From Murinocardiopsis flavida (GTDB lineage Bacteria; Actinomycetota; Actinomycetes; Streptosporangiales; Streptosporangiaceae): a stretch of 64,000 nt of DNA. Below, piece after piece: positions 1 to 64,000 of the stretch; positions within the stretch are counted from its first letter, which is position 1, and each line of letters begins with the position of its first letter. Where the stretch lies: the NCBI RefSeq assembly GCF_003014485.1, contig NZ_PYGA01000024.1, positions 1 to 64,000 on the forward strand. Direction: 5' to 3'. The position numbers and the translations under genes were made by a program. The notes under the pieces were generated by a model. That model was not told where the DNA came from, did no database searches, and saw only the letters and a program-made list of their open reading frames with translations.

Positions 1-81
1 CCGCCCGCGGAGTTCGAGGCCGATCACTACCAGCGGGAGTTCGGGTCAGCAGAGGATAGAGCGTTGGTTCCGAGCCTCTAA
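1..81 (+). mobile_element. IS3-family transposase, C-terminal end only
   Basis: Frame 1 is open from the window edge to a TAA at 79-81 and encodes PPAEFEADHYQREFGSAEDR followed by ALVPSL. The PAEFEA.(Y/H)Y block close to the stop is the usual C-terminus of IS3-type (rve core, OrfB) transposases in actinomycetes. The DDE catalytic part would lie upstream of the window. The stop is only 44 nt before the first CRISPR repeat, so the IS end must lie in or next to the array leader. The call rests on a short motif seen directly plus family knowledge. Confidence 0.6.
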
Positions 82-125
82 AGAACCCGGCACGGAACAC
101 GGTGCTGCGCAACACCCTGACCACG
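82..125 (+). other. Residual leader-side DNA before the CRISPR array
   Basis: Only 44 nt separate the transposase stop codon from repeat 1. A type I-E leader is normally longer and AT-rich and carries the promoter and integration signals. This stretch is GC-rich and shows no clear promoter. It probably contains the right end of the IS and at most a stub of the original leader. Confidence 0.4.
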
Positions 126-1130
126 CTGCTCTCCACGCGGGTGGAGGTGAACCGGCGAACGGTCGCAGTGATGCGGGCTGATCATGCTGCTCTCCACGCG
201 GGTGGAGGTGAACCGTACATGCAGGACCTGAAGACCAACTGAATGAACTGCTCTCCACGCGGGTGGAGGTGAACCGTCCCCCGTGTCCGCCGACGCTTCC
301 CGGACCCTCTGCTCTCCACGCGGGTGGAGGTGAACCGCGCTGCGCGAAGCCACCGCCGAGCAGGTACGCCTGCTCTCCACGCGGGTGGAGGTGAACCGGG
401 GTTCACGCAGTCGGCGTTCTGGTCGGCAGACTGCTCTCCACGCGGGTGGAGGTGAACCGACCTCGGCCGTGGGGAACTCCCGGCCGACACGCTGCTCTCC
501 ACGCGGGTGGAGGTGAACCGCCGTCGTCGCGGGCACGCAGGAAGTCCTTGCGCTGCTCTCCACGCGGGTGGAGGTGAACCGCATGGTGTACCAACTGCGG
601 CCCTATCGCTATCCTGCTCTCCACGCGGGTGGAGGTGAACCGCCGCTTTGGGTTTTGGCTTGATTAGGGCTCTGCTGCTCTCCACGCGGGTGGAGGTGAA
701 CCGACCACCACCGCTACCAACCTCGCCTGGTGCATCTGCTCTCCACGCGGGTGGAGGTGAACCGTCCGTCGTCTCACGGGGAGCGGTCGCCGCCCGCTGC
801 TCTCCACACGGGTGGAGGTGAACCGGTGAAACAGGCAGATGTGCAAGATTTGGTGAACTGCTCTCCACGCGGGTGGAGGTGAACCGGACGGGATGACGAT
901 GGCGAGGCTGTAGCCGAGCTACTCTCCACGCGGGTGGAGGTGAACCGAAGGTCAGGGCGGCGCGCAGCCACTCGGGTACCTGTTCTCCACGCGGGTGGAG
1001 GTGAACCGAGTTACACGGTGGGCCGGCTCGCCGACTTCTGCTGTTCTCCACGCGGGTGGAGGTGAACCGCAGCACCTGAGCCACCTGGAACAGCTCCTCA
1101 CCTGCTCTCCACACGGGTGGAGGTGAACCG
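126..1130 (+). CRISPR. Type I-E CRISPR array, 17 repeats and 16 spacers
   Basis: A 29-nt repeat, starting CTGCTCTCCACGCGGGTGG and ending AGGTGAACCG, recurs every 61 nt at 126, 187, 248 and so on to 1102, so every spacer is 32 nt. CTCCAC and GTGGAG form the internal hairpin. Length, hairpin and the AACCG end match type I-E repeats (E. coli repeats end AAACCG), which gives transcription on the + strand with the leader on the left. Repeat variants cluster on the right: CACACGGG at 797 and 1102, CTACTC at 919, CTGTTC at 980 and 1041. That is expected of the old, leader-distal end. No cas gene is present in the window. Confidence 0.97.
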
Positions 1131-1323
1131 AGGACCGGTGGTGGTCCGTTTTCACCCGACGATCAGCCGTGACCCAGGTCTCCCACAGCAAGGTAACCGA
1201 TGTAGGTTTATCCGGGGCCTCGGCATGGAAGTGCACGTCACCGTTAATCACCCCGGCCTGCACGCCGTAGTGGGAACCTGAAACCGTGTTTGTCACGTGC
1301 AGACCGCTGTCTTCGATACCCAT
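1131..1323 (-). pseudogene. Remnant of a STAND/NB-ARC protein, N-terminus only
   Basis: From the ATG at 1323 the - strand reads MGIEDSGLHVTNTVSG, then a GVQAGVINGDVHFH block, before running into the last CRISPR repeat. The same GxV.G.VhFH block opens the intact STAND protein at 5722 (GSVYGGVHFH) and a weaker form opens the one at 18749 (QAGTIHGPVTV). In actinomycete NB-ARC/TPR proteins this short block precedes the ATPase domain. Here the ATPase is missing and its place is taken by the CRISPR array, so I read this as a truncated gene. No good ribosome binding site precedes the ATG. Confidence 0.5.
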
Positions 1324-1356
1324 ATCGCGGAATAGTAGATGGTGTCTCTGGCGGCG

Positions 1357-1575
1357 AGTGTCGCGACTGCTACGGGGAGTAGCAATACGGGGTTCGCCAG
1401 ATCGTCCGGCACTCCCTGCAAAGTCCTCATCGCTCCTACGAGGAACTGCAACTCGTTCTCGTATTCGACGAACCCGACTGCGGGCAATCCTTATCGTTCC
1501 TACGAGGTGCAGCAATGGCAGCAGGCGGGCGGGGCCATCCTAGGTGTCCGTATAGCTCCCACGAGGGGAAATCGA
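1357..1575 (+). CRISPR. Degenerate second CRISPR array, about 4 repeat units
   Basis: A 30-nt unit at 1423-1452, starting GTCCTCATCGCTCCTACGAG and ending AACTGCAAC, has a clear copy at 1487-1516 (23 of 30 identical by eye). Weaker copies are at 1546-1575 (good over the first 21 nt, 3' part lost) and 1357-1386 (about 16 of 30). The gaps are 36, 34 and 29 nt. CCTCAT.GC..CTACGAGG carries the short inverted repeat typical of the 30-nt repeats I recall from actinobacterial type III and I-B/I-C loci. Irregular spacing and decay at both ends indicate a dead remnant. Confidence 0.65.
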
Positions 1576-1992
1576 GACCGGTCAAGGGGGTGCACACGCG
1601 CCGTGCCGTCCCGGCTGAGTCCCGTACCGTCGTTGAAGTAGCGGCTGGTGTGAGCTGAGTACTGCGAAACCATCGCCATATTATCGCTCGATGATCATTC
1701 GAGAAGAACGAAAGTTGATCTTATCTATCGCCTCGACCGAGTGAGTGATGCAAGTGCAGTCAGCGTTTGCATTGCGAGTGCATTTGCATATGCGTCACCG
1801 TAGCTATTTTGGGTTGACCGATGGGATTCTTCGGCCGATTCTGGTCTGGTTGGTTTAACCGGAGCTGGATGTGATATCCCTGGTGGGCGTGTATGTGCCG
1901 TGGTTCTCCTTTGGTTTCGGCTGTTCTAATAAAATTCCCTGATGCGATTATTGAGATTCCGGAATGTGAGGTCGGGTGAGGGGCGGTCCCAC
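1576..1992. other. Intergenic region before the SARP gene
   Basis: No convincing gene is seen. The stretch is clearly richer in A and T than its surroundings, particularly 1670-1830. It presumably holds the promoter of the regulator starting at 1993. A purine-rich GAGGGG lies about 10 nt before that ATG. Confidence 0.4.
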
Positions 1993-4900
1993 ATGCAGAT
2001 CTGCGTACTTGGATCGATCGAGGCAACCGTCGATGGCCGCCGGGTTGCGGCCCCGCACAAGTCGATGGTCCTCCTCGTCTCGCTCGCGCTGGCTGGCGGG
2101 CGGCCGGTCAGCCCGGAAACCCTCGGGGAACGGCTGTGGGACGGCGACCCCGGATCGACATGGCGTTCTGTACTGCACACCTACATCACCCGGCTGCGGC
2201 GGAGCCTGGAGGCGGCGGGGTACTCGCGCACGCGCCTGAGCCAGAGCACCGCCGGCTACATGCTCGACGTCGCTCCCGACGATGTCGATTGGCTGCGCTT
2301 CTCCGCGCTGCGCTCGCGTGCCGCGGCGCAACTGCGCGGGGGAGAGGTCCACTCCGCCGTTGAGATCCTCGGCGAGGCCCTGCGGCTCTGGCGTGGCGAG
2401 CCGATGCCCGGTTTCCCCGAGCGCTGGGCTGACGACCTGCGCACCACCATGCAACGCGCTCACCAGGCCGCCTTGGCGGCATGGGCACGTGAGGCCCCCC
2501 GCCTGCATCCCCTGGAGGACGTCGCCGACCGGCTTTCGGAGGCGGCCGGACTCTACCCCCTGAACGAGGCGCTCGCGGTCCACCTGATGCGCGCCCTGCA
2601 CGGCGCCGGGCGATCCGCCGATGCCCTCGAGACCTACAACCGGATCCGGCACCGCCTTGTCGAGGAGACTGGCGCGGATCCCCACCCTGATCTTCTCAAA
2701 GCCCACCAGGAGATCATGCGCGGGCAGAATGCCCATGCGCCATCGACTGAGAAGCCGGTTCATCCGCCCGAGCACGACGTGTCCGCGCCGGGCGTCCCGA
2801 TCACCAGCAACCTTCCCCGCGACATCGCCGACTTCGCCGACCGCTCCGCAGACATTGAACGGATCCATCGCACTCTTGACCCTGCCGAAGGAGCGGCCGC
2901 GGCCCGGGTGTGCGTCCTCAGCGGGATGCCCGGGGTAGGAAAGACCAGCCTCGCCGTCCACGCCGCCCACCAGTTGGGTACGAGCTTTCCGGACGGCAGC
3001 CTGATCGTGGAGTTGCACGGCCACCATGAGCACCACCGGCCCTTGAGTACGGAACAGGCATTGGGCCAGTTGATCCAACTGGCCGGCCTGCCCCCGCCCG
3101 CTCCCGGTGACTCGGTCGAGCAGCGTGTCGCTTCCTGGCGCGATCACACTGCGCGTCGGCGACTCCTGCTGGTCCTGGACGACGCCGCCGATGCCGAGCA
3201 GGTGGTGTCGCTTCTGCCGAGCGGGAGCCGGTGCGCGGTGATCATCACCAGTCGGCGCCACCTCCGCGAACTCGACGGTGCCGAGCACCTCAGAGTCGCG
3301 GTGCCCGAGCCCGAGGACGCCGCCCGCGTGTTCACCGCAATCGCGGCGCCGGGCCGCTCCCTGCGCACCGCGGCGCACATCGCGGAGATCGTGCAGCTCT
3401 GCGGTCAACTACCGCTGGCCATGCGGCTGATCGCCACCCGCTTGGACCTGCGCCCGACCTGGGGGGCGACCGAGGTCCTCACCCGGCTGCGCGCCGCCGC
3501 AGACAAGGTGGGCGAATTCCGGTCGGGGCAGCGCCACCTCGACGCGGCCTTCGCCGTGTCACTGCGCAGCCTCAGTTCCCCGGCGCGCGCGGCGTTGCTG
3601 CATCTGGGGTTGCACCCGGCTCCAGTCATCGACCGCCATATCGCCGCAGCGATGCTCGGCCGTAGCCCGGAGGAGGCGGACCTGGTCCTGGAAGAGCTGA
3701 TCGGGGCCTCCCTGCTCGATACCGGCCCCGACATGACCTACCGGCTGCACAGCCTGGTCCAGTCCTTCGCCCTGCGCGCCGCGCGCAGCGAGGTGCCGCC
3801 CATCGAGCAGCACAGCCTGCGCACACGCATGCTGGACGCCTACACCGACATCTGCGCCCGGGCTGATGCGGTGCTCTACCCCTACCGGCTGAGACTCGAC
3901 CGCGAACCTGCGGGCGGTGCCGAGGTCGCACTGCCGAACATGGAGACCAAGGACGCCGCCGCCCGGTGGCTGACGACGCGCCTTCCCACTGTGCTGCTGA
4001 TCATCGACCACGCTGTGGATAACGGGCACCCGCACCACGCCGCGCGCCTAACCCATGTGCTCGCCGAGCACCTTGACGCCCACGGCCCGTGGGAGGCGGC
4101 CGTGGGCCTGCATCGCCGGGCCCTGGAGATTCGCCGGGGCGGCCAGTGCCGACGCGCGACCGCCCAGGCGACCTACGAGCTCGCGCGTGCGCTGCTGCAC
4201 GCCGGCAGTATCGACGAGGCCGACCGGTGCATCCACACCGCGGCGCAGTTGTGGGGCGATCTCGGCGACCTGGTGGGTCAAGCGTGGGTGCTCGATCAAC
4301 AAGGCGTGACCGCCTCCGTTGCAGGCGCCTACGCCCGCGCGATCGACCTCCATCGGAAAGCCCAGGCGCTATTCGAACAAGGGCTCCACCGCTTCGGCAT
4401 CGCTCTCAGCCTGGACCGCAGAGGCTTGTGCCACCTGCGCACTGGAGCCTTCCACGAGGCGATCGCCGCCCACAGCGACGCGCTCCGCCACCACACCCTG
4501 CTCGGCGACCCCGATACCGCGATCACCGCGAAGATCCATCTGGCCGGGGCCTATCACGGACTCGGATACCACCGCGAATCCACCGCATTGAGCCTGGAAG
4601 CACTTAAGGGAGTCCGCGCACTCGGCGACCGGCGACGCGAAGGGATAATCATGACCAATCTCGGTGAAATCGCCTCATACCGTGAAAGGAACGAGCAGGC
4701 GTTCTCCCATTTCCACGCGGCATTGGATATCCACCGGGAGGTCCACGACCCATGGACAGAAGCGGTCACCTTGAGTAATCTCGGCCGCGTGCACCTGAAA
4801 TTCGGACAACTCGCCGAGGCGACGCAGTGCTTCGACGACAGTCAGCGCCTGTGCGCGACCTATGTAAACCCCGGCATCAGCGTGGAGACACTGCTGGGCC

Positions 4901-5160
4901 TGGGCGAGGTCGAGATGACCAACGGCCGCACCGAGGCCGCCCATGCGCTCTTTGCGCGCGCCCACGACGAGGCCGACCTGGCAGGACTGCGCCATGAGCG
5001 CGGCAAGGCGCTCACCGCGTTAGGACGCGTGCTCCTGGACACGGGCTCGCCCGACGACGCGCGCCTGCGTTGGGAACTCGCCGAGCAGGTCTTCACCGAA
5101 CTCAGTGCGCCGGAGGCTGACAGCGTCCGGATAATGCTCGACATGCTGCACGAAGCATAG
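1993..5160 (+). CDS. AfsR/SARP-type transcriptional regulator (winged helix, BTAD, NB-ARC, TPR)
   Basis: The 1055-aa protein starts MQICVLGSIEATVDG, the classic opening of the OmpR-like winged-helix domain of SARPs (about residues 1-90). A bacterial transcription-activation domain (about 95-245), an NB-ARC ATPase with Walker A GMPGVGKTS (about 308-316) and Walker B LLLVLDDAAD (about 389), and TPR repeats from about residue 690 follow. Family members bind direct repeats and activate biosynthetic operons, with ATP controlling oligomerisation. The ATG at 1993 is chosen over an upstream in-frame start because GAGGGG precedes it and the domain starts there. A TTA codon at 5020-5022 could make it dependent on bldA if this host uses that switch. 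The neighbours do not name its target. Confidence 0.9.
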   Translation: MQICVLGSIEATVDGRRVAAPHKSMVLLVSLALAGGRPVSPETLGERLWDGDPGSTWRSVLHTYITRLRRSLEAAGYSRTRLSQSTAGYMLDVAPDDVDWLRFSALRSRAAAQLRGGEVHSAVEILGEALRLWRGEPMPGFPERWADDLRTTMQRAHQAALAAWAREAPRLHPLEDVADRLSEAAGLYPLNEALAVHLMRALHGAGRSADALETYNRIRHRLVEETGADPHPDLLKAHQEIMRGQNAHAPSTEKPVHPPEHDVSAPGVPITSNLPRDIADFADRSADIERIHRTLDPAEGAAAARVCVLSGMPGVGKTSLAVHAAHQLGTSFPDGSLIVELHGHHEHHRPLSTEQALGQLIQLAGLPPPAPGDSVEQRVASWRDHTARRRLLLVLDDAADAEQVVSLLPSGSRCAVIITSRRHLRELDGAEHLRVAVPEPEDAARVFTAIAAPGRSLRTAAHIAEIVQLCGQLPLAMRLIATRLDLRPTWGATEVLTRLRAAADKVGEFRSGQRHLDAAFAVSLRSLSSPARAALLHLGLHPAPVIDRHIAAAMLGRSPEEADLVLEELIGASLLDTGPDMTYRLHSLVQSFALRAARSEVPPIEQHSLRTRMLDAYTDICARADAVLYPYRLRLDREPAGGAEVALPNMETKDAAARWLTTRLPTVLLIIDHAVDNGHPHHAARLTHVLAEHLDAHGPWEAAVGLHRRALEIRRGGQCRRATAQATYELARALLHAGSIDEADRCIHTAAQLWGDLGDLVGQAWVLDQQGVTASVAGAYARAIDLHRKAQALFEQGLHRFGIALSLDRRGLCHLRTGAFHEAIAAHSDALRHHTLLGDPDTAITAKIHLAGAYHGLGYHRESTALSLEALKGVRALGDRRREGIIMTNLGEIASYRERNEQAFSHFHAALDIHREVHDPWTEAVTLSNLGRVHLKFGQLAEATQCFDDSQRLCATYVNPGISVETLLGLGEVEMTNGRTEAAHALFARAHDEADLAGLRHERGKALTALGRVLLDTGSPDDARLRWELAEQVFTELSAPEADSVRIMLDMLHEA

Positions 5161-5263
5161 CAAGGGTAAAAGGCTCGAACTTCGGTTTGTTTCGGCGCTT
5201 TCCTGTGCAAGAATCACTCGTGCGTCCGCCGCGATAACCATTCGCAGTGGCGTTGTCCGGTGA

Positions 5264-5319
5264 CGCGGGGGGACACCCCTTCCCCGTGTTCGGGTAAAGG
5301 GGCATCCCCACGCGCTTTT
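5264..5319 (+). terminator. Rho-independent terminator after the SARP gene
   Basis: A long hairpin has outer arms CGCGGGGGG and CCCCACGCG and inner arms ACCCCTTCCCCG and CGGGTAAAGGGG around a TGTT loop. It is followed by CTTTTCTG, about 100 nt after the stop codon. Confidence 0.65.
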
Positions 5320-5336
5320 CTGTTGTCATCATCCAA

Positions 5337-5377
5337 TTCCCGGCAATTGTGTTTGGGCAAACTGCGAATTGCCGGAA
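5337..5377. repeat. Inverted repeat in the spacer between two regulators
   Basis: TTCCCGGCAATT at 5337-5348 and AATTGCCGGAA at 5367-5377 are complementary apart from one bulged C, with an 18-nt loop. The element lies between the terminators at 5264 and 5523. It may be an operator or part of a small structured RNA. No open reading frame in the 5161-5721 spacer looks real. Confidence 0.5.
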
Positions 5378-5522
5378 AACCATTTAAGGACAATGAATTG
5401 CTCAGGCTAGCATGGCGCACTCTCCTTGTCACCGCGGCTCTCGGGTGGGCGGGCGTGTGGAGTGTGCCCGTGGAATCGATGACGCCTCCCCTGTGAGGCA
5501 TGCTTGAACGAAAAGGAGTTCG

Positions 5523-5554
5523 AAGGGTGGTGCCCGTTCGGGTGCCACCCTTTT
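5523..5554 (+). terminator. Hairpin with a U-tract, about 170 nt before the STAND gene
   Basis: AAGGGTGGTGCCCG, loop TT, and CGGGTGCCACCCTT pair fully if two G-U pairs are allowed, and TT follows. Coming after the SARP terminator and before the next gene, it implies that something is transcribed between 5320 and 5523, or that it attenuates transcription into 5722. Confidence 0.6.
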
Positions 5555-5721
5555 CGTATCCCGAAATCCCTATGGATTGATGGGTTCCTGATGCATGTGC
5601 GGATGCAATGACGTATTCATGTGCATCTGGTTCTCTAGAGAGTTTGTTGGCAATAGGTCCGGAACGCCCAGAAATTCCTATCGCTGTAAAGTACTGATAA
5701 GCGGCGTTGGGGTGGAGGAGT

Positions 5722-7830
5722 ATGTCCCGGTCCGGGAACCAGGAAAACGGGTGGGATCGAAAACCGCGGCTGTCGTCGAACCAGGTCAACGGTGATGTCC
5801 ACGGCGCCGCCCTTCAAACCGGCTCCGTCTACGGCGGCGTCCACTTCCACCACGCCACCACGACCCCCGACTTGCTCCACCAGCTTCCCCCTGTCTCGCC
5901 GCACTTCGTCAACCGCAGCCAAGAGCTGGAGGATATGACGGGCATTGCCACCGAGACGCGCGGTGCGGATCAGACCGTTCTGCTGAGCGTGGCCGGGCTC
6001 GGCGGTATCGGAAAGACCGAACTCGCGGTGCGGTTCCTTCGCCAACTCGGCGGCCGCGTCACTGGACACCTGTTCGTCGACCTACGCGGCTTCGCCCGCG
6101 ATGAGACCATCCAGCCCACCGAAGTCCTTCATCGGTTTCTCCGCGCTCTCGCTGTACCCGCCGGAGCGATTCCACCGGACTTGGCGACCCGGGCCTCCTG
6201 GTGGCGCTCGGCCACCACCGGACGCGGCCTCGGGATCCTTCTAGATAACGTGCTCTCCGCAGCCCAGGTACGCGCCCTGCTGCCCGGCCCCGGATCCCAC
6301 GTCGTCGTCGTGACCTCCCGCGCACGCCTGGCCGGCCTGACGCTGCACGGCGCGCACTTCGTCCACCTCGATCCGTTGGAGACCAGCGACGCAACCGCGC
6401 TGCTGATCCGCCTCACCGCCCGATCGGCCGACACCGCCGATACACACGTGGCCCGCCGGGTCGCCACCCTGTGCGGTGGCCTGCCAATCGCGCTCAACGC
6501 CGTCGGAGTGCAAGCCGCCGGTGGCCTTCCACTGAGTTCTGTGGAGTCGGACCTCGCGCGCCGCGTCAGCCGGCTTTCGGTGCTCAGCCAAGAGGAGGAG
6601 TCGGTGCGCTCGGCCTTCGACCTGTCCTATGACGCGCTTGACGCAGCCACGGCGCGCACCTATCGGCGCCTGGGCTGGCACGTCGGCCCCGACATCACCG
6701 TGCCCGTCGCGAGATCCCTGACTGGCAACACGGAGGTTGAGTGCACACGCGCCTTGCGGACTCTGGCCGCGGCCAGCCTGCTGACCGACCACGGCGGGGG
6801 CCGTTACCGGTTCCACGATCTCCTGGGTCTGCACGCCCGTGACAAAGCCAGGGACGAGGAGACCGCGCTGGCGCGCGACACCGCGCTGCACCGCTTGGCC
6901 ACCGAGCACGCTGAACGTGCTCGTGCAGCCGACCGCACCCTACGCCCCTACGCCGGCCCACCGATGACTCCGACATTCACCTCGCCGGAACAGGCGTTGG
7001 ACTGGCTGGAGTCCGAACGGGCCAACCTCCTCGCCCTGGTGGAGGACGCCGCCTCGCACTCCCACACCGCTGCGGCCCTGGGAATCACCGAAGGATTGTG
7101 GCCGCTCTATCTGCACCGCCGCGACGCCGCTGGCTGGTTGCAGGCAGCCACCGCGACGATGGGACTGATCGATGACCCCCCGACGCGGGCCCGGTTGCTC
7201 AGCAAGCAGGCACTCGCGCTGGGATACCTCCGCCACCACACCGAGGCGCAAACAGCCTTCGACGAGTGCGAACAGATCTGGGAGCAACTCGGTGACACCT
7301 GGCGGGTATCGCAGACCCGCCAGCGCCGCGGGCTCCTCGCCCTGGGCTTAGGACACTCCTCGCGCGCCCTTGAACACTTGCAGGCGGCACGGACACTGCA
7401 AGAAGAATTGGACCAGCCGCACGACCTAGCGATCACCCTGCTGGGCATGGGCAGGGCACTCAACCAGACCGGGCGGGTCCAGGACGCGGCCCCGCTGCTG
7501 CGCCGGGCCGTGGAGACGCTTCAGCGCGTCGGCGACGCCAACCACACCACCCGCGCGACGATCGCGCTGGCCCGGGCCACGATGACCACTCACCAGGACC
7601 AGGCGCTGGGCACGTTGGACGCCGCCCTGAACCAAGCCCAGGAGCGGGGCTCGCTGGTCGCCCAAGCCGAGGCCTACGAAGCACTTGGAGACCTCGCCGC
7701 GTACCGTTCGGATACGACTGGAGCGCGTGCGCACTACGGGAAGGCTGTCCGGCTGCTGATGCAGATGGGATCCACTGACATCGCCGCCCAAATCGAGCAG
7801 CGCGCGGGCCAGTTGGGCAAACACGAGTGA
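5722..7830 (+). CDS. STAND (NB-ARC) ATPase with TPR repeats
   Basis: The 702-aa protein resembles the ATPase and TPR half of AfsR but lacks the SARP DNA-binding domain. Residues about 20-43 carry the short GxVhG.VHFH motif. PHFVNRSQEL precedes the NB-ARC domain with Walker A GLGGIGKTE (about residue 90) and a Walker B-like GLGILLDNV (about 170). TPR-like helices fill the C-terminal half. ATG 5722 follows GGAGGAG with only 1 nt of spacing; TTG 5707 is the one alternative, because TAA at 5698-5700 closes the frame. A TTA codon lies at 7348-7350. The role is probably regulatory signalling, but STAND proteins also act in defence, and nothing here decides between the two. Confidence 0.8.
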   Translation: MSRSGNQENGWDRKPRLSSNQVNGDVHGAALQTGSVYGGVHFHHATTTPDLLHQLPPVSPHFVNRSQELEDMTGIATETRGADQTVLLSVAGLGGIGKTELAVRFLRQLGGRVTGHLFVDLRGFARDETIQPTEVLHRFLRALAVPAGAIPPDLATRASWWRSATTGRGLGILLDNVLSAAQVRALLPGPGSHVVVVTSRARLAGLTLHGAHFVHLDPLETSDATALLIRLTARSADTADTHVARRVATLCGGLPIALNAVGVQAAGGLPLSSVESDLARRVSRLSVLSQEEESVRSAFDLSYDALDAATARTYRRLGWHVGPDITVPVARSLTGNTEVECTRALRTLAAASLLTDHGGGRYRFHDLLGLHARDKARDEETALARDTALHRLATEHAERARAADRTLRPYAGPPMTPTFTSPEQALDWLESERANLLALVEDAASHSHTAAALGITEGLWPLYLHRRDAAGWLQAATATMGLIDDPPTRARLLSKQALALGYLRHHTEAQTAFDECEQIWEQLGDTWRVSQTRQRRGLLALGLGHSSRALEHLQAARTLQEELDQPHDLAITLLGMGRALNQTGRVQDAAPLLRRAVETLQRVGDANHTTRATIALARATMTTHQDQALGTLDAALNQAQERGSLVAQAEAYEALGDLAAYRSDTTGARAHYGKAVRLLMQMGSTDIAAQIEQRAGQLGKHE

Positions 7831-7845
7831 GCCGCAGCAGCGACC

Positions 7846-8784
7846 TCACTGCGCCCACCGGTCGAGGGAGATCCGCACCGGGTGGCTGGCCATCAGCCCT
7901 GCCAGCGCAGCCGCATCCAGATGCCCACGCGAGGGGAACCCGTCGCCGACCTTGTAGGAGGCGTGCACGACCGCCTCGCCCAGCGCCCGGACCGGGTTTC
8001 CGGCCGACAGCCAGGAGTGCAGGAATGTCGGGAACAACGTGTCCCCCGCACCGAGCGTGTTCACCACCGGCCGCGGCGCCTCGGTCACGGCTCGCACCAG
8101 GGTTCCGTCGGCCAACCCCATCACCGCCCCAAGCGCACCGCACCCGATCGCCGTGATGAGGCACCCTGGGTAGGCCGCGAACATCTGCGCGATCCACTCC
8201 TTGGGCGGGCACGGCAGCCGGCGGTGGGAACAGAACACGATGTCGGCGACTTGCAGCCACTTGGCGCGCCGGGGGTCGTTGACGTCGGCGATCACCTGGG
8301 CGTCGAAGGCCACGGGAACACCGAGCCGCCCTGCTACCCCCACCAGTTCCTCGGTGAACGCCGCGGTGCTCAGCACGACCAGGTCGGCGTCGTGGCCGAG
8401 CCGTTCGAAGACCGCACCCGGGTACTTCACCTGGTTGACCTGCTGGTGCAGTGCGAGGTCGGTGTGCTGCCCGCCGTCACCGGTCAGCGACATCGCCAGG
8501 GATGACCCGTCTCCTTCGACTGCGCCCGCACCGAGCAACCCGTAGGCCTCCAGGTCGGCGCGGATCGCCGCACCCGCGATGTCCGTACCGATCACCGTGC
8601 ACAACTCCACCCGCGCTCCCAACGCGCGCAGCGTCTTGGCGACGTTGGCCCCCACACCGGTGACCCCGGCCTCCATCCACTCGGCGAAGCGGATCCGAGC
8701 GGGATCGGGACCGGGAGCGCCTACCCGTGCGACGATCCCGAGGCTGGCCACGCCGGCGACCACGACGTGCGGACTCTCATCCAC
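7846..8784 (-). CDS. PfkB-family (ribokinase-like) sugar kinase
   Basis: The 312-aa protein shows the PfkB C-terminal signature NTLGAGDTLFPTFLHSWL, where GAGD forms the anion hole and supplies the catalytic Asp. The N-terminal region VTGVGANVAKTLRALGA resembles PfkB signature 1 (G-G-x-x-x-N-x-A). The family phosphorylates sugars, nucleosides or small alcohols with ATP; the substrate cannot be read from the sequence. GTG 8784 is preferred because GGAGGTGA sits 6 nt upstream and the conserved region starts right after it. The gene overlaps the end of the transferase gene by 8 nt, so the two are translationally coupled. It ends 15 bp from the convergent STAND gene. Confidence 0.85.
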   Translation of the reverse strand: MDESPHVVVAGVASLGIVARVGAPGPDPARIRFAEWMEAGVTGVGANVAKTLRALGARVELCTVIGTDIAGAAIRADLEAYGLLGAGAVEGDGSSLAMSLTGDGGQHTDLALHQQVNQVKYPGAVFERLGHDADLVVLSTAAFTEELVGVAGRLGVPVAFDAQVIADVNDPRRAKWLQVADIVFCSHRRLPCPPKEWIAQMFAAYPGCLITAIGCGALGAVMGLADGTLVRAVTEAPRPVVNTLGAGDTLFPTFLHSWLSAGNPVRALGEAVVHASYKVGDGFPSRGHLDAAALAGLMASHPVRISLDRWAQ

Positions 8785-10012
8785 TGCCCTCACCTCCACG
8801 CGCTGTGCGCAGCCCGGCGATCTCCGCGTGGGGAAGGTGTGCCTGCCACTGCGGTTCGGCGAGGCCCACCTGCTCATACAGCACCCGGCGCATTCGCGTA
8901 GCGAACAGCCCGGGGTGCGAGCTGATCTGCGCCGCCACCGACCCCCACGTCCCCGGCCTGAACCGGGCCGTCATCCCTTCCACACCCGCCAGCACCGGAC
9001 CGGACTCGGCGATCGTCGGGGCGCGCAGAAGCAGTTCGCTGATGGGCGCATGGGGATCCACGTCGGCCTCCTGTGCGCCCGCCATCGCCAGGGGCCGGTC
9101 GAGCAGCGTTGCATACAGCGTGGTGGACCCGTGGTCGCCGATCACCACATCGGCGGCGGCCAGCACCCCCACGCAGTCGGTGCGCTGCGGCAGGACGATC
9201 AACCCGCAGGACTCCCAGTCCGCCATCCACGCCCGCATCTGCCACGTCCCGTGCGATGCCCACACATTGGGGTGCACTAGCAACGCGACCCGCCAACCGT
9301 GCTGCTCGCGGGCCTCCTCTACCAGCCGCGCCACGGCGTCGCTGCGGGCGCCGAGCAGGGAGTGAGGACCCCAGGTCGAGACCATCACGGCGAGGCGCTG
9401 ATCGCTGCCGACACCGAGCGCCGCACGGAACCTCTGCGGGACCATTCGCGCGTCCAGAAGACGATCGACCACCGGATCACCGACAACTTGGGCGTGCTGT
9501 AGGGCCTCGGGGCAGCCCTCGGCAAGTCGGCGCCGCTCCTGTTCGTGCGCGAGCACCAGGGCCGAGGGGATTACCCGGCCGTCGTGCAGGAGGCGCTGGC
9601 GATCGAGTCCGAAGGTTCCGCGCGGTGCCGCGGCGACGCCGGTGAGCGCGGGCGTCATGAACTTGCCGAAGCCGGCTCCGTGGGGGAGGAGCACCAGCGG
9701 CGCGTGAATGCGTTCGATCCCCCAGTAGCTCGCCGCGATTGCCAGGTCGAAGCGGGTTTGTTCGGCCTGGGACCACGGGATCACCACGCAGTCCAGGGCG
9801 GCTAGCCATTCGGGCACGCCCCGATGAAAGATCGAAGGAGCCATGGTGAACACGATCTGGATACGGCCATCGGCCTTGAGTAGCGCGACGACGTCCATTA
9901 GGCGTTGCGCGCAGGCGACCGAGTGGACCATCACGAGCACGGTGCGGCATCCGGGGCGCGTTACCCAGCGCTGGGCGTTCAGCCCCACCGGGGTGTGCAG
10001 CCACTGATCCAT
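8777..10012 (-). CDS. GT-B-like / CDP-glycerol glycerophosphotransferase-like protein
   Basis: The 411-aa protein has GT-B-like features: VLLPHGAGFGKF in the middle, and in the C-terminal half VALLVHPNVW followed by ADVVIGDHGSTTLYATLLDRP. The last block resembles the D..(S/G)D.S(S)....A.. donor-site motif of CDP-glycerol:glycerophosphotransferases and related GT-B enzymes. It probably transfers a sugar or polyol phosphate. Its coupling to a PfkB kinase suggests that the kinase makes the phosphorylated precursor or acceptor. The exact family is uncertain and the substrate unknown. It is the first gene of a two-gene operon. Confidence 0.55.
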   Translation of the reverse strand: MDQWLHTPVGLNAQRWVTRPGCRTVLVMVHSVACAQRLMDVVALLKADGRIQIVFTMAPSIFHRGVPEWLAALDCVVIPWSQAEQTRFDLAIAASYWGIERIHAPLVLLPHGAGFGKFMTPALTGVAAAPRGTFGLDRQRLLHDGRVIPSALVLAHEQERRRLAEGCPEALQHAQVVGDPVVDRLLDARMVPQRFRAALGVGSDQRLAVMVSTWGPHSLLGARSDAVARLVEEAREQHGWRVALLVHPNVWASHGTWQMRAWMADWESCGLIVLPQRTDCVGVLAAADVVIGDHGSTTLYATLLDRPLAMAGAQEADVDPHAPISELLLRAPTIAESGPVLAGVEGMTARFRPGTWGSVAAQISSHPGLFATRMRRVLYEQVGLAEPQWQAHLPHAEIAGLRTARGGEGSG

Positions 10013-10791
10013 TGCGGTGTCCTCTCGCCGCGCCTGTTCGCGGTTGTGAACAGGCTGTCGGAACCGACGGTGAGGGCCGCCTCTGACCGGATACCGGACA
10101 CTGCACTGTCGAAGGCTGACGAGAATCTGTCATCCAACTGGACATCGCTCTGACAGGTGTCGTGATCAGCACGCGAGCTGCGGATCTGCGCCTTTCGGTT
10201 ACAGCGGTGGCACGACACCGACCTGCCTGGCGATGTCGAGCTGGTCGTGGTGGACGGGCCGCCGCTACGCTTCGGGGCGCCGTCGCACTTCCGCACCTGA
10301 TGGTCCGCGGGTTTGCCGCCGAGCCGACCCGGGCGGTTCTCAAAGGCGCCGCTCCGGAGACGAGTATGGCGCTCACCCAGGCCCGTACCCGGGATACCCC
10401 GGCGGCGGCACTGCGGTCCTGCCAGACGCCCATTACGTATACGTCCCTCTGAACCCGCGTTTCACCGAATAGGGCCAGGAGGATGAGGCGTGGGTGATCG
10501 CGCTCTCCACACGCGCTCGCGAACCGTGTCACGGCACCGCTGACCTGTGGCACCTTCTACCACTCGCCCCAGCAGCGCCAATCCCACAGGTGGGGGTCCA
10601 GAGGACTCCCACCGCCTGTACGCACAGTACCGGCGCGCCTCCGGCGATCCGGCAGCAATGAGAGCGCTGCTGGTCGATATTGTCCGCCCCGTCAGCTACG
10701 GTCACGAAACCGCTCGTTAAGACTTCATCCGTGAGGTCGCGACTACGGTCACGGTCGAGCGCGCGTCGAAAATAAGTTGGGGAGGGTTGAA
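10013..10791. other. Long spacer with gene debris
   Basis: No intact gene is seen in about 780 bp. Short open fragments look like decayed coding sequence: 10199-10300 (entered separately), and 10380-10472, which ends DAHYVYVPLNPRFTE before a stop. The promoter of the divergent - strand operon should lie near 10020-10150. Confidence 0.4.
10199..10300 (+). pseudogene. Possible remnant of a class I SAM methyltransferase-like gene
   Basis: One frame reads LQRWHDTDLPGDVELVVVDG followed by PPLRFGA and a stop at 10298-10300. A D.ELVVVDGPP block is typical of small class I methyltransferase-like proteins. No start codon or preceding motif I is present, and an in-frame stop lies at about 10161. The evidence is one short motif. 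Confidence 0.25.
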
Positions 10792-11067
10792 TTGCCGCTC
10801 AGCAATATTTACAAACGTATGACCAGAACCCGAGAGGTCCCTGGTGGTGCTGACCAAACGGATGAGATTAAAGCCTTTGTTGACTCTAATCTTGTTTTCC
10901 TCCCTATAGATGCTGACGTCGAGGGAGGGGATATAATTGAGCGTCTTCTTCCGAATGGGAAGAAGCAATTTATCCAATTGACGAAACTGAATCACTTGGA
11001 GTCGCCATTCGGTTCTAGGCATCTGGACCACATTGAGGCGGAGTATCGGCTCGTTCAACGCGGTTAA
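10792..11067 (+). CDS. Hypothetical protein, about 91 aa
   Basis: The protein reads LPLSNIYKRMTRTREVPGG, then a helix-rich middle and FLPIDADVEGGDIIERLLPN. I recognise no family. TTG at 10792 is taken as the start because GGAGGG lies about 6 nt upstream; the frame stays open back to 10735, with another TTG at 10777. Codon use is much less GC-biased than in neighbouring genes, which suggests recent acquisition. An overlapping - strand frame looks less protein-like. The gene converges with the membrane-protein gene ending at 11084. Confidence 0.5.
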   Translation: MPLSNIYKRMTRTREVPGGADQTDEIKAFVDSNLVFLPIDADVEGGDIIERLLPNGKKQFIQLTKLNHLESPFGSRHLDHIEAEYRLVQRG

Positions 11068-11083
11068 GCTGAACTTCGATTGG

Positions 11084-11776
11084 TCATAGCGGGTACCATT
11101 CATTCTCCGGATCGCGGACGGGAGGCGTCCACGGGGCGCCGTCGTGCCGAAGGAGCGCCGGTCTTTCTTTGTGCTCCGGGACTAGTTCGTCCCGGAGCAC
11201 AGCCCTGATGGTGTGCCGAAGATAACGGATGTAGTTGCGGATATCCAATTCCGCCCGCTCCTGGTCGGCGCGCTCATCATCGGAGTGCAAAGGAAGATTT
11301 CGAAACTGCTGCACCACATCGCAAAGCGCATGATATCGACTCCGGACCACGCTATCGGGGATCAAAGGCAAGGCCACCCGCAATCCATACCCTAAAGCTG
11401 CAATCGTTTCTCGGCGGCGTAACATTTCAGGGGGCTCTGGATCTCCGGCCTGACGGAATTGGGCGATTAACCACTGTGGCTTCAAGATATCGAACCCATC
11501 CTCGAAGACGAACAGCGAGTGAAGTAGCTCCCCAAGTGCACGCTCCTCGCGAACACGTATCTCATCCTGACGCGCCTCTGCGCGCCCATCGTCAGCCATC
11601 TTCTTCTCGTGTGCGAGCATCTTCTCGGTCTGCCGGTTAACACCCCAGAAAGACAGGAAACCGCCGAAAGCCGCACCGATTAGTCCACTCCACAGTTCAG
11701 TGTTGGATAACGCGTTCCCAAGCCCGGACCCGAGAAAAATTATGAAAGACAAGAGCCATTGCCAGACCGCTTGCAT
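11084..11776 (-). CDS. Hypothetical membrane-anchored protein
   Basis: The 230-aa protein has two hydrophobic segments at the N-terminus (WLLSFIIFLGSGLGNAL and WSGLIGAAFGGFLSFWGV). A charged, helical and probably coiled-coil stretch follows (residues about 48-80, with TEKMLAHEKKMADDGRAEAR), then a cytoplasmic domain with no family I recognise. It starts 10 nt downstream of the lipoprotein gene stop, so the two form an operon. Confidence 0.65.
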   Translation of the reverse strand: MQAVWQWLLSFIIFLGSGLGNALSNTELWSGLIGAAFGGFLSFWGVNRQTEKMLAHEKKMADDGRAEARQDEIRVREERALGELLHSLFVFEDGFDILKPQWLIAQFRQAGDPEPPEMLRRRETIAALGYGLRVALPLIPDSVVRSRYHALCDVVQQFRNLPLHSDDERADQERAELDIRNYIRYLRHTIRAVLRDELVPEHKERPALLRHDGAPWTPPVRDPENEWYPL

Positions 11777-11786
11777 CGGTTTCCTT

Positions 11787-12260
11787 TTACTTGGTGAACT
11801 CGACTTCGATCGGATTTGTTGGTTCGATTTCGTCCCGCGAGAAGGTCACGGTCTCAGTGAACTCTTCAATCCCTGCGGGCTCCTGCGTCGTTACCGTGAG
11901 CTCGTAGAATTCGGCTGCCGATACGTCGTCGATCGAGAACTGCATCTCGCATCGATACGGGTCCTCCGACGCCACTTCGCCGGGCTCGGCAGACTCCCCG
12001 CCGACCTTCGCTTCGATGCTGTGCCAACTGTCCGCATCTCCGGTTGCGACCGTCTCATCATTGCCGTTCCGCAACACGTACGTGGTGCCCTTCCACAGGC
12101 AGTACACGTCGTCGTGGTTCTGGCCGATCTTCCCCGACTTTGTGGCTACCAGGACGTCGACTCGTACGGGCTCCTGCTCCGATGGGGCCTCGTCGGGCAG
12201 TTGGCTGCTGCATCCCGACAGCAGTAGTGCTAAGCCGAGCACGCACGCGATTCTGCGCAT
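11787..12260 (-). CDS. Small lipoprotein
   Basis: The 157-aa protein starts MRRIACVLGLALLLSGCSSQ, a lipoprotein signal peptide with lipobox LLSGC, so it should be acylated on the Cys and held on the outer face of the membrane. The mature part is acidic, and residues about 110-155 look like beta strands. Two further Cys (YCLWKG and YRCEM) could form a disulphide. No known family is recognised. It is the first gene of a pair with the membrane protein at 11084. Confidence 0.75.
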   Translation of the reverse strand: MRRIACVLGLALLLSGCSSQLPDEAPSEQEPVRVDVLVATKSGKIGQNHDDVYCLWKGTTYVLRNGNDETVATGDADSWHSIEAKVGGESAEPGEVASEDPYRCEMQFSIDDVSAAEFYELTVTTQEPAGIEEFTETVTFSRDEIEPTNPIEVEFTK

Positions 12261-12366
12261 CTGAACTCCCTAGGGGCGGGGAGCACCGGAGCGAGCGGCG
12301 CGGAGGCCATTCAGTTTGGCACGATCCCGGGCGGACGATTGGGTTGTGACCGTTTCGGAACACGAA

Positions 12367-12400
12367 GAGGGCCCGGACGACCCCCGTCATCCGGGCCCTC
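12367..12400. terminator. Strong GC hairpin upstream of the lipoprotein operon
   Basis: GAGGGCCCGGACGAC and GTCATCCGGGCCCTC pair with one mismatch around a CCCC loop. There is no long U-tract on either side. It would insulate the lipoprotein operon from transcription arriving from the right. Confidence 0.6.
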
Positions 12401-12447
12401 TCATCCCCCGTAGGGCGGCCGGGAAGGGCAGGTCACCACCGCACAGA

Positions 12448-12473
12448 GTATACGTATTTTGGATACAGTATAC
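12448..12473. promoter_or_regulatory. Pair of GTATAC palindromes, probable operator
   Basis: GTATAC occurs at 12448-12453 and 12468-12473, 20 bp apart (about two helical turns), with a related GGATAC at 12461-12466 between them. The block is AT-rich in a GC-rich setting and sits 47 bp before the start of the 60-aa ORF at 12520. Paired GTATAC-like sites are typical binding sites for dimeric repressors; I cannot name the protein. Confidence 0.5.
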
Positions 12474-12519
12474 AAAGTGCAATATCTTTGAATCCTGGAG
12501 ATATACGAAGGAGGCCGAC

Positions 12520-12702
12520 GTGGACATCCTGCGTTGGGCAGCCCGCCTGCTTGCCGAAATTACGCGAGGGCGGTCCCTCCACACCCCCGCAACCGTCATC
12601 GGCTGCGGGGGCGCGTTTCAATGTCCCCTGCGGGAATCGACCGGTGCCCTACTCGGCCCTGTCACTCCAGAGTGCGTGCCCCGACCTCAGGGCACCACCT
12701 GA
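12520..12702 (+). CDS. Small ORF of 60 aa, unknown function
   Basis: GTG at 12520 is preceded by an excellent AAGGAGG with 5-nt spacing. The product starts with an amphipathic helix (VDILRWAARLLAEITRGR) and has a Cys-containing tail (VIGCGGAFQCPL). The stop codon lies inside the right arm of a perfect terminator hairpin, and a GTATAC double site lies upstream, so this looks like a complete transcription unit. No family is recognised. Confidence 0.55.
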   Translation: MDILRWAARLLAEITRGRSLHTPATVIGCGGAFQCPLRESTGALLGPVTPECVPRPQGTT

Positions 12703-12713
12703 GGTTTTCTTTT
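12684..12713 (+). terminator. Rho-independent terminator overlapping the end of the 60-aa ORF
   Basis: ACCTCAGG and CCTGAGGT form a perfect 8-bp stem with a 6-nt loop, followed by TTTCTTTTG. The ORF's TGA is within the right arm (12700-12702). Confidence 0.8.
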
Positions 12714-12723
12714 GTGGATAACG

Positions 12724-13929
12724 TCAGGTCGTAGGCCAGTTAAGAACCAGCCGGGAGTGGCGCTTGTCGACCACGAAGCCCCGCGGAAGCTGCTCGTCCG
12801 AAGTACCGGAGGGGACCGCCTCCACGGTGGGTACAGCGCTGCGGTCCTGGTCCCATACCCGGATCTGGTTGCAGATCCGTTCCGCGAGGTCGTCCCCGGC
12901 GGGGCCATGGCCAATGGCGCCCAGCTCGGCTCGCGCTGGGCCGTCGCCGGTGAGCCGCCGGTAGGTGAAGTAGGACAATGAAGCCCCTTCGGCAAGTGCG
13001 GGGCTGAGGCTCGGGATCGCCGGGGTCGCCCGGCCACGCTCTACGGCCGACGGCGTCGCGGTAATGCGGCACGTCCCGGGTTCGGCCGTGGCCAGGCGCA
13101 GCCACACACCATCGAAGGATTCGCTGCCGGCGACCGTGACACCGGACCATGCTTCGGTGCGCGGCTGGTCGAGGATGCCGCTGGCGGGGGCGATCTCCTG
13201 GTCTTCGTCGTAGTAGAGGGTGACGTCGTCGCCGTCGAGAGCGAGGGCGTGTTCCCCATCAGCGTGACCGCGCATCGGGATGAAACCGCAGAGCTGCATG
13301 GAGCGGCTTTCCAACCGATCTGGGGATCCGGCGAAGGCGATTGTGCGCGTCGTGCCACGGAACCGCAGCGGAACCACCATCCGCCCCGCTGCGCTGAGCT
13401 GGTCGCGCCAGGCCGAGGGCACGTCCCAGGCGCCCACAGTGACGATGATCCGGTCGTAGGGTGCGTGGGCGTCGTCGCCGAGTGCGCCGTCGCGGGCGAG
13501 CACCGTCACGTCGTCGTACCCGGCTGCGGCCAGGCCGGTGCGGGCTCCCTCGACCACATCGGTGTCGATGTCGATCGTCGTGACCTGACCGCCGGGGCCG
13601 GTGAGTTCGCGGAGCAGCGCCGCGTTGTAGCCGGTGCCTGCGCCGATCTCCAGGACTCGGTGGCCGGGCTGCACATCGAGCTGTTCCAGCATCATCGCGA
13701 CGACGGAGGGCGCCGAGGCGCAACTCCGAATGGTCCCCGTCCCGTCGCGGTGGGTGGTGACGGATTCGTTGGCGTAGGCGTCCGCAGTGCTCGCGTCGGG
13801 CACGAAGAGATGGCGGGGCACTTCACGCAAGGCGCGCTCGACGCGGGCGCTGCGGACGTAGTGGTCGGCGCGGAGCTGGTCCACGAGAGCAGCGCGCAGG
13901 GACTCGGGGGTGTGGTCGGTGTCGATCAT
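12724..13929 (-). CDS. PIMT-like methyltransferase of an FxLD lanthipeptide system
   Basis: The 401-aa protein has an N-terminal protein-L-isoaspartate methyltransferase-like domain (motif I VLEIGAGTGYNAALL at about residues 92-106) and a roughly 180-aa C-terminal extension. This architecture is typical of the methyltransferases paired with FxLD-type class I lanthipeptides. By analogy with OlvS_A it may methylate an Asp of the cyclised peptide, leading to aspartimide or isoaspartate. It is the last gene of the operon, 59 nt after the cyclase stop. ATG 13929 is chosen from the conserved start of the domain; ATG 14019 would overlap the cyclase gene. Confidence 0.85.
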   Translation of the reverse strand: MIDTDHTPESLRAALVDQLRADHYVRSARVERALREVPRHLFVPDASTADAYANESVTTHRDGTGTIRSCASAPSVVAMMLEQLDVQPGHRVLEIGAGTGYNAALLRELTGPGGQVTTIDIDTDVVEGARTGLAAAGYDDVTVLARDGALGDDAHAPYDRIIVTVGAWDVPSAWRDQLSAAGRMVVPLRFRGTTRTIAFAGSPDRLESRSMQLCGFIPMRGHADGEHALALDGDDVTLYYDEDQEIAPASGILDQPRTEAWSGVTVAGSESFDGVWLRLATAEPGTCRITATPSAVERGRATPAIPSLSPALAEGASLSYFTYRRLTGDGPARAELGAIGHGPAGDDLAERICNQIRVWDQDRSAVPTVEAVPSGTSDEQLPRGFVVDKRHSRLVLNWPTT

Positions 13930-13988
13930 CGCTCGCAGTCTATTTCGCAGGTCATGGGTCGTGTCGGTAGTTTCCGGGAAGTCGGTCG

Positions 13989-15167
13989 TTAGCCGTTGAG
14001 GAGCATGCAGGCGTCCCACTCGGTGGCGGGTGGGACGCCGGTTTGGATGGTGTGGCGGACGAGTTCGACGCCCGCCCGGCCGTCAAGTAGTCCGACCTCC
14101 TGGGGCGGGGCGGTGGCATTCAGTCGTGAGGCGAGGGCCGGCAGGGACGCTGCGAGGTCAGGAGTGCGGGCGTCGGCTGCGGCGCGGTTCACCGCATGGT
14201 GGAGCCCGGCCCACCCGTGGCACAGGCCGGGCTCGGTGATCTGGGCGAGCTGGTGCCCGTCGGTGGCGCACCCAAGGAGCGCCGCCTCCGCCGTGTCTTG
14301 AAGCGCGGCGTTGCTGGTGGCGATGGCGGCGAGTTGGAGGGCGCGTCCGATTCCGGGCGTGCCGTAGCACCAGGAGGGGCGTGCTGCGGCACGGAATGTT
14401 CTTCGGCCGGTGCGGTTCTCGTCGCGGGTGACCCACGGCGGCCACCACGCGTTGGTGCCCTCGTCCTGGCGCCAGGTCTCTAACCAGGCGCAAATGCGTG
14501 TCACGGCGTTCGCGTGGCCATCCACGGTGATCCCGCGCCGCATCGCGGTCACCAGCAGCGCCAAAGGGCCGCTCACACCATGGGCCATGCCGAGGTTGCC
14601 GTGCCCGCCGGGGAAGCGGCCGTCGGGGTGGTCGGCGGGGCCGTTGGCCGTCCACCACCCCGGCAAGTTCTCCCCGTCGACGTGGACGGGTTCGGTGAGC
14701 CGCACCAGGTAGGACAACACGGCGCGGAGCCCGTCGTCGTCTGAGCGGTGGAGCAGGAGAACGCCGAAGCCGGTCAGGCCGCTGACCAGATCGAATTCGC
14801 CCAACGCCGGGAGGTCCACGTTATCAATGCGCGTGTGGGCTCGGTCGAGGCGGCCGCGAAGCAGCGTCGTGACCGCCTGATCCAAGGTGCGCAGCGCATC
14901 GGCGTAGCCGGGATGGGCGGCGGTGTGAAGGGCGAATGCCACGGACAGCGCTCCGCGGAACAGACTGCTGCCCGGGGTCGCCGGAACCGGGGTCCGGGTC
15001 GATGCAGAGGCCCAGGAGTGCGCGGCCCGCCAGTCGCCGGTGGCCCGCGCGCTTTCGGCGTGCAACAGCAGAACCCCGGGGGCGCCGCGTGCCAAGGAGT
15101 GCCCCCAACCCATGCTGGGGTCGGACGGCGGCGGGTTGGTGAGCGGTGTGGGCAGGTCGATCGTCAT
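13989..15167 (-). CDS. lanC: Lanthipeptide cyclase (LanC)
   Basis: The 392-aa protein carries the LanC zinc-site residues: Cys267 in SWCYGTPGIG and Cys316-His317 in GLCHGWAGLHH, together with the conserved NLGMAHGVSG (His about 197). The enzyme adds Cys thiols to dehydroalanine or dehydrobutyrine to form the (methyl)lanthionine rings. Its ATG overlaps the dehydratase stop as ATGA (15164-15167), so the two are translationally coupled. Confidence 0.92.
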   Translation of the reverse strand: MTIDLPTPLTNPPPSDPSMGWGHSLARGAPGVLLLHAESARATGDWRAAHSWASASTRTPVPATPGSSLFRGALSVAFALHTAAHPGYADALRTLDQAVTTLLRGRLDRAHTRIDNVDLPALGEFDLVSGLTGFGVLLLHRSDDDGLRAVLSYLVRLTEPVHVDGENLPGWWTANGPADHPDGRFPGGHGNLGMAHGVSGPLALLVTAMRRGITVDGHANAVTRICAWLETWRQDEGTNAWWPPWVTRDENRTGRRTFRAAARPSWCYGTPGIGRALQLAAIATSNAALQDTAEAALLGCATDGHQLAQITEPGLCHGWAGLHHAVNRAAADARTPDLAASLPALASRLNATAPPQEVGLLDGRAGVELVRHTIQTGVPPATEWDACMLLNG

Positions 15168-18100
15168 CGCTGCCCGTCCCGCGCCCGCCACGACAACGCA
15201 GCCGCACGTGCGAGGCGCCGGCAGGCGCGTTCGCTGTCCCGGCCGACCCCCAGGGCGCGGATGTGGTGCATGTGGAGCAGCGATTCGAGCACGGTGTCCC
15301 CTCCGGACGGGGAGCACAGGCGCCGGTAGGTGTCGAGTGCTTGCCGGCGCGTGTGCCAGGTGGCGAGGAGGTCGTCTCCACCGGGGAGGCCGCGCAGGTG
15401 GGCGAAACCGTGTCGCGGGTTGGCGAGCCGGACCGCCTGATCGGTGACCGCGCGGGGCAGCGGCGGCTTGGGCGGGGCGTGGGGGTGGTCGATGATGTAG
15501 GCGATGCCCGCCGCGGTACTGCCGGTGAACGCCGCAGCGGTGTGGATCATGGCGGCCGCCGCGAGGACGCGTCGATCCGCGGCCGAGTCGGGCACCTCCA
15601 CCCATTGGGTGAGAAGGGCGGCGGAGTCGGCGGTGAACACGATCTCCGCGGCTCGCATGGCCGGGCCGTTCCCGTACCGGCCGATTTCGGGGAGGTAGGT
15701 CGCGAACTCAAGGCCGTTGATCAGGCCATCCCGGCGTAGCCGTTCCGCCCAGAACCCGATGACGGCGGTGTAGGTGCCGTGGGTGAGGGGGCCGGTGACG
15801 CGGATACGCAGGCGCAGGTGGTCCTGTTCGTGGGGGGACCGGTACCGGAGGAACCACCACTGCGGGGTCCCGCCGATGAGCCGTAGCAGGAGCGGGAGGT
15901 GGGTGGCCAGGATCTCGTCGTGGCGGTCCGGGTGGGCATAGATCTTGGCGTAGAGCCATTCCGACCGCTGGCCGCCGGGCAGGTGCCCGTGGTCGGCGCG
16001 GATCGGCACCAGCGCGCGCCCGCCGGCGAGCGGGGAGGGGGCCGGCGCCCGGGTGGAGACCAGGGGGGCGGCGACCTCGTGGGCGTGGCCGTCCACCCAC
16101 CCCAGCCCGGCCGGGTCGGCGGCCTCGGTCAGCACAGCGGGCCCGGCGGTGTCCAGGTGGGTGCGGAGGAGGACGGCGTGGGCGGGCTCGGCGAGGTCCA
16201 GGCGCAGCACTCGGTCTTGGTCCCGCAGCTCCACTTCGTCGGGCATGCGCCACTGCCGCTGCCACTGGTGCAGCTCGCGATACCAGTTCTCCCACCCGGC
16301 CCCGGCGGGAGGCAGGTTGGTCGGGTCGAGGTTCCACCGGGCGGGGGACAGGACGCAGCGCCGGTAGCGCACACGCGGCAGGTGAGGCAGGGTCGAAGCG
16401 GCACCCCAGTCGAACCGGGTGTAGGTCGCGCTGAGCGCTCGGGGCAGGTTGATGAGGAACCGGGCCAGCGGCGGCAACTGTTTAACCAGGTCCAGGCCGT
16501 GGAACACCAGCGGCTCCACGACGCGCTGGCGGGACACCGACACCAGGTGGAGCCGGTCCCGGTCGGCGGTCACCGCGAGGTCATCAAGCGGAATTGCCCC
16601 TTCGTCGGCCTCACGGTGTTCACCGAGGGAGATGAGGTGGGGGAGGAACTGCGGGGTGCGGGACACGTTCTCGGCGTGGGGGTAGGCCGGGGGGACGCAC
16701 ACCTGGGCAGGGAGGGCACCGGCGGTGGCGGTGGGCAGACCGGCGTAGAGCGCGGCCAGGTCACTGGCGGCGTCGGTGAACCGGCCGGTCATGGTCCCGG
16801 CGGCGCGGGCCGGCGACACGGTGAGCGTGAACTCGCCCGCCTCGATCGCCTCCAGTGAGGCCGCGTGGATACGGGCGCTGATCTCCAGGTGCGGCGGCAC
16901 CGCCACAGCGCGCATGTCCCCGGCGGCGAGTCGGGTGATCGTGTCCTCATCGAGCACGATCTCCCCGGTCCCATCCATCGCGGCCTGCTGCACCAGTGCC
17001 AGCAGGCGGGTGTCGCGGCCGGAGTCGGGGAGGGGCGGTTCCGCCGGGGTGAACGGCGCTCCTGGGTAGCCGGTGGGGTACCCGAGTCCGGTGTCGGGGT
17101 TCACCACGTCGGTGAGGGGGACGAGGGTGCCGGTGCCGTAGCGGGCGAGGAACGCGGCGTGGTAGGCGCGCCACACCGGCGCACCGTGAGGGGTAGCGCC
17201 CAGGCGCAGCAGTGCCCAGGCTGCCGCTTCCATCTCCTCGGCGACGGCGGGGGGAAGTTCTACATCGCAGTCCAGGTGCAGATCGACCGTGAGCGGGGTG
17301 CGCGATGCCTGCGACAGGCCGCGCATCCGCCGGACCAGGGAATCCCGGAGAGGGCCGAGACGCTCGGGCGCGGCGCCGTTGTGCTGGTCCACTCCGGCGT
17401 GGACGGAGCGCAACTCGCTGACCAGGTCGGCCACAGGCACCGGGGGGTTGGCGCCGAGCGTGTCGATCTGGTCGAGCACGTGCGCCAGCGCATCGGTGGC
17501 GGTGCCGGGGGCGCGGAGGTTGCTGACGAGGAAGCCCTGGTGCAGGAGTTCGGTGAGCATTCCCGCGACCGTCGCATCCGCGACGCCGGGGAACTCGGCG
17601 CCGACCTGGTCGGCCAGGGCGGCGAACCGGATGGGGGCGGTGGCGGCGCGCTCGACCGCGCGTACTGCCGAGGTGCGCCGGATCTGCACCTGGCCGGACC
17701 CGTGAGGGTGGAGCAGGTGGTTGCCCCGCCTGGTGCACAGGGTGCTCAGCACCACGGTGAGGTCATTGAGCAGCTCGGGGCTTGCTTCGAGCTGGGTGAC
17801 GATGTCGGTGACCCACCGGGTATCGGCGCGGGCACGGGGGCGGTGGTCGCGGCCCCATCGCACCTTGGTTCTAGTGCCGAGCGCGACCGGTGCAGCGCCC
17901 GCGAAGGTTCCGAAAGGGGTCGGGCGCCCGGTCTCGCGGAGCAGGTAGCGGGTGAGCGCGGTGGCGGCGCGGCGAATGTCCTTCTCTGTGGCCTGGTTCC
18001 CGGTGGTGATCTCGCCGATTCGACGGGCGAGGGAAGGGCTGGCAAGGGTGACGGCCTCGACGGTGTCGGGCCGGGACCACATTTGCCCCACCCACGCCCG

Positions 18101-18217
18101 AAGTTGGTCGGCGTCGCCGGTGTGCAGGTGGGGCCAGCTCTCAGGAGAGGAATTGTAGGAGGCACGCGCCGCCCGCAATACCGCTTGCCCCATGTGGCGG
18201 TAGATCATCCCGGTCAT
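15164..18217 (-). CDS. lanB: Class I lanthipeptide dehydratase (LanB)
   Basis: The 1017-aa, full-length protein has the large N-terminal glutamylation domain with ETGRPTPFGTFAG, a hallmark of LanB proteins. The smaller C-terminal elimination domain (from about residue 720) contains WLYAKIYAHPDRHDEI and LRYRSPHEQDHLRLRIR. It uses glutamyl-tRNA to activate Ser and Thr of the precursor and eliminates glutamate to form Dha and Dhb. Unlike many actinomycete systems the two domains are not split. ATG 18217 follows GGAAGGGA at good spacing; an upstream in-frame ATG would run into the lanA-lanB hairpin. Confidence 0.92.
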   Translation of the reverse strand: MTGMIYRHMGQAVLRAARASYNSSPESWPHLHTGDADQLRAWVGQMWSRPDTVEAVTLASPSLARRIGEITTGNQATEKDIRRAATALTRYLLRETGRPTPFGTFAGAAPVALGTRTKVRWGRDHRPRARADTRWVTDIVTQLEASPELLNDLTVVLSTLCTRRGNHLLHPHGSGQVQIRRTSAVRAVERAATAPIRFAALADQVGAEFPGVADATVAGMLTELLHQGFLVSNLRAPGTATDALAHVLDQIDTLGANPPVPVADLVSELRSVHAGVDQHNGAAPERLGPLRDSLVRRMRGLSQASRTPLTVDLHLDCDVELPPAVAEEMEAAAWALLRLGATPHGAPVWRAYHAAFLARYGTGTLVPLTDVVNPDTGLGYPTGYPGAPFTPAEPPLPDSGRDTRLLALVQQAAMDGTGEIVLDEDTITRLAAGDMRAVAVPPHLEISARIHAASLEAIEAGEFTLTVSPARAAGTMTGRFTDAASDLAALYAGLPTATAGALPAQVCVPPAYPHAENVSRTPQFLPHLISLGEHREADEGAIPLDDLAVTADRDRLHLVSVSRQRVVEPLVFHGLDLVKQLPPLARFLINLPRALSATYTRFDWGAASTLPHLPRVRYRRCVLSPARWNLDPTNLPPAGAGWENWYRELHQWQRQWRMPDEVELRDQDRVLRLDLAEPAHAVLLRTHLDTAGPAVLTEAADPAGLGWVDGHAHEVAAPLVSTRAPAPSPLAGGRALVPIRADHGHLPGGQRSEWLYAKIYAHPDRHDEILATHLPLLLRLIGGTPQWWFLRYRSPHEQDHLRLRIRVTGPLTHGTYTAVIGFWAERLRRDGLINGLEFATYLPEIGRYGNGPAMRAAEIVFTADSAALLTQWVEVPDSAADRRVLAAAAMIHTAAAFTGSTAAGIAYIIDHPHAPPKPPLPRAVTDQAVRLANPRHGFAHLRGLPGGDDLLATWHTRRQALDTYRRLCSPSGGDTVLESLLHMHHIRALGVGRDSERACRRLARAAALSWRARDGQR

Positions 18218-18245
18218 TTCCGTCCCTTCCTTGCTCCTCGTGAGG

Positions 18246-18279
18246 CCGGGTTGCCGAGGAGGTACCCTCGGCAACCCGG
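18246..18279 (-). terminator. Intercistronic hairpin between precursor and dehydratase genes
   Basis: CCGGGTTGCCGAGG and CCTCGGCAACCCGG form a perfect 14-bp stem with a 6-nt loop, and no U-tract follows. It lies in the 75-nt gap between lanA and lanB. Hairpins here commonly act as partial terminators or stabilisers that keep precursor mRNA in excess of enzyme mRNA. Confidence 0.75.
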
Positions 18280-18292
18280 GTGGAGATGGCGG

Positions 18293-18439
18293 TCAGACCG
18301 AGCTGAGGCAGCTGGAGGCGCAGCTCGGGGGGCAGTTGTCGTTGGTGGTGCAGGCCATCGGATCGCTCTCGGCGGTTTCGCTTTCGAGGACTTGGACATC
18401 GAGAACGAAGGGGTCGTCCTCGATCAGAACCACGGACAT
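18293..18439 (-). CDS. lanA: FxLD-family lanthipeptide precursor
   Basis: The 48-aa peptide starts MSVVLIEDDPFVLDVQVLES, where FVLD is the FxLD leader motif, and has a C-terminal core ACTTNDNCPPSCASSCLSSV. The core has four Cys and several Ser and Thr, so up to four rings are possible, and an Asp (ND) that the PIMT-like enzyme could modify. ATG 18439 is preferred because GGAG lies 9 nt upstream; ATG 18454 would add METPI but has a poor ribosome binding site. The dehydratase, cyclase and methyltransferase genes follow on the same strand. Confidence 0.9.
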   Translation of the reverse strand: MSVVLIEDDPFVLDVQVLESETAESDPMACTTNDNCPPSCASSCLSSV

Positions 18440-18477
18440 TATTGGTGTCTCCATTCTTCTGTTGGACGCGAAACTCG

Positions 18478-18506
18478 AAAGTAACAAATCCACCACTACC
18501 CATCAA
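18478..18506 (-). promoter_or_regulatory. Probable promoter of the lanthipeptide operon
   Basis: On the - strand TTGATG (18506-18501) and TACTTT (18483-18478) are separated by 17 nt, fitting a sigma-70-like -35 and -10 (TANNNT). Transcription would start near 18471, leaving a leader of about 30 nt before ATG 18439. Confidence 0.4.
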
Positions 18507-18748
18507 CCGGGCAGAATAGGAAATGGATTTGGAATTGGGATTGCCGAATAACCCCGCGTGATTTTCGTGATCATTTAGCGGGTTCCTTGTGGCGGGGGCG
18601 GCTTCGCTGTGGTTAGCCCGGCACGTCACCTCCGCCTTGCGTAGGGCCGGGGCGTGGCCCAGGCCGATGACTCATCGAGCCGCCTTGCGGAAGCAGTGGG
18701 CGTGGTGGGATGCCCGGACCTGGGGTCGGAAGCCGGGCCGGGCCGGGG

Positions 18749-20824
18749 TCAGGGTGTCGCCGGTCCGAGGCGGGTGAGCCGGTCGGTGACCTGGGCCGCC
18801 TCAGGGGCGTGCAGGGCGGCGAAGATGTCGTGTGCGTCGCGCAGGCACCGGCTCTCGTCCTCAGGGCGCTCGCGTGCGGCGGCGACGTCGGCCAGGGCGC
18901 GCATCGCTGCGCCGGTCTGGAACCGGTGCCCGGCCTGCTGCGCTTCTCGCACAGCATCAGAACCGGTGTCTTCGGCCTCCTCGTGGCGGCCGAGGGCGAG
19001 CAGGATCGCGACCCGATCGATGAGCGTCTGAACCACCTGGAACGGGTCGGGTTCGGCCAGGGTGGTCAACCCCTCCAGGGCGTACTCGCTCTGTTCGCAC
19101 GCGGCGTCGGGCTGATTGGCTCGTGCCAGCGAGCGGGCGTAGAGCCGCCGTTGCAGCGCGATGCCGCGCGGCTTGCCGATAGCTTCGTGCAGCTCGATCG
19201 ACTCCTGATGCTTGGGCAGCGCCTCCTCGGGGCGGCCGGAGGCCGTCAACGCCACGGCCATCACCTCCAGAGAGGAGGCGGTGCCTTGGGGGTCGTCCAG
19301 GGCCCGCCAGAGCGATAGTGCCTCGGCGCCAAGCGATGCGGCGACCGCGAATTGGTGCTGGCACATCGCTGGAGCGGCTTGGAGCAGCAGTGCATAAGCG
19401 CGGGCGCGGGTGTCGCCGAGCGCGGTCGCGGAGGCCACCGCGAGCCCGGTGATCTCCTCCCATGCCTCGTAGGGGCGGTGGATGGACCCCCAGGCTTTGC
19501 ACGTTTCGGCCAGCTCCCCGACTTGCCGGTAGCGCTCCAGGTCCCAGCCGAGCTTGACCAGTGCCCGCACCGTGGTGCCTTCGGCGTCCCACCAGGCCAG
19601 CGCCTCAGCCCGGTCGGTGAAGCGGGGGACCTCGGCGCGGGTGAACACCTCGGCCAGGCGCCACCGGCTGCGGTTCAGCGCCCGGTCCGCACCGGCGGCG
19701 GTGAGCAGGTAGTGGTCGAACAGCCGGTCCAGCGCTGCGTTGGTCTCCTCATCAGGGAGTTCGGCGGCGAGGTCGCGGGCGTGGTTGCGGGTCACATCGT
19801 GCATGGTCCACGCGTCGCCGTCCACGTGCGTCAGGCTCATCGCGGTGAGTAGGACGAGGTGATCGTGTGCCTGGTCAATGGTGGTGTCGGCGAGTGCGGC
19901 GGCGGCTGGTGCGGTGTAGCGGGTGCCGGGGTGCAGGCCCAGCAGCCGGTACAGGCGCTGGGCGCCGGGGTCGGGTACCTGGGAGTAGGAAGCGGACAGT
20001 CCGGTGTGCATGGAGACCTCCGTTGCGGGTCCGGTTCGTGTCGAGCGGTGGCGGGTGATCATGGCGGCGACCGTCTCGATGGGCTGGTCAGGGGTGATGG
20101 CCATCAGTGCGGCGGCCGTGCACAGCGCGAGCGGCATGCCTGCGCACAGGGCGGTGAGCGGGGCGAGGTTCGTTGCGGCGGTGATGGTCCCGGGAAGCAA
20201 TCGGCGCAGGAGTTCGGTCGCGCCGGATTCAGGGAGCGGGTCGACGCGCAGGTAGGCGGCGCCGTCAGCGAGCAGGGCGGGCAGGTGGGTGCGCGCGGTT
20301 GCCACGAGCACCGAGTCCGCGCCCGAGGGGATGAGTGGACGGATCTGGTCGGTCGTGGCGGCGTCGTCAGCCAGGACGAGGATCCGGCGGCTGTGGGTGA
20401 GGGACCGGTAGAGCGCGACCCGGTCCGACATGGTGTGGGGGACGAATTCGGCCGCGACCCCGAGCCCGCGCAGCGCCGCACCTAGCAGTTCTCCTGGGGG
20501 CACCGGGCTACCGGATCCGCCGCCGAGGGAGAGGTGCAGGTGCCCATCGGGGTAGTGCTCCGCGATGTCGTGGCAGGCCCGCACCGCGAGCGAGGTCTTG
20601 CCGACGCCGCCGATTCCGACGAGCACCAGGAGGCGGGTGGTGCGTCGGGCGCGGTGGAGCTGGGCCAGTTCGGAGCGGCGGTTGGTGAAGCGGGGCGGAT
20701 CGGGTGGGAGCTGGCGCGGTACGGGCGGCGGCCGCCAGTGCGGCGCGGCCACGGTGACCGGGCCGTGGATCGTCCCGGCCTGGACCGTGACCCCGTGTGC
20801 GCCGGAGATGTGGTTGGCGGTCAT
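18749..20824 (-). CDS. STAND (NB-ARC) ATPase with TPR repeats, next to the lanthipeptide operon
   Basis: The 691-aa protein has an N-terminal QAGTIHGPVTV segment (residues 15-25), then RFTNRRSELAQL and an NB-ARC domain with Walker A GIGGVGKTS (70-78) and Walker B-like RILVLADDAA. TPR-like helices run from about residue 400 to the end. It has no SARP domain. The start ATG overlaps the stop of the upstream HTH gene as ATGA, so the two proteins are made together and may act as a sensor ATPase and a DNA-binding partner. The lanthipeptide precursor promoter lies about 250 bp downstream on the same strand, which makes this pair the best candidate regulator of that cluster. Confidence 0.8.
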   Translation of the reverse strand: MTANHISGAHGVTVQAGTIHGPVTVAAPHWRPPPVPRQLPPDPPRFTNRRSELAQLHRARRTTRLLVLVGIGGVGKTSLAVRACHDIAEHYPDGHLHLSLGGGSGSPVPPGELLGAALRGLGVAAEFVPHTMSDRVALYRSLTHSRRILVLADDAATTDQIRPLIPSGADSVLVATARTHLPALLADGAAYLRVDPLPESGATELLRRLLPGTITAATNLAPLTALCAGMPLALCTAAALMAITPDQPIETVAAMITRHRSTRTGPATEVSMHTGLSASYSQVPDPGAQRLYRLLGLHPGTRYTAPAAAALADTTIDQAHDHLVLLTAMSLTHVDGDAWTMHDVTRNHARDLAAELPDEETNAALDRLFDHYLLTAAGADRALNRSRWRLAEVFTRAEVPRFTDRAEALAWWDAEGTTVRALVKLGWDLERYRQVGELAETCKAWGSIHRPYEAWEEITGLAVASATALGDTRARAYALLLQAAPAMCQHQFAVAASLGAEALSLWRALDDPQGTASSLEVMAVALTASGRPEEALPKHQESIELHEAIGKPRGIALQRRLYARSLARANQPDAACEQSEYALEGLTTLAEPDPFQVVQTLIDRVAILLALGRHEEAEDTGSDAVREAQQAGHRFQTGAAMRALADVAAARERPEDESRCLRDAHDIFAALHAPEAAQVTDRLTRLGPATP

Positions 20825-21279
20825 CGGCTCCCGCTCTGTTCACTTTCGGCGATGCGGCGGGCGGTGACGATCTCGCGGAGCTGCGCGACGGGATAGCGGT
20901 GGCTGCGGCCCAGCGTGCGCAGCGTTCTCAGCCGACCCTCGGTCACCCACCGGTTGACCGTTACCGGGTGGACATTGAAGAATCCCGCCACCTGCTCGGT
21001 CGTGAGTGATCCGCTGGTGCGGTCGGTGTCGGTGATCGCGGTGTCGCGGCGCTCGGGCCTGCGCTGTGCCTGCCTCAGGAGGGTGAGGGCATGGTCGGGA
21101 ATGTGGACCTGCTCGGCAACGAGCTCGGTGGGGATCGTGGCGTGCGCGGCGAGGTCGGAGATGATCTCTATCGGGATCCCTGTGGTCGTGGCGACCTCGT
21201 GCAAGGGGGTCAACGGGAGCACCTCCGCGGATGGCTGGATGGCGGTTTGGACGATGGGGAGGAAAAGGAGGCGGACCAA
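20821..21279 (-). CDS. Small HTH DNA-binding protein (excisionase/MerR-like fold)
   Basis: The protein is about 152 aa. The C-terminal part, LTTEQVAGFFNVHPVTVNRW followed by VTEGRLRTLRTLGRSHRYPV, is a helix-turn-helix of the helix_turn_helix_17 (excisionase-like) type: helix, turn, recognition helix and wing. The N-terminal half has short predicted helices and no family I know. TTG 21279 is chosen because AGGAG precedes it by 7 nt; GTG 21222 is a possible shorter start. It is coupled to the STAND gene by an ATGA overlap. Confidence 0.65.
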   Translation of the reverse strand: MVRLLFLPIVQTAIQPSAEVLPLTPLHEVATTTGIPIEIISDLAAHATIPTELVAEQVHIPDHALTLLRQAQRRPERRDTAITDTDRTSGSLTTEQVAGFFNVHPVTVNRWVTEGRLRTLRTLGRSHRYPVAQLREIVTARRIAESEQSGSR

Positions 21280-21381
21280 CAGAGTTCTCCTATTCGCGGG
21301 TTTGGGTGTCGCGGCCGGGCGGGGAGCGACAGCGGCCCCAGCGCCAGCTGGGATCGGACCCGCCCGGCCGCGACGATCGAG

Positions 21382-21419
21382 GGCCGCCCGGCTCTGGGAG
21401 GGATGGAGGCCGGGCGGCC
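21382..21419 (-). terminator. Terminator hairpin between the BlaI operon and the HTH/STAND pair
   Basis: GGCCGCCCGGC and GCCGGGCGGCC form a perfect 11-bp stem with a 16-nt loop. It lies 20-60 nt after the last small ORF of the operon that runs down from 28945. Confidence 0.65.
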
Positions 21420-21437
21420 GGTCAGGGAAGGCGGGCG

Positions 21438-21527
21438 TTATCCCGCATCCATGAGTTCGGTGAGGCGCCCCGCGACGGTGTCCTGGTCGGGGGAGCCCGT
21501 ACTGGCGAGGATGGTGTGGGCGCTCAC
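21438..21527 (-). CDS. Possible 29-aa peptide coupled to the BlaI-like gene
   Basis: GTG 21527 overlaps the BlaI stop as GTGA. The frame reads VSAHTILASTGSPDQDTVAG and RLTELMDAG before TAA at 21438. It ends just before a strong hairpin, so it would be the last cistron of the operon. The size is small and no family is recognised, so it may be fortuitous. Confidence 0.35.
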   Translation of the reverse strand: MSAHTILASTGSPDQDTVAGRLTELMDAG

Positions 21528-21958
21528 CGGCCGCCCTCCGGTGCCGCCGAGCCCGCCCCGACGGCGTCCGCGCTGTCAGGGCCAGCAGGCAGAGCGCCGT
21601 CCTCGACCTCCGCCAACGCCACGCGCAGATCATCGCGGTCCAGCGCGGTGCACTGCCGCACGAGCAGGGCGATCACCCCCGAGCGGGCGCTCCCGGCATC
21701 GGCGAGCAGGCCGTGGACCCGGTCGGCGATGTGCTCCGCGCGGGTGGTGCGCGACCAGTACAACCAAGCCCGATTGACCTTCGTACGTCGCACCAGACCC
21801 TTGCTGTGCAGGACCATCAACGCCGCGGAGGCGGTGCTGTAATCGCGCCGCCTGTGGTGGTGGGTCATGGCCTCGCAGACCTGGCGCACCGTCATCGGCG
21901 CCCCTGTCTGCCAGAGGGCCTCCATGAGGGCGGATTCCAGTGGTCCCAGGCCCGTCAT
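21524..21958 (-). CDS. BlaI/MecI/CopY-family transcriptional repressor
   Basis: The 144-aa protein begins MTGLGPLESALMEALWQTG, the usual opening of BlaI-type winged-helix proteins, with MTVRQVCEAMTHHHRRRDYS and TASAALMVLHSKGLVRRTKV covering the recognition helix and wing. The C-terminal part is a dimerisation helix region. BlaI proteins repress beta-lactamase or other genes and are often relieved by a membrane protease; none is nearby. Its ATG overlaps the upstream HTH gene stop as ATGA. Confidence 0.8.
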   Translation of the reverse strand: MTGLGPLESALMEALWQTGAPMTVRQVCEAMTHHHRRRDYSTASAALMVLHSKGLVRRTKVNRAWLYWSRTTRAEHIADRVHGLLADAGSARSGVIALLVRQCTALDRDDLRVALAEVEDGALPAGPDSADAVGAGSAAPEGGR

Positions 21959-22308
21959 CGGCGCACCCCGACCGCTCGGGGCCGCTGGCCGCCGCGGACG
22001 CGGAATCGTACCCCGGCGCCGACCAGCGCCCTGTGGATGTAGCCGTAGGACATGCCGGTCCGCTGCGTCAACGTGCGGATCGAGGCGCCCTGGTCATATG
22101 CAGTCACCAGATCCGCGGGGGAGGGGCGGTCCTCGGGTGGCACGCGGCTGGTCGTCCTGCGGCGCAAGGCGATGCCCTGGTCGGTGAGGATGGCACGGAT
22201 CTGGCCATCGCTGAGTTCGGTGCGCGCGGCGATGTCGACCACACGGAGCTCTTGATCCTGGTAGAGGCGGGCAATGGCGGCGGGCGCGGTAGGCGACGTG
22301 TGGGTCAT
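21955..22308 (-). CDS. Small helix-turn-helix protein
   Basis: The 117-aa protein contains two HTH-like segments, LRVVDIAARTELSDGQIRAI (about 22-41) and ASIRTLTQRTGMSYGYIHRA (about 74-93). The second has the YGYIHR.L motif common in small actinomycete HTH proteins such as those with TGMSYGTVH. It is coupled by ATGA to the BlaI-like gene and lies 19 nt after the preceding gene. Confidence 0.65.
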   Translation of the reverse strand: MTHTSPTAPAAIARLYQDQELRVVDIAARTELSDGQIRAILTDQGIALRRRTTSRVPPEDRPSPADLVTAYDQGASIRTLTQRTGMSYGYIHRALVGAGVRFRVRGGQRPRAVGVRR

Positions 22309-22327
22309 CGGCGGCCAATCGTGTGCG

Positions 22328-22687
22328 TCACGGGGTGGAACTGGATACAGGGGATCGGGGCGGGCTTCCGCTGATGAGGGCTCTGCGGGCCCGGTGCGCG
22401 GCGGAGTCGAGGACGGCGGCGGCCCGGGCGGCGAGGGCGTCCTCTGCTCCGTCCGGGGCGACGAACTCGATGGCGTCGGGCGCGGTCGAGGTGCTGCTGG
22501 GCAGGCACCAGTGCAGGTGCCCGGCCGCGTCGGTGCGCAGGGTGACGGTGACCTCGCGGCCGAACCGGGTGAGCGTGATGGAATCGGTCGCCTCGCTGGT
22601 GCGCAGGCCGTGTTTGGCGCAGGCGGCGTTCAGGCGCTGGCGGCGCTGGGTCGCCTCGTCAGGGGGTTTGCGGCGGTTGGGGTTCAT
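22328..22687 (-). CDS. Hypothetical protein
   Basis: The protein is 119 aa. The middle is strand-rich (SITLTRFGREVTVTLRTDAA) and the ends are basic and Pro/Ser-rich. No family is recognised. It lies in the operon between the NTF2-like gene (45 nt upstream) and the HTH gene (19 nt downstream). Confidence 0.5.
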   Translation of the reverse strand: MNPNRRKPPDEATQRRQRLNAACAKHGLRTSEATDSITLTRFGREVTVTLRTDAAGHLHWCLPSSTSTAPDAIEFVAPDGAEDALAARAAAVLDSAAHRARRALISGSPPRSPVSSSTP

Positions 22688-22732
22688 GACTCCGGTTCGG
22701 GTGTGCGTGGCAGGGGGTGGCCGGCCACCGGA

Positions 22733-23152
22733 CTACGCCGGCTCGCGAAGGCGCGCCAGGGACGCGGCGTAGCGGGGGCTCTCGAAATCGGTCGGGGCGA
22801 TGTTGTCCGGCCCCCAAATGGAGCGCAGCATGCTGATGCGCCCTGCGGGGTCCATGTCGGCGTGGAGTGCCGCGGTGACCCGGATGCGATAACCGGGGTG
22901 GTCGGCGTCGTCGCGCTCGATCCGCACCGGCATGCAGGCCACGGTGCCGTCGGCATTGGAGCGGACCTCGCCCGCTTCGATGCGGGTGTGGGCGTCCACG
23001 AGGCCGCGCACGTAGTCGTCGAGGTCAGCGCCGCTGACAGGGTCGGACCCGATCGGGTCGGCGACGCGTGCGCCGGGGGCGAAGGCGTGAAGGGCCGCGG
23101 CTGCGTCACCGCGGTTGAGGGCGGCGGCGAGGGCGCCCAGGGCGTGGTCCAT
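22733..23152 (-). CDS. NTF2-like / SnoaL-like fold protein
   Basis: The 139-aa protein begins MDHALGALAAALNRGDAAAA followed by LHAFAPGARVADPIG. It ends with beta strands, including YRIRVTAALHADMDPAGRI, the pattern of the NTF2-like cone fold. Such proteins in polyketide clusters act as cyclases, isomerases or hydroxylase-like enzymes. It starts on the base directly after the polyketide synthase stop codon, with GGAG inside the synthase 3' end, so it is likely a tailoring partner of that enzyme. Confidence 0.65.
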   Translation of the reverse strand: MDHALGALAAALNRGDAAAALHAFAPGARVADPIGSDPVSGADLDDYVRGLVDAHTRIEAGEVRSNADGTVACMPVRIERDDADHPGYRIRVTAALHADMDPAGRISMLRSIWGPDNIAPTDFESPRYAASLARLREPA

Positions 23153-26056
23153 TCATGTCTCCGTTCGGGTGAGGCGCGCCGTGACGGCCGCTGCAATGGT
23201 GGTGAGGGTGGGTGCGCCGCGGTCGCCCGTCAGCTCGGCTGCGGTCAGGGTTTTCAGTTCGGGGTGGAGGAGTTGCAGGCGGCTGCGCAGCCCCATGAGG
23301 GACAGGGAATCGAGCCCCGCGTCGGTCAGGTCCCCGTCATCGGGAATGTGTGCACCGCGCTGCTGCGGGAGCGCGGTGTCGAGCAGCACGCGCACCGCTG
23401 CGATCACCGCGTCGTGGTCGTGGCGTTCGACGGCCTGGACCAGCACCGCCGCCGTGTCGATCGGGGCTGGTCGGGGTCCGGGGCGCGACCACGCGTGCGG
23501 AGGCAGCGCCACCACGGGGCGCATCGCGGGGGTGGGGAAGTGGGGTATGAGGCCGCGGGTGTAGGTGTGGGCCAGCGTGCGCAGCAGGGCGGTGTGCTCG
23601 TCGGTGGCGGGGTCGCCGCAGGCCAGTACTGAAGGTTCGCCGTGGGCGGGCCGCTGGGTCAGGGTCGCGGCCAGGGACGGGGCGAGCACGGGGTGGGCGC
23701 CGATCTCGATGACTAGTAGGTCGTGGTCCCCGGCCTGGCCGAGGCTGGTGTCGATAGCTTGCATCGCCGCATGCAGCTGCACCGGCGCCCGGAGCTGCAA
23801 CCCCCAGTACCTCGCGCCCAGTTCGGATCCCGCGACCGGGGTCGCGGTCCCCGGCGACCAGAGGACGGGGGTGGTGGTGTCGCGGGGGGCGAGTCCGTCC
23901 AGGCGCTCGGTGAGCCGGTGCGCGTGGCGATTCAGCACCGGGGAGTGGGCCGGGGGCGCACCGGGGACCTCTTTCGCCCAGATCCCGGCGGCGTCCAGGC
24001 GGGCGCGCAGGGCCGCGAGGTCGTCATGCCCGCCGGAGAACACCGCGAACGCGGGCCCGTTGACGGCGGCGAGGGTGACCTGCGATGTGCGGGCGATGCC
24101 GGCGGCACGATCGGCGGGGAGGTCGGTGGCGAGCATCCCGCCTTCGTCGGCGGCCTGGGCCAGCAGCGCGGAGCGCTCGGCCGCCACCCGCGCCGTGTCG
24201 TCCAAGGTGAGTGCGCCCGCGGTGTGGGCGGCGGCGACCTCGCCCAGGCTGTGGCCCAGCACCACATCGGGGACCACACCCCAGGCGGCCAGCAGCGCGG
24301 TCAGCGCGATCTGGTGGGCGACCAGCGCCGGATGCGCCACGGTGAGGTCGAGGGCGTCCTCGGGGGCGGGGGTGCGGCGGTGCCGGTCCAGGGCGGCGCG
24401 GGCGCTGCCCGCCGCTGCGGCGAACACGGGCTCCATGGTGGTGAGGCGGGCCCCCATACCGGGGGAGTGGGCGCCGTGCCCGGCGTAGACGAACACGACC
24501 GTGGGACGACGCTCCGCGGTGCGGGGTCCGATGAGGGCGGGGTGGGCCCGCCCGGCGGCCGCGGCCTCCAGCGCGGCGGCCAGCTCGCCGGTACCGGTGG
24601 CGACCACGACCGCGCGCTCGGGCAGGTGGTCGCGGCGGTGCACCGCGGTGGCCGCCACCGCGGCCAGACCCGCCGTGCACGCGGGCGGGTCGGTGAGTGC
24701 TGCGGCCCACCGGGCGGCGGTTGCGGCCAGCGCACCGTCGGGCGCGGAGATCGGCACCGCCACCGCCCGGTCCCCGTCCTCGGCACCGGTGACCGGGTCG
24801 GGGTCGGGTGCCGGGGTGTGTTCGATGATGACGTGGGCGTTGGTGCCGCCTAGGCCGAACGCCGACACCCCGGCCACCCGCACGCCCTCGCGCTCGGGCC
24901 AGGGTCGCAGGCGCGTGGCGACCTCCAGCCCGAAGCGGCTCAGCGCCGGGAGCGGGTGCGTGTGGTGCGGGGTCGGGGGGATCTGGCCGTGCTCGGCCGC
25001 CAGGACCACGGCGATCAGCGACACGATCCCCGCCGCCCCCTCAAGGTGCCCGAGGGTGGCTTTGACCGAGCCCACCACCAGGCGGTCGCTGTCCGGGCGG
25101 TGCCGTCCCAGGACCGCGCCGAGCGCGGAGGCTTCGACGGCGTCACCCTCACGGGTGGCGGTGCCGTGCGCTTGCACGTACCCCACCGCCGCCGGGTCCC
25201 GGCCGGATTCGGCGTAGGCGCGGCGCAGCACCGCGATCTGCCCGTCCCGTCCCGGTCGGGCCAGGCCGCCCGGGGAGCGGCCGTCGGAGCTGAGCGCGCT
25301 GGCGGCCACCACGGCGCGGACCCGCGCGCCCCGCTTGGCGGCGTGCTCGGCCGATTCCAGCACCACGACCCCGGCGCCCTCGCCGCGGACGAACCCCTCC
25401 GCGGCGGCGTCGAAGGGGCGGCACCGGCCGCCGGGGGCGATGACCCCGGAGGTCTCGAACATCCGCGTATGGGCGTCCATGCCGAGCCAGTTGACGCCGG
25501 CGACGATCGCGAGGTCGACTTCCCCGGCGGCCAGCGCCCGGCGGGCGCGGTGCAGCGCGACCAGCGACGCCGAACAGGCCGCGTTGACCACCTCGGCCCC
25601 GCCGCGCAGGTCGAACGCCCAACTCAGGCGGTTGGCGAGCATGCTGGGCAGGGCACCCGCGGTGTCGACCATGGTGGTGCCGTAGGAGCCCATGCGCAGG
25701 ATCACCTGGTCCGGGCAGGACGACCCCACCCACACCCCGGTCAGGGAGCCGCGCAGGCTTGACGGCGCGATCCCGGCATCCTGGAGCGCTTCCTCGGCGG
25801 TTTCGAGCAGGACCTGCTGCTGGGGGTCCATTGCCGCAACCTCGTCCGCCGTCAGCCCGAAGTGCGCGGCGTCCACCGTCAGGTCGTCGGGGCGCAGGAT
25901 CCCGGCGGGCAGCACCGGGGCGCGCGGGTGGTCCGGTGCGGGGTCGGTGATGAGGTCGCGGCCCTGGGCCAGCGCCGCCCAGAACTGCTGCGGGGTGGTG
26001 ATCGCGCCGGGCAGGCGGCACGCCATGCCGGTGATCGCGACGCGGGTCCCGGTCAC
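23153..26056 (-). CDS. Single-module type I polyketide synthase, KS-AT-ACP
   Basis: The 967-aa protein has a ketosynthase with the Cys-His-His triad (Cys161 in NAACSAS, His297 in QAHGTATREGD, His337 in LGHLEGAAG). An acyltransferase follows with Ser603 in GHSLGEVAAAH, then an acyl carrier protein with the phosphopantetheine Ser in DAGLDSLSLMGL. No ketoreductase, dehydratase, enoylreductase or thioesterase is present. Around the KS Cys the usual DTACSSS reads NAACSAS; the AT opening reads YAGHGAHSPGMG; and the specificity motif reads PPAHS rather than HAFH or YASH, so the extender unit cannot be assigned. GTG 26056 follows GGAGGG and overlaps the methyltransferase stop as GTGA. Confidence 0.92.
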   Translation of the reverse strand: MTGTRVAITGMACRLPGAITTPQQFWAALAQGRDLITDPAPDHPRAPVLPAGILRPDDLTVDAAHFGLTADEVAAMDPQQQVLLETAEEALQDAGIAPSSLRGSLTGVWVGSSCPDQVILRMGSYGTTMVDTAGALPSMLANRLSWAFDLRGGAEVVNAACSASLVALHRARRALAAGEVDLAIVAGVNWLGMDAHTRMFETSGVIAPGGRCRPFDAAAEGFVRGEGAGVVVLESAEHAAKRGARVRAVVAASALSSDGRSPGGLARPGRDGQIAVLRRAYAESGRDPAAVGYVQAHGTATREGDAVEASALGAVLGRHRPDSDRLVVGSVKATLGHLEGAAGIVSLIAVVLAAEHGQIPPTPHHTHPLPALSRFGLEVATRLRPWPEREGVRVAGVSAFGLGGTNAHVIIEHTPAPDPDPVTGAEDGDRAVAVPISAPDGALAATAARWAAALTDPPACTAGLAAVAATAVHRRDHLPERAVVVATGTGELAAALEAAAAGRAHPALIGPRTAERRPTVVFVYAGHGAHSPGMGARLTTMEPVFAAAAGSARAALDRHRRTPAPEDALDLTVAHPALVAHQIALTALLAAWGVVPDVVLGHSLGEVAAAHTAGALTLDDTARVAAERSALLAQAADEGGMLATDLPADRAAGIARTSQVTLAAVNGPAFAVFSGGHDDLAALRARLDAAGIWAKEVPGAPPAHSPVLNRHAHRLTERLDGLAPRDTTTPVLWSPGTATPVAGSELGARYWGLQLRAPVQLHAAMQAIDTSLGQAGDHDLLVIEIGAHPVLAPSLAATLTQRPAHGEPSVLACGDPATDEHTALLRTLAHTYTRGLIPHFPTPAMRPVVALPPHAWSRPGPRPAPIDTAAVLVQAVERHDHDAVIAAVRVLLDTALPQQRGAHIPDDGDLTDAGLDSLSLMGLRSRLQLLHPELKTLTAAELTGDRGAPTLTTIAAAVTARLTRTET

Positions 26057-26739
26057 CGCACCGCCCTCCACACCGCGACCGACCCGTGCAGGGTGAGGCG
26101 GACCCGGCGGAAGTGGCCGCGCAGCACCGCTTCCAGGTCCTCACGGGTATCCGCGGTGTTGTCGAACCATCCGCGCTTGTTGTAGTTGTCCATGGCGCGC
26201 GGCCCGTACCGGGTGGGGCGCACCCCCGCCCCGCCCGCCAGGATCGCGGCCCCGCCGAAGACCCCGTCGAAGCGCAGGGCGCGGGCGGCTTCGGCGACGA
26301 GCGCGGCCTTGCCGCGGATCCCAGGGACGTCTTCGCTGGGCAGGGTGTGCATGACCATGCACGCGACCACGGAGTCGAGGCTGCCCGGCTCCACCGGCCA
26401 CGGGGCGAGCGCATCGGCAAGGTGGGTGCGCACGCTTGCCTCCGAGCGCAGCCGCGCTTCGGCCACGCGCAGCGGGCCGGGGTGGACGTCGAGCAGGTGC
26501 AGGACCTCGGGCCGCGCGAACTGCGGCAACCGCCGGAGGAAGTGGCCGTTGCCGGGCCCGACCTCCAGGTGGTGGCGGCCGACGCACTCGCGGTACAGCC
26601 GGTGCAGCACCGCGTTGGGGATGCCCCACAGGTACGGGTGGCTGAGGCGGATCACCAGCGGGGTATAGGCGAAACGCAGGTTGCCGGGGCTGTACAGGCG
26701 GCCGTTGGAGGATGGCGGGAGCGGACCGTTGTCGGGCAT
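26053..26739 (-). CDS. Class I SAM-dependent methyltransferase
   Basis: The 228-aa protein has motif I HHLEVGPGNGHFLRRLP and post-I VLHLLDVHPGPLRVA, with DSVVACMVMHTLPSEDVPGI as the motif IV region, a standard small-molecule methyltransferase layout. ATG 26739 follows GGAGG with 7-nt spacing. It sits between the flavin monooxygenase and the polyketide synthase and is coupled to the latter, so it probably methylates the polyketide or an intermediate. Confidence 0.82.
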   Translation of the reverse strand: MPDNGPLPPSSNGRLYSPGNLRFAYTPLVIRLSHPYLWGIPNAVLHRLYRECVGRHHLEVGPGNGHFLRRLPQFARPEVLHLLDVHPGPLRVAEARLRSEASVRTHLADALAPWPVEPGSLDSVVACMVMHTLPSEDVPGIRGKAALVAEAARALRFDGVFGGAAILAGGAGVRPTRYGPRAMDNYNKRGWFDNTADTREDLEAVLRGHFRRVRLTLHGSVAVWRAVR

Positions 26740-26785
26740 GGCGGAGCCTCCTGTGGGGGTGGGGAGGGCGGGGCGGTGGTGCGTC

Positions 26786-28024
26786 TCAGACCGGCAGGAG
26801 CCAGTCGGCGAATGAGGTCGGGTTGTCCAGGGCGGCGATCCACCGGTCGGCCAGCGCGGGATCGGCGGCGGCTCGGGCGGCCATCGCCATGACCTCCGGC
26901 GGCAGCGCGCCGGAGTGGAAACCCACCACCATGTCCACCAGAGACCGCAGCGCGCGCCCGTGCACCTGCCAGTAGGCGTCGAAGGTGTCGTCCATGAACG
27001 CCTGGTCGAAAGCGCCTCCGGTGCGGGCGCGGCCGACGATCTGCTCCCCGTACACCGCGGCCATGATGGTCGAGGCCATCCAGCCCTGCCCGGAACCGGG
27101 GTCGACGTCGAGCAGGGTGTCGCCCAGCCCCAGCACCGGGACGCCGCAGGGCAGCCAGCCGACCGGGCGCCGCACGGCCGGTACCACCCGGGTGTGCACG
27201 GGCGGGGACTGCGGCACCGCCGCGCGGCACCGCTCGGCGACACCGGGGGCGAACTCCCGCAGCCGGTCGGCCAGTTCGCCCGTCAGGTCGACTTCGCGCG
27301 TCAGGTCGGCGTGGCGCTTCTCGTAGCCCGGCCAGCAGTCGAACGCCCCGCCGGCCGCGCCGATCATCAGGACCGCGTGGGCGGGGCCGTGCGCGGTCAG
27401 GGTCGGCACCACGAACACTTCGCCGTGCGGGGTGCTGAGCACGGTGGTGTCGGCCGCGCCGGGGGCGACGTCGTGCAGGACGAGCTGGGTGGTGGCGCGG
27501 CTGCGCACAACCGAGGTCCGGCGGCCGGGGTCGGTGCGGAAGAGCTGGCCCAAATCGCCGCTGCCGACCGCGATGACGATCAAGTCGTAGCGGCCCAGGC
27601 GCCCGAACCCGTTCACGTCGTCGAGTGTCACGCCGCGGGTGTAGATCGTGCCGCCCCGGTCCTCCAGCGCCTCCAACCAGTCAGAGCGCTTGATCCGCGG
27701 ATCCACCGCAATCCCCCCGGCCCTGGGCAGGTGCCCGGTGAACTCCAGCTCACCGTGCTCGGCAGTGCTGATCGCCAGGCTCACCGACCGGAACGCCGGG
27801 GCGACCCCGAGGGGGGAGGGGGACTCGCTCGACCAGAAGTCGAGCCCGGCCGCACGCTCGGCCCGCAGCGTAGTGGGCAGCGTGAGCTGAGTCAGCACCC
27901 CGGGCCCGCGCCGGATCTCCGCCGGGGTCTGCTGGCTGAACAACTCGACGTCGATACCCCGGCCGCGCAGGCCATGGGCGAGCATCAGCGCCGATTGCCC
28001 CGAGCCGACGACCATCACCTTCAT
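26786..28024 (-). CDS. Styrene/indole monooxygenase (StyA)-like flavoprotein
   Basis: The 412-aa protein starts MKVMVVGSGQSALMLAHGLR, an FAD-binding Rossmann motif with the GxGxSA pattern of StyA-type oxygenases. RYDLIVIAVGSGDLGQLF and GVPVLGLGDTLLDVDPGSGQGWM are the second and third conserved blocks. StyA enzymes use reduced FAD from a separate reductase to epoxidise alkenes or hydroxylate indole. No StyB-like reductase is nearby. The gene overlaps the GTPase gene by 4 nt and lies 46 nt from the methyltransferase gene. It is likely an oxidative tailoring enzyme of the polyketide pathway. Confidence 0.75.
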   Translation of the reverse strand: MKVMVVGSGQSALMLAHGLRGRGIDVELFSQQTPAEIRRGPGVLTQLTLPTTLRAERAAGLDFWSSESPSPLGVAPAFRSVSLAISTAEHGELEFTGHLPRAGGIAVDPRIKRSDWLEALEDRGGTIYTRGVTLDDVNGFGRLGRYDLIVIAVGSGDLGQLFRTDPGRRTSVVRSRATTQLVLHDVAPGAADTTVLSTPHGEVFVVPTLTAHGPAHAVLMIGAAGGAFDCWPGYEKRHADLTREVDLTGELADRLREFAPGVAERCRAAVPQSPPVHTRVVPAVRRPVGWLPCGVPVLGLGDTLLDVDPGSGQGWMASTIMAAVYGEQIVGRARTGGAFDQAFMDDTFDAYWQVHGRALRSLVDMVVGFHSGALPPEVMAMAARAAADPALADRWIAALDNPTSFADWLLPV

Positions 28025-28611
28025 CGCGCCGCCCCTTCGGTGACCGCGCTTGACGCGGCGGCCTCGCCCCTATGAATGGCGTAACGCAGCAGTTCGCGCA
28101 GCGCACCGACGACGCTGGCGCGGTTGCGCACGTCGCACACCACGATCTGCACGGTCTCCGGCAGGTCCAGGAGCTGGCGCACGCGGGCGGTCTCGGGGAT
28201 CGCAACGCCGTCGAGGTCATTGATCAGCACCACGTACGGGGTGCCGTGCTGTTCCAGCAGGGTGACAGCCTCGTAAGCGGAGGCGACCTGGGCCGGGTGG
28301 GCGAGCACGATCGCGCCGGCGGCGCCGCGCAGCAGGTCGTCCCACATGAAGGAGAAATCGATCCTCGCCGGGGCACCGAACAAGGCCAGCGTCAAGCCGG
28401 CGTTGAGGGCCGTGCGCCCGAAGTCCATCGGCACGGCGATCGACACGGCGGTGGGCGGGTCGTCATCGTCATCGACGAGGCGCATGCGGTCCTCCGTGCG
28501 CACCGGCGGGATATCGGACACGGCGCCGATGAGCGTGGTCTTTCCGGCGCCTGAGGCACCGGCCACCACGATCTTCACCGCCTCGGGAGTTTCAGAGGTT
28601 TTCCAGTTCAC
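28021..28611 (-). CDS. CvnD-like small GTPase (conservon fragment)
   Basis: The 196-aa protein has P-loop VVAGASGAGKTTLIGAV, then MDFGR, LFGAPARIDFSFMWDDLL and LINDLDG, matching the G-boxes of the CvnD GTPases of Streptomyces conservons. The G3 block usually reads LFGTPGQDRF; here the Gln is replaced (GAPARID), which may weaken GTP hydrolysis. GTG 28611 overlaps the DUF742 gene by 20 nt. In full conservons CvnD is membrane-tethered and works with CvnA (sensor), CvnB (roadblock) and CvnC. Confidence 0.85.
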   Translation of the reverse strand: MNWKTSETPEAVKIVVAGASGAGKTTLIGAVSDIPPVRTEDRMRLVDDDDDPPTAVSIAVPMDFGRTALNAGLTLALFGAPARIDFSFMWDDLLRGAAGAIVLAHPAQVASAYEAVTLLEQHGTPYVVLINDLDGVAIPETARVRQLLDLPETVQIVVCDVRNRASVVGALRELLRYAIHRGEAAASSAVTEGAAR

Positions 28612-28945
28612 GCAGCACTCTCCCCAGGGTGTCTCGGCTCGGATGGGCGGGCCCCATGTCCAGGAGTTGTGCGCGGACCAGGTCGGAGATCAGGGGCCTC
28701 ACGACGCCACGCGGCATGGCCGTGCGGATCACCAGGTCCATGGCGATGATGGGTTCGCCGGCGGCGCGGCACGTGTCGTACAGGGCGCCGTGCCAGTCCG
28801 ACAGGTCCGGGCGGGGCGCCGCGGGGCGGCGCACCCACACCATGGAGTGGTCAACGACGAGGATCCGGGGGCAGTCGTCGCCGGGGGCGCGCCGCAGGTG
28901 CAGTCCGGGCGTGCGCTTGGGCAGATCCAGATCGAGGTCGTTCAT
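28592..28945 (-). CDS. DUF742 (CvnC-like) protein
   Basis: The 117-aa protein has a basic helical middle and the region EPIIAMDLVIRTAMPRGVVR PLISDL, which corresponds to DUF742, the CvnC component of conservons (winged-helix-like). ATG 28945 follows GGAGG. It is the first gene of the long - strand operon with CvnD. The expected CvnA kinase-like and CvnB roadblock genes are absent upstream, where the next gene is a divergent HAD hydrolase. Confidence 0.75.
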   Translation of the reverse strand: MNDLDLDLPKRTPGLHLRRAPGDDCPRILVVDHSMVWVRRPAAPRPDLSDWHGALYDTCRAAGEPIIAMDLVIRTAMPRGVVRPLISDLVRAQLLDMGPAHPSRDTLGRVLRELENL

Positions 28946-29220
28946 CGAAGCCTCCGGGTGCGGCGCGGCTGGGGGCCGGGGGGCCGCCGCCGATCGCGGC
29001 GCGCGAAGCGTCGCCCGCGCGGGAAGAAGAGGAAGAACATGGGGCCGAGTGTCGAAGGCCGTCGGCCGAAGGGCCATCCACCGGGAGAGGGGCGCCGGCC
29101 CACAGCGGGATGGACCGGGGACGCACAATCTGCTACACGGCGGCCGCCTCGGGCGGGTCGTCGCCCGGATGGGACAGTAGGTAGCGGTGCCCGTCCACCC
29201 GATCGAGGAAGTTGCGCCTG

Positions 29221-29865
29221 ATGATCCGCTCTGTCGTCTTCGACGTCGGCGAGACCCTGATCGACGACACGAGGGAATGGAACCGGTGGGCGGACTGGAT
29301 CGGCGTCCCGCACCACACGTTCTCCGCGGTCCTCGGCGCCGTCGTCTCCCAGGGGCGCAACAACGCCGAGACGTTTGCGTACTTCCGGCCGGGCGGCTTC
29401 GACCGGCTTGCCGAGTTGCAGCGCCGCGAGGCGGCCGGCGTCGGGGAGCTCATCGAGGACCAGGACCTGTACCCGGACGTGCGCCCCGCGCTGAGCCGCT
29501 TGCGCGAACGCGGCGTGTGGGTCGGGGTCGCGGGCAACCAGACGGCCCGCGCGGCTGCGCTGTTGAGAGGGCTGGATCTGCCCGCCGACGCGATCGCGAC
29601 CTCAGGCGAATGGGGCGTCATCAAGCCCCACCGGGAATTCTTCGCGCGGGTCATCGCGATGGCCCCGGGAGAGCCCGACGAGATCGTCTACGTCGGCGAC
29701 CACCGGGATCAGGACATCATCCCCGCGCGCGCGGCCGGGCTAGGGGCCGTCCTCATCCGCCGCGGGCCCTGGGGCCACCTGTGGGCCGACGACCCCGCGG
29801 TCACCTCCCAAGCCCAGGTGATCGACTCCCTCACCGAACTTCCGGACCTCCTTCGCCCGCAGTGA
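29221..29865 (+). CDS. HAD-superfamily hydrolase
   Basis: The 214-aa protein starts MIRSVVFDVGETL; motif I is DxGxT, so the second Asp of the usual DxDxT is Gly, as in several HAD subgroups. Motif II/III regions are WVGVAGNQTARAAALLRGL and GVIKPHREFF, and motif IV is VYVGDHRDQDIIPARAAGL. It is probably a phosphatase or dehalogenase-type enzyme of unknown substrate. ATG 29221 is preferred to TTG 29212, which has no spacing from GAGGAA. The 3' end overlaps the convergent HTH/TPR gene by 35 nt. Confidence 0.85.
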   Translation: MIRSVVFDVGETLIDDTREWNRWADWIGVPHHTFSAVLGAVVSQGRNNAETFAYFRPGGFDRLAELQRREAAGVGELIEDQDLYPDVRPALSRLRERGVWVGVAGNQTARAAALLRGLDLPADAIATSGEWGVIKPHREFFARVIAMAPGEPDEIVYVGDHRDQDIIPARAAGLGAVLIRRGPWGHLWADDPAVTSQAQVIDSLTELPDLLRPQ

Positions 29866-31138
29866 CCGCCAGGAAGCCCGCCGCATGCGCGAACGTCCGC
29901 GCCGACTCCGACCCGGAACCCTCGGCCCTGGCCAGAGCAGCCAGGACAGCACGCACGTCGGGGTGAAGCCGGACGTGTTCGGGCGCGATCCTGTGCGCCT
30001 CCTCCAGCGCGTCCAGTGCGGACTCGCGACGGTCGGTGAGCAGGTGGGCGCGCGCAAGGTCGATGTGGAAATGCGACCGCCGCTCCGCGGGGATGGAAAG
30101 CGAGGGAACCCAGCCGGCGGCCGCCGCCAACGCCCGCTCCGGTGAGTCCAGACCCAATTCGAGAGTGACCTCGTGGATCCGCACCGATCCCGGACCGAAG
30201 GCCGTACCGTCATAGACCGCCTCATCGACCCGCCGGGCGACGGCGTGGGTCTCGGCCAGGTGGTCTCGGGCGCGCCCGCCCGCTCCGGCGCGCGCCGCGA
30301 GCACCGCCGCCCGCATGTGCAGCGCCCCGTACGCCGCGGCAGCCCGAACCGAATCACCGGGTTGGACACCGCCGGCGGCCCGCTCCAGCATTCGACGCCC
30401 GTCCTCGAAGCCGCTCGATGCGAAGAAGACCTCTGCGCGGACGTACTGTGCGGCCGCGCGGGTGCATGGGTCCTCGGCCTGCTCGCTCGCCCACAGCATC
30501 ACCTGGATGATCCGCGCCGAGAGGTCGTAGGCCCCGTTCTTGTCCGCGACCGCATCGGCGGCCCGGTAGCACTGCACCAGGAGTCGGGCGATCTCATATC
30601 GGCGGGCGCCTTGCTGGCGCTCCAGGGCTCGGGTCAGCTCAGGAATCAGTAACGGCAACCGAGACGTGACCTGCGCATACCGGGAGTTCAGGCGGTGGCC
30701 GACCACCTCGGACACGGCCGTTCGTAGAGCGGGCATCGGGCGGACCGGGCCGTCGTCGGGCAGGTCGTAGACGGCCACGAGCCGGCGCAGCGCTGCGGTC
30801 TCGGGAGGCTCGGCTCCCGCGGAGGTCGGCTCGTGGGGGACCAGTGCACCGAGCCGGTGCAGAGCGCGGCGCGCTTTGGCGAGATCGTGCACCGGTTTGC
30901 CCGCTTCCAGTCGGGAGACCGTGCTCGGGCCGAGACCCGTGATCAGCGCGATCCTCTCCTGGGTGATGTCGACCTGGGCGCGCAGCATCTGCACCACCCG
31001 GACCAGGTCGAGGTCGGCCACCGCGCGAGCGACCCCAGGGCGCTGCCAGAACCCGGACGGCACACACCGGCACGTCGTGCCGATCTCGCGGCCGCACACC
31101 GGACAGGACATCGGTGGGTCGGGGAGCGGAGGTTGCAT
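29831..31138 (-). CDS. XRE-family HTH regulator with TPR-like C-terminus
   Basis: The protein is about 435 aa. Near the N-terminus MSCPVCGREIGTTCRC looks like a small zinc-binding knuckle. VDITQERIALITGLGPSTVS RLEAGK is an XRE helix-turn-helix (about residues 58-85). The rest is alpha-helical and TPR-like (for example ALDALEEAHRIAPEHVRLHP). This is the architecture of actinomycete HTH-TPR regulators that respond to small signals. The start is ATG 31138 or ATG 31108-31111; neither has a strong ribosome binding site. The 270 bp upstream (31142-31412) show no further gene. Confidence 0.75.
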   Translation of the reverse strand: MQPPLPDPPMSCPVCGREIGTTCRCVPSGFWQRPGVARAVADLDLVRVVQMLRAQVDITQERIALITGLGPSTVSRLEAGKPVHDLAKARRALHRLGALVPHEPTSAGAEPPETAALRRLVAVYDLPDDGPVRPMPALRTAVSEVVGHRLNSRYAQVTSRLPLLIPELTRALERQQGARRYEIARLLVQCYRAADAVADKNGAYDLSARIIQVMLWASEQAEDPCTRAAAQYVRAEVFFASSGFEDGRRMLERAAGGVQPGDSVRAAAAYGALHMRAAVLAARAGAGGRARDHLAETHAVARRVDEAVYDGTAFGPGSVRIHEVTLELGLDSPERALAAAAGWVPSLSIPAERRSHFHIDLARAHLLTDRRESALDALEEAHRIAPEHVRLHPDVRAVLAALARAEGSGSESARTFAHAAGFLAVTAGEGGPEVR

Positions 31139-31412
31139 CAAGCCCGCCAGGGTTCTGGTGTGGAAGACCGCCGGCCCCGGGGAGGGGGTGGGGTCGGGCG
31201 GTCGTTTGCGGGGTGCCGCCCGCCCGGGGATGCGGCGGGCGGCACTCGCCCCAGGCGCCCCCTCGTGGGTCCTGGGGTCCGCGCGCCGCTCCCCCCGCAG
31301 GCAGCGCGCGGAGCATGGTGGTCAGCGCGGGGCAGGAGGCGGTCCCGTCTGTGGCGCGTCGGGGTGACGAGTCGCAAGAGTGAGGAGTACCCCGCAAGGG
31401 GTCTCGGGATGC

Positions 31413-31868
31413 TTATGCCGCAAGGGTGTCCTCAAGGTTGCCCTCCCCTTTCCGAAGCTCGAATCCAACCTGGGTACGGCCTGGTGAGGAGCTGATGGTC
31501 CACGCGTCGGCGATTGCCACGACCAGGCTCAAACCGTAACCGCCTTCAGCCTCGGCAAATGGGCTGATAAGGCACGGGAGCGGTGCGGTCGGTTTTTCAG
31601 GCCGCGGCCCGGTGTCGGCGACCACGACTAGCACGGCGTCTGTTCTCACCGCGACGGTGACCGTGTAAGCCCCGTACTCGTCGCCGCTTCTGGAATGTCT
31701 GACGGCATTGGTGGCCAGCTCAGAGACGAGCAGGCTCAGAACGTCGGCCCGGTCGCCAGTCAGCCTGGAGACAGCAACTGCCCATTCACGGGCTACTGCC
31801 ACGCCACCTGGGACGCCGGCGAACGCGACCTCGTACACGCTCGGCGGGCACTGCATCGTCACCACCAT
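31413..31868 (-). CDS. RsbW/SpoIIAB-like ATP-binding protein of a WhiJ-type locus
   Basis: The 151-aa protein is a GHKL ATPase: N-box LLVSELATNAVRHS, G1 box VVVADTGPRP and G2 box GGYGLSLVVAIAD. Small ATPases of this type stand next to XRE-DUF5753 and DUF397 genes at many WhiJ-like loci in actinomycetes. Start 31868 is supported by GAGGTGA 8 nt upstream. It is divergent from the XRE gene at 32071. Confidence 0.85.
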   Translation of the reverse strand: MVVTMQCPPSVYEVAFAGVPGGVAVAREWAVAVSRLTGDRADVLSLLVSELATNAVRHSRSGDEYGAYTVTVAVRTDAVLVVVADTGPRPEKPTAPLPCLISPFAEAEGGYGLSLVVAIADAWTISSSPGRTQVGFELRKGEGNLEDTLAA

Positions 31869-31953
31869 CTTGAATCACCTCAACTTGGGGTTGATTCCGT
31901 TGAGACGCTAATCCGTGAGAAACATCTCGTTAGGGTGAGAGTATGTACACGCG

Positions 31954-31967
31954 TAGTCGCTAGTCGC
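31954..31967. promoter_or_regulatory. Tandem TAGTCGC repeat in the divergent promoter region
   Basis: TAGTCGC occurs twice in direct tandem and is followed by AAGTAGTACGAG. It lies midway between the divergently transcribed ATPase and XRE regulator genes and may be the regulator's binding site. Confidence 0.35.
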
Positions 31968-32070
31968 AAGTAGTACGAGGGAATTATTCCTCAGGACTAT
32001 ATGCGGGAGTTGGTTCCACGGGGTTGGATGGGGGAGACTGGGACGTACTCAACTCTCCTGGAGGTTCCCT

Positions 32071-32931
32071 GTGTCTCGTGCGGCATCGGTGTCGCAGCGG
32101 ATCGTCGCCCGAGTGATGCGCGATGCACGAACAAGGGCCGGCAAGACTGCCGCCGACGCGTCCGCCAGGGCCGGGTTCGCGCAGGGGACGCTGTCCAAGT
32201 ACGAGCGTTCTGAGAACCCTTTCCCGGTCTCAGTGGTCTACCGTCTGGCTGACTACTACGGGTTGACCCCTGAGGACCGAGACAAGCTGTGTGATCTTGC
32301 TGGGCAGAAGGCCCTGGGATGGTGGCACGTCTACCGGGAGATTCCGGATTGGTTCGCAAGCTACGTTGCGTTCGAGGCCGAAGCTGAGCAGCTTCAAAGT
32401 TGTGAGAACACGACCATCCCTGGACTGCTCCAGACAGCGGATTACGCGAGGGCTCTACTCTCCGCCGATGTAGACGCTGGTACCCCAGAGCAGATCGAGA
32501 ACCAAGTCGAGGTTCGGATACAGCGACAAGAGCGCTTGGTCGGAGAGAACCCCGTGCACCTCTCTGCGGTGTTTGATGAGGTGGCGCTGCATCGTCAGGC
32601 GGGCGAACCTGACGTCATGCGGCACCAGTTGGAGTCGCTCCTTGAACAGTCGCAGCTGTCGAACGTCGACCTACGAGTCCTCCCATTTGATGCTGGAGTC
32701 CACACCGCGAGTGAGAACAGCTTCATGATTATGAAGTTTCCGAATGTTATTGCTGGTGTGGACTTCGTCGACGTGGTGTACGTGGAGTACAAGCTGGGCT
32801 CTCTGTACCTCGAAGACGAAGCCGAAACCTCCGGGTTCAGTCGCGTCTTCGAGCGGCTCCAGGAAGTCGCGTTGGATCCGGAGCAGTCCGTGAAGCTCAT
32901 TCAGAGGATCATGGACGAGCGCTATGCATAG
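32071..32931 (+). CDS. XRE-family regulator with DUF5753 (WhiJ-like / Scr1 family)
   Basis: The 286-aa protein has an N-terminal HTH (SARAGFAQGTLSKYERSENP, about residues 30-50) and a DUF5753 domain from about 95 to 280, seen in ENTTIPGLLQTADYARALL, RIQRQERL, FDEVALHRQAG and VVYVEYKLGSLYLEDEAE. These proteins pair with a DUF397 protein and often an RsbW-like ATPase and influence sporulation or antibiotic onset. GTG 32071 follows GGAGG with 6-nt spacing. Confidence 0.92.
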   Translation: MSRAASVSQRIVARVMRDARTRAGKTAADASARAGFAQGTLSKYERSENPFPVSVVYRLADYYGLTPEDRDKLCDLAGQKALGWWHVYREIPDWFASYVAFEAEAEQLQSCENTTIPGLLQTADYARALLSADVDAGTPEQIENQVEVRIQRQERLVGENPVHLSAVFDEVALHRQAGEPDVMRHQLESLLEQSQLSNVDLRVLPFDAGVHTASENSFMIMKFPNVIAGVDFVDVVYVEYKLGSLYLEDEAETSGFSRVFERLQEVALDPEQSVKLIQRIMDERYA

Positions 32932-32952
32932 GACCCCCGATAGGAGTAGCAA

Positions 32953-33147
32953 GTGAACGAGATCCCGCCCGGTATCTGGCGCAAGTCCAGTTACAGCGGT
33001 AGCCAGGGCGGTAACTGTGTCGAGGTGGCCGATACCCCCGGGTTCTCTGCGGTGCGTGACACGCAGAACCGGCAGGCCGGTCACATAGTTGCGCCGTCTG
33101 CCCAGTGGGCGGCGCTGGTTGCTGCGGTGAAGGTCAGCGCATTGTAG
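32953..33147 (+). CDS. DUF397 protein
   Basis: The 64-aa protein shows the diagnostic DUF397 pattern: WRKSSYSGSQGGNCVEVAD, then VRDTQNRQAG and a final W..L...V. It starts at GTG 32953 behind AGGAG and lies 21 nt after the XRE gene, its usual partner. Together with the divergent ATPase it makes a complete WhiJ-type triad. Confidence 0.92.
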   Translation: MNEIPPGIWRKSSYSGSQGGNCVEVADTPGFSAVRDTQNRQAGHIVAPSAQWAALVAAVKVSAL

Positions 33148-33152
33148 CGACG

Positions 33153-33191
33153 AAGGGGTTCCCCGCCATGCCTGTTGGCGGGGAACCCCTT
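33153..33191. terminator. Bidirectional terminator
   Basis: AAGGGGTTCCCCGCC and GGCGGGGAACCCCTT form a perfect 15-bp stem with a 9-nt loop between the convergent DUF397 and methyltransferase genes. The A/T ends of the arms give a short U-run in both directions. Confidence 0.9.
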
Positions 33192-33206
33192 CTGCTATAG
33201 GTGAGC

Positions 33207-34412
33207 CTACGCTGTCGGGTCGGCCCGATGAGGGCTCTCGGATGGGCTGATGCGGTTCTCCGGTCGATCCACCCACAACCAGTTCCCGCTGGGAGCCACG
33301 GTCACCCCGAGGCGGTCCCGCCCTGGTCGGCCCGCTGCCACCCACGCGGCACGTGCGGCGCCGATCTCCGCCCACAGGTCCCGCGGGCCGCACCGCTTCG
33401 CCTCATACGGCCCGCTGGCCGGGGTGTACTCACCGAGCGCCCACGACCCACCGCCCGCACGGTCGAACACGTACACCGTGGCTTCTCCGGCGGCCGCCGT
33501 GTTGTCCTCAGCCGCCTCGTAGGAGGCGTATCCCAGCCCTGGCACTAGGTGCCCGAGCACGATCGCCCACCCCGGGCTGCGGTCCGTCACCCACCGGGGA
33601 GACGTGGTGGTCGTCCCGTTCACGGTGGCCGGGTCGGACTCGTCGACGAACGCCGACGGCCCCAGGTACTCCGGACGGTGCGCCCGGAGCATCATGAACG
33701 CGGCGTCTCCGACCAGGCGACCGTGCACACCGGCGCCGGGCACCACCTCCAGCCGCAGCAGCGCCGACTCGGCGAAACCCGGGCCGGGCGCCCACGGGGT
33801 GACGATCACCCCGCCGGGGCGGACCTGATCCAGCCACGTCGTAGGGATATCGCGTACGGCGACGGTCGATATCAACCGGTCGAAGGGTCCGCGGCCGGTC
33901 TCGGCCTCGCCGTCGCCGACGATCAGCGTGGGCTTGTACCCCAGCGAGTGCAGGTTCTCCCGCGCCGCCGCGGCGACCTCCTCATCGACCTCCACGGAGA
34001 CGATGCTGTCGGATCCCACGCGTTCGCACAGCAGCGCGGTGTTGTATCCGCTACCGGTGCCGATCTCCAACACTTTGTGCCCGTCCTCGATGTCGAGCGC
34101 GTGAAGCATGGCGACGACGAGCGACGGCTGGCTGATGGAACTGGTGGGGGTGCGGCCGAGGCTGTCGGACGGGCGGCCGTTGTCCACCTGGGTGATGAGG
34201 CTGACGTCTTCACCCAGCCAGCGCTGCACGTCGGAATCGGTGCGAGGGTAGGGGCGGTACTCGTTGTCGCCGCCGGTGTCGGCCCACACGGTCGCCGGCA
34301 CGAACGCGTCCCGCGAAACGGAGAGGACGACGCGGTGCCAGGCCGGGTCTTGGATGGCGCCCTTGGCGGACAGGACGCGAGCGATGCGCGACCCGGGTGC
34401 AGCGGGCGTCAC
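33207..34412 (-). CDS. PIMT-like methyltransferase (graspetide-maturase type)
   Basis: The 401-aa protein has GRTPTSSISQPSLVVAMLHA followed by motif I VLEIGTGSGYNTALL (about residues 114-128), and a long C-terminal extension ending GVTVAPSGNWLWVDRPENRI. This is the layout of protein-isoaspartate methyltransferases found with ATP-grasp peptide maturases, where they convert Asp of a RiPP to aspartimide or isoaspartate. No ATP-grasp gene is within the window near it. GTG 34412 overlaps the stop of a 43-aa peptide gene as GTGA, so the peptide is the likely partner. Confidence 0.8.
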   Translation of the reverse strand: MTPAAPGSRIARVLSAKGAIQDPAWHRVVLSVSRDAFVPATVWADTGGDNEYRPYPRTDSDVQRWLGEDVSLITQVDNGRPSDSLGRTPTSSISQPSLVVAMLHALDIEDGHKVLEIGTGSGYNTALLCERVGSDSIVSVEVDEEVAAAARENLHSLGYKPTLIVGDGEAETGRGPFDRLISTVAVRDIPTTWLDQVRPGGVIVTPWAPGPGFAESALLRLEVVPGAGVHGRLVGDAAFMMLRAHRPEYLGPSAFVDESDPATVNGTTTTSPRWVTDRSPGWAIVLGHLVPGLGYASYEAAEDNTAAAGEATVYVFDRAGGGSWALGEYTPASGPYEAKRCGPRDLWAEIGAARAAWVAAGRPGRDRLGVTVAPSGNWLWVDRPENRISPSESPHRADPTA

Positions 34413-34540
34413 TTGGGCTTCTGCCCGTCGCCGGATTGCGGCGGGACCCCCTCGGAGCCGTGCTTGGTGCCCTCCTGGCCATCCCCGCTGCCGCCCTGCC
34501 CGGAGTCGGTCGGCTGGTCAGGGTTGCCGTGACTGCCCAT
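34409..34540 (-). CDS. 43-aa Asp-Gly-rich peptide, possible RiPP precursor
   Basis: ATG 34540 follows AGGAGG. The peptide runs MGSHGNPDQPTDSGQGGSGD to SGDGQKPK and contains SGDGQ twice, plus TDSG and NP. Asp-Gly pairs are the bonds most prone to isoaspartate and aspartimide formation, which suits the PIMT-like enzyme encoded immediately downstream with a GTGA overlap. Lack of Cys rules out a lanthipeptide. It could alternatively be a small disordered accessory protein. Confidence 0.6.
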   Translation of the reverse strand: MGSHGNPDQPTDSGQGGSGDGQEGTKHGSEGVPPQSGDGQKPK

Positions 34541-34602
34541 AGTGGCCTCCTGAGATGGGGCGGTCCTGGCACGACGGTAACCGGTCGGTGGCGCGATGTC
34601 AG

Positions 34603-34620
34603 CGGGACCGGCCGGTCCCG
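34603..34620. repeat. Perfect 18-bp palindrome upstream of the 43-aa peptide gene
   Basis: CGGGACCGGCCGGTCCCG is a perfect palindrome about 63 bp before the peptide start. It could be an operator, or the hairpin of a terminator for the ORF ending at 34661. Confidence 0.5.
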
Positions 34621-34660
34621 GCCAGGCGGGGTTACGCGGCGGTTCGCCGACGTGCCCCAG

Positions 34661-34840
34661 CTAACCAAAGGCGCGAAGCTCACCGTTCGTGGGCTCTCGT
34701 CGGAGTTGGCCATCATCAGCCTCCGGCTTAGCGAAGCTGAAGGCGGGCACACCGCCGGAGCCGGTGGTCGGCGTCACGTCCCACTGGGTGAGGACGACCC
34801 GATCGAGAATCCCTCCGCTTCGACCATGCGGGCCTCCCAT
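34661..34840 (-). CDS. Possible small ORF, 59 aa
   Basis: The frame from ATG 34840 reads MGGPHGRSGGILDRVVLTQW, then DVTPTTGSGG and PAFSFAKPE, before TAG at 34661. The composition looks protein-like (hydrophobic strand, Thr/Gly-rich turn), and the frame continues the one used by the upstream zinc-finger-like ORF. No ribosome binding site is obvious. It precedes the peptide/methyltransferase pair on the same strand. Confidence 0.35.
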   Translation of the reverse strand: MGGPHGRSGGILDRVVLTQWDVTPTTGSGGVPAFSFAKPEADDGQLRREPTNGELRAFG

Positions 34841-34885
34841 CGCCGATGATCGCCCGCGTGACTCTGACGTCGGCGGCCGCTTCGG

Positions 34886-35071
34886 TCACGGACCTTCCTT
34901 GTCCTGCTCGATGATGGCTCGCACTGTCGCGATCTCGTCGGCGGTGCCGGGATGGTCTTCGAGATACTTCTCGGTGTGCTTGAGCATGAGATGCGTTTCA
35001 CGAAGAAACCCGCCGAGTGCGTTGTCCTCGGGGTTGGTCCAAGTGCAGTACGGGCAGGTCACGGTGAGCAT
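34886..35071 (-). CDS. Small CxxC protein, 61 aa
   Basis: ATG 35071 follows AAGGAG with 6-nt spacing. The protein begins MLTVTCPYCTWTNPEDN, with one CPYC pair, and continues with helices containing RETHLMLKHTEKYLEDH. The CxxC plus two His could bind one zinc. Similar small proteins occur near WhiJ-type loci in actinomycetes, but I do not recognise a named family. Confidence 0.55.
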   Translation of the reverse strand: MLTVTCPYCTWTNPEDNALGGFLRETHLMLKHTEKYLEDHPGTADEIATVRAIIEQDKEGP

Positions 35072-35192
35072 GGCAGGCTCCTTGGGTTCTGTAGGGCGCA
35101 CTCTTCTCTGCTGGATCGAGGTCGGGTCCAGACTGAACGCCTCGGAGTACTAGAGACCGGTGGTGGCGGGAGCGGGCCGTCGCAGAGGTGGA

Positions 35193-35378
35193 TCAGTGTT
35201 CGATGACGCGGTTCTCAAGCCGATCCACCCACAACCAGTGTTTCCCGCCAAGGGCCACGGTCACCCCGAGCCGGTTCCTCCCCGGTCTGCCCGCCGTCAC
35301 CCACGCGGCACGCGCGGCGCCGATCTCCGCCCACAGTTCCCGCGGGCCGCACCACTTCTGGGCGATTACGGCCGCCAT
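35193..35378 (-). pseudogene. C-terminal remnant of a second PIMT-like methyltransferase
   Basis: The frame reads KWCGPRELWAEIGAARAAWV, then TAGRPGRNRLGVTVALGG and WLWVDRLENRVIEH. It matches the last 55 or so residues of the methyltransferase ending at 33207 (KRCGPRDLWAEIGAARAAWV, WLWVDRPENRI) almost residue for residue. The SAM-binding domain is missing. This is a leftover of a tandem duplication or of recombination between copies. Confidence 0.8.
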
Positions 35379-35647
35379 TCCTGCCGATACCTCTCGTCAG
35401 AGTCGTAGGCGGCAGCGAGTCGGCGAAGCGTCGCCTCATGACACGCCAGTACGCCGCCCTGGGTAGTCGCGCTGTCGTCAAACGCGTCCTCGGCCGCAGT
35501 CACGATCGTGCGCTTGGCCTCAACATCAGCGGAGAGCTGTGCGGGATGTACACCGGGCGGAAGGTCGGCAGCCCTGTGAAGAAGCGTCGCGTAGGTTCTC
35601 GCGTCTTCGTCCAGCACGGTGCGCAGGAACTTAATCAGGTCGTCCAC
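35366..35647 (-). CDS. DUF6221-like protein
   Basis: The 93-aa protein starts MDDLIKFLRTVLDEDARTYA, has DVEAKRTIVTAAE in the middle and ends LAAAYDSDERYRQEWRP. This start, the VEAKR.I block and the ERY.EEWRP-type ending match a family of small actinomycete proteins (DUF6221) found around WhiJ-type regulators. The function is unknown. It overlaps the methyltransferase remnant by 13 nt. Confidence 0.65.
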   Translation of the reverse strand: MDDLIKFLRTVLDEDARTYATLLHRAADLPPGVHPAQLSADVEAKRTIVTAAEDAFDDSATTQGGVLACHEATLRRLAAAYDSDERYRQEWRP

Positions 35648-35698
35648 GGGTACCTCCCCAACTTCACGACGAGTCTGGCCGCCAGGTGCAAACGTCGG

Positions 35699-35884
35699 TT
35701 AAGCGACGAGGCCAAGGCCAGCAATGCCTTCGGAGAGCAGCTGCTCTTGGCTGTAGAGGATCTGCCCGTCGCTTTCAGCGCGGGTCGCGGGAACGACCTC
35801 CAAGGCGCCGTCTGAGCCGCGGAGGATTACCGCGTCGGACCCGGCGTACAGCAACGCGAGCACGAGCTCGGGCGGGATCGACAT
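35699..35884 (-). CDS. Hypothetical protein, 61 aa
   Basis: It begins MSIPPELVLALLYAGSDAVI and continues with a strand-turn-strand (LRGSDGALEVVPATRAE). AAAGGCAG lies at a proper distance before the ATG. It is the probable first gene of a pair with the DUF6221-like gene, 51 nt away. No family is recognised. Confidence 0.5.
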   Translation of the reverse strand: MSIPPELVLALLYAGSDAVILRGSDGALEVVPATRAESDGQILYSQEQLLSEGIAGLGLVA

Positions 35885-35972
35885 GCAGCTGCCTTTCGGA
35901 CGTCATCGGAAGAGCCCCATTCTCTCAGCAGGAGGGGACGAGCGGAGCGGAGTCAACAGAGGCAGGCAGATC

Positions 35973-36122
35973 ATGACGGCACCGGACATGTTCGGCCCGT
36001 TCGACACAATCGAGATCGGTTATCTTGCCAGCGGTATCGGGCCCGGCACTGGACGGCGCGCGCCATCCCGGGACGACTCCGAATATCTCACAGGCAACCG
36101 AACCCGGATTGTCCCCGGGTAG
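35973..36122 (+). CDS. Possible small ORF, 49 aa
   Basis: The frame starts MTAPDMFGPFDTIEIGYLAS, continues GIGPGTGRRAPSRDD and ends at TAG 36120-36122. A purine-rich AGAGGCAGGCAG lies upstream. It is divergent from the 35699 gene. Nothing else supports it. Confidence 0.3.
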   Translation: MTAPDMFGPFDTIEIGYLASGIGPGTGRRAPSRDDSEYLTGNRTRIVPG

Positions 36123-36484
36123 TCGACGTGCGTCTTGGGGCGTTCGAGGTCCCCGTCTCGCCAGACCCCCGACAGCCACAGGACCGCGTGTCCCGCCGCA
36201 GCAGTCAGCCCGCAACCGCGAAAAGCACTTTCGTCGCGCTATCGCTAATCGTTGGGAACCATGGAGCGGTGCGGGGCGCCTGTCATGGTGAATTCTGTGC
36301 TCGCTAGAGAAGTTCCGACGAACGCGAAATTCTCCCGGCAGTATTCGCAAGTAGCACTTACCTTATGGTTATATCTTCCTTATGGGTGCATCCAGTAATC
36401 GGTTACTATTGGATCCTTGTTGCTCTCCGTATTAGCGTCGGCACTCCGGATGGGTGAGGTTGAAGTCGTGTAGTGAGGTAGCCG
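36123..36484. other. Intergenic region before the Tad-type operon
   Basis: No gene is seen. The last 130 bp (36350-36480) are AT-rich, with several TTATAT- and TTACTAT-like stretches that could serve as -10 elements for the operon starting at 36485. Confidence 0.4.
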
Positions 36485-37036
36485 ATGGTTTTGGGGCGTT
36501 CTTTCGTCACACTGGGCGCGGGCGTGCTGATGATGATCACGCTGGGCGGCTGTGCGCTGATGAGTGAGAACGAACCGTCGGCCTCACCTGCACCTTCCGG
36601 AAACCCGTCTCCGTCGAAGTCGACGTTGAGCACTGAGGACGCCGCCCTGGAAGCGTATGAGGGCATGTGGAGCATCGTGGTGGAGAATTCGCACACCACG
36701 GAGCCGGATGTCACCGATCTCGATCGGTTCGCTAAAGGTGAGGCGCTGGAGCTTGCCAAGCACGGTTTGGGAGCCGAGTCCGGTGAAAATGTGATTGCAC
36801 GTGGCGAGCCGGAGTTCTCGCCTGAGGTCACCTCAGTTGATGAGAAGAACGACTCCGCTGAGATCAAGGACTGCTTGGATTCGACCAACTGGTTGCGCGA
36901 AGACGCCGATACTGGCGAGTTGATCGAAGAGGAACCCACTAGCCCGATTCGCCGCACGGTAGAAGCGACGGCCGACTACGACGGGCTCACTTGGCGGATC
37001 TCCCAACTGCGCATCTTTGAGCAGGGCTCATGCTGA
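36485..37036 (+). CDS. Lipoprotein, first gene of the Tad-type operon
   Basis: The 183-aa protein has the signal sequence SFVTLGAGVLMMITLGGCAL with lipobox LGGC. A Ser/Pro-rich linker and a mixed alpha/beta domain with two Cys (KDCLDS and EQGSC at the end) follow. A tail such as LTWRISQLRIFEQGSC is common in actinomycete lipoproteins linked to Tad loci. ATG 36485 follows GAGG. Its end overlaps the next gene by 7 nt. Confidence 0.7.
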   Translation: MVLGRSFVTLGAGVLMMITLGGCALMSENEPSASPAPSGNPSPSKSTLSTEDAALEAYEGMWSIVVENSHTTEPDVTDLDRFAKGEALELAKHGLGAESGENVIARGEPEFSPEVTSVDEKNDSAEIKDCLDSTNWLREDADTGELIEEEPTSPIRRTVEATADYDGLTWRISQLRIFEQGSC

Positions 37037-37851
37037 GAGGCGCGAAACGGGTATGCGTGGTTGCAGTCGGAGCGGCGTTGATTCCCGCTGTGGCGTGGGC
37101 TGACCCCGACTACTTTTCAGGCCAGACCGAATGCGGATCGGACGGCTCGGGTCCCGGATGCCAGGTCGGTGCGGAGTCGGGGGAGCGCAATCCAGGCGAT
37201 GCTGGGCGCTCCGGCGGTGATCCAAGCGCGGGCGGGAACCCGGGCGGCGGTGAAGCGGCTGCGGAAGCCGAGCCGGCCTGTGAGGAGGTCGGCGCTGGCG
37301 CGCAGGAGTGCGAGGCCGGGTTCGATCAGGCGGGGCTGAGCGGTGATGAACCTGCCGTTGATCCGGTCGAGGTGGCCAACAACGCCCGCGACTCTCTCGT
37401 GCTGCCTGGACCGGGGATGGCCACGTCGCCGGGTGCGGATGCGCCGGTGCTGGTCCGGGTTCCGGTGTGGCTGTGGGTGGATGACGAGTCCTGGCGTTCG
37501 GAGTCGGCTGAGGCGGAGGTCCCGGGCGGGTCGGTGTCGGTGACCGCAACGCCGACGGTGGCGGACTGGTCGATGGGTGATGGGTCAACAGTCTCGTGTG
37601 AGGGCCCTGGGGTGCCGTTCACCGCGGGACGCGACGACCCGGCGGCGGAATCACCGGAATGCGGCCACACCTACACGCGCGCCTCGGCAGGGGAGCCGCA
37701 GGGCGCCTATCGGGTGGGGGTGGAGGTCACATGGGAGGTGACCTGGGAGTCCTCGGAAGGCGACGGCGGTGAACTCGAACCGCTGGTCACCTCGGCGTCT
37801 GAGGACCTGGATGTTGTCGAATCGCACGGATTAGTGGAGGACGCGGGGTAG
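37030..37851 (+). CDS. Secreted protein of the Tad-type operon
   Basis: The 273-aa protein has an N-terminal signal peptide (CVVAVGAALIPAVAWA, cleaved after AWA), a low-complexity Gly/Asp/Ser region and a beta-rich domain with VRVPVWLWVDDESW and YRVGVEVTWEVTWESSEGDG. Relatives in actinomycete Tad clusters are often named ATP/GTP-binding protein, but no P-loop is seen here. It is probably a cell-surface component of the pilus system. Confidence 0.65.
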   Translation: MLRGAKRVCVVAVGAALIPAVAWADPDYFSGQTECGSDGSGPGCQVGAESGERNPGDAGRSGGDPSAGGNPGGGEAAAEAEPACEEVGAGAQECEAGFDQAGLSGDEPAVDPVEVANNARDSLVLPGPGMATSPGADAPVLVRVPVWLWVDDESWRSESAEAEVPGGSVSVTATPTVADWSMGDGSTVSCEGPGVPFTAGRDDPAAESPECGHTYTRASAGEPQGAYRVGVEVTWEVTWESSEGDGGELEPLVTSASEDLDVVESHGLVEDAG

Positions 37852-37861
37852 GTGGGGGTGC

Positions 37862-37885
37862 CCTGAACTTAGGGAGGAGTTCAGG
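37862..37885 (+). promoter_or_regulatory. Hairpin presenting the ribosome binding site in its loop
   Basis: CCTGAAC and GTTCAGG form a 7-bp stem whose 10-nt loop TTAGGGAGGA carries the Shine-Dalgarno sequence of the gene starting 3 nt downstream at 37889. It could control translation of the SAF protein. Confidence 0.45.
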
Positions 37886-37888
37886 TCG

Positions 37889-38584
37889 ATGGCAGGAGCA
37901 GCAGAGAAGACCAAGACAACGCGCGATCAGGATGCGCCAGTGCGGCTAGTGGGAGCAGGACCGCGCCGCTGGCGGTGGCTCGCAGCCGGCGCCGGACTGA
38001 TGGTGCTGGGTGCGCTGGCCACCGTGATGGCGCTGGGTCAGATGGACCAGCGCAGCGGCGTAGTGGTTGCGGCCCGCGACCTTGAACCCGGCCACGTCGT
38101 GGGCGAGAGAGATCTGATGGTGGCCCAGGTCGCGGGCGCAGACGACCTGGCGGTGATCCCGGCGGGTCGGCTCGGCGCTCTGGTCGGGCAAACGGTACTG
38201 ACCCCGGTCGGTGAACGGTCCCTCATTGCGGAATCGGCGGTGGGGGAGGGTGCCAAGCATCCCGGGGCGGGTGAGGCGGTCGTCGGCGCGAGCCTCGCGG
38301 CGAACCAGTTTCCCGCGTCGCTGCGCAGCGGCGCCCAGGTCTCCCTGGTCATCGCCGACCAGGGTGAGCGCGGTAGTGGCGGCGACGCATCAACGGAGAA
38401 CTCGCCGCCGTCCCCGAGCGCTGAGGCCATTGATGGACGCGTGCAATCGATCGCCCCGCCGGGGAACGGAGGCGAGGTGACCCGGGTCGAGCTGGTGGTG
38501 GATTCCGTAGATGCGGCCGAGGCAGCCCGTGCCGCATCGGGCGGATCCCTCACTGTCGTCGAGGTCTCGGGGGGTGGGCGCTGA
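37889..38584 (+). CDS. SAF-domain (CpaB/RcpC-like) pilus assembly protein
   Basis: The 231-aa protein has one membrane segment (WLAAGAGLMVLGALATVMAL, residues about 33-52). A SAF domain starts at VVVAARDLEPGHVVGERDLM and includes LGALVGQTVLTPVGERSLI. The C-terminal domain reads VGASLAANQFPASLRSGAQV. CpaB-like proteins act at the base of Tad pili. The stop overlaps the next start (TGATG). Confidence 0.8.
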   Translation: MAGAAEKTKTTRDQDAPVRLVGAGPRRWRWLAAGAGLMVLGALATVMALGQMDQRSGVVVAARDLEPGHVVGERDLMVAQVAGADDLAVIPAGRLGALVGQTVLTPVGERSLIAESAVGEGAKHPGAGEAVVGASLAANQFPASLRSGAQVSLVIADQGERGSGGDASTENSPPSPSAEAIDGRVQSIAPPGNGGEVTRVELVVDSVDAAEAARAASGGSLTVVEVSGGGR

Positions 38585-39336
38585 TGGCCGCCACAACAAT
38601 CGCTGTGTTCTCCCTCGGGGGCGCCCCGGGCGTGACCACGCTTTCGTTGGCTTTGGCCGCGACTTGGCCCGCGCAGGGCTCGACCGTGCTGGTGGAGGCC
38701 GATTCGTCCGGGGGCGCGATCGCGGCCTGGCGCAGGATGCCGACCTCCCCCGGATTGGTGGACCTGGCCGCTGCCGCGCGCACCGGTTCCGCGTTCGCAC
38801 CGGAGCAGGACGAGACACTGCTGCGATGCACGCAGACGCTGCCCGGTGGGCAGCGGGTGTGCGTGGCGCCGGCCACAGCGGATCGCGCCGGCGGGGCGGT
38901 CACCCTGATCGCCCAGCACCCGGCCGTCCTCGCTTCAGCCTCGGGGCCGGTGGTCGTGGTGGACGTGGGACGGATGACGCCGCGCTCGGCCGCGGCGCAT
39001 CTGGCCGCCGCTGCGGATGTGGCGGTGCTCGTGGTCGGTGACGATCTCGCCCAGCTCAAACGCGCCAAGGAGGTTGCTCCCGCGCTGCGCGCCGGTTTGC
39101 GCCGGTTCGGTGTTGTGGTCGCAGGTAACGGAAACGGGGACTGGCAGATCGCGGAGGCGATCGCCGCCCCGGTGTGGGCACGGCTGCCCCAGGACGTACG
39201 GGCTGCGGCATTTCTTAGTGGCAGTGGCGCCGCCTCCCAGCTGCGCCGTCGTCCGTTGATGGCCGCGGCCCGCCGCCTTGGCCACACGATCGCTGAGGGT
39301 GTCGCGCCGGAGCCGGTGGCGGTGAGCACACCATGA
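38584..39336 (+). CDS. TadZ/CpaE-like P-loop protein with altered Walker A
   Basis: The 250-aa, MinD/ParA-type fold protein has at its N-terminus SLGGAPGVTTLSLALA. Compared with the KGGVGKTT of MinD proteins, the P-loop Lys is replaced by Val. VLVEADSSGGAIAAW and VVVVDVGRM correspond to the switch regions. In Tad systems TadZ/CpaE localises the pilus machine. The altered P-loop suggests weak or no ATP hydrolysis. It overlaps both neighbours. Confidence 0.75.
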   Translation: MAATTIAVFSLGGAPGVTTLSLALAATWPAQGSTVLVEADSSGGAIAAWRRMPTSPGLVDLAAAARTGSAFAPEQDETLLRCTQTLPGGQRVCVAPATADRAGGAVTLIAQHPAVLASASGPVVVVDVGRMTPRSAAAHLAAAADVAVLVVGDDLAQLKRAKEVAPALRAGLRRFGVVVAGNGNGDWQIAEAIAAPVWARLPQDVRAAAFLSGSGAASQLRRRPLMAAARRLGHTIAEGVAPEPVAVSTP

Positions 39337-40682
39337 CCGAACCGATGAGGATCGGCCCGGCGCGCCTGGTCGACCCCGCGCACGAGAAGACGGTGCGCGA
39401 CTGGAGCCGTTACGTCAGCGCCGAAGTGGTGCGCTGGCTCAGTTCTGATGTCGCCGATGGCCATGTGCTGGAGGGCGAGGAGTACCGGCGCCGCGCCGAG
39501 CGCACGATCCGCCACGTGCTGGATGAGAGTGCCCAACGGGCGCTGTCCCAGGGCCGGCCGGTGATGGATGCGGTCACGGAGCAAGAGGTGACGCGCCGGG
39601 CCCTGGCCCAGGTGTGCGGACTTGGGCCGCTCCAAGAGCTGCTGGACGATCGTGACATCGAGAACATCAACCTCACCGGCACGGCCGTGTGGGTGCGGTA
39701 CGCCGACGGTCGGCGCGAGCAGCGTCCGGCGGTGGTGGGCAGTGGTGAGGAACTGGTGGCGCTGGTGCGCCGTATCGCCGCGCAGTCGCCGGCGGGGGAG
39801 CGGCGCTTCGACCCGGCCGCGCCCATCCTCGACATGCCACTCTCCGACGGGTCCCGGTTGAACGCGGTCATGGAGGTGTCCAGCGCCCCGGCGGTCTCCA
39901 TCCGTCGCCACCGCTACCGCACCACCACTCTGGGCGAACTGCGGGGCCTGGGCACGGTGGACGCGACACTGGTGGCACTACTACGGGCCGCGGTGCGGGC
40001 CCGGCGCAACATCGTGATCACCGGCGGCACCGGCGCCGGGAAAACGACTCTGTTGCGCGCGTTGGCCGCCGAGGTCCCATCATCGGAACGTCTGGTCACC
40101 ATCGAGGATGTCGCCGAGCTTGGCCTGGAGCGCGACCGCGCCGCGCATCCGGATGCGGTGGCGTTGCACGCTCGCCCGCCCAATGTGGAGGGCGCCGGGG
40201 AGGTGACGGTGGCTGAGCTGGTGCGGGCCGCGCTGCGCATGTCGCCGGACCGGGTGATCGTCGGGGAGACCCGCGGAAGCGAGACCGTTCCGCTGCTCAC
40301 CGCCATGTCGCAGGGCAACGACGGCTCACTCACCACCCTGCACGCCGCCTCATCCGAGGGCGCGGCATCGAAACTGGGGGCTTATGCCGCCCAGTCGGAC
40401 GAGCGGTTGCCGTTGGAAGCCACCGCGCTGCTGATCGCCTCGGCGGTCCACCTCATCGTGCATCTGTCGGCCGCCCCGGCAGGCGATCGGGTCGTGACCA
40501 GCGTGCGCGAAGTCGTCGGCGCCGAAGGCCAGCGGGTGGTCTCCAACGAGATCTATCGTCGCAGCCGCGCGGGCGAGGTGGTGCCCGCCGCCCCGCCCAG
40601 CCCCGAGACCATCGAGGTGCTGGCCGAGCACGGCTTCGAGATCGCCCGCCTGGTGGGCGGCGTTGAGGGGTGGTCGGCATGA
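39333..40682 (+). CDS. tadA: TadA/CpaF secretion ATPase
   Basis: The 449-aa protein has Walker A ITGGTGAGKTTLLRALAA (about residue 229), an Asp box, Walker B MSPDRVIVGETRGSE and the His-box region SQGNDGSLTTLHAAS, the full set of type II/IV secretion ATPase motifs. It powers Tad pilus assembly or secretion from the cytoplasmic face. ATGA overlaps join it to the TadZ-like gene before and the TadB-like gene after. Confidence 0.93.
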   Translation: MTEPMRIGPARLVDPAHEKTVRDWSRYVSAEVVRWLSSDVADGHVLEGEEYRRRAERTIRHVLDESAQRALSQGRPVMDAVTEQEVTRRALAQVCGLGPLQELLDDRDIENINLTGTAVWVRYADGRREQRPAVVGSGEELVALVRRIAAQSPAGERRFDPAAPILDMPLSDGSRLNAVMEVSSAPAVSIRRHRYRTTTLGELRGLGTVDATLVALLRAAVRARRNIVITGGTGAGKTTLLRALAAEVPSSERLVTIEDVAELGLERDRAAHPDAVALHARPPNVEGAGEVTVAELVRAALRMSPDRVIVGETRGSETVPLLTAMSQGNDGSLTTLHAASSEGAASKLGAYAAQSDERLPLEATALLIASAVHLIVHLSAAPAGDRVVTSVREVVGAEGQRVVSNEIYRRSRAGEVVPAAPPSPETIEVLAEHGFEIARLVGGVEGWSA

Positions 40683-41554
40683 GCCCCCCGGTGGTGGTCC
40701 TGACCGCCGTGCTCGGCGGTGCCGCGTTCGGGCTCGGTGTCTGGCTGTGCCTGCTGTGCGCCGCGGTGCCGCTGCGCCGAGCGCGTGAACGGGCGCACTT
40801 CGCTACGGAGGATCGGCGCCGCCGCGTGGCGCGCCTGGCCGGTGCACTCGGCGCCGGCCTCGTGGGGTGGGTCCTCACCGGCTGGCCGGTCGCCGCGCTT
40901 CTCGCCGCCGCCGGGGCGTGGTGGCTGCCCGTGCTGCTCGGCCCCGACCGAGGCCACGCTCAGCGCCTTGCCCGGGTGGAGGCGGTGGCCTCCTGGACCG
41001 AGCAGATCCGCGACCTGATGGCCGGCGCCTCCGGGCTACAGCACGCCATCACCGCCACCGCCCCGATTGCCCCGGCCCCGATCCGATCCGAGGTCGCCCG
41101 GCTCTCCGACCAGCTTCGCGCCGGCCGATCGCCGGAGACGGCGCTCGCGGAGTTCGCCAAGGCGGTCGCGACCCCCACGGCCGATCTGGTGGCCGCAGCC
41201 CTGTCCAGCGCGGCCAGCCGCCATGCCGCCGACTTGGGATCGCTGCTCTCCAGCCTGGCCGAGGCGACCCGGGAGCAGGCGTCCATGCTGGTGCGCATCG
41301 CCGCGAGCCGGGCGCGGGTGCGCACCGCGATGCGCATCATCGTTGCCGTCACCGTCGGCCTGGCCGCCGGGCTGCTGGTGTTCAACCCCGCCTACCTGGC
41401 GCCCTACGACAGGGTCCTCGGCCAAGTGGTGCTTGCGATGATCGGGGTCCTCTGGGCGATCGCGCTGACGTGGCTGGCCCGCCTTTCACGCACCGACCTG
41501 GGCCCCCGCATCCTGGACCCTCGGCCCTCGGCGCAAGCGGGGGTGGGGGCATGA
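40679..41554 (+). CDS. tadB: TadB-like membrane protein (T2SSF)
   Basis: The 291-aa protein has N-terminal membrane helices (VVVLTAVLGGAAFGLGVWLC and further ones to residue about 85), a cytoplasmic helical domain (WTEQIRDLMAGASGLQHAIT), and two C-terminal membrane helices (IIVAVTVGLAAGLLVF; VVLAMIGVLWAIALTWLA). This is the GspF/TadB platform protein that the TadA ATPase drives. ATG 40679 overlaps the TadA stop (ATGA). Confidence 0.9.
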   Translation: MSPPVVVLTAVLGGAAFGLGVWLCLLCAAVPLRRARERAHFATEDRRRRVARLAGALGAGLVGWVLTGWPVAALLAAAGAWWLPVLLGPDRGHAQRLARVEAVASWTEQIRDLMAGASGLQHAITATAPIAPAPIRSEVARLSDQLRAGRSPETALAEFAKAVATPTADLVAAALSSAASRHAADLGSLLSSLAEATREQASMLVRIAASRARVRTAMRIIVAVTVGLAAGLLVFNPAYLAPYDRVLGQVVLAMIGVLWAIALTWLARLSRTDLGPRILDPRPSAQAGVGA

Positions 41555-42447
41555 GCCCGCTCCTGCTTGCCGCGGCCGGTGGCGCCGTGTTCGCCGCCGG
41601 TGTCTGGGTTCTGCTCGCTCTGCGCTTCGCCCGGCCGCGGTTGGCCGAACTCCTCACCGATCCGCCCCCATCGCCACCGCCGCGGACCAGCACATCAGGG
41701 TCGGACGGGTGGACGGCCCGGCTCGGTGCCGCCGGCGCCCCGGCACTTTCGGCGCTGGGCCTGCCCACCGCCCGGACCGGTACCCGGCTCGCCGTCTGCG
41801 AGCGTGACGTCGCCGGATACCTGGCAGAGAAGACCACCACCGGGCTCCTCGGCGTCGTTGTCCCGCCGCTGCTGGGCGCGGTGCTCCTGCTCGGCGGGAT
41901 CAACACCGCCTCGTTGTACGGCCTCACGGTGTGGGCACTCTTTGCCGCGGTCGCCTGGTTCGCCCCGGACCTGTCGCTGCGCGATGCGGCGGCCAAGCGC
42001 CGGACCGCGATGCGCCACACCGTGGCGGTCTTCGCCGACCTGGTCGTCATCGCCTTGGCCGGCGGCGCCGGTGTCACCGGCGCACTGCATGATGCCGCGC
42101 AGTCCAGTACGAGCCCGGCCATGACCCGGATCCGCACCGCGTTGCGGGCTGCGGCCGTGCGTCGCGAACCCCCGTGGCAGGCACTGCGGGCGCTCGGGGA
42201 GCGCTACGACGTCGCCGAGTTCGCCGAGCTGGCCGCGAGCCTGCAACTCGCCGGGGCCGATGGCGCCCGGGTACGCGCCTCGCTGGCCGCCAAATCCAAG
42301 TCCTTGCGCGCCCAGCACCTGGCCGCGCTCGACGCCGACGCCCAGTCCGCCACCGAACGCATGAGCCTGCCGGTCGTCCTGCTGTTCGCCGGGTTCCTGC
42401 TCCTGATCGGCTTCCCGGCCCTCAGCCTCATCCTGACCAGCCTCTAG
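41551..42447 (+). CDS. tadC: TadC-like membrane protein (T2SSF)
   Basis: The 298-aa protein, the second T2SSF partner, has an N-terminal helix, a central pair (TGLLGVVVPPLLGAVLLL; LYGLTVWALFAAVAWF), the cytoplasmic domain with LVVIALAGGAGVTGALHDAA, and a final helix MSLPVVLLFAGFLLLIGFPA. It forms the inner-membrane platform with TadB. ATG 41551 overlaps the TadB stop (ATGA). Confidence 0.9.
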   Translation: MSPLLLAAAGGAVFAAGVWVLLALRFARPRLAELLTDPPPSPPPRTSTSGSDGWTARLGAAGAPALSALGLPTARTGTRLAVCERDVAGYLAEKTTTGLLGVVVPPLLGAVLLLGGINTASLYGLTVWALFAAVAWFAPDLSLRDAAAKRRTAMRHTVAVFADLVVIALAGGAGVTGALHDAAQSSTSPAMTRIRTALRAAAVRREPPWQALRALGERYDVAEFAELAASLQLAGADGARVRASLAAKSKSLRAQHLAALDADAQSATERMSLPVVLLFAGFLLLIGFPALSLILTSL

Positions 42448-42470
42448 ACCCCCATGGAGGAATGACCAGA

Positions 42471-42647
42471 ATGCTGAACCGACTCACCGCTCCATTGGTG
42501 CAACGCATGAGCACGCGCCGCGCGGATGCGGGCTATTCCACCGAGGCGGTCGTGGTCATCGCGCTTCTCGCCGTCCTCGCGCTCGGCGCACTCGCCCTGA
42601 TCAGCGACGCGGTGATGGACAAGGCCGAGTCCATCACCCTGGAGTGA
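42471..42647 (+). CDS. Small Flp-pilin-like (DUF4244-like) protein
   Basis: The 58-aa protein has a basic N-terminus, then DAGYSTEAVVVIALLAVLAL GALALISDAV. The G-x-S-T-E signature followed by a hydrophobic helix resembles type IVb pilins, cleaved after the Gly. Glu is at +4 instead of the usual +5. GGAGG lies 10 nt before ATG 42471; ATG 42462 is too close to it. It is the most likely pilus subunit of the operon; no prepilin peptidase is in the window. Confidence 0.7.
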   Translation: MLNRLTAPLVQRMSTRRADAGYSTEAVVVIALLAVLALGALALISDAVMDKAESITLE

Positions 42648-42651
42648 AGCC

Positions 42652-43041
42652 GTGGCCTCCTGTCGCTCGCGCCGCCGCGACGACCGGGGCAGCACCGAGC
42701 TGGCCATCGCCACCCCGTTGCTCCTCCTACTGGTGATGCTGGTCGTGCAGACCGCGCTATGGGCTCACGCCGGACACGTGGCCGAGACCATCGCCCATCA
42801 CGGCCTCGCCGCAGCCCGCGCCGTTGACACGACCGAGACCGAGGGGAACACCACGGCCGAGCAGGTCGCCGACCAGCTCGCCGGCGACCTGGTCACCGAT
42901 CTCGACATCACAGTGGAACGCAGCGCCACCACCGCCCGCATCACCGTCACCGCGCGGGTGCCGTCGGTGATCCCGGGGATGTCCTGGCCGGTCGCCCATG
43001 ACAAGAGCGCCCCTGTGGAACGCATTGCGGGTGTCCCGTGA
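42652..43041 (+). CDS. TadE-family pseudopilin
   Basis: The 129-aa protein starts with a basic stretch and the TadE signature DDRGSTELAIATPLLLLLVM, i.e. Gly followed by Glu and a hydrophobic helix. The rest is an extracytoplasmic beta-rich domain. GTG 42652 lies 4 nt after the pilin stop. It overlaps the next TadE-like gene by 4 nt. Confidence 0.85.
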   Translation: MASCRSRRRDDRGSTELAIATPLLLLLVMLVVQTALWAHAGHVAETIAHHGLAAARAVDTTETEGNTTAEQVADQLAGDLVTDLDITVERSATTARITVTARVPSVIPGMSWPVAHDKSAPVERIAGVP

Positions 43042-43451
43042 GGCCGCGCCGGGACGAGGGCGGGGCTTCGGTCGAACTCGCGCTGCTCACCCCGCTGCTG
43101 GTGCTGCTCGCGCTCCTGGTCGTTGTGGCCTACCGGGTCGTCTCCGCCGACATGACCGCCGATGCCGTTGCCCATACCGCCGCCCGCGCCGCCACCCTGC
43201 AACGCAGCCCGGAACAGGCGAACAGTGCCGCGCAGCAGGCGGTGGCGAACGCACTGCGCACGCATGATCTGAGCTGCGCGACCTACACACTCGACCTGGA
43301 CACCGCCGACCTCGTCCCCGGATCGACCGTCACCGCGACTCTGACCTGCCACGCTGACCTGGCCGACCTCTCCGGGATGGACGTGCCCGGCACCTACGAC
43401 GCCCACGGCCGCGCGAGCGCGGTCGTCGACGTGTACCGGGGGCGGCCATGA
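43038..43451 (+). CDS. TadE-family pseudopilin, second copy
   Basis: The 137-aa protein has DEGGASVELALLTPLLVLLA at the start, the same signature, and a C-terminal domain with a Cys pair (LSCATYTL and LTCHADL) likely to form a disulphide outside the cell. It is coupled to the genes on both sides by 4-nt overlaps. Confidence 0.87.
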   Translation: MRPRRDEGGASVELALLTPLLVLLALLVVVAYRVVSADMTADAVAHTAARAATLQRSPEQANSAAQQAVANALRTHDLSCATYTLDLDTADLVPGSTVTATLTCHADLADLSGMDVPGTYDAHGRASAVVDVYRGRP

Positions 43452-43840
43452 CCCGGCGCGACGACCGCGGTCAGGTCACCGCCTTCGTCGTCATCATCGC
43501 CCTCGCCCTGGTGCTGCTGCTCGCCTTGGTCCTGGAGGGCGGCGCCGCGCTCGGTGCACGTAGCCGCGCCCTGTCTCTGGCCCAGGAAGCGGCGCGCGCC
43601 GGCGCCCAGCAGATCGATCTGGACGCCTACCGGGCCGGAGACGACATCACCCTCGACACCGACGCCGCCGCGCAGGCAGCGAAGGACTTCCTCCACCGCT
43701 CGGGGGCCGAGGGCACCGCCTACGTCGAGGGCGACACCGTCACCGCCACCGCACACCTGAATTACACCTTCTCCCTACTCCCGCTGGGCACCCGCACCCT
43801 GAGCGGGACCGCCAGCGCCAGCCCGCACACCGACCCATGA
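43448..43840 (+). CDS. TadG-like pilus assembly protein
   Basis: The 130-aa protein starts RRDDRGQVTAFVVIIALALV, the hydrophobic start of TadG-related proteins. QEAARAGAQQIDL and a beta-rich C-terminal part follow. No von Willebrand domain is present, so it is the short form. It is the last of the three pseudopilin-like genes. Confidence 0.8.
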   Translation: MTRRDDRGQVTAFVVIIALALVLLLALVLEGGAALGARSRALSLAQEAARAGAQQIDLDAYRAGDDITLDTDAAAQAAKDFLHRSGAEGTAYVEGDTVTATAHLNYTFSLLPLGTRTLSGTASASPHTDP

Positions 43841-43867
43841 ACCCCCAAACCATGAGGTGAGGCAGCC

Positions 43868-46366
43868 GTGAGACGTGGACTCCGCCAAGCCGGCGCCCTG
43901 CTGGTGACCATCGCCCTGCTGGCCGGGCTGCCGTATGCGGCCACTGTCCCGCTGGCCTGGCCCACCCCGGAGCTGAGCTGGGTGAGCGTGCTGGCCTACC
44001 TACGTGGGGGTTCGCTGCCCCCGGGCGTCGCTACCGCGGCTCTCATCACCGGGCTCTGGGCGGTGTGGGGCCTCCACCTCCTCGCCCTGCTCACCGAACT
44101 CACGGCACGGCTGCGCGGTCACCCAGTTCGTACGCGCATGTTCGGCCCGCTGCAACTCCTAACCGCCACAGCGATCGGCGCCGCCCTGACCGCTCCGCCC
44201 GCCCACGCCGCCACCCCACCCGGGCCCGCAGAAGCCGAACCAGACACCGCGAACGCCGCCCCTGCCGCACAGCACGCGAACCCCGGCGCCGCCGAGCAGG
44301 ACGTCCCGCACTCCTCAGGCCGCCTCGTCGAACGCGAACGCGTCATCGACGGGTTCGTCTACGACTCCGCCGCCCTCACCCCGGACATGGAAGAGGACCT
44401 GAAGCCGACGATCGACATGATCCGCACCCACGGCAGCACCCGCGCGCCCGTCGTCGTCACCGGACACACCGATGCCGCCGGCGCCTCCGACTACAACCGC
44501 GACCTCTCCCAGCGCCGCGCCGACGCAGTAGCCCAGCACCTACGAAGCCAACTCGGGGACACCGCACCCGTCGTGCAGACCCGCGGACTCGGCGCCGACC
44601 ACCTCCTCGACGGCGCCCCGGATACCGTCCAGCGCCGTGTGGACATCTCCTACGCCCTCACTGCCTACCCTTCCCCCGAGCCCACACCGCCCCGGGAAAC
44701 CCCGAAGCCCGACTCCGCACCAGCGCAGCAGGAGCAGAACGGAGCCGGAAGCGACGAGCGGCGGGCCGTCCTCGTGCTGGAGTTGCCCGGCGGGCTGCTG
44801 CTCACTGCCACGGCCGCCGCCGGCGTCCTGGGCGGCTTCGCACTCGGACGCCGCCGCAACCGCACTTCAGCGCACCCTGAGGAAAAGGATGAAGTATCGG
44901 GCGCGAACCCCGGCGCGCACACCGAGGTCACGGACGCCGAAACGCCGCCCCCGGATGCCGTGATCCCGGACTCCACAATCGATCCCCGGGCCATCGTCGA
45001 CCTGCGCAACGGGGTCGGGATCACCGGCCCCGGCGCTCACGCCGCCGCCCGCAGCCTGCTGGCCACCGCACTGCACCCCGACGAGACGCCACTGCACGTG
45101 ATCATCCCGTCCGGCGACCTGGGCCTGCTGCTGGGAGACGAGGGAGCCGCCTACCTCGCCGAGCACGCCACCCCCGCAGTCACATCAACCGCCTCACTTG
45201 ACGCGGCCATTACCGTGCTGCACACCGAACTCCTGTCCCGCGTCGACGGCGATGCCGACGACGAGACCCAGCCCGAATCGGAGACCGCAGAAGAGGAGAC
45301 GGCGCCATTCCTCCTCCTGGCCACCCCCACCCCGGAGCACACACCCGAGATCACCACCTTGCTCGGCCAGGCCGACGCCAGCGCCATCAGCGCCGTGCTG
45401 CTCGGTGACTGGCCCGGCGGCACCTGCACCATCGACAGCACGCACACCATCACCGAAGCCAGCCCACCCCTGGCACATCTCCTCAGCGCCCACTGGCCCG
45501 CTACCGGCCGCGACCACTTCCGCACGCTCATCTCCGACCTGCCACCCCGCACCCCCAGCGGCCAGAGCACCGCCTCCAATCCGCCAAGTCCCACCCCCGC
45601 CCCCGCGCAACCCTCCAGCGGCCAGCCGGCCCAAGAAACTCCAGCGCCGACCACCCTGCGCGTGCTCGGCCGCATCACCCTCACCGCCGACGGGCAAGCC
45701 CTCACTCTGCGCCGCCGCTCCGCCTTCGAGGTGGCCGCTTATCTCGCCACCCGCCCTGACGGCGTCCGGATGGAGCGCGCCATCGAGGACATGTGGCCGG
45801 GAGAGAACGCGGCCCGCGCCACCCGCCGCTTCCACGACGCCACCAGCGCCCTGCGCACCGCCCTGCGCCCGTTCCTCGGAGAGCAGAGCCCGGCTGTTCT
45901 GCACGAGAACGACCTCTACCGGCTCAATCCCGAGAGCGTCGACGTCGACTTGCGACACATGGAAGCGGCACTGAGCACAGCCGAAGGCGACACGCGTGAA
46001 GAGGCGGCCAAGGCACTGGCGCCCATCCTGGAGCACTACGGGGACTTCGCCGAGGAGGCCGGCTACGCCTGGGCCGAAGAACCCCGGTCGCGTTTGCGCC
46101 GCCGCCTCATCGACGCCGCGGTGCGCTGCGCCGACCAATGCGGCCACGACGCGGCCCGCGCGCTCCTGGCCAGGGCCGCCGTCATCGACCCCCATCACGA
46201 ACCGGTTCACCTAGAACTCATCCGGCTCCACCTCGACACCGGCGACACCCGCGCCGCCGCAGAGGTCTACCAGGCCCACAAAGACGCGCTGCACGAGATC
46301 GGTGTCGAACCGGGAAGGCGAATTCGCGACCTGGTCAGCACCTCATCGGATAATTCTCTCCGATAG
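43868..46366 (+). CDS. Membrane protein with OmpA-like domain and C-terminal BTAD domain
   Basis: The 832-aa protein has two membrane segments near the N-terminus and a third ending in an Ala-rich AHAA site (about residue 110). An OmpA-like domain (about 157-262) contains VVVTGHTDAAGASDYNRDLS QRRADAV. Another membrane segment follows (LLLTATAAAGVLGGFAL, about 300-320). The long cytoplasmic part ends with a SARP-like winged helix (LRVLGRITLTADGQALTLRR, from about 597) and a BTAD domain (about 690-830). Related actinomycete proteins usually have LysM in place of OmpA. The layout suggests that peptidoglycan sensing is coupled to control of the Tad operon. GTG 43868 is the start. Confidence 0.8.
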   Translation: MRRGLRQAGALLVTIALLAGLPYAATVPLAWPTPELSWVSVLAYLRGGSLPPGVATAALITGLWAVWGLHLLALLTELTARLRGHPVRTRMFGPLQLLTATAIGAALTAPPAHAATPPGPAEAEPDTANAAPAAQHANPGAAEQDVPHSSGRLVERERVIDGFVYDSAALTPDMEEDLKPTIDMIRTHGSTRAPVVVTGHTDAAGASDYNRDLSQRRADAVAQHLRSQLGDTAPVVQTRGLGADHLLDGAPDTVQRRVDISYALTAYPSPEPTPPRETPKPDSAPAQQEQNGAGSDERRAVLVLELPGGLLLTATAAAGVLGGFALGRRRNRTSAHPEEKDEVSGANPGAHTEVTDAETPPPDAVIPDSTIDPRAIVDLRNGVGITGPGAHAAARSLLATALHPDETPLHVIIPSGDLGLLLGDEGAAYLAEHATPAVTSTASLDAAITVLHTELLSRVDGDADDETQPESETAEEETAPFLLLATPTPEHTPEITTLLGQADASAISAVLLGDWPGGTCTIDSTHTITEASPPLAHLLSAHWPATGRDHFRTLISDLPPRTPSGQSTASNPPSPTPAPAQPSSGQPAQETPAPTTLRVLGRITLTADGQALTLRRRSAFEVAAYLATRPDGVRMERAIEDMWPGENAARATRRFHDATSALRTALRPFLGEQSPAVLHENDLYRLNPESVDVDLRHMEAALSTAEGDTREEAAKALAPILEHYGDFAEEAGYAWAEEPRSRLRRRLIDAAVRCADQCGHDAARALLARAAVIDPHHEPVHLELIRLHLDTGDTRAAAEVYQAHKDALHEIGVEPGRRIRDLVSTSSDNSLR

Positions 46367-47097
46367 AACCCCACCGATGTGTGTACAGCCATTATTCTGA
46401 GATTCGAGACTGAGCAATATCCGTCTGGTCGTGTTCGCCGAAGAACGAAGCCAACATATCGGTACTCCAGTTCCACAAGTATTTCCTGGCTGTAGAGCGA
46501 TGGGCCCAAGTTTGCGTCTTTGTTTTTGATTCTTTCGGTTATTAGGAATGTGCTGACTATCGGGGAACGATACTGTTCTTGTTCGTCGTGCTAATGGTGT
46601 CCGTGTCCCCCTCTGATGGGCACTCGATTCGCTGGCCGTTCCCTCGGCCCGTATGACCGACCACCCCTGATTCCAGAACAGACCTGGTCAGGGCTTCGTT
46701 GGCTTGGTCGGTGCGCTGCCCGACAGGTGCGAAGCTTCAAGAAAACTCTCCTGGTGGTGGATGCTGACGGGTCGTTTAGAGCTTCGTTTGCATTTCTCTG
46801 GTTGCGAAATTTCCATTTTTGTCGGTTGCCCCTGGAAGTCTTCCTGTCCCCGTATTCTACTCTCGTTCCTTCCTTTGTCTTTTGTTGTCGACGCTCTCCC
46901 CTTGTTCTCCTCTTCCTTAATGACTGCGGATTGGTTGGGTGTTCACTCGGCCGTGGGAGTGCGAGTGTTCTGACTCGGCGCTGATTCTATGGCTGCAAAA
47001 AGGGTGGACCAATTCCAGTGTGCGGCGTTAATTGATCTTTCAGTGCGGGTATGAATGCCAATGACCAAGCAAACGGAACTGTTCGAGGAGGGCACTC
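46367..47097. other. Boundary region without a supported gene
   Basis: About 730 bp, much less GC-rich than its surroundings. A 122-codon + strand frame at 46616-46984 has an unlikely amino-acid mix (many Cys, Phe and Arg runs) and is not accepted. I see no tRNA, terminator or clear repeat. It separates the Tad operon from the conjugative-element genes and could hold an element end. Confidence 0.4.
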
Positions 47098-47388
47098 ATG
47101 TCCTGGTTTGGCCTTTGGCATGGCGGGTCCGGGTATTCGTACTCTGACGCGAGCCACATGGAGCGCTTCCGCTCGCTCGCAGACGTCGCCGACGCACTGA
47201 AGTCGCGTTTCCACGGCGCGAACTGGCGGCAGGAATTCGACTACGTAGCACGCGACCCCGAACGCGTCTTCACGCCCGGTGTCGACGAAACGAGCTACAT
47301 CGACCTGTACCGCTCCGCCGACGCTGACCTGTCGTGCATCGAGCGTCGCGCCTACTTCGGCCCGCGCGGCGGCGTTCGATTCGAGTAA
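47098..47388 (+). CDS. Hypothetical protein, 96 aa
   Basis: It begins MSWFGLWHGGSGYSYSDASH and has SLADVADALKSRFHGANWR and a C-terminal strand-rich end. GAGGAGG stands 7 nt before the ATG. I recall similar small proteins on actinomycete plasmids and integrative elements, but no function is known. Confidence 0.6.
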   Translation: MSWFGLWHGGSGYSYSDASHMERFRSLADVADALKSRFHGANWRQEFDYVARDPERVFTPGVDETSYIDLYRSADADLSCIERRAYFGPRGGVRFE

Positions 47389-47432
47389 CCCCACCCTGTT
47401 CTTCGAAATGCCGTTCATGCCTGAGGTGTGCC

Positions 47433-47792
47433 ATGTCGACGTTCGTTATTGAGAAATTCACGCCCGAAATCCACACGCTGATCATCGCCCCCGCCGGCGT
47501 CTGCCCGGACATGCGGGAACGCTGGTCCTATGAGCTGTTCTGCGATGACCGCCTGATCTTTGCCGGGTCCGATCTCGGTAGCCCTTCCGGGGTCACCGAA
47601 GACGAAGTTGCCGCCCACGCGCTGCTGTGGCTCACGCTGCAACCCGGGGACACCGACGAAGAATACTTCGCCGACTACACGCCCGACCAGCGCGCATGGT
47701 GCGCAGAGAACGCAGAAACTCTGTCGATGTGCCTGTATGACGAAAACGGGTCCGACGTAATGGACCTGTCCCCGTACCGGGTCGAGGACTAG
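47433..47792 (+). CDS. Hypothetical protein, 119 aa
   Basis: The acidic protein starts MSTFVIEKFTPEIHTLIIAP and has WSYELFCDDRLIFAGSDLG and a helical C-terminal half (EYFADYTPDQRAWCAENAE). ATG 47433 follows TGAGGTG. No family is recognised. It probably belongs with the small accessory genes of the element. Confidence 0.6.
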   Translation: MSTFVIEKFTPEIHTLIIAPAGVCPDMRERWSYELFCDDRLIFAGSDLGSPSGVTEDEVAAHALLWLTLQPGDTDEEYFADYTPDQRAWCAENAETLSMCLYDENGSDVMDLSPYRVED

Positions 47793-47799
47793 GAACCCA

Positions 47800-47833
47800 G
47801 GGGCGCGCCGCCTGGAAATAGTCGGCGCGCCCC
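47800..47833. terminator. GC hairpin after the 119-aa gene
   Basis: GGGGCGCGCCG and CGGCGCGCCCC form a perfect 11-bp stem with a 12-nt loop, 8 nt after the stop codon. Confidence 0.6.
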
Positions 47834-47932
47834 GCCTCCCCGGTCCGGGATCCGTTCCGGATTCGCACCACACGCGATGTGAACCCCGATCGGATCCCGA
47901 ATGGGACGCGACCCGAAATTCGGTGATGCGAG

Positions 47933-48073
47933 ATGAGCGACGCGACCGTTTTCCATGTGGACTATCCGCATGCCCCCGGGATGCTCTACGGCTGCTGGGC
48001 GTGCGAGTCGCAATGCCATTGCGACGACGGGTTCACGTGCATCCACTGCGGCCCAGAAGATGAGGAGGAATGA
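47933..48073 (+). CDS. Cys-rich mini-protein, 46 aa
   Basis: The frame reads MSDATVFHVDYPHAPGMLYG, then CWACESQCHCDDGFTCIHCG and an acidic end. Six Cys in CxxC, CxC and CxxC spacing and two His form a likely double zinc knuckle. The stop is 4 nt before the start of the ArdC-like gene, and its last codons GAGGAGGAA supply that gene's ribosome binding site, so the two are coupled. Confidence 0.6.
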   Translation: MSDATVFHVDYPHAPGMLYGCWACESQCHCDDGFTCIHCGPEDEEE

Positions 48074-48077
48074 TCAC

Positions 48078-48971
48078 ATGGGTTCACGGAAACACGCGCT
48101 GACACCGGAACAGCGACAAGAACGCCTCAAAGCCGCGCACGACCGCCTATCGGACGCCGTAGACGGACTGCTCACCTCCGACGGCTGGCGCGCAATGATC
48201 ACGGCCCGCTCGTGGCTGCGCCGCTACTCGCTCAACAACGTCATGATGATCATCTCCCAACGCCCCAACGCGAGCGACGTTCGATCGTTCTCGCAGTGGA
48301 AGGACACCGGGCGCCACGTCCGCAGAGGCGAAACGGGCATCCGGATCTTCGCGCCGTGCCGCTACAAGGCGCGCGACGACGACGGCAACACCGAAACCGA
48401 CGACACCGGCCAGCCGCGATACCAGGTGCGCGGATTCACGTTGGTCAGCGTCTTCGACGTCTCCCAGACCGACGGCGACCCCCTTCCCGCCGACAACGGA
48501 GCCGTACCCCAGGAACTGCACGGCGCCGCCCCCGAACAGTTGCGGGACGGCATTGCCGCCCAGATTCGGGCACGCGGCTTCACCGTGGAGCGCGGGGACT
48601 GCGGAGACGCCTACGGCTGGGTCCGGTGGGATACCCGCACTGTGCGCGTGCGCGCCACCGTCGATGATGCCCAAGCCGTCAAGACGCTGGTTCACGAGTT
48701 GGCGCACATCGCGTGCGAACACGAACAGCGCAGCGCCACCACGCCCCGCGCGCTGTGCGAGGTCGAAGCCGAATCGGTGGCGTGCGTGGTGGCAGCGGTG
48801 GCCGGACTGGACTCCTTGGCCTACTCGGTGCCCTACGTCGCCCATTGGGCCGGGACTGCCGAGACCGCCCGTGCCAGCGCTGAACGCGTCCTGAGAGTCG
48901 CCGATGAGGTCGTGAGCGCGTTGGAGTCCTCCGCAGCCACGCAGACCCCCCGCGCCGCGAACGCGGCGTAA
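48078..48971 (+). CDS. ArdC-like ssDNA-binding protein with metallopeptidase domain
   Basis: The 297-aa protein has an N-terminal ArdC-type domain: LTSDGWRAMITARSWLRRYS, LNNVMMIISQRP and FSQWKDTGRHVRRGETGIRI are its hallmark segments. A zinc-peptidase domain follows with the HExxH-like motif LVHELAHIACEH (about residue 208). ArdC proteins on conjugative elements bind single-stranded DNA and protect incoming DNA from restriction; the peptidase part resembles ImmA/IrrE enzymes. It is a strong sign of a conjugative element. Confidence 0.85.
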   Translation: MGSRKHALTPEQRQERLKAAHDRLSDAVDGLLTSDGWRAMITARSWLRRYSLNNVMMIISQRPNASDVRSFSQWKDTGRHVRRGETGIRIFAPCRYKARDDDGNTETDDTGQPRYQVRGFTLVSVFDVSQTDGDPLPADNGAVPQELHGAAPEQLRDGIAAQIRARGFTVERGDCGDAYGWVRWDTRTVRVRATVDDAQAVKTLVHELAHIACEHEQRSATTPRALCEVEAESVACVVAAVAGLDSLAYSVPYVAHWAGTAETARASAERVLRVADEVVSALESSAATQTPRAANAA

Positions 48972-48975
48972 GAAC

Positions 48976-48989
48976 CCCAGCCCCTCACA
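48976..48989 (+). repeat. CCCAGTCCCTCAC box, copy 1 (variant, no hairpin)
   Basis: CCCAGCCCCTCACA lies 39 nt before the ATG at 49015. It is one base different from the box found in four later gaps and lacks the GGACAG-loop hairpin. Confidence 0.6.
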
Positions 48990-49014
48990 TCAATCGAGCA
49001 GAAGGGAAGAACCG

Positions 49015-49536
49015 ATGACCACGCTGATTCATACCGGCATGCAGGTCCCCACGGACCGGATCCGGGTCACCCGCCTGGACCAGGTCGACATCGGCGTTGG
49101 CGTCGCCTGGTCGGCCGTGGTGCGCAACGGGCGTACCAAGCTCGGCGTCATCGCCAATGACGGGCGCATGGGCTCACAGTTCCACCCCGTCGACCTCACG
49201 GCTCAGCAGGTGATGCGCGACTTCGTTGCCCAATGCCGCGACCGCGCCGGGGAACCACTCAACGAGGAGTTCGTCATAGACGAGCTTGCCAATGAGTACG
49301 AGATCGCCGCGATCGTCACCCAAACAGAGCGCAAGAAGAAGTACGTCGCGCGCGGGTTCGACCAGCACGGCATCCCGGAACTCCAGACGTTCGCCCTCAC
49401 CGGCGACGGCCCGCTTGATTACGCGGCGGCGCTGGCCGCAGCCCCCAATCTCGACCTGAACGCGCGCACGGTGCGCGCCGAGCTGTGGATGGGTCCCCGG
49501 GGCTGGGTCGAGTTCTACCAGCGCCACGACACCTAA
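49015..49536 (+). CDS. Hypothetical protein, 173 aa
   Basis: It begins MTTLIHTGMQVPTDRIRVTR and has VAWSAVVRNGRTKLGVIAND, LNEEFVIDELANEYEIAAIV and a C-terminal GPRGWVEFYQRHD. It looks like a small alpha/beta protein. No family is recognised, although similar genes accompany ArdC and DnaN paralogues on actinomycete elements. GGGAAG precedes the ATG. Confidence 0.6.
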   Translation: MTTLIHTGMQVPTDRIRVTRLDQVDIGVGVAWSAVVRNGRTKLGVIANDGRMGSQFHPVDLTAQQVMRDFVAQCRDRAGEPLNEEFVIDELANEYEIAAIVTQTERKKKYVARGFDQHGIPELQTFALTGDGPLDYAAALAAAPNLDLNARTVRAELWMGPRGWVEFYQRHDT

Positions 49537-49577
49537 CCCGAGCCGCGCTGAGACCGCGCGGCACGTCAGGCGCGCAC

Positions 49578-49631
49578 GGGGTGGGGCGGCCGGGACAGCG
49601 GCCGGCCCACCCCGGACCCCAGTTCCTCACA
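49578..49631 (+). repeat. GGACAG-loop hairpin plus CCCAGTCCCTCAC box, copy 2
   Basis: A 15-bp stem with one mismatch (49578-49592 with 49599-49613) encloses the loop GGACAG. CCCAGTTCCTCACA follows at 49618-49631, exactly 33 nt before GTG 49651. Confidence 0.8.
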
Positions 49632-49650
49632 CACCGCGAAAGGAACCCCC

Positions 49651-49983
49651 GTGGCTGTGCTCACGGTCGAGATCTTCGCCCACGCCCCCGAGGACACCGA
49701 CCCCGACACGTTCCCGCCCGATGCCTTCATCGAGACGACGTTGCGCGACGCGATCGCGCCGCTGACCGGGACCCCCGAGAGCGCGCTTCCCGTACTCACC
49801 TGCGCGATCACCCCTTACGGGGGTGCCGCGATGGTCGAAGCGCTGTGCGTGGGCCCCTCCGGGGAGGAGGCGACCGACGTCATCGCCGCACGCCTGGAAG
49901 CGGCCATGCAGGACACCCCCGACGCCTTCGAGGGCTGGCACCTGCACGCCGGATGCACCCACGTGCACATGAGCGACAACTAG
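49651..49983 (+). CDS. Hypothetical protein, 110 aa
   Basis: It begins with a strand (AVLTVEIFAHAPEDTDPDTF) and has a Cys-containing middle (LPVLTCAITPYGGAAMVEAL) and C-terminal WHLHAGCTHVHMSDN, with three His and a Cys that could bind metal. GTG 49651 follows AAAGGAA. Function unknown. Confidence 0.55.
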   Translation: MAVLTVEIFAHAPEDTDPDTFPPDAFIETTLRDAIAPLTGTPESALPVLTCAITPYGGAAMVEALCVGPSGEEATDVIAARLEAAMQDTPDAFEGWHLHAGCTHVHMSDN

Positions 49984-49990
49984 TCCTGCC

Positions 49991-50041
49991 GGGGCGGGTC
50001 GGACAGGGCCCGCCCCCACACGAGGAACCCAGTCCCTCACA
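49991..50041 (+). repeat. GGACAG-loop hairpin plus CCCAGTCCCTCAC box, copy 3
   Basis: GGGGCGGGTC and GGCCCGCCCC (49991-50000 with 50007-50016) pair with one T-G wobble around the loop GGACAG. CCCAGTCCCTCACA is at 50028-50041, 34 nt before GTG 50062. Confidence 0.85.
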
Positions 50042-50061
50042 CCCGATGGGAGAACCCCCCC

Positions 50062-50667
50062 GTGTTTCCTGTACTCAGCATCAACGGCACCCCCGCCCCC
50101 TGCGACGACGAGACCGAATCGGCCGCACTGGACTTCAACCCCGACAGCGGCCCCACCCACCGGTGCCGTGCCTGCGGCGACGAGTTGACCCGCACCATGA
50201 CGGGCTGGGTAACCGACGACGGCGACGGCGCGTGCCTCCTGTTCGAGCCCGACGACGACACCGGCCATGAGCAGACCGGCCCCCACGACCCGGCGCCGAT
50301 CCCGTTCGCCTGGTGCAACTCCGCCGCGATCACCACGGAGGAGTCCGACGACGCGGTCACCGTCGCGTTGTCCGTCGGCGACCCGCGAGGCGCGTTCTGC
50401 TTCACCGTGACGCGCATCCCCGACGACGCCGAATCCGACTTGGCCGGCTGCCTGCTCCTGCACACCCCGCACCCCGGCGAGCCCGCCCCGCACGCGGCCC
50501 TGACCGAACTGCACCCCGGAACCTACGTCGTCGGGACCGTGCCCGCCGCGCTCGCCCCCCGAATCACCCGCACTGGATCGGAGGAACACCACCATGACCA
50601 CTACCAACGACCCCACCGCCCCGGCGTCCGCGCCAACCTTCACCACCAGCCGCGCCGTACTCGCTGA
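50062..50667 (+). CDS. Hypothetical protein, 201 aa, with CxxC
   Basis: The acidic protein carries THRCRACGDELTRTMTGW, a single CxxC knuckle, early on, and a strand-rich domain (DDAVTVALSVGDPRGAFCFT). The last 25 residues, rich in His and Arg, are the overlap with the clamp gene in another frame (50594-50667), a long 74-nt overlap. No family is recognised. Confidence 0.55.
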   Translation: MFPVLSINGTPAPCDDETESAALDFNPDSGPTHRCRACGDELTRTMTGWVTDDGDGACLLFEPDDDTGHEQTGPHDPAPIPFAWCNSAAITTEESDDAVTVALSVGDPRGAFCFTVTRIPDDAESDLAGCLLLHTPHPGEPAPHAALTELHPGTYVVGTVPAALAPRITRTGSEEHHHDHYQRPHRPGVRANLHHQPRRTR

Positions 50668-51796
50668 CGCACTGGCCACGGTCGGACTCGCGATCAGCAC
50701 GCGCCCCGCCGTCCCGCTCCTGGGCGCCGTCCTGCTGGAAGGGCGCGACGACGGGCGGCTCACCCTCTCCGGCTTCGATTACGAGACCGTGATCACGGTC
50801 ACGATCCCCGATGCCGCAACCGTTGCCGGGCGCGTGCTCATCGACCACTCTGAAACCGTCCGGGTGCTTTCCGCGCTGGTCAAGGGCAAGAGCAAGCGCC
50901 AGGCGGACGCGACCCCGGTGACCATCACGGCACCGGCCCCCGACGCCCCGCGTATGAGCGTCAACGGCTACACCGTCCCCGTGACGGCCTATCCGCTCGG
51001 CGACTACCCGACCCTGCCCGACGCGCCGCCGCCGGTCGCACAGTTCAACCGGGGCGCCTTCACCGCGGAGCTGGGGCGGGTGCTGTGCGCAGTCGGCGAC
51101 GACGTCACGCTTCCCACCTTGACCGGCGTGAACATGGAACTCAGCGACCAGGGGCTCACGCTGGCCGCGACCGACCAGCATCGGTTGGCCGTGGCCCATG
51201 TGCCCACCGTGCCCGGTTCGGCCGCGGCGCCCAGCACGATGCTGGTGCTGGGGTCGCTGCTCGACAAGGTCGCCAAGAAGCTCACGGGCGAACATCTCAC
51301 CCTGGGCCATGACCGCGGCCTGGTGTCGCTGTCCAGCGGCGCCGTCACGGCGGTGACCCGCCCGATCGGCAGCGCGTTCGTCAAGTACCGCGCGCGTATC
51401 CCCAGTCCGCCCGCCTCGTTCACCGCCGACCGTGCCGCCCTGCTGGCGCTGGTCGAGCAGGCGCAGGCGATCTCGAAGGCCAAACGGGAGGCCAATCCGC
51501 TGGTCACCATAACCGTGGACGCGGGCGCCCTGGTGGTCGCGCCGTTGCTCTCGGAGCGCTCCACCGACGTCGCACCCCCCGAGTTGACGGCGAAGACCGA
51601 CGGCTACCCGAACGCAATCCGGTTCGCGTTCAACCCGGCATACCTGACCGATGCGCTTGCCGCGATCACCGGTGACACCGCCACCGTGCACACCCAGACC
51701 ATCCCGACCAAGCCGGTCGTGATCACCGAGACCGGGGCGCGCCCCGGCGACGGCACCGCCTACCGGCACGTGCTGATGCCCGTCCGCCTGTCCTAA
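50594..51796 (+). CDS. DnaN-like sliding clamp (DNA polymerase III beta paralogue)
   Basis: The 400-aa protein has the three-domain clamp layout: FTTSRAVLADALATVGLAIS and PAVPLLGAVLLEGRDDGRLT in domain 1, LTLAATDQHRLAVAHVP in domain 2, and FNPAYLTDALAAITGDTATV and HVLMPVRLS at the end of domain 3. The C-terminal MPVRL matches the conserved (M/L)P.R(L) of beta clamps. It diverges from chromosomal DnaN and sits among element genes, so it probably serves replication or transfer of the element. A good GGAGG precedes ATG 50594. Confidence 0.87.
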   Translation: MTTTNDPTAPASAPTFTTSRAVLADALATVGLAISTRPAVPLLGAVLLEGRDDGRLTLSGFDYETVITVTIPDAATVAGRVLIDHSETVRVLSALVKGKSKRQADATPVTITAPAPDAPRMSVNGYTVPVTAYPLGDYPTLPDAPPPVAQFNRGAFTAELGRVLCAVGDDVTLPTLTGVNMELSDQGLTLAATDQHRLAVAHVPTVPGSAAAPSTMLVLGSLLDKVAKKLTGEHLTLGHDRGLVSLSSGAVTAVTRPIGSAFVKYRARIPSPPASFTADRAALLALVEQAQAISKAKREANPLVTITVDAGALVVAPLLSERSTDVAPPELTAKTDGYPNAIRFAFNPAYLTDALAAITGDTATVHTQTIPTKPVVITETGARPGDGTAYRHVLMPVRLS

Positions 51797-51803
51797 CCCG
51801 CCC

Positions 51804-51858
51804 GGTGGGGGCCGGTCCGGACAGGGACCGGCCCCCACCTCCTTCCCAGTCCCTCACC
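51804..51858 (+). repeat. GGACAG-loop hairpin plus CCCAGTCCCTCAC box, copy 4
   Basis: GGTGGGGGCCGGTCC and GGACCGGCCCCCACC form a perfect 15-bp stem (51804-51818 with 51825-51839) around GGACAG. CCCAGTCCCTCACC is at 51845-51858, 34 nt before ATG 51879. The hairpin starts 8 nt after the clamp stop. Confidence 0.9.
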
Positions 51859-51878
51859 GCCACGGACGGAGGCCCGTC

Positions 51879-52799
51879 ATGCCCGACTCCAGGAAGACGA
51901 ATCGTCAGTCCCAACGTGGGCGCACCGTGGACGAGCACGCCCATGCCATCGCCGATGCCGTCGACACTGCGTGGCATCGCGCCCACGGGTATGGACACCT
52001 CGAAGTCCCGTTGTCCGTCATCGCCGCGTTGGCGTTCCTCGCGCCGCCGTTCAACCAGCGCGGCGCCGTCGCAGTCGAGATCAGCGGCATGGAGAGCGCG
52101 GCGTTCGCGGCGTTCATGCGCCGCCAGTGGCGCGGCTTCGTCACCCTGCGCCCCGACCTGCTCAACCCCGCCGCCCCGCTGCTGCTGGTGTGGCACGGAG
52201 AACACCCCATCACCGGCACCACCCTGGACGCCGCACGCGGTGCGGCGCGCGCGGCGTTGCAGGCGGGACAGCTCCACCTGACCGGGGATCGCGAAACGCG
52301 CTGGCAGGTCGACCTGTTCGGGGTGCTGCTCACCCTGATGAAGGGCCGCAACGCCAAGGGCGCGCACGGCCAGTTCTACACGCCCAGCCCGCTCGCCCAC
52401 CTCATGGCCGCGATGCTCGGCATCGCTGCCGGCGAGACCATTCATGAGCCGGCCGCGGGCACCGGCGGGATGCTGCGCGCCGCCGCCCAGGTCATGCGCG
52501 AGGCCGACCGCGACCCCGCCACGGCAACGTGGGTCGCCAACGACATCGACCCCTTGGCGGTCGCGTGCCTGGCCGTCAACGCCGTGTTGTGGGAGTTGGG
52601 CCCACGCGTGGTCATCGGCGTGGGCGACACCCTGTCTGATGAGTGGATCACCCGCGCGCTCGCCGAGCGCGCGGAAACCATCCAGATCGCATCCGACATG
52701 CGCCGCCTCCAACAGATGCGCCACGCCTTCGGTCTCTTGCAGCGCCGCACCGACAGCACCGCCCATCAGCAGCCCGACGAGGGCGGTGAGGTGGCGTGA
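51879..52799 (+). CDS. N6-adenine DNA methylase-like protein lacking the NPPY motif
   Basis: The 306-aa protein has an HsdM-like region AKGAHGQFYTPSPLAHLMAA and motif I ETIHEPAAGTGGMLRAAAQV (about 188-207), followed by WVANDIDPLAVACLAVNAVL. After motif I the catalytic (N/D)PP(Y/F) motif is not found: the region reads VGDTLSDEWITRALAERAET. I recall the same lack in similar proteins on actinomycete elements. It may bind SAM or DNA without methylating, for example as an anti-restriction or regulatory factor. Confidence 0.75.
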   Translation: MPDSRKTNRQSQRGRTVDEHAHAIADAVDTAWHRAHGYGHLEVPLSVIAALAFLAPPFNQRGAVAVEISGMESAAFAAFMRRQWRGFVTLRPDLLNPAAPLLLVWHGEHPITGTTLDAARGAARAALQAGQLHLTGDRETRWQVDLFGVLLTLMKGRNAKGAHGQFYTPSPLAHLMAAMLGIAAGETIHEPAAGTGGMLRAAAQVMREADRDPATATWVANDIDPLAVACLAVNAVLWELGPRVVIGVGDTLSDEWITRALAERAETIQIASDMRRLQQMRHAFGLLQRRTDSTAHQQPDEGGEVA

Positions 52800-53143
52800 G
52801 GCGCTACAGCGCAACCATCGACGCGCGCATCCCGGCCGGTCACGACCGCTTCACCGATACCACCAGCCCGTATGCGGCTCACCTGCTGGACCGGCTAATC
52901 GCCTCCACCGCCGTGGCGATCCCGGCGACCCGGGCCTTTCGCATCACCGGCTGGTACGTGGCCCCGCACGCGCGCGGCGCAGTGCTCACCATCGACTGCG
53001 GCGACCGTGACCACACCGCGGCCGGACACGCGGTGCGCGACCTGCTCGACCCCGCCCAACACACCCACGAAGCGCTCTGGGAACCGTTCGCAGCCTGGAG
53101 CTTCACGCTGATCGAACTCCGGGACCACCCCGCCAACACCTGA
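52796..53143 (+). CDS. Hypothetical protein, 115 aa
   Basis: It begins VRRYSATIDARIPAGHDRFT and has FRITGWYVAPHARGAVLTID and WSFTLIELRDHPANT, a small alpha/beta protein. GTG 52796 overlaps the methylase-like stop as GTGA, so it is translated with it. No family is recognised. Confidence 0.55.
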   Translation: MRRYSATIDARIPAGHDRFTDTTSPYAAHLLDRLIASTAVAIPATRAFRITGWYVAPHARGAVLTIDCGDRDHTAAGHAVRDLLDPAQHTHEALWEPFAAWSFTLIELRDHPANT

Positions 53144-53174
53144 CAAGCCCCGACCCGATCGGGAAGGACGACAC

Positions 53175-53828
53175 GTGCGAATACGCCTCAGTGAACGCCA
53201 GCACACCGAACTAACCCATGCCGACACCACCCCCGGCGGACTGTTCCGACCAGAAGCCCCCACCATCACGATCGCCGCGCTGATCGACCTCGGCTACACC
53301 ATGCCCAAGGAATACGGCCAGCCGCACCGCATCACTCGCGCCGGACGCGCCGCCCTGGCCGGCGACGAAGTCGGCGCGCTCACCTGGCAGCGGCTCACCC
53401 CGACCATGCGCGCCGTGCTGTGCGCACTGGCCGACGAGCGCGAGCCCGAGAGCGTCGGCGACGCGCGCGGGGTCAACCCCGCGACGTTCAAACGACTCGC
53501 CGCCGCGGACTACATCGACAACGGCGGACACAACGACGCCGCGCACGCCCGGCTCACCGGCAAGGGCCTCGACGCGGTTCTGCGTATCCGCGGCGAACGC
53601 CCGGCGTTCGCCGAACGCGAGATCACCGAGGTTTATGTGGATGAACTGTGCGTCGGCGATTCCTTCGCCGAGCACGGGCGCCGCTGGATCGTCGCGTTCC
53701 CGCCCGTAGACGGGGGGCGGCGCATCGGCGACATGACCGTGCTCGCCCACGTCGAAAGCGCTGTGGGCGCGGATCCCGACGCGGTACACGCCCTGAGTCT
53801 GCCCGCGGATCGGGCGCTGCCGCGCTGA
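53175..53828 (+). CDS. Hypothetical protein, 217 aa, with winged-helix-like repeats
   Basis: Two segments, IAALIDLGYTMPKEYGQPHR ITRAGRAAL and FKRLAAADYIDNGGHNDAAH ARLTGKGLD, each read helix, turn, strand and T..G, like winged-helix wings of MarR or phage-type regulators. The C-terminal part is beta-rich. GTG 53175 follows GGAAGGA. The role is unknown, perhaps DNA binding. Confidence 0.5.
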   Translation: MRIRLSERQHTELTHADTTPGGLFRPEAPTITIAALIDLGYTMPKEYGQPHRITRAGRAALAGDEVGALTWQRLTPTMRAVLCALADEREPESVGDARGVNPATFKRLAAADYIDNGGHNDAAHARLTGKGLDAVLRIRGERPAFAEREITEVYVDELCVGDSFAEHGRRWIVAFPPVDGGRRIGDMTVLAHVESAVGADPDAVHALSLPADRALPR

Positions 53829-53836
53829 GCAGCAGA

Positions 53837-53893
53837 GCGGGACCGGTCGGACAGGACCGGCCCCGCGTACCACCTGATCCCCAGTCCCTCACA
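53837..53893 (+). repeat. GGACAG-loop hairpin plus CCCAGTCCCTCAC box, copy 5
   Basis: GCGGGACCGGTC and GACCGGCCCCGC (53837-53848 with 53855-53866) pair with one mismatch around GGACAG. CCCAGTCCCTCACA is at 53880-53893, 34 nt before ATG 53914. Confidence 0.85.
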
Positions 53894-53913
53894 AAGAACC
53901 GCAAGGAAAGGCG

Positions 53914-54120
53914 ATGTCCAGGCTAACCTCAGATGCCGCGCCGATGGTAGGGGCGGCGGTCGACCCGGGTGCTGACCGGGTGATGGCGTGGGTGAGCGCG
54001 CCCGGCCACCTCGCCCACCTCATCCCCCTGGCACCGGCCACCGCCCGGCAGTGGGCGGCGCAGTTGCGTCAGGCCGCTGACGCGGCCGACACCCCTCCCG
54101 AAGACGACCAGGGCAAGTAA
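53914..54120 (+). CDS. Hypothetical protein, 68 aa
   Basis: It begins MSRLTSDAAPMVGAAVDPGA and has a helix (LAPATARQWAAQLRQAADAA) at its end. GCAAGGAAAGGCG precedes the ATG. It is the last gene of the + strand accessory block, followed by a strong terminator. Confidence 0.55.
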   Translation: MSRLTSDAAPMVGAAVDPGADRVMAWVSAPGHLAHLIPLAPATARQWAAQLRQAADAADTPPEDDQGK

Positions 54121-54148
54121 GGGTCCTGCGGTCGGACAACGCACACAG

Positions 54149-54183
54149 CGAGGGTCGGCCGGGCTAAGCCCGGCCGACCCTCG
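54149..54183 (+). terminator. Strong terminator hairpin closing the accessory block
   Basis: CGAGGGTCGGCCGGGC and GCCCGGCCGACCCTCG form a perfect 16-bp stem with a TAA loop, 29 nt after the last gene. It is similar in arm composition to the GGACAG hairpins but has a different loop, although GGACAA occurs just upstream. Confidence 0.8.
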
Positions 54184-54281
54184 GGCCGTTCACATCCCTA
54201 GCGACCAAGCAAGGAACTTCGAGGCGGCCAGCGATCAGTTTACCGTGCGCTATCGCCCCCGTCGCGGGCTTAGGAGGCCCA

Positions 54282-54449
54282 TTGGTTTACTCGGTACTGC
54301 TGAAGGACGTTCTCGTTGCAGTGGTCTTCACGTGCCTCGGCTGCTTCCTCGCAGAGCGCCTGATGCTTGGTTATAGCCGTGCGGATTCTGGTCGATGTTG
54401 CCGCCCCGGTTCGGAGGTGCTGCATCCCCTGTTAGCCTCCCTAGCGTGA
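54282..54449 (+). CDS. Small membrane peptide, 55 aa
   Basis: TTG 54282 follows TAGGAGG. The peptide has one hydrophobic segment (VLVAVVFTCLGCFLAERLML), then a Cys-containing basic tail. Its stop overlaps the GTG of the next ORF as GTGA, which supports both as a coupled pair. Confidence 0.45.
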   Translation: MVYSVLLKDVLVAVVFTCLGCFLAERLMLGYSRADSGRCCRPGSEVLHPLLASLA

Positions 54450-54775
54450 GCCGTGTCACTCCTCCCTCCCGTCCGTCCCAGCGACAGCGGCGGAATCCTC
54501 TTTGGCGGTCGGGACTTGCGAGTGCCGTGGCGGTAACCTCCGTGCTCGCAGGTTTCGCTGACCGGCCGACTTTCTTTCAGGTGGGGATGGTAGTCCTCGC
54601 CGGTTGCCTATCTGCGGCAACGGTGTTCGTTGAGGACCCGCGCGGCGTCCTCTCAAAAAAATCGTCAGCGTTGTCATTTTGGAAAAGTTTCCGAATAGCG
54701 GAACGGCATGCGACGCCGATGAGCGATTCATCGCAGCATTGGCGGCGTGGTCTTGGGCCGCTCGTTCGGTGCTGA
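54446..54775 (+). CDS. Small membrane protein, 109 aa
   Basis: The basic N-terminus (SRVTPPSRPSQRQRRNPLW) is followed by two hydrophobic segments, SGLASAVAVTSVLAGF and FQVGMVVLAGCLSAATVFV, and a basic tail. GTG 54446 overlaps the previous stop. It converges with the NlpC/P60 gene. Its function is unknown; the size and position would suit an entry-exclusion or accessory membrane protein. Confidence 0.45.
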   Translation: MSRVTPPSRPSQRQRRNPLWRSGLASAVAVTSVLAGFADRPTFFQVGMVVLAGCLSAATVFVEDPRGVLSKKSSALSFWKSFRIAERHATPMSDSSQHWRRGLGPLVRC

Positions 54776-54956
54776 GTTGTACTGCATGCCTTGCAGAGTG
54801 AGGGTGTAGATGGTGCGGTGGCGTCCGGAGACCGCGCCCCGGCGCTGTTCGACTCTGCCAGGATCCGTCATCTTCGACCGAGCTCGTGACTCATCCGACT
54901 TGGTCGAACTGGCGCAGTCGCGCAATGAGGCGGAAAATGACATCTCTAATCGGAAC

Positions 54957-56018
54957 CTACAACTCTCCGGGGCGGACTGCTCCCATGAACTTCGGCGAGT
55001 AGTAGCTGGAGTCAACAGGGTCGATTCGGATGTTCTTTCCAGTGGAGGGGGCGTTGATCATCTCGCCATCGCCGACGTACATGGTCATATGGGCCGGGGG
55101 AGGTCCGGGGCCGCCGGTGTCGTAGAACAGCAGGTCACCGGGTTGCAGGGCATCCTTGTCGACGCGTTGTCCTGCCTGGTACTGGTCGGTGGTGACGCGG
55201 GGGATGTCGACTCCGGCTGCGGCCCAGGCCTTCATGGTGAGTCCGGAGCAGTCGAACCCGTCAGGTCCGACCCCGCCCCACACGTAGGGCTTGCCGAGGT
55301 GTTGGAGTGCCCATTCGACGGCCTTGCGGCCTTGTGCGCTGCCCGGTCCGCCGTCGGCGATGGGTGGCTGGACATCGAAGGTGTCGATCTCGGCGAGGAC
55401 GTCGGAGACGTAGTCGCGGCTGCGGTTGTAGCGGAACAGGGCGGTGTCGAGTTGGTCGCGGTCGGTGAAGTCGACACCACCCTCCCCGGCGCTGAGGCAC
55501 AGCTCCCGGGCTGATGCGGCGGCGGAGTCGTAGGCGTTGTGCGGGTCCTTGGTGCCGTCGCCGTTGCCGTCGGCCCCGAAGGTGTCCCAGCCGGACGGGA
55601 GGTGTTGGTTCGGGCCGACCGCCCGGTCGTAGGCGGTGTCGCTGTCCCACTTGCCGCTGTCGGTGTCGTAGTGCGGTGTGGTGTTGCCGCCGGTGCCGGA
55701 GCCGTCCAGGCGGGGGCCGATCATCGGTGGGGACACGTCGCCGCTGGGGCTGATGTCGTGGCCGGCAAGCAGGCTCGATTCGATCTTTCCGATGCCCGCG
55801 AGGATCTGCCACCGCATCCCCGGGCACTGGGGTTCGGCGCTCTCCAAGGCTTGTGCGGCGCGCACGTAGGCGTCCAGCAGCGTGTCCGGGATGCCCTTGA
55901 CGTGCGCGGGTGCGGAGGTGGTGTCGCCGTCGTCGAGCACGGCGGTGAATGCGGAGATTGCGAGGCCCAGCACGAGGGGGATGGCAGTGATGGCGGCCAG
56001 GCATCCGGGGCTAGCCAC
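54957..56018 (-). CDS. Cell-wall hydrolase: SLT-like region plus NlpC/P60
   Basis: The 353-aa protein has an N-terminal membrane or signal segment (CLAAITAIPLVLGLAISAF). A lytic-transglycosylase-like region (MRWQILAGIGKIESSLLAGH) contains the catalytic-type Glu of IESS. A C-terminal NlpC/P60 domain has Cys in GFDCSGLTMKAW (about 254) and His in PPAHMTMYVGDG (about 306). Such two-domain enzymes open peptidoglycan for Gram-positive conjugation machines. GTG 56018 follows GGAGG and overlaps the preceding gene by 8 nt. Confidence 0.87.
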   Translation of the reverse strand: MASPGCLAAITAIPLVLGLAISAFTAVLDDGDTTSAPAHVKGIPDTLLDAYVRAAQALESAEPQCPGMRWQILAGIGKIESSLLAGHDISPSGDVSPPMIGPRLDGSGTGGNTTPHYDTDSGKWDSDTAYDRAVGPNQHLPSGWDTFGADGNGDGTKDPHNAYDSAAASARELCLSAGEGGVDFTDRDQLDTALFRYNRSRDYVSDVLAEIDTFDVQPPIADGGPGSAQGRKAVEWALQHLGKPYVWGGVGPDGFDCSGLTMKAWAAAGVDIPRVTTDQYQAGQRVDKDALQPGDLLFYDTGGPGPPPAHMTMYVGDGEMINAPSTGKNIRIDPVDSSYYSPKFMGAVRPGEL

Positions 56019-56880
56019 TGCCGGCCTCCTCCCATCCGGGCAGGAACGGCTGTTGCGGCCCGACATCGGCGAGGTCGACCAGTCGGCGCTGCGTGGAACC
56101 GTCCAGACGGGTCCAGACCATGTCGGCCGGGTGGGCACCATACACCGCGGTCGCGGTTGGCACCGGCGGGTTGGGGACCCGGTGGCGAAGGTTGCTTTCA
56201 CGCGCGGCCGAGGGCAGCCAGAACAGGACGATGCCGCGGGTGCCGGTGATGCGGGCGAGTTCGTGGTAGGCGTCGAGCTTGTCGGCCAGGCGGCGCAAGG
56301 GCTCGGTGCCGGTGTCGTACTCCAGGAAGAAGTCGATGGCCTTGTTGGCGTCGGTCCATCGGCCGGCAGCGTCGGGTCGGACGATGTCGCCGAACTGGTG
56401 CTGGCATTCGCGGGTGGTGCGCCAGGCGAGGTGGGTGTCGTGGGTGCGGGTGTGGGATGTGAGGTCGACGAAGAACTGGTTGAGGCCGAGGGTGTGGGTC
56501 AGGGAGGTCCGGTAGGCGATGGTGAGGGCGCGGTCGCGCTGGTAGCCGAGCTGCTTGACGGTCTGGCCGTGTTCGGCGGCGAGGATTTCCGCGCCGGGGG
56601 AATCGAGGATGTAGTGCCAGGGGGCGGTGCCTACTGGGGTCCAGGGCCGGAACCGGTCCAGGGCTCGCAGCCGGTACAGGACGGGAAGGCGCTTCTTGGC
56701 GGTGTTGTAGGACCCGAACTCCAGCTTCGCCAGCTGGTCGGTGGTGAACACCCGGTGCTGCCACACCAGGCGCATGATGCGCAGGTCGCGGGGGGTGAGG
56801 CGGGCGATGAGCGCGCGGATGGCCTCGGGGGTGGTGCGGGGGCGGACGGGGGCGCGGTGATCGGGCCGGGTGGTGCGCAT
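56011..56880 (-). CDS. Replication-relaxation family protein
   Basis: The 289-aa protein has an N-terminal winged helix with LTPRDLRIMRLVWQHRVFTT DQLAKLEF, then LYRLRALDRFRPW and a nuclease-like C-terminal part containing KAIDFFLEYDTGTEPLRRL. This matches the replication-relaxation (MobC-like) family common on actinobacterial conjugative elements, thought to act at the transfer or replication origin. It lies 14 nt after the VirD4-like gene. Confidence 0.85.
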   Translation of the reverse strand: MRTTRPDHRAPVRPRTTPEAIRALIARLTPRDLRIMRLVWQHRVFTTDQLAKLEFGSYNTAKKRLPVLYRLRALDRFRPWTPVGTAPWHYILDSPGAEILAAEHGQTVKQLGYQRDRALTIAYRTSLTHTLGLNQFFVDLTSHTRTHDTHLAWRTTRECQHQFGDIVRPDAAGRWTDANKAIDFFLEYDTGTEPLRRLADKLDAYHELARITGTRGIVLFWLPSAARESNLRHRVPNPPVPTATAVYGAHPADMVWTRLDGSTQRRLVDLADVGPQQPFLPGWEEAGSG

Positions 56881-56894
56881 GAACGGGATCCTTC

Positions 56895-59216
56895 CTACGG
56901 GGTGGTTTGGGCGTGTTGGCGGGCGGCTTTGCGCACGGCGGTGGCGCGTCCCTTCACCGGCGGGGGCAGGGGGCGTGTGCGCAGAGTGAACGACGGGCTT
57001 AGCGCGCCGCCGGAGACCAGACGCGTGGCGGCCTGGTAGGCGGCCAAGTGCGAGAGGTCGTGCTCGGCGAGGTTGGGTCGGACATGGCGGGCGAGGCTGC
57101 GGGCGTCCTCAGGGGAGACGTCGAAGTACACCTTGGAGCGGGCGTTGGCGGAGACGGCTTCGCGCAGTTCGCGGGGGAGTTGGGAGAGGTCTTGGTGGGC
57201 GAGGACGAGCCCGGCCCGGTAGGCGCGCGCTTCGGCGAGCATGTCGTCGATGCCGTAGGGCAGGGTGAGGAAGTTCTGGCACTCGTCCAGGTAGATCCCG
57301 ATGTCGCGGCGCTCGGGCTCGGGTTGGCGGGCGCGGGACAGGACCGCGTTCCACACCTGGGCCAGCAGCAGCGAGCCGAGCAGGCTGGAGGTGTCTTCGC
57401 CGAGGACGCCCTTGGGTAGGCGGGCGATGACGATCGCGCCCTCGTCCAGCAGGCGGCGCAGGTCGAGTCCGCGGTCGGTGGTGGCGAGCAGGTCCTTGGC
57501 GAAGCCCCGCAGCAGGACACTTCGGAGTTTGTTGGCCAGCGGCGCGGTGGCATGCGCCCGCGCTGGTTCGGACAGTTCCTCGTACCAGGTCCAGAACCCT
57601 TGCAGGACGGGGTCGGTGATGTGGGCGGTGGCGCGGCGCCGAAACGCCGCGTTCTCCAGCAGGCGGGGGATGTTGGCCAGCCCGGCGTGGGGGGTGCCGG
57701 CCAGGGTGAGGCAGGCCGAGCGCAGGATGTCCTCGGTGCGCGGCCCCCAGGAGTCGGCGAAGATCCGCCGGAAGATCCCGGTGACCATGTCAGCGCTGCG
57801 TTCCCGTTCCCCGCGGCGCCCGGCGAGCACATTGAGGGCGGGTGGCCGGGCGTTGTCGTCGGGATCGATCAGCACCACCCGGTCGGCCGCCTCTTCGGGC
57901 ATGCGCGACAGCAGCAGATCGGACTCGCCCTTGGGCTCGATGAACACGCACCCGCGGCCCTTGGCGATGTCGTCCAGGATCATGTTGAGAAGGCAGGTGG
58001 TCTTCCCGGTCCCGGTGCCGCCGATGACGTGCATGTGGTGACGCGCATCGGCAATGCGCACCCCGACCGAACGGGATTTGGTGGCGTCGGTGACACCGAG
58101 CAGCCGGGTGTCGGGGGCGTCGGCGGCGATGCCGGGCGGGGGAGCGGTGGGCCGGGCGGGTGCCCGTTCCAGGCCGGGCACGGTCTCATCCACGGGCAGA
58201 TGTGCCACCACAGCGAGTTCCTTGGCCGAGAGCAGGTCGCCGCGGCCCAGCCAGCGTGCGTGGGCGAGCCGGTCGGCGACCAGCGGCACCCACCGCCGGC
58301 GGTAGTGGTTGAAGCCGGTGAACACCGCGAAGCTGCCGGCCACGGCATGAGCGCGGCCCCGGCGCCGCTCCCGCCCCTGAGCACCGTCAGCGGGGTGGGT
58401 GATGAGGTAGCGGACGCTGGTCTCCAACCGCGGCGCGGTGGACTTGGCGAGGATCGCGCGGATCTCCCCGGACACTTCGGGGCGCAGTGCCATCGCCGAG
58501 GTGCTGCGCCGGGTTCCGCCGGGGGTCAGGGCATCGAACACCCCGCCCGCGCTGTGGGCTTGGCGGAGTCGGGACGCGGCCTGGTTGGCGCGGCGCAGCC
58601 GCCGCCCGGTCACCGGGCGAGCCGCCACCTGGATGAGGATCTGCTCTCTAGGGCCGGGTGATCCGGCGGCGCCGATCAGGGCGCGGCTCGGATCGTCGTC
58701 GTGGCCGGTGGCGATCGGGAAATGATCCGGGCGGGCCAATCGGAGCTGTCCGCCGTGGGCGCGGGTGGTGTCGCGGGGCGGGACGGGGCGTGCGGTGGCG
58801 GCGGCGCCAGGCCACGCGGCTTCGATCGCGCGCTCGACCAGGCCGGGTGGGGTGGGGCCGGGCACCCAGAGGCGCACGTGCAGCCCGTGGGTGTCCATGG
58901 CGTACTCCCACACCACGTGCGGCTGGCCGAACAGGACCCGTTTCCAGGCGGGTCGGAGCAGGCCGAGCATGTGCGTCCACAGGGCCTCGGCGCCGGACAG
59001 GTCGCTTTCGGGCGGCGGCAGGATGTCCACCAGGCGCGCCTCGCGCGCCCAGACGCGGTGCCGCAGCACCCCGGCGGCGCCCCGGAGGATGATCAGGGCG
59101 GTGATGGCACCGAGCCCGGTCAGCAGCAGAGTCCAGCCGTGGATGGTGACGAGGGTGACGAACAGATTGGCCAGTGCGGCGGGCAGGTCGTCGAGGTCGG
59201 GAAGCAGGCTGGTCAT
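56895..59216 (-). CDS. VirD4/TcpA-like coupling ATPase
   Basis: The 773-aa protein has an N-terminal membrane segment (WTLLLTGLGAITALIIL, about 29-45), Walker A VIGGTGTGKTTCLLNMILD (about 398), CVFIEPKGESDLL and Walker B IGIYLDECQNFLTLP (about 640). It is the hexameric ATPase that hands DNA to the type IV secretion channel. ATG 59216 overlaps the VirB4-like stop (ATGA). Confidence 0.88.
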   Translation of the reverse strand: MTSLLPDLDDLPAALANLFVTLVTIHGWTLLLTGLGAITALIILRGAAGVLRHRVWAREARLVDILPPPESDLSGAEALWTHMLGLLRPAWKRVLFGQPHVVWEYAMDTHGLHVRLWVPGPTPPGLVERAIEAAWPGAAATARPVPPRDTTRAHGGQLRLARPDHFPIATGHDDDPSRALIGAAGSPGPREQILIQVAARPVTGRRLRRANQAASRLRQAHSAGGVFDALTPGGTRRSTSAMALRPEVSGEIRAILAKSTAPRLETSVRYLITHPADGAQGRERRRGRAHAVAGSFAVFTGFNHYRRRWVPLVADRLAHARWLGRGDLLSAKELAVVAHLPVDETVPGLERAPARPTAPPPGIAADAPDTRLLGVTDATKSRSVGVRIADARHHMHVIGGTGTGKTTCLLNMILDDIAKGRGCVFIEPKGESDLLLSRMPEEAADRVVLIDPDDNARPPALNVLAGRRGERERSADMVTGIFRRIFADSWGPRTEDILRSACLTLAGTPHAGLANIPRLLENAAFRRRATAHITDPVLQGFWTWYEELSEPARAHATAPLANKLRSVLLRGFAKDLLATTDRGLDLRRLLDEGAIVIARLPKGVLGEDTSSLLGSLLLAQVWNAVLSRARQPEPERRDIGIYLDECQNFLTLPYGIDDMLAEARAYRAGLVLAHQDLSQLPRELREAVSANARSKVYFDVSPEDARSLARHVRPNLAEHDLSHLAAYQAATRLVSGGALSPSFTLRTRPLPPPVKGRATAVRKAARQHAQTTP

Positions 59217-61015
59217 AGCAGGTCGTCCTCCTCGTCGCCGACACTCAGGTCCAGGGAGTCATCGGTGGTGTGCTCGGAGTCGGGGGTGAGTTCGGCCGGG
59301 TTGGTGGTGACCAACTGGTGTTCGGTGTCGCTGGCGACCACCTGGAAGGCGACTCGGCGATCTCCGCTGCACAGCAGCGCGTCCCCGGGGTTGGCGGTGA
59401 GCAGGTGCTGCTGCTCGCCTTCCGACAGTCCGAAGGCGGCAGTGATCTGCTCGATGGCCTGGGGTGCTTGGCGCATCAACACCTGGGTGGCGGCGTTGGC
59501 GACGACGGCCTTGCCGAGGTCGGAGCCGAGCACGTCGGCGGCGTCCTGGGTGGCGACCGTCAGGCCGACCCAGCGTTTGCGGGCGGCTTTGGCGAGGCGG
59601 AACAGGAACTTGGCGCCTTCGGGTTCGGACATGAGCAGCCAGCCCTCGTCGACCAGCACCATGCGCGGGTGGTCGGGGGTGGAGTCGGCCACGGTGCGCC
59701 AGACCGAGTCCAGAGCCAGCAGGGTGCCGACGGCCTTCAGCTCATCCGGCAGGTCGCGCAAGGACCAGGACACGAGGTGCCCGACGGGACGGCGGCTGGT
59801 GGGAGCGTTGAACAGTTCGGCGTAGGACCCGGTGGTGTAGGGGGCGAGCTGCACGGCTAGATCCTGGGCGTGGTCGTCGTCCTCGCCCTGGAGGGTGGTG
59901 ACCAGGTCGGCGAGCAGGGGCGCGGGCCGGGTCCAGGTCCGCTCGTCGGCGGTGATTCCCGCGGCGCGGTAGGTGGTGATCAGGGCCTTGTCCAGGGCGG
60001 CGCGCTGGCGCGCGCCCAGGGCTCCGCCGAGCATGAGGCCGAGCAGCGTGTGCAGGAACAGGGCGCGGCGACTGAGCGCGTCGCGCTTGGCGGCCTGATC
60101 CAGGGCGAGGTCGAGCGGGTTGAGGTGCACACCGGGTGCGCCGAGGCGGATCACGGTGCCGCCCACCGAATCGGCCAGCCGGGAGTACTCGTCCTCGGGG
60201 TCGATGATCGCGGCGCTCACCCCGGCATACATCGACCGCAGCAGGTCCAATTTGCAGAAGTAGGACTTCCCGGCGCCGGAGCGGGCGAGGATGACGGTGT
60301 TGTAGGAGTCCAGGGCCCACCGGTCCCACACGACCACCCCGGAGGAGCCGGCGTTGAGGCCGTAGAGGACGGCGGTGGGTGAGGTCTCCACCGCCAGGTC
60401 CGGGCTTGCGAACGGGTAGGACGCGGCCAGGGCGGCGGTGTCCATGCTGCGGCGCTGGCCGAGGAGGTCGACCCCCAGTGGCAGGCACGAGGTCCAGCCG
60501 TGGAGCTGGCGGTAGGTGGCGGGCCGGGCGTCCAGCAGCATGGAGGAGGTCAGCGCGTGGACGTGGCCGACCTCCTCCTCCAGCGCCTGCTCGTCCGCGG
60601 CGTGCACGGTGATGTACAGGCCGACGCGGAACAGCTTGCCCTCACCCCGGGCAAGGCTGGAGGCCATGTCGCGGGCGTCCTCGGCGGCGACCTCGGCCTC
60701 GAAATCCTCCAGCTTGCCTTTCTCCGCGCCTGTGCGGGAGGAGGCTTCCAGGCGGGCCATCTGCCGGCGCAGCTTGTCGGCGGCCACATTGGGCGGGACG
60801 GGGTCGATGTGCAGGGACACGTCCAGGCGTCCGGGGTAGGTGAGCAGGGGTTCGAGCCACCCGTGGCCGACCTCGGCCGGGTAGCCGGTGACGACGAAGG
60901 CCTCGGCGAAGCCGTCGCCGAGGTCGATGCGGCGCGCCTGGATGTCGACCTCCGCGTCCACCGCCTGTGGTGAGGTGTCGGGCGGTGCGGTGCGGGATGT
61001 GAAGAGTGCCGGCAT
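59213..61015 (-). CDS. VirB4-like conjugation ATPase
   Basis: The 600-aa protein has VVTGYPAEVGHGWLEPLL at the start, Walker A ILARSGAGKSYFCKLDLLRS (about 243), AAIIDPEDEYSRLADSVGG and Walker B RMVLVDEGWLLMSEPEGA (about 449). These are the signature segments of VirB4/TraC, the universal energy source of type IV secretion. It starts 2 nt after the PrgI-like stop. Confidence 0.93.
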   Translation of the reverse strand: MPALFTSRTAPPDTSPQAVDAEVDIQARRIDLGDGFAEAFVVTGYPAEVGHGWLEPLLTYPGRLDVSLHIDPVPPNVAADKLRRQMARLEASSRTGAEKGKLEDFEAEVAAEDARDMASSLARGEGKLFRVGLYITVHAADEQALEEEVGHVHALTSSMLLDARPATYRQLHGWTSCLPLGVDLLGQRRSMDTAALAASYPFASPDLAVETSPTAVLYGLNAGSSGVVVWDRWALDSYNTVILARSGAGKSYFCKLDLLRSMYAGVSAAIIDPEDEYSRLADSVGGTVIRLGAPGVHLNPLDLALDQAAKRDALSRRALFLHTLLGLMLGGALGARQRAALDKALITTYRAAGITADERTWTRPAPLLADLVTTLQGEDDDHAQDLAVQLAPYTTGSYAELFNAPTSRRPVGHLVSWSLRDLPDELKAVGTLLALDSVWRTVADSTPDHPRMVLVDEGWLLMSEPEGAKFLFRLAKAARKRWVGLTVATQDAADVLGSDLGKAVVANAATQVLMRQAPQAIEQITAAFGLSEGEQQHLLTANPGDALLCSGDRRVAFQVVASDTEHQLVTTNPAELTPDSEHTTDDSLDLSVGDEEDDLL

Positions 61016-61017
61016 GT

Positions 61018-61950
61018 CTAGTCCTCCTGGGGCGGTTGGGGGCCGGTGATGACCGCATCGGGGGCGGCCAACCCGTCCGGAGGTGTTCCGTCGCGGTTGG
61101 TGGGGTTGGCCGCTGCGGCGAGCACGGCGGCGGCCTGCGGACCGCCGAGTACGGTCGCGGAGCTGCCGGCGGCACCGAGCGCGCGGATCGCGTCATCGGC
61201 GCGGCGGCGCACGGTTGCCGCGCCGTGCCGTCCGGTGCCGGAGGGCTCGCGCAGCACCAGCAGGACGTGCCGGTACAGCAGGTCGTGGGACTCGGCGAGC
61301 CCGGCGAGGAAGTCGCCGTGATCGTGCGCGGCGGCCTCCAGTGCCGGGTGCGGCAGTCCCGGTGCCTCCCGGTCGAGTGCGGCAATGAGCGGATCCAGGC
61401 GCACCGACTCCGCCCGCACCAACACCTGCACTGGTGCGGACAGGGAGTTGAGGTAGCCGGAGAACCCGGCGACGAGCGCGGCCTGCTCCTCTGGGGTGCG
61501 CAACCCGAAGTTCACCGTGGAACAGGACAGGACGATGGCGGCGCCGTGGGTACCGAGGTCGATCACCCCGTCGTCGCCGATCGCCTCCAATGGCAGCGCC
61601 AGCGGGGCGGGTAGCGCCTCGGTCTCGGCCCCGATCCAGGACGGGACCTCGGCCGGGGCCGGGGTGCCGGTGGCGCGGCGCTTGGGCGAGCGGTGGAACC
61701 TGAATGCGGCGAGTAGGAGTTGGTCGAGGCCGAGCCCGTCGCGGCGCACCAGGGCCGCGGCCACCGCCGCGCCGATGACCGGGACGGCGATCGCGGCCAG
61801 GACCGGAAGTGGGACCAGGTCTTTCAGTGCGGTCAGTCCGGCCCAGGCTGCGATACCGGGAACTCCGATGATCAGGAGTTGGCGGGCGGTGAGTCCGGCC
61901 AGGATCTTGTCTTCGCGTTCCACGTCGGCGGGCATGCGCACGCGTCCCAT
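61018..61950 (-). CDS. PrgI-like (VirB3-type) membrane protein
   Basis: The 310-aa protein begins VRMPADVEREDKILAGLTAR QLLIIG, the typical PrgI opening. Two membrane segments (LLIIGVPGIAAWAGLTAL and VLAAIAVPVIGAAVAAAL) and a cytoplasmic domain follow. PrgI proteins join VirB4 to the channel. GGAGG inside the end of the upstream gene and a 1-nt overlap (TAATG) couple it to the VirB6-like gene. Confidence 0.85.
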   Translation of the reverse strand: MGRVRMPADVEREDKILAGLTARQLLIIGVPGIAAWAGLTALKDLVPLPVLAAIAVPVIGAAVAAALVRRDGLGLDQLLLAAFRFHRSPKRRATGTPAPAEVPSWIGAETEALPAPLALPLEAIGDDGVIDLGTHGAAIVLSCSTVNFGLRTPEEQAALVAGFSGYLNSLSAPVQVLVRAESVRLDPLIAALDREAPGLPHPALEAAAHDHGDFLAGLAESHDLLYRHVLLVLREPSGTGRHGAATVRRRADDAIRALGAAGSSATVLGGPQAAAVLAAAANPTNRDGTPPDGLAAPDAVITGPQPPQED

Positions 61951-63803
61951 TACGAACCTCCTCGCGGGCGGCGGCGGTAGTGGTGCGGCCGGGGCCGGAC
62001 CGGGCGGGAGCCCGGTCCGCCTCGGGGCGGTGAGTCGCTGCGCTGCTGGTGCGGTGGGCGGAGCCGGATGTTCTTCGGCCGCATCGGGCGGTACCTGGTG
62101 GGATCAGGCGGCGGGTCGTGCGGACCCGGGGGCGGGGGCCGGTGCTGGGAGACTCCGCCCGGGAAGTGGCGCGGTGTGCCTGCGAAATGCGGCGCCGCAC
62201 CCGGTGCGGCCGAGCCGGGGGCTCCGCCGCGCCCGCGACCACCGCGCTGTCCCGCACCACCCCTGGGCGCGGCCCCGGACCCAGCCCCGGCCTGTCCGGG
62301 CTGCTGTGATCCACGCGTGGAGGACGATCGTCCGCCGCCCGCCGGGGGCCCGCTCGTGGATGAGGAACGGCCGCCCGTCGGTGCGGCGCCCCCGGAGGAC
62401 CCGCCACTGCCGCGCGGCGGCGCCTGGTGCCTGCCGCCGCTGGAGGAAGCCCCGGCACTGCCGCCCGAGCGTGCGCCGGCGTGTGCACCACCCGGGCTCC
62501 CGGACGGGCTGGAGGCCGGGCGCGGCCCGGCAGGGCGGGGCCCGCGCGGCGGACCCGCGCCGGAAGCCGCGCCCCGACCAGGCCATCCCGCAGCCGGTTT
62601 CGCGGCCTTCGCGCTGGCCATGGCCTTGCCGATGTTGCGCAGCACCAGCACGTGCACTGCGAACTTCGCGGCCTTGACCAGCGGGGAGTTCTGGTAGTTG
62701 AACACCCGCTTGAACGCCCAGAACGGGATGCGCACCAGCACGTACAGGCAGGCGATGACCATCATCAGATCCAGGTAGGCGGCCCCGATCCCCCCATCGC
62801 CCACGACAAGGATCCCGTCGCGGGACAGGAAGATCGTCACCGCCATGCGCAGCACGAACGCCTGGGCGACCTGGATGAGCAGCAGAGCGCCGATCGCGCG
62901 CCACCACAACCGGGCCAGGCCCTCGGTCTGGGGCAGGGCGTGGGCGGCCAAGGCCAGCGGCGCGGCGGCGCTCAGCAGCAGCCACAGCATGATCCGCACG
63001 ATCGCCGCAAACGCCAAGACCCACTGCATGATGACGGCGATGACCGCAAGGACCAGCAGGGTGCCGATCTCCGCAGGGTCGTTGAGTAGCCGCTCGATGC
63101 TCTTGGCCACCGCCTCGGGTGAGGCGGCCTCACCCAGCAGGAACAGCGAGACCGCGTTGCCGAAGTCCGCCATCATGGTGCACAGGAACCAGGACGCGTT
63201 CGCGCCGACAAAGCCCAGCAGCAGCCGCGGCAGCACCTCTTTGAGGCCGGTCGAGGTCTGAACGCTGTGATGGGTCATCACCAGAACCCCGGCCGCCGTC
63301 ACGGCCAGGACGTACAGGGCGTTGGCCACGACGCGCGCCATTGACCAGGACGACTCCACACCTGGTGTGGGCTCCGGGGTGTGCAGGTACTCCACCCACA
63401 CAGCGGCCAGCTTCGCGTTGACGGCATCGGCGACCATCGAGGCCAGCCATCCGATGAACGCCTGCTGGACCTTGCAGGCGTAGTCGAACATCCCGCATTC
63501 CTCACCCTGTGCGGGCTCGTCCGGGGCTTCGCCGCCGTCGTCGGCCGGGGGAGGAGTGGGCTCGGGGCCCGGGGAGGGCGACGGCTCGGGCGAGGGCTCC
63601 GGTTCGGGGGCGGGCTCGGTGGGCTCCTCCGGTGGCGGCTCCGGCGGTGGCCCAGGGGAGGGGGAGGGCGGTTCCGCTTCGGTGGCAGCGACGGTTGTTG
63701 GTGTCGCGGCCGCGGCTGCCGGGACTGGCACCGCCAGCGCCGCCGCTGTCAACGCCAGTGCCGCGACGGCAGCGGCCCTGCCGGTCCGGTATCGGGCGGT
63801 CAT
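61950..63803 (-). CDS. VirB6/TrbL-like conjugal transfer membrane protein
   Basis: The 617-aa protein has a signal peptide (AAAVAALALTAAALAVPVPAAAAA), a Pro/Glu-rich linker, and a core with about six membrane segments (for example ALYVLAVTAAGVLVM, LLVLAVIAVIMQWVLAFAAI and LDLMMVIACLYVLVRIPFW). A 230-residue C-terminal tail rich in Gly, Ser, Pro and Arg follows. The core is TrbL/VirB6-like, the inner channel subunit. The low-complexity tail is probably disordered and cytoplasmic. Confidence 0.85.
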   Translation of the reverse strand: MTARYRTGRAAAVAALALTAAALAVPVPAAAAATPTTVAATEAEPPSPSPGPPPEPPPEEPTEPAPEPEPSPEPSPSPGPEPTPPPADDGGEAPDEPAQGEECGMFDYACKVQQAFIGWLASMVADAVNAKLAAVWVEYLHTPEPTPGVESSWSMARVVANALYVLAVTAAGVLVMTHHSVQTSTGLKEVLPRLLLGFVGANASWFLCTMMADFGNAVSLFLLGEAASPEAVAKSIERLLNDPAEIGTLLVLAVIAVIMQWVLAFAAIVRIMLWLLLSAAAPLALAAHALPQTEGLARLWWRAIGALLLIQVAQAFVLRMAVTIFLSRDGILVVGDGGIGAAYLDLMMVIACLYVLVRIPFWAFKRVFNYQNSPLVKAAKFAVHVLVLRNIGKAMASAKAAKPAAGWPGRGAASGAGPPRGPRPAGPRPASSPSGSPGGAHAGARSGGSAGASSSGGRHQAPPRGSGGSSGGAAPTGGRSSSTSGPPAGGGRSSSTRGSQQPGQAGAGSGAAPRGGAGQRGGRGRGGAPGSAAPGAAPHFAGTPRHFPGGVSQHRPPPPGPHDPPPDPTRYRPMRPKNIRLRPPHQQRSDSPPRGGPGSRPVRPRPHHYRRRPRGGS

Positions 63804-63806
63804 GGG

Positions 63807-64000
63807 CTACTCCAGCCCGACGAAGCCGCGCAGGATCTCCACCAGCAGCGGCGCGAGGATCGCGACCCCGTACCCCAAGGCGCTGAACTTGAGCGTGTCC
63901 TTGGCCTTGTTGACCTCGCCGGGATCCCCGCCGGCCAGCAGGTAGCGCAGGCCCCCGATGGTCAGCAGCAGGGTTGCGAAGGCGATCAGCAGCCCCATGA
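63807..64000 (-). CDS. VirB2/TrbC-like pilin-family protein, N-terminus may lie outside the window
   Basis: The visible 63 residues have two membrane segments, LLIAFATLLLTIGGLRYLLA and KFSALGYGVAILAPLLVEIL, separated by GGDPGEVNKAKDTL. This is the signature of the small VirB2/TrbC-like membrane proteins in actinobacterial conjugation loci. Relatives usually have extra N-terminal residues, and the frame can continue past the window edge, so ATG 63998 may be internal. The gene ends 3 nt before the VirB6-like start. Confidence 0.75.
   Translation of the reverse strand, partial: MGLLIAFATLLLTIGGLRYLLAGGDPGEVNKAKDTLKFSALGYGVAILAPLLVEILRGFVGLE

Follow-up and report, generated by a model that had tools for sequence, protein, structure and literature searches.

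Gene array and intergenic modules

The region of interest lies within a 64,000-nucleotide stretch of the Murinocardiopsis flavida genome (hereafter, the window), and contains a co-directional array of genes on the + strand (47098..54120). Gene starts, predicted from open reading frame (ORF) lists and from relatives, lie at 47098, 47334 or 47421, 48078 (ArdC-like), 49015, 49651, 50062, 50594 (beta clamp), 51879 (N6-methylase), 52796, 53175 and 53914. A putative promoter-like block at 47027..47072 (+ strand)—in which GTTAATTGATC, TATGAAT and GACCAAGCAA occur in order—precedes the first array gene; it is kept, with variation, in related arrays, and was not picked up by a sigma-70 scan. The array end is marked by a long palindrome (54150–54182) and a second GACCAAGCAA (54203–54212; whole feature 54150..54212, + strand). 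The ArdC-like, methylase and clamp genes sit beside T4SS and relaxase-like genes, and the array is directed toward the relaxase-like gene (56011–56880). Judging from their sequences, the array genes (ArdC-like, beta clamp, N6-methylase and small unknowns) resemble the establishment genes of a T4SS element.

Four gaps at gene boundaries within the array carry the same two-part module, at the positions given by a first-pass annotation of the window. Each module is ~55–65 nt in size and consists of (i) one hairpin with the loop GGACAG, and (ii) 3' of the hairpin, a 13 nt box of consensus CCCAGTYCCTCAC. All lie on the + strand. The first comprises a hairpin at 49577..49614 (loop 49593–49598) and the box CCCAGTTCCTCAC at 49618..49630, which begins 33 nt 5' of the GTG at 49651. 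In the second, the hairpin (49991..50016; loop 50001–50006) is followed by the box CCCAGTCCCTCAC (50028..50040), 34 nt 5' of the GTG at 50062. The remaining two boxes also begin 34 nt before an ATG: that of module 3 (hairpin 51804..51839, loop 51819–51824, box 51845..51857) precedes the N6-methylase gene at 51879, and that of module 4 (hairpin 53837..53866, loop 53849–53854, box 53880..53892) the ORF at 53914. Predicted RNA folds give, for each of the four, a stem with all six loop bases unpaired; the gain in folding energy over shuffled sequence is only modest (z of -2.1, -1.5, -3.1 and -1.3). The GC-strong hairpins come after stop codons. A variant box, CCCAGCCCCTCAC, lies at 48976..48988 (+ strand), 39 nt 5' of the ATG at 49015. 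This box had been annotated as hairpin-less; it does lack the GGACAG hairpin, but RNA folding places another short hairpin, with a different loop, ahead of it.

The combination of loop and box is rare by chance. Every + strand GGACAG-loop hairpin in the window (four in all, with pairing at 8 or more of the 10 flanking positions) is followed by a box, and boxes with up to two mismatches number 16, against 4.9 ± 2.1 expected. The comparison with shuffled DNA that the first-pass annotation had proposed favours a real element: no module arose in 200 dinucleotide shuffles of the window (one strand counted), against the four real copies. Genome-wide, the loop-plus-box pattern is confined to these four sites.

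Distribution of the module and comparison with known elements

The module was found in the homologous gene arrays of four further genomes (G213, G040, G057 and G115), giving 20 usable copies over five genomes, each of a different genus. Eighteen of these stand on the sense strand 5' of a start codon; the other two lie 5' of the last gene, the start codon of which has been lost in G213 and G040. Across 16 related arrays with 110 gene starts, a box is present at 19 of 19 starts with a loop hairpin versus 6 of 91 without one (loop and box 19, loop only 0, box only 6, neither 85). In this count, the last gene of G213 is included among the 19 in spite of its lost start codon, and copy L026 13544, for which the gene start was not located, is among the 20 copies and outside the 19 starts. 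In L026, two gaps that contain G and C runs, one with a box near 16400 and one with a box at 15602, may be assembly artefacts; they were kept out of the 20 copies and entered as box without loop. Box-to-start spacing is 32–35 nt at 15 of the 19 loop-bearing starts of the five arrays, and 25, 30, 39 and 50 nt at the other four. The fixed 33–34 nt first described thus holds within the window, but widens to 25–50 nt over the arrays of relatives.

In the eleven other related arrays there is no GGACAG-loop hairpin and at most a degenerate box. Inspected gaps of these module-free arrays contain intercistronic GC hairpins that, like those read in the phage-plasmid phiM2, resemble the module in position and in kind of stem, the gaps in the related arrays being homologous. 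They differ in having unrelated loops and no box, save for degenerate boxes 5' of the 49651 homologue in G131, G036 and G189 and a two-mismatch box in G076. A covariance model built without G057 recovered two of the three G057 modules in the family scan, and all three with laxer filters, which also returned weak matches outside the arrays (E 0.001–0.1). Matches of the model in G112 and G495 proved to be ordinary hairpins with neither loop nor box. Pattern matches in viral contigs were taken as chance, since twelve have only 0–3 pairs around GGACAG and one more lacks a convincing hairpin.

Relatives of the methylase and clamp on Streptomyces plasmids have no module, nor do the four loci read in phiM2, and DNA searches of plasmids and phages returned no match or short partial ones only. 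A search of plasmids with the 49651 protein found no relative; a 53175 profile picked out a single relative among genome contigs (S. mangrovi, the G040 element), and viral contigs and plasmids yielded none. The modules match no Rfam 15 family, even with the cut-off relaxed to E <= 1; elsewhere in the 40–60 kb part of the window there are two sub-threshold Rfam matches. Among the scanned genomes, the module is restricted to one kind of element.

The module belongs to neither of its nearest known kinds. The first are the start-associated repeats of actinobacterial phages, described since 2011 and with a role called unclear. In cluster K mycobacteriophages, a conserved 13 nt sequence (SAS, consensus GGGATAGGAGCCC) lies 5' of many gene starts, mostly in one orientation and usually 3–9 nt from the start, often with an inverted repeat upstream; the extended form, ESAS, has conserved 17 bp inverted repeat arms, a variable spacer and scant evidence of pairing as RNA, and was later reported to contain SigA-like promoters (PMC3203893, PMC11373665, PMC12699233). 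The module shares with these a conserved 13 nt sequence before many starts of one actinobacterial mobile element. It was set apart from SAS/ESAS on three counts: (i) its box reads CCCAGTYCCTCAC rather than GGGATAGGAGCCC, (ii) the box lies 25–50 nt upstream, not 3–9 nt, and (iii) its arms vary and covary around a fixed 6 nt loop, the reverse of conserved arms around a variable spacer.

The second is EGeRS1 of the pLS20 family of Bacillus plasmids: repeated structured sequences of 420–750 bp, rich in inverted repeats, one immediately 5' of each of several establishment operons, including ardC, which lacks a strong sigma-A promoter upstream in pLS20; the mechanism is given as unknown (PMC8708921). 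Both EGeRS1 and the module are repeated structured sequences ahead of establishment-type genes. Unlike EGeRS1, the module has a single hairpin and a box and stands at gene boundaries, not before operons; its small size and lack of multiple repeats excluded it from that family. The initial statement that no element of this form had been described is not contradicted by our literature searches, in which the box letters occur in three unrelated papers; SAS/ESAS and EGeRS1 are nonetheless of the same general kind.

Stem covariation and selection

Alignment of 17 copies demonstrates that the stems change while pairing is kept. Paired cells make up 85.2% of the stem, versus 66.1 ± 2.3% in shuffled alignments, and double changes occur in 9 of the 12 stem pairs; compensatory changes, which the first-pass annotation had proposed looking for, are therefore present. 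The covariation score is 0.489, compared with 0.174 ± 0.028 for shuffled alignments and no more than 0.132 for slid registers. Over 190 pairs of copies, identity is 96.7% in the loop and 91.9% in the box, and 52–66% in stem plus linker. Each feature of a bipartite structured element—covarying helix, conserved loop and linked conserved box—is thus present. Very recent duplication, the other explanation raised at the outset, is excluded because similarity between copies that occupy equivalent positions in different genomes (0.655, 27 pairs) exceeds that between copies sharing a genome (0.547, 33 pairs).

These comparisons make selection on the folded strand, the loop and the box well supported at the level of sequence. 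The first-pass annotation had argued for selection on RNA structure and a binding site; the covarying stems, the spread over five genera and the co-occurrence of loop and box bear out the selection, but not the choice of molecule. Stem mismatches are equally divided between G-T (11) and A-C (11), with at least one aligned row (L026 13544) in the wrong register, so the stems do not show RNA, rather than single-stranded DNA, to be what folds.

Readings of the module

Since it is kept by selection, the module, which stands before many of the genes in a rare conjugative element, probably represents a new, small RNA element with a control function. More specifically, we propose a bipartite intercistronic RNA element in which loop and box are read as a unit, most simply by pairing with each other; we give this a little under an even chance. 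The placing of hairpin and box between co-directional genes, with a promoter-like block ahead of the array, supports it. One long mRNA would begin at that block, 5' of 47098, and each module would fold just 5' of the next ribosome-binding site. With the extent of the initiating ribosome's footprint as a guide, the box (about -34 to -22) would lie beside the ribosome's 5' edge. Loop GGAC(A)G could then pair directly with C(R)GUCC of the box to form a compact, pseudoknot-like structure, which would separate adjacent cistrons and set the translation or stability of the following gene. Establishment-type genes could in this way be expressed and exchanged singly. Co-regulation of the conjugative element's accessory genes, as first suggested, would fit such an arrangement.

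Statistically, the evidence for loop-box pairing is only suggestive. The loop can pair with the box at five of six bases: the four GGAC/GUCC pairs are all standard in 19 of 20 copies (the other has a G-U), loop position 6 pairs with box position 3 in 19 of 20, and the purine-variable box position 4 stands opposite the unpaired loop A. An equally good match in both measures is found for 2.9% of all hexamers; by energy alone, pairing is as good for 3.7% of hexamers, 5.9% of shuffled boxes and 17% of loop permutations. No compensatory loop-box change occurs among the 20 copies, and the two departures in the loop, AGACAG (L025 13857) and GGACAC (L025 10818), are uncompensated. Linkers become shorter as stems lengthen (rho -0.55), contrary to what pseudoknot geometry would predict, and pairing does not explain the invariant TCA at box positions 10–12. 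The full version of the idea—an undescribed pseudoknot-like RNA device, with GGACAG pairing to CRGUCC, acting as a portable insulator or translation setter for each of many independently translated establishment-like genes—is unlikely. Masking of the Shine-Dalgarno sequence by the box was rejected because the two are predicted to pair no better (mean 0.456) than when the box is permuted (0.453 ± 0.103, with 73 of 150 permutations reaching the real value).

Alternatively, a single RNA-binding protein, of either element or host origin, could contact the module at both loop and box and so co-regulate translation, processing or antitermination. One common type of protein site combines an invariant box with an invariant loop on a variable stem, and the module has this form; its confinement to one kind of element among the scanned genomes also agrees. 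Two proteins tracked the module in a comparison of those encoded by the window's array and a few from relatives: the 217-aa 53175 protein occurs in four of five module-bearing genomes and none of 11 module-free relatives, and the 115-aa 52796 protein in the window, G213, G040 and G057, being absent from G115 and from 11 stretches of about 11 kb. Yet the 53175 protein is missing in G057 and interrupted in G213, both of which keep good modules, just as G115 does without the 52796 protein. Winged-helix-like elements in the structural model of 53175 are of low confidence (mean pLDDT 63), and the model matches nothing in the PDB at E <= 0.001. We regard the protein-site reading as unlikely.

An arrangement of terminator plus promoter, in which the upstream transcript would stop at the hairpin and the box would serve the next gene as core promoter or operator, would suit strong GC hairpins after stop codons, and the SigA-like promoters of ESAS offer a parallel. 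It is improbable on several grounds. Judged by T-run, no hairpin of the four resembles a terminator, and the four gaps hold no site resembling the sigma-70 consensus, which leaves both the intrinsic terminator and the sigma-70 promoter among the originally listed roles unsupported. The loop-to-box distance runs from 16 to 27 nt, and a variation of 11 nt means that the two are not a -35/-10 pair; the box is C-rich, and the stems change freely, unlike a DNA site.

Folding might also occur in the single DNA strand entering a recipient, driving or priming early expression of establishment genes. Frpo/ssi single-stranded promoters act in leading regions, where their folds carry -35 and -10 elements (PMC11541004); like them, the module is a folding element 5' of anti-defence and methylase genes of conjugative elements. 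ArdC-like, methylase and clamp genes beside T4SS and relaxase-like genes would suit a leading region, the array aims at the relaxase-like gene near which an oriT may be guessed, and the equal G-T and A-C counts are compatible with folded DNA. A scan for the sigma-70 consensus, however, finds no -35/-10 sequence in the four module gaps, and the strand transferred in pLS20 is the non-template strand (PMC8708921). This reading is quite improbable.

Lastly, the box could be a homology patch for exchanging array genes, with no role in expression: the hairpin 3' of the 49651 gene stays in place as the next gene changes from 50062 (window) to the beta clamp (G213) or the 53175 gene (G115), but 13 bp is short for homologous recombination, and such a role would account neither for the loop and the covarying stem nor for where the box lies with respect to start codons, making this very improbable.

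To the start-associated repeats known so far, the module adds clear covariation, matched module-free relatives and a simple hypothesis of loop-to-box pairing. Should the pairing device exist, a conjugative element could swap anti-defence genes with their neighbours undisturbed. The genes that the module precedes resemble establishment genes (anti-restriction, methylase), and a conjugative element's survival in a new host can hinge on the timing of such genes.

The module and its genetic setting

Re-examination of the window bore out the first-pass annotation's account of four hairpin-plus-box sites. Each module consists of a hairpin with a variable stem and a GGACAG loop, followed by a 13-letter box upstream of a gene start. 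A whole-genome pattern scan found the four in the window and none elsewhere in the genome, while 200 shuffled windows contained no module at all.

The modules lie within a co-directional gene array (47098–54120) that encodes, in order, two small proteins, an ArdC-like protein (PF08401), 49015, 49651, 50062 (bare numbers are start coordinates), a beta clamp (PF00712), an N6 methylase (PF02384), 52796, 53175 and 53914. Adjoining it on the opposite strand are T4SS and mobility genes—TrwB/TraG-like, TraC/TraG ATPase and PrgI, plus a weak TrbL match under its cut-off—and a Replic_Relax gene (56011–56880). We take array and neighbourhood to be a putative conjugative element. An 832-aa protein with OmpA-like and BTAD domains is encoded upstream of the array (43868–46366), and is kept in relatives' genomes G213 and G115.

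Distribution, conservation and linkage of loop and box

Pattern and covariance-model scans of actinobacterial genomes revealed modules in four relatives: G213, G040, G115 and G057. Among 297 genomes of the order, seven gave pattern matches, four of which (the window's own, G213, G040 and G115) carry real modules in homologous arrays; the relatives' loci contain six (L025, G213), three intact (L026, G040) and four (L027, G115). Single matches in G142, G146 and G173 were rejected, with only 0–1 pairs flanking the loop. A covariance model built from 17 module copies matched six of 341 family genomes at E ≤ 0.001: the four known bearers, G057—a fifth true element, with three modules in total—and G112, an ordinary hairpin. 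Among 396 phylum-drawn genomes (E ≤ 0.001), the same model matched the window's own and, besides it, a single ordinary hairpin; among 394 class-drawn genomes (E ≤ 0.0001) it matched G000 and G040 alone. The genome draws overlap, and the strict filters of the large scans miss weak matches.

The stem analysis proposed in the first-pass annotation revealed strong covariation. Loop and box are 96.7% and 91.9% identical, respectively (190 copy pairs), the variable box positions being 1, 4 (A/G), 7 (C/T), 9 and 13. Very recent duplication had been named as a possible origin of the copies; outside loop and box, however, identity is 65.5% between same-position copies across genomes (27 pairs), as opposed to 54.7% within one genome (33 pairs) and 52.4% for other pairs (130). 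Since same-position copies are the most alike, the modules already existed before these elements diverged, and recent duplication does not account for them.

A protein profile search found 49651 homologues in 16 of the 341 family genomes, 11 of which lack the loop hairpin; in the gaps inspected, these module-free arrays have hairpins with unrelated loops, or none. A degenerate box occurs in module-free G131, G036 and G189, and a two-mismatch box in G076. In the 16 arrays, which have 110 gene starts between them, the box is present at 19/19 starts with the loop hairpin versus 6/91 without (P about 2e-16, the starts being non-independent). In the five module-bearing arrays alone the counts are 19/19 and 4/30. 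Gaps holding another kind of hairpin have the box in 2/54 cases. Loop and box thus behave together, as a unit. The six loop-less boxes are (i) the 48976 box of the window, (ii) two in G040, (iii) a single box in G131 and another in G076, and (iv) a G213 box that lies 58 nt upstream of 52796, probably within the methylase gene. The G040 pair falls in gaps with long G and C runs and no readable loop hairpin (L026 minus strand, near 15602–15740 and 16400–16430); the runs may be artefacts of assembly where hairpins are strong.

Transcription, array borders and possible gene exchange

No sigma-70 site was found at the window's modules, and none of their four hairpins is terminator-like. Before the first array gene is a promoter-like block, in which GTTAATTGATC precedes TATNAAT with some variation, and after it comes GACCAAGCAA; block and 10-mer stand in this place in the window, in the four relatives with modules (G213, G040, G115 and G057) and in several arrays without the module. 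From these sequences we infer a single long transcript, in which the modules would lie between cistrons. GACCAAGCAA flanks the array in the same orientation (47063–47072, at the promoter-like block, and 54203–54212, past the array end), and both copies are also found in G213, G040, G115, G057, G045 and G066. It may be an operator, part of an oriT, or an array-exchange site.

The hairpin 3' of the 49651 gene is retained (gaps at window 49983–50062, L025 13429–13496 and L027 15004–15098), while the following gene is 50062, the beta clamp or the 53175 gene, depending on the element. This pattern suggests that array genes are exchanged at the box. The 53175 homologue is interrupted in G213 (L025 10137–10779). 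The last array gene has lost its start codon in G213 (L025) and G040 (L026), with the preceding module intact.

Candidate mechanisms and known parallels

Possible pairing between loop and box ranks first among the candidate mechanisms. GGACAG could pair with C-R-GTCC of the box at five of six bases; 19 of 20 copies have all four standard core pairs, and 19 of 20 pair loop position 6 with box position 3. The match is equalled by 2.9% of random hexamers, but shuffling the box also gives as good a pairing energy in 5.9% of cases, and permuting the loop in 17%; the two departing loops have no compensating box change, and a stem-linker geometry test of the pairing failed. Shine-Dalgarno masking by the box did no better than permuted boxes. 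The 53175 and 52796 proteins each occur in four of five module bearers and in none of the 11 non-bearers (for 52796, none of the 11 non-bearer stretches). Since G057 lacks 53175 and G213 has it in interrupted form, and since G115 lacks 52796, both are candidate partners only. The predicted 53175 structure (low confidence) resembles winged-helix proteins, with no significant PDB match.

The nearest published parallel is the SAS/ESAS repeats of cluster K mycobacteriophages, for which the authors describe little support for RNA pairing of the repeats and, in later work, SigA-like promoters in ESAS are reported (PMC3203893, PMC11373665, PMC12699233). Nearest in genetic setting is EGeRS1 of pLS20: repeated structured sequences before ardC and further establishment operons, with an unexplained mechanism and no strong promoter upstream of ardC (PMC8708921). 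The module lacks the testable defining features of Frpo-like promoters (PMC11541004). Phage-plasmid phiM2 of Streptomonospora litoralis (L081) carries a different repeated element: seven copies of an AT-rich, promoter-like 58-nt repeat, placed in gaps ahead of ArdC/methylase-region genes. In the membership tests run, the module passed solely that for the general class of a covarying helix with a conserved loop and a linked box.

Literature searches found no account of the two-part element, which is apparently undescribed. It is real and under selection, with a narrow distribution among the genomes scanned, and is a putative control element most likely acting at the RNA level.
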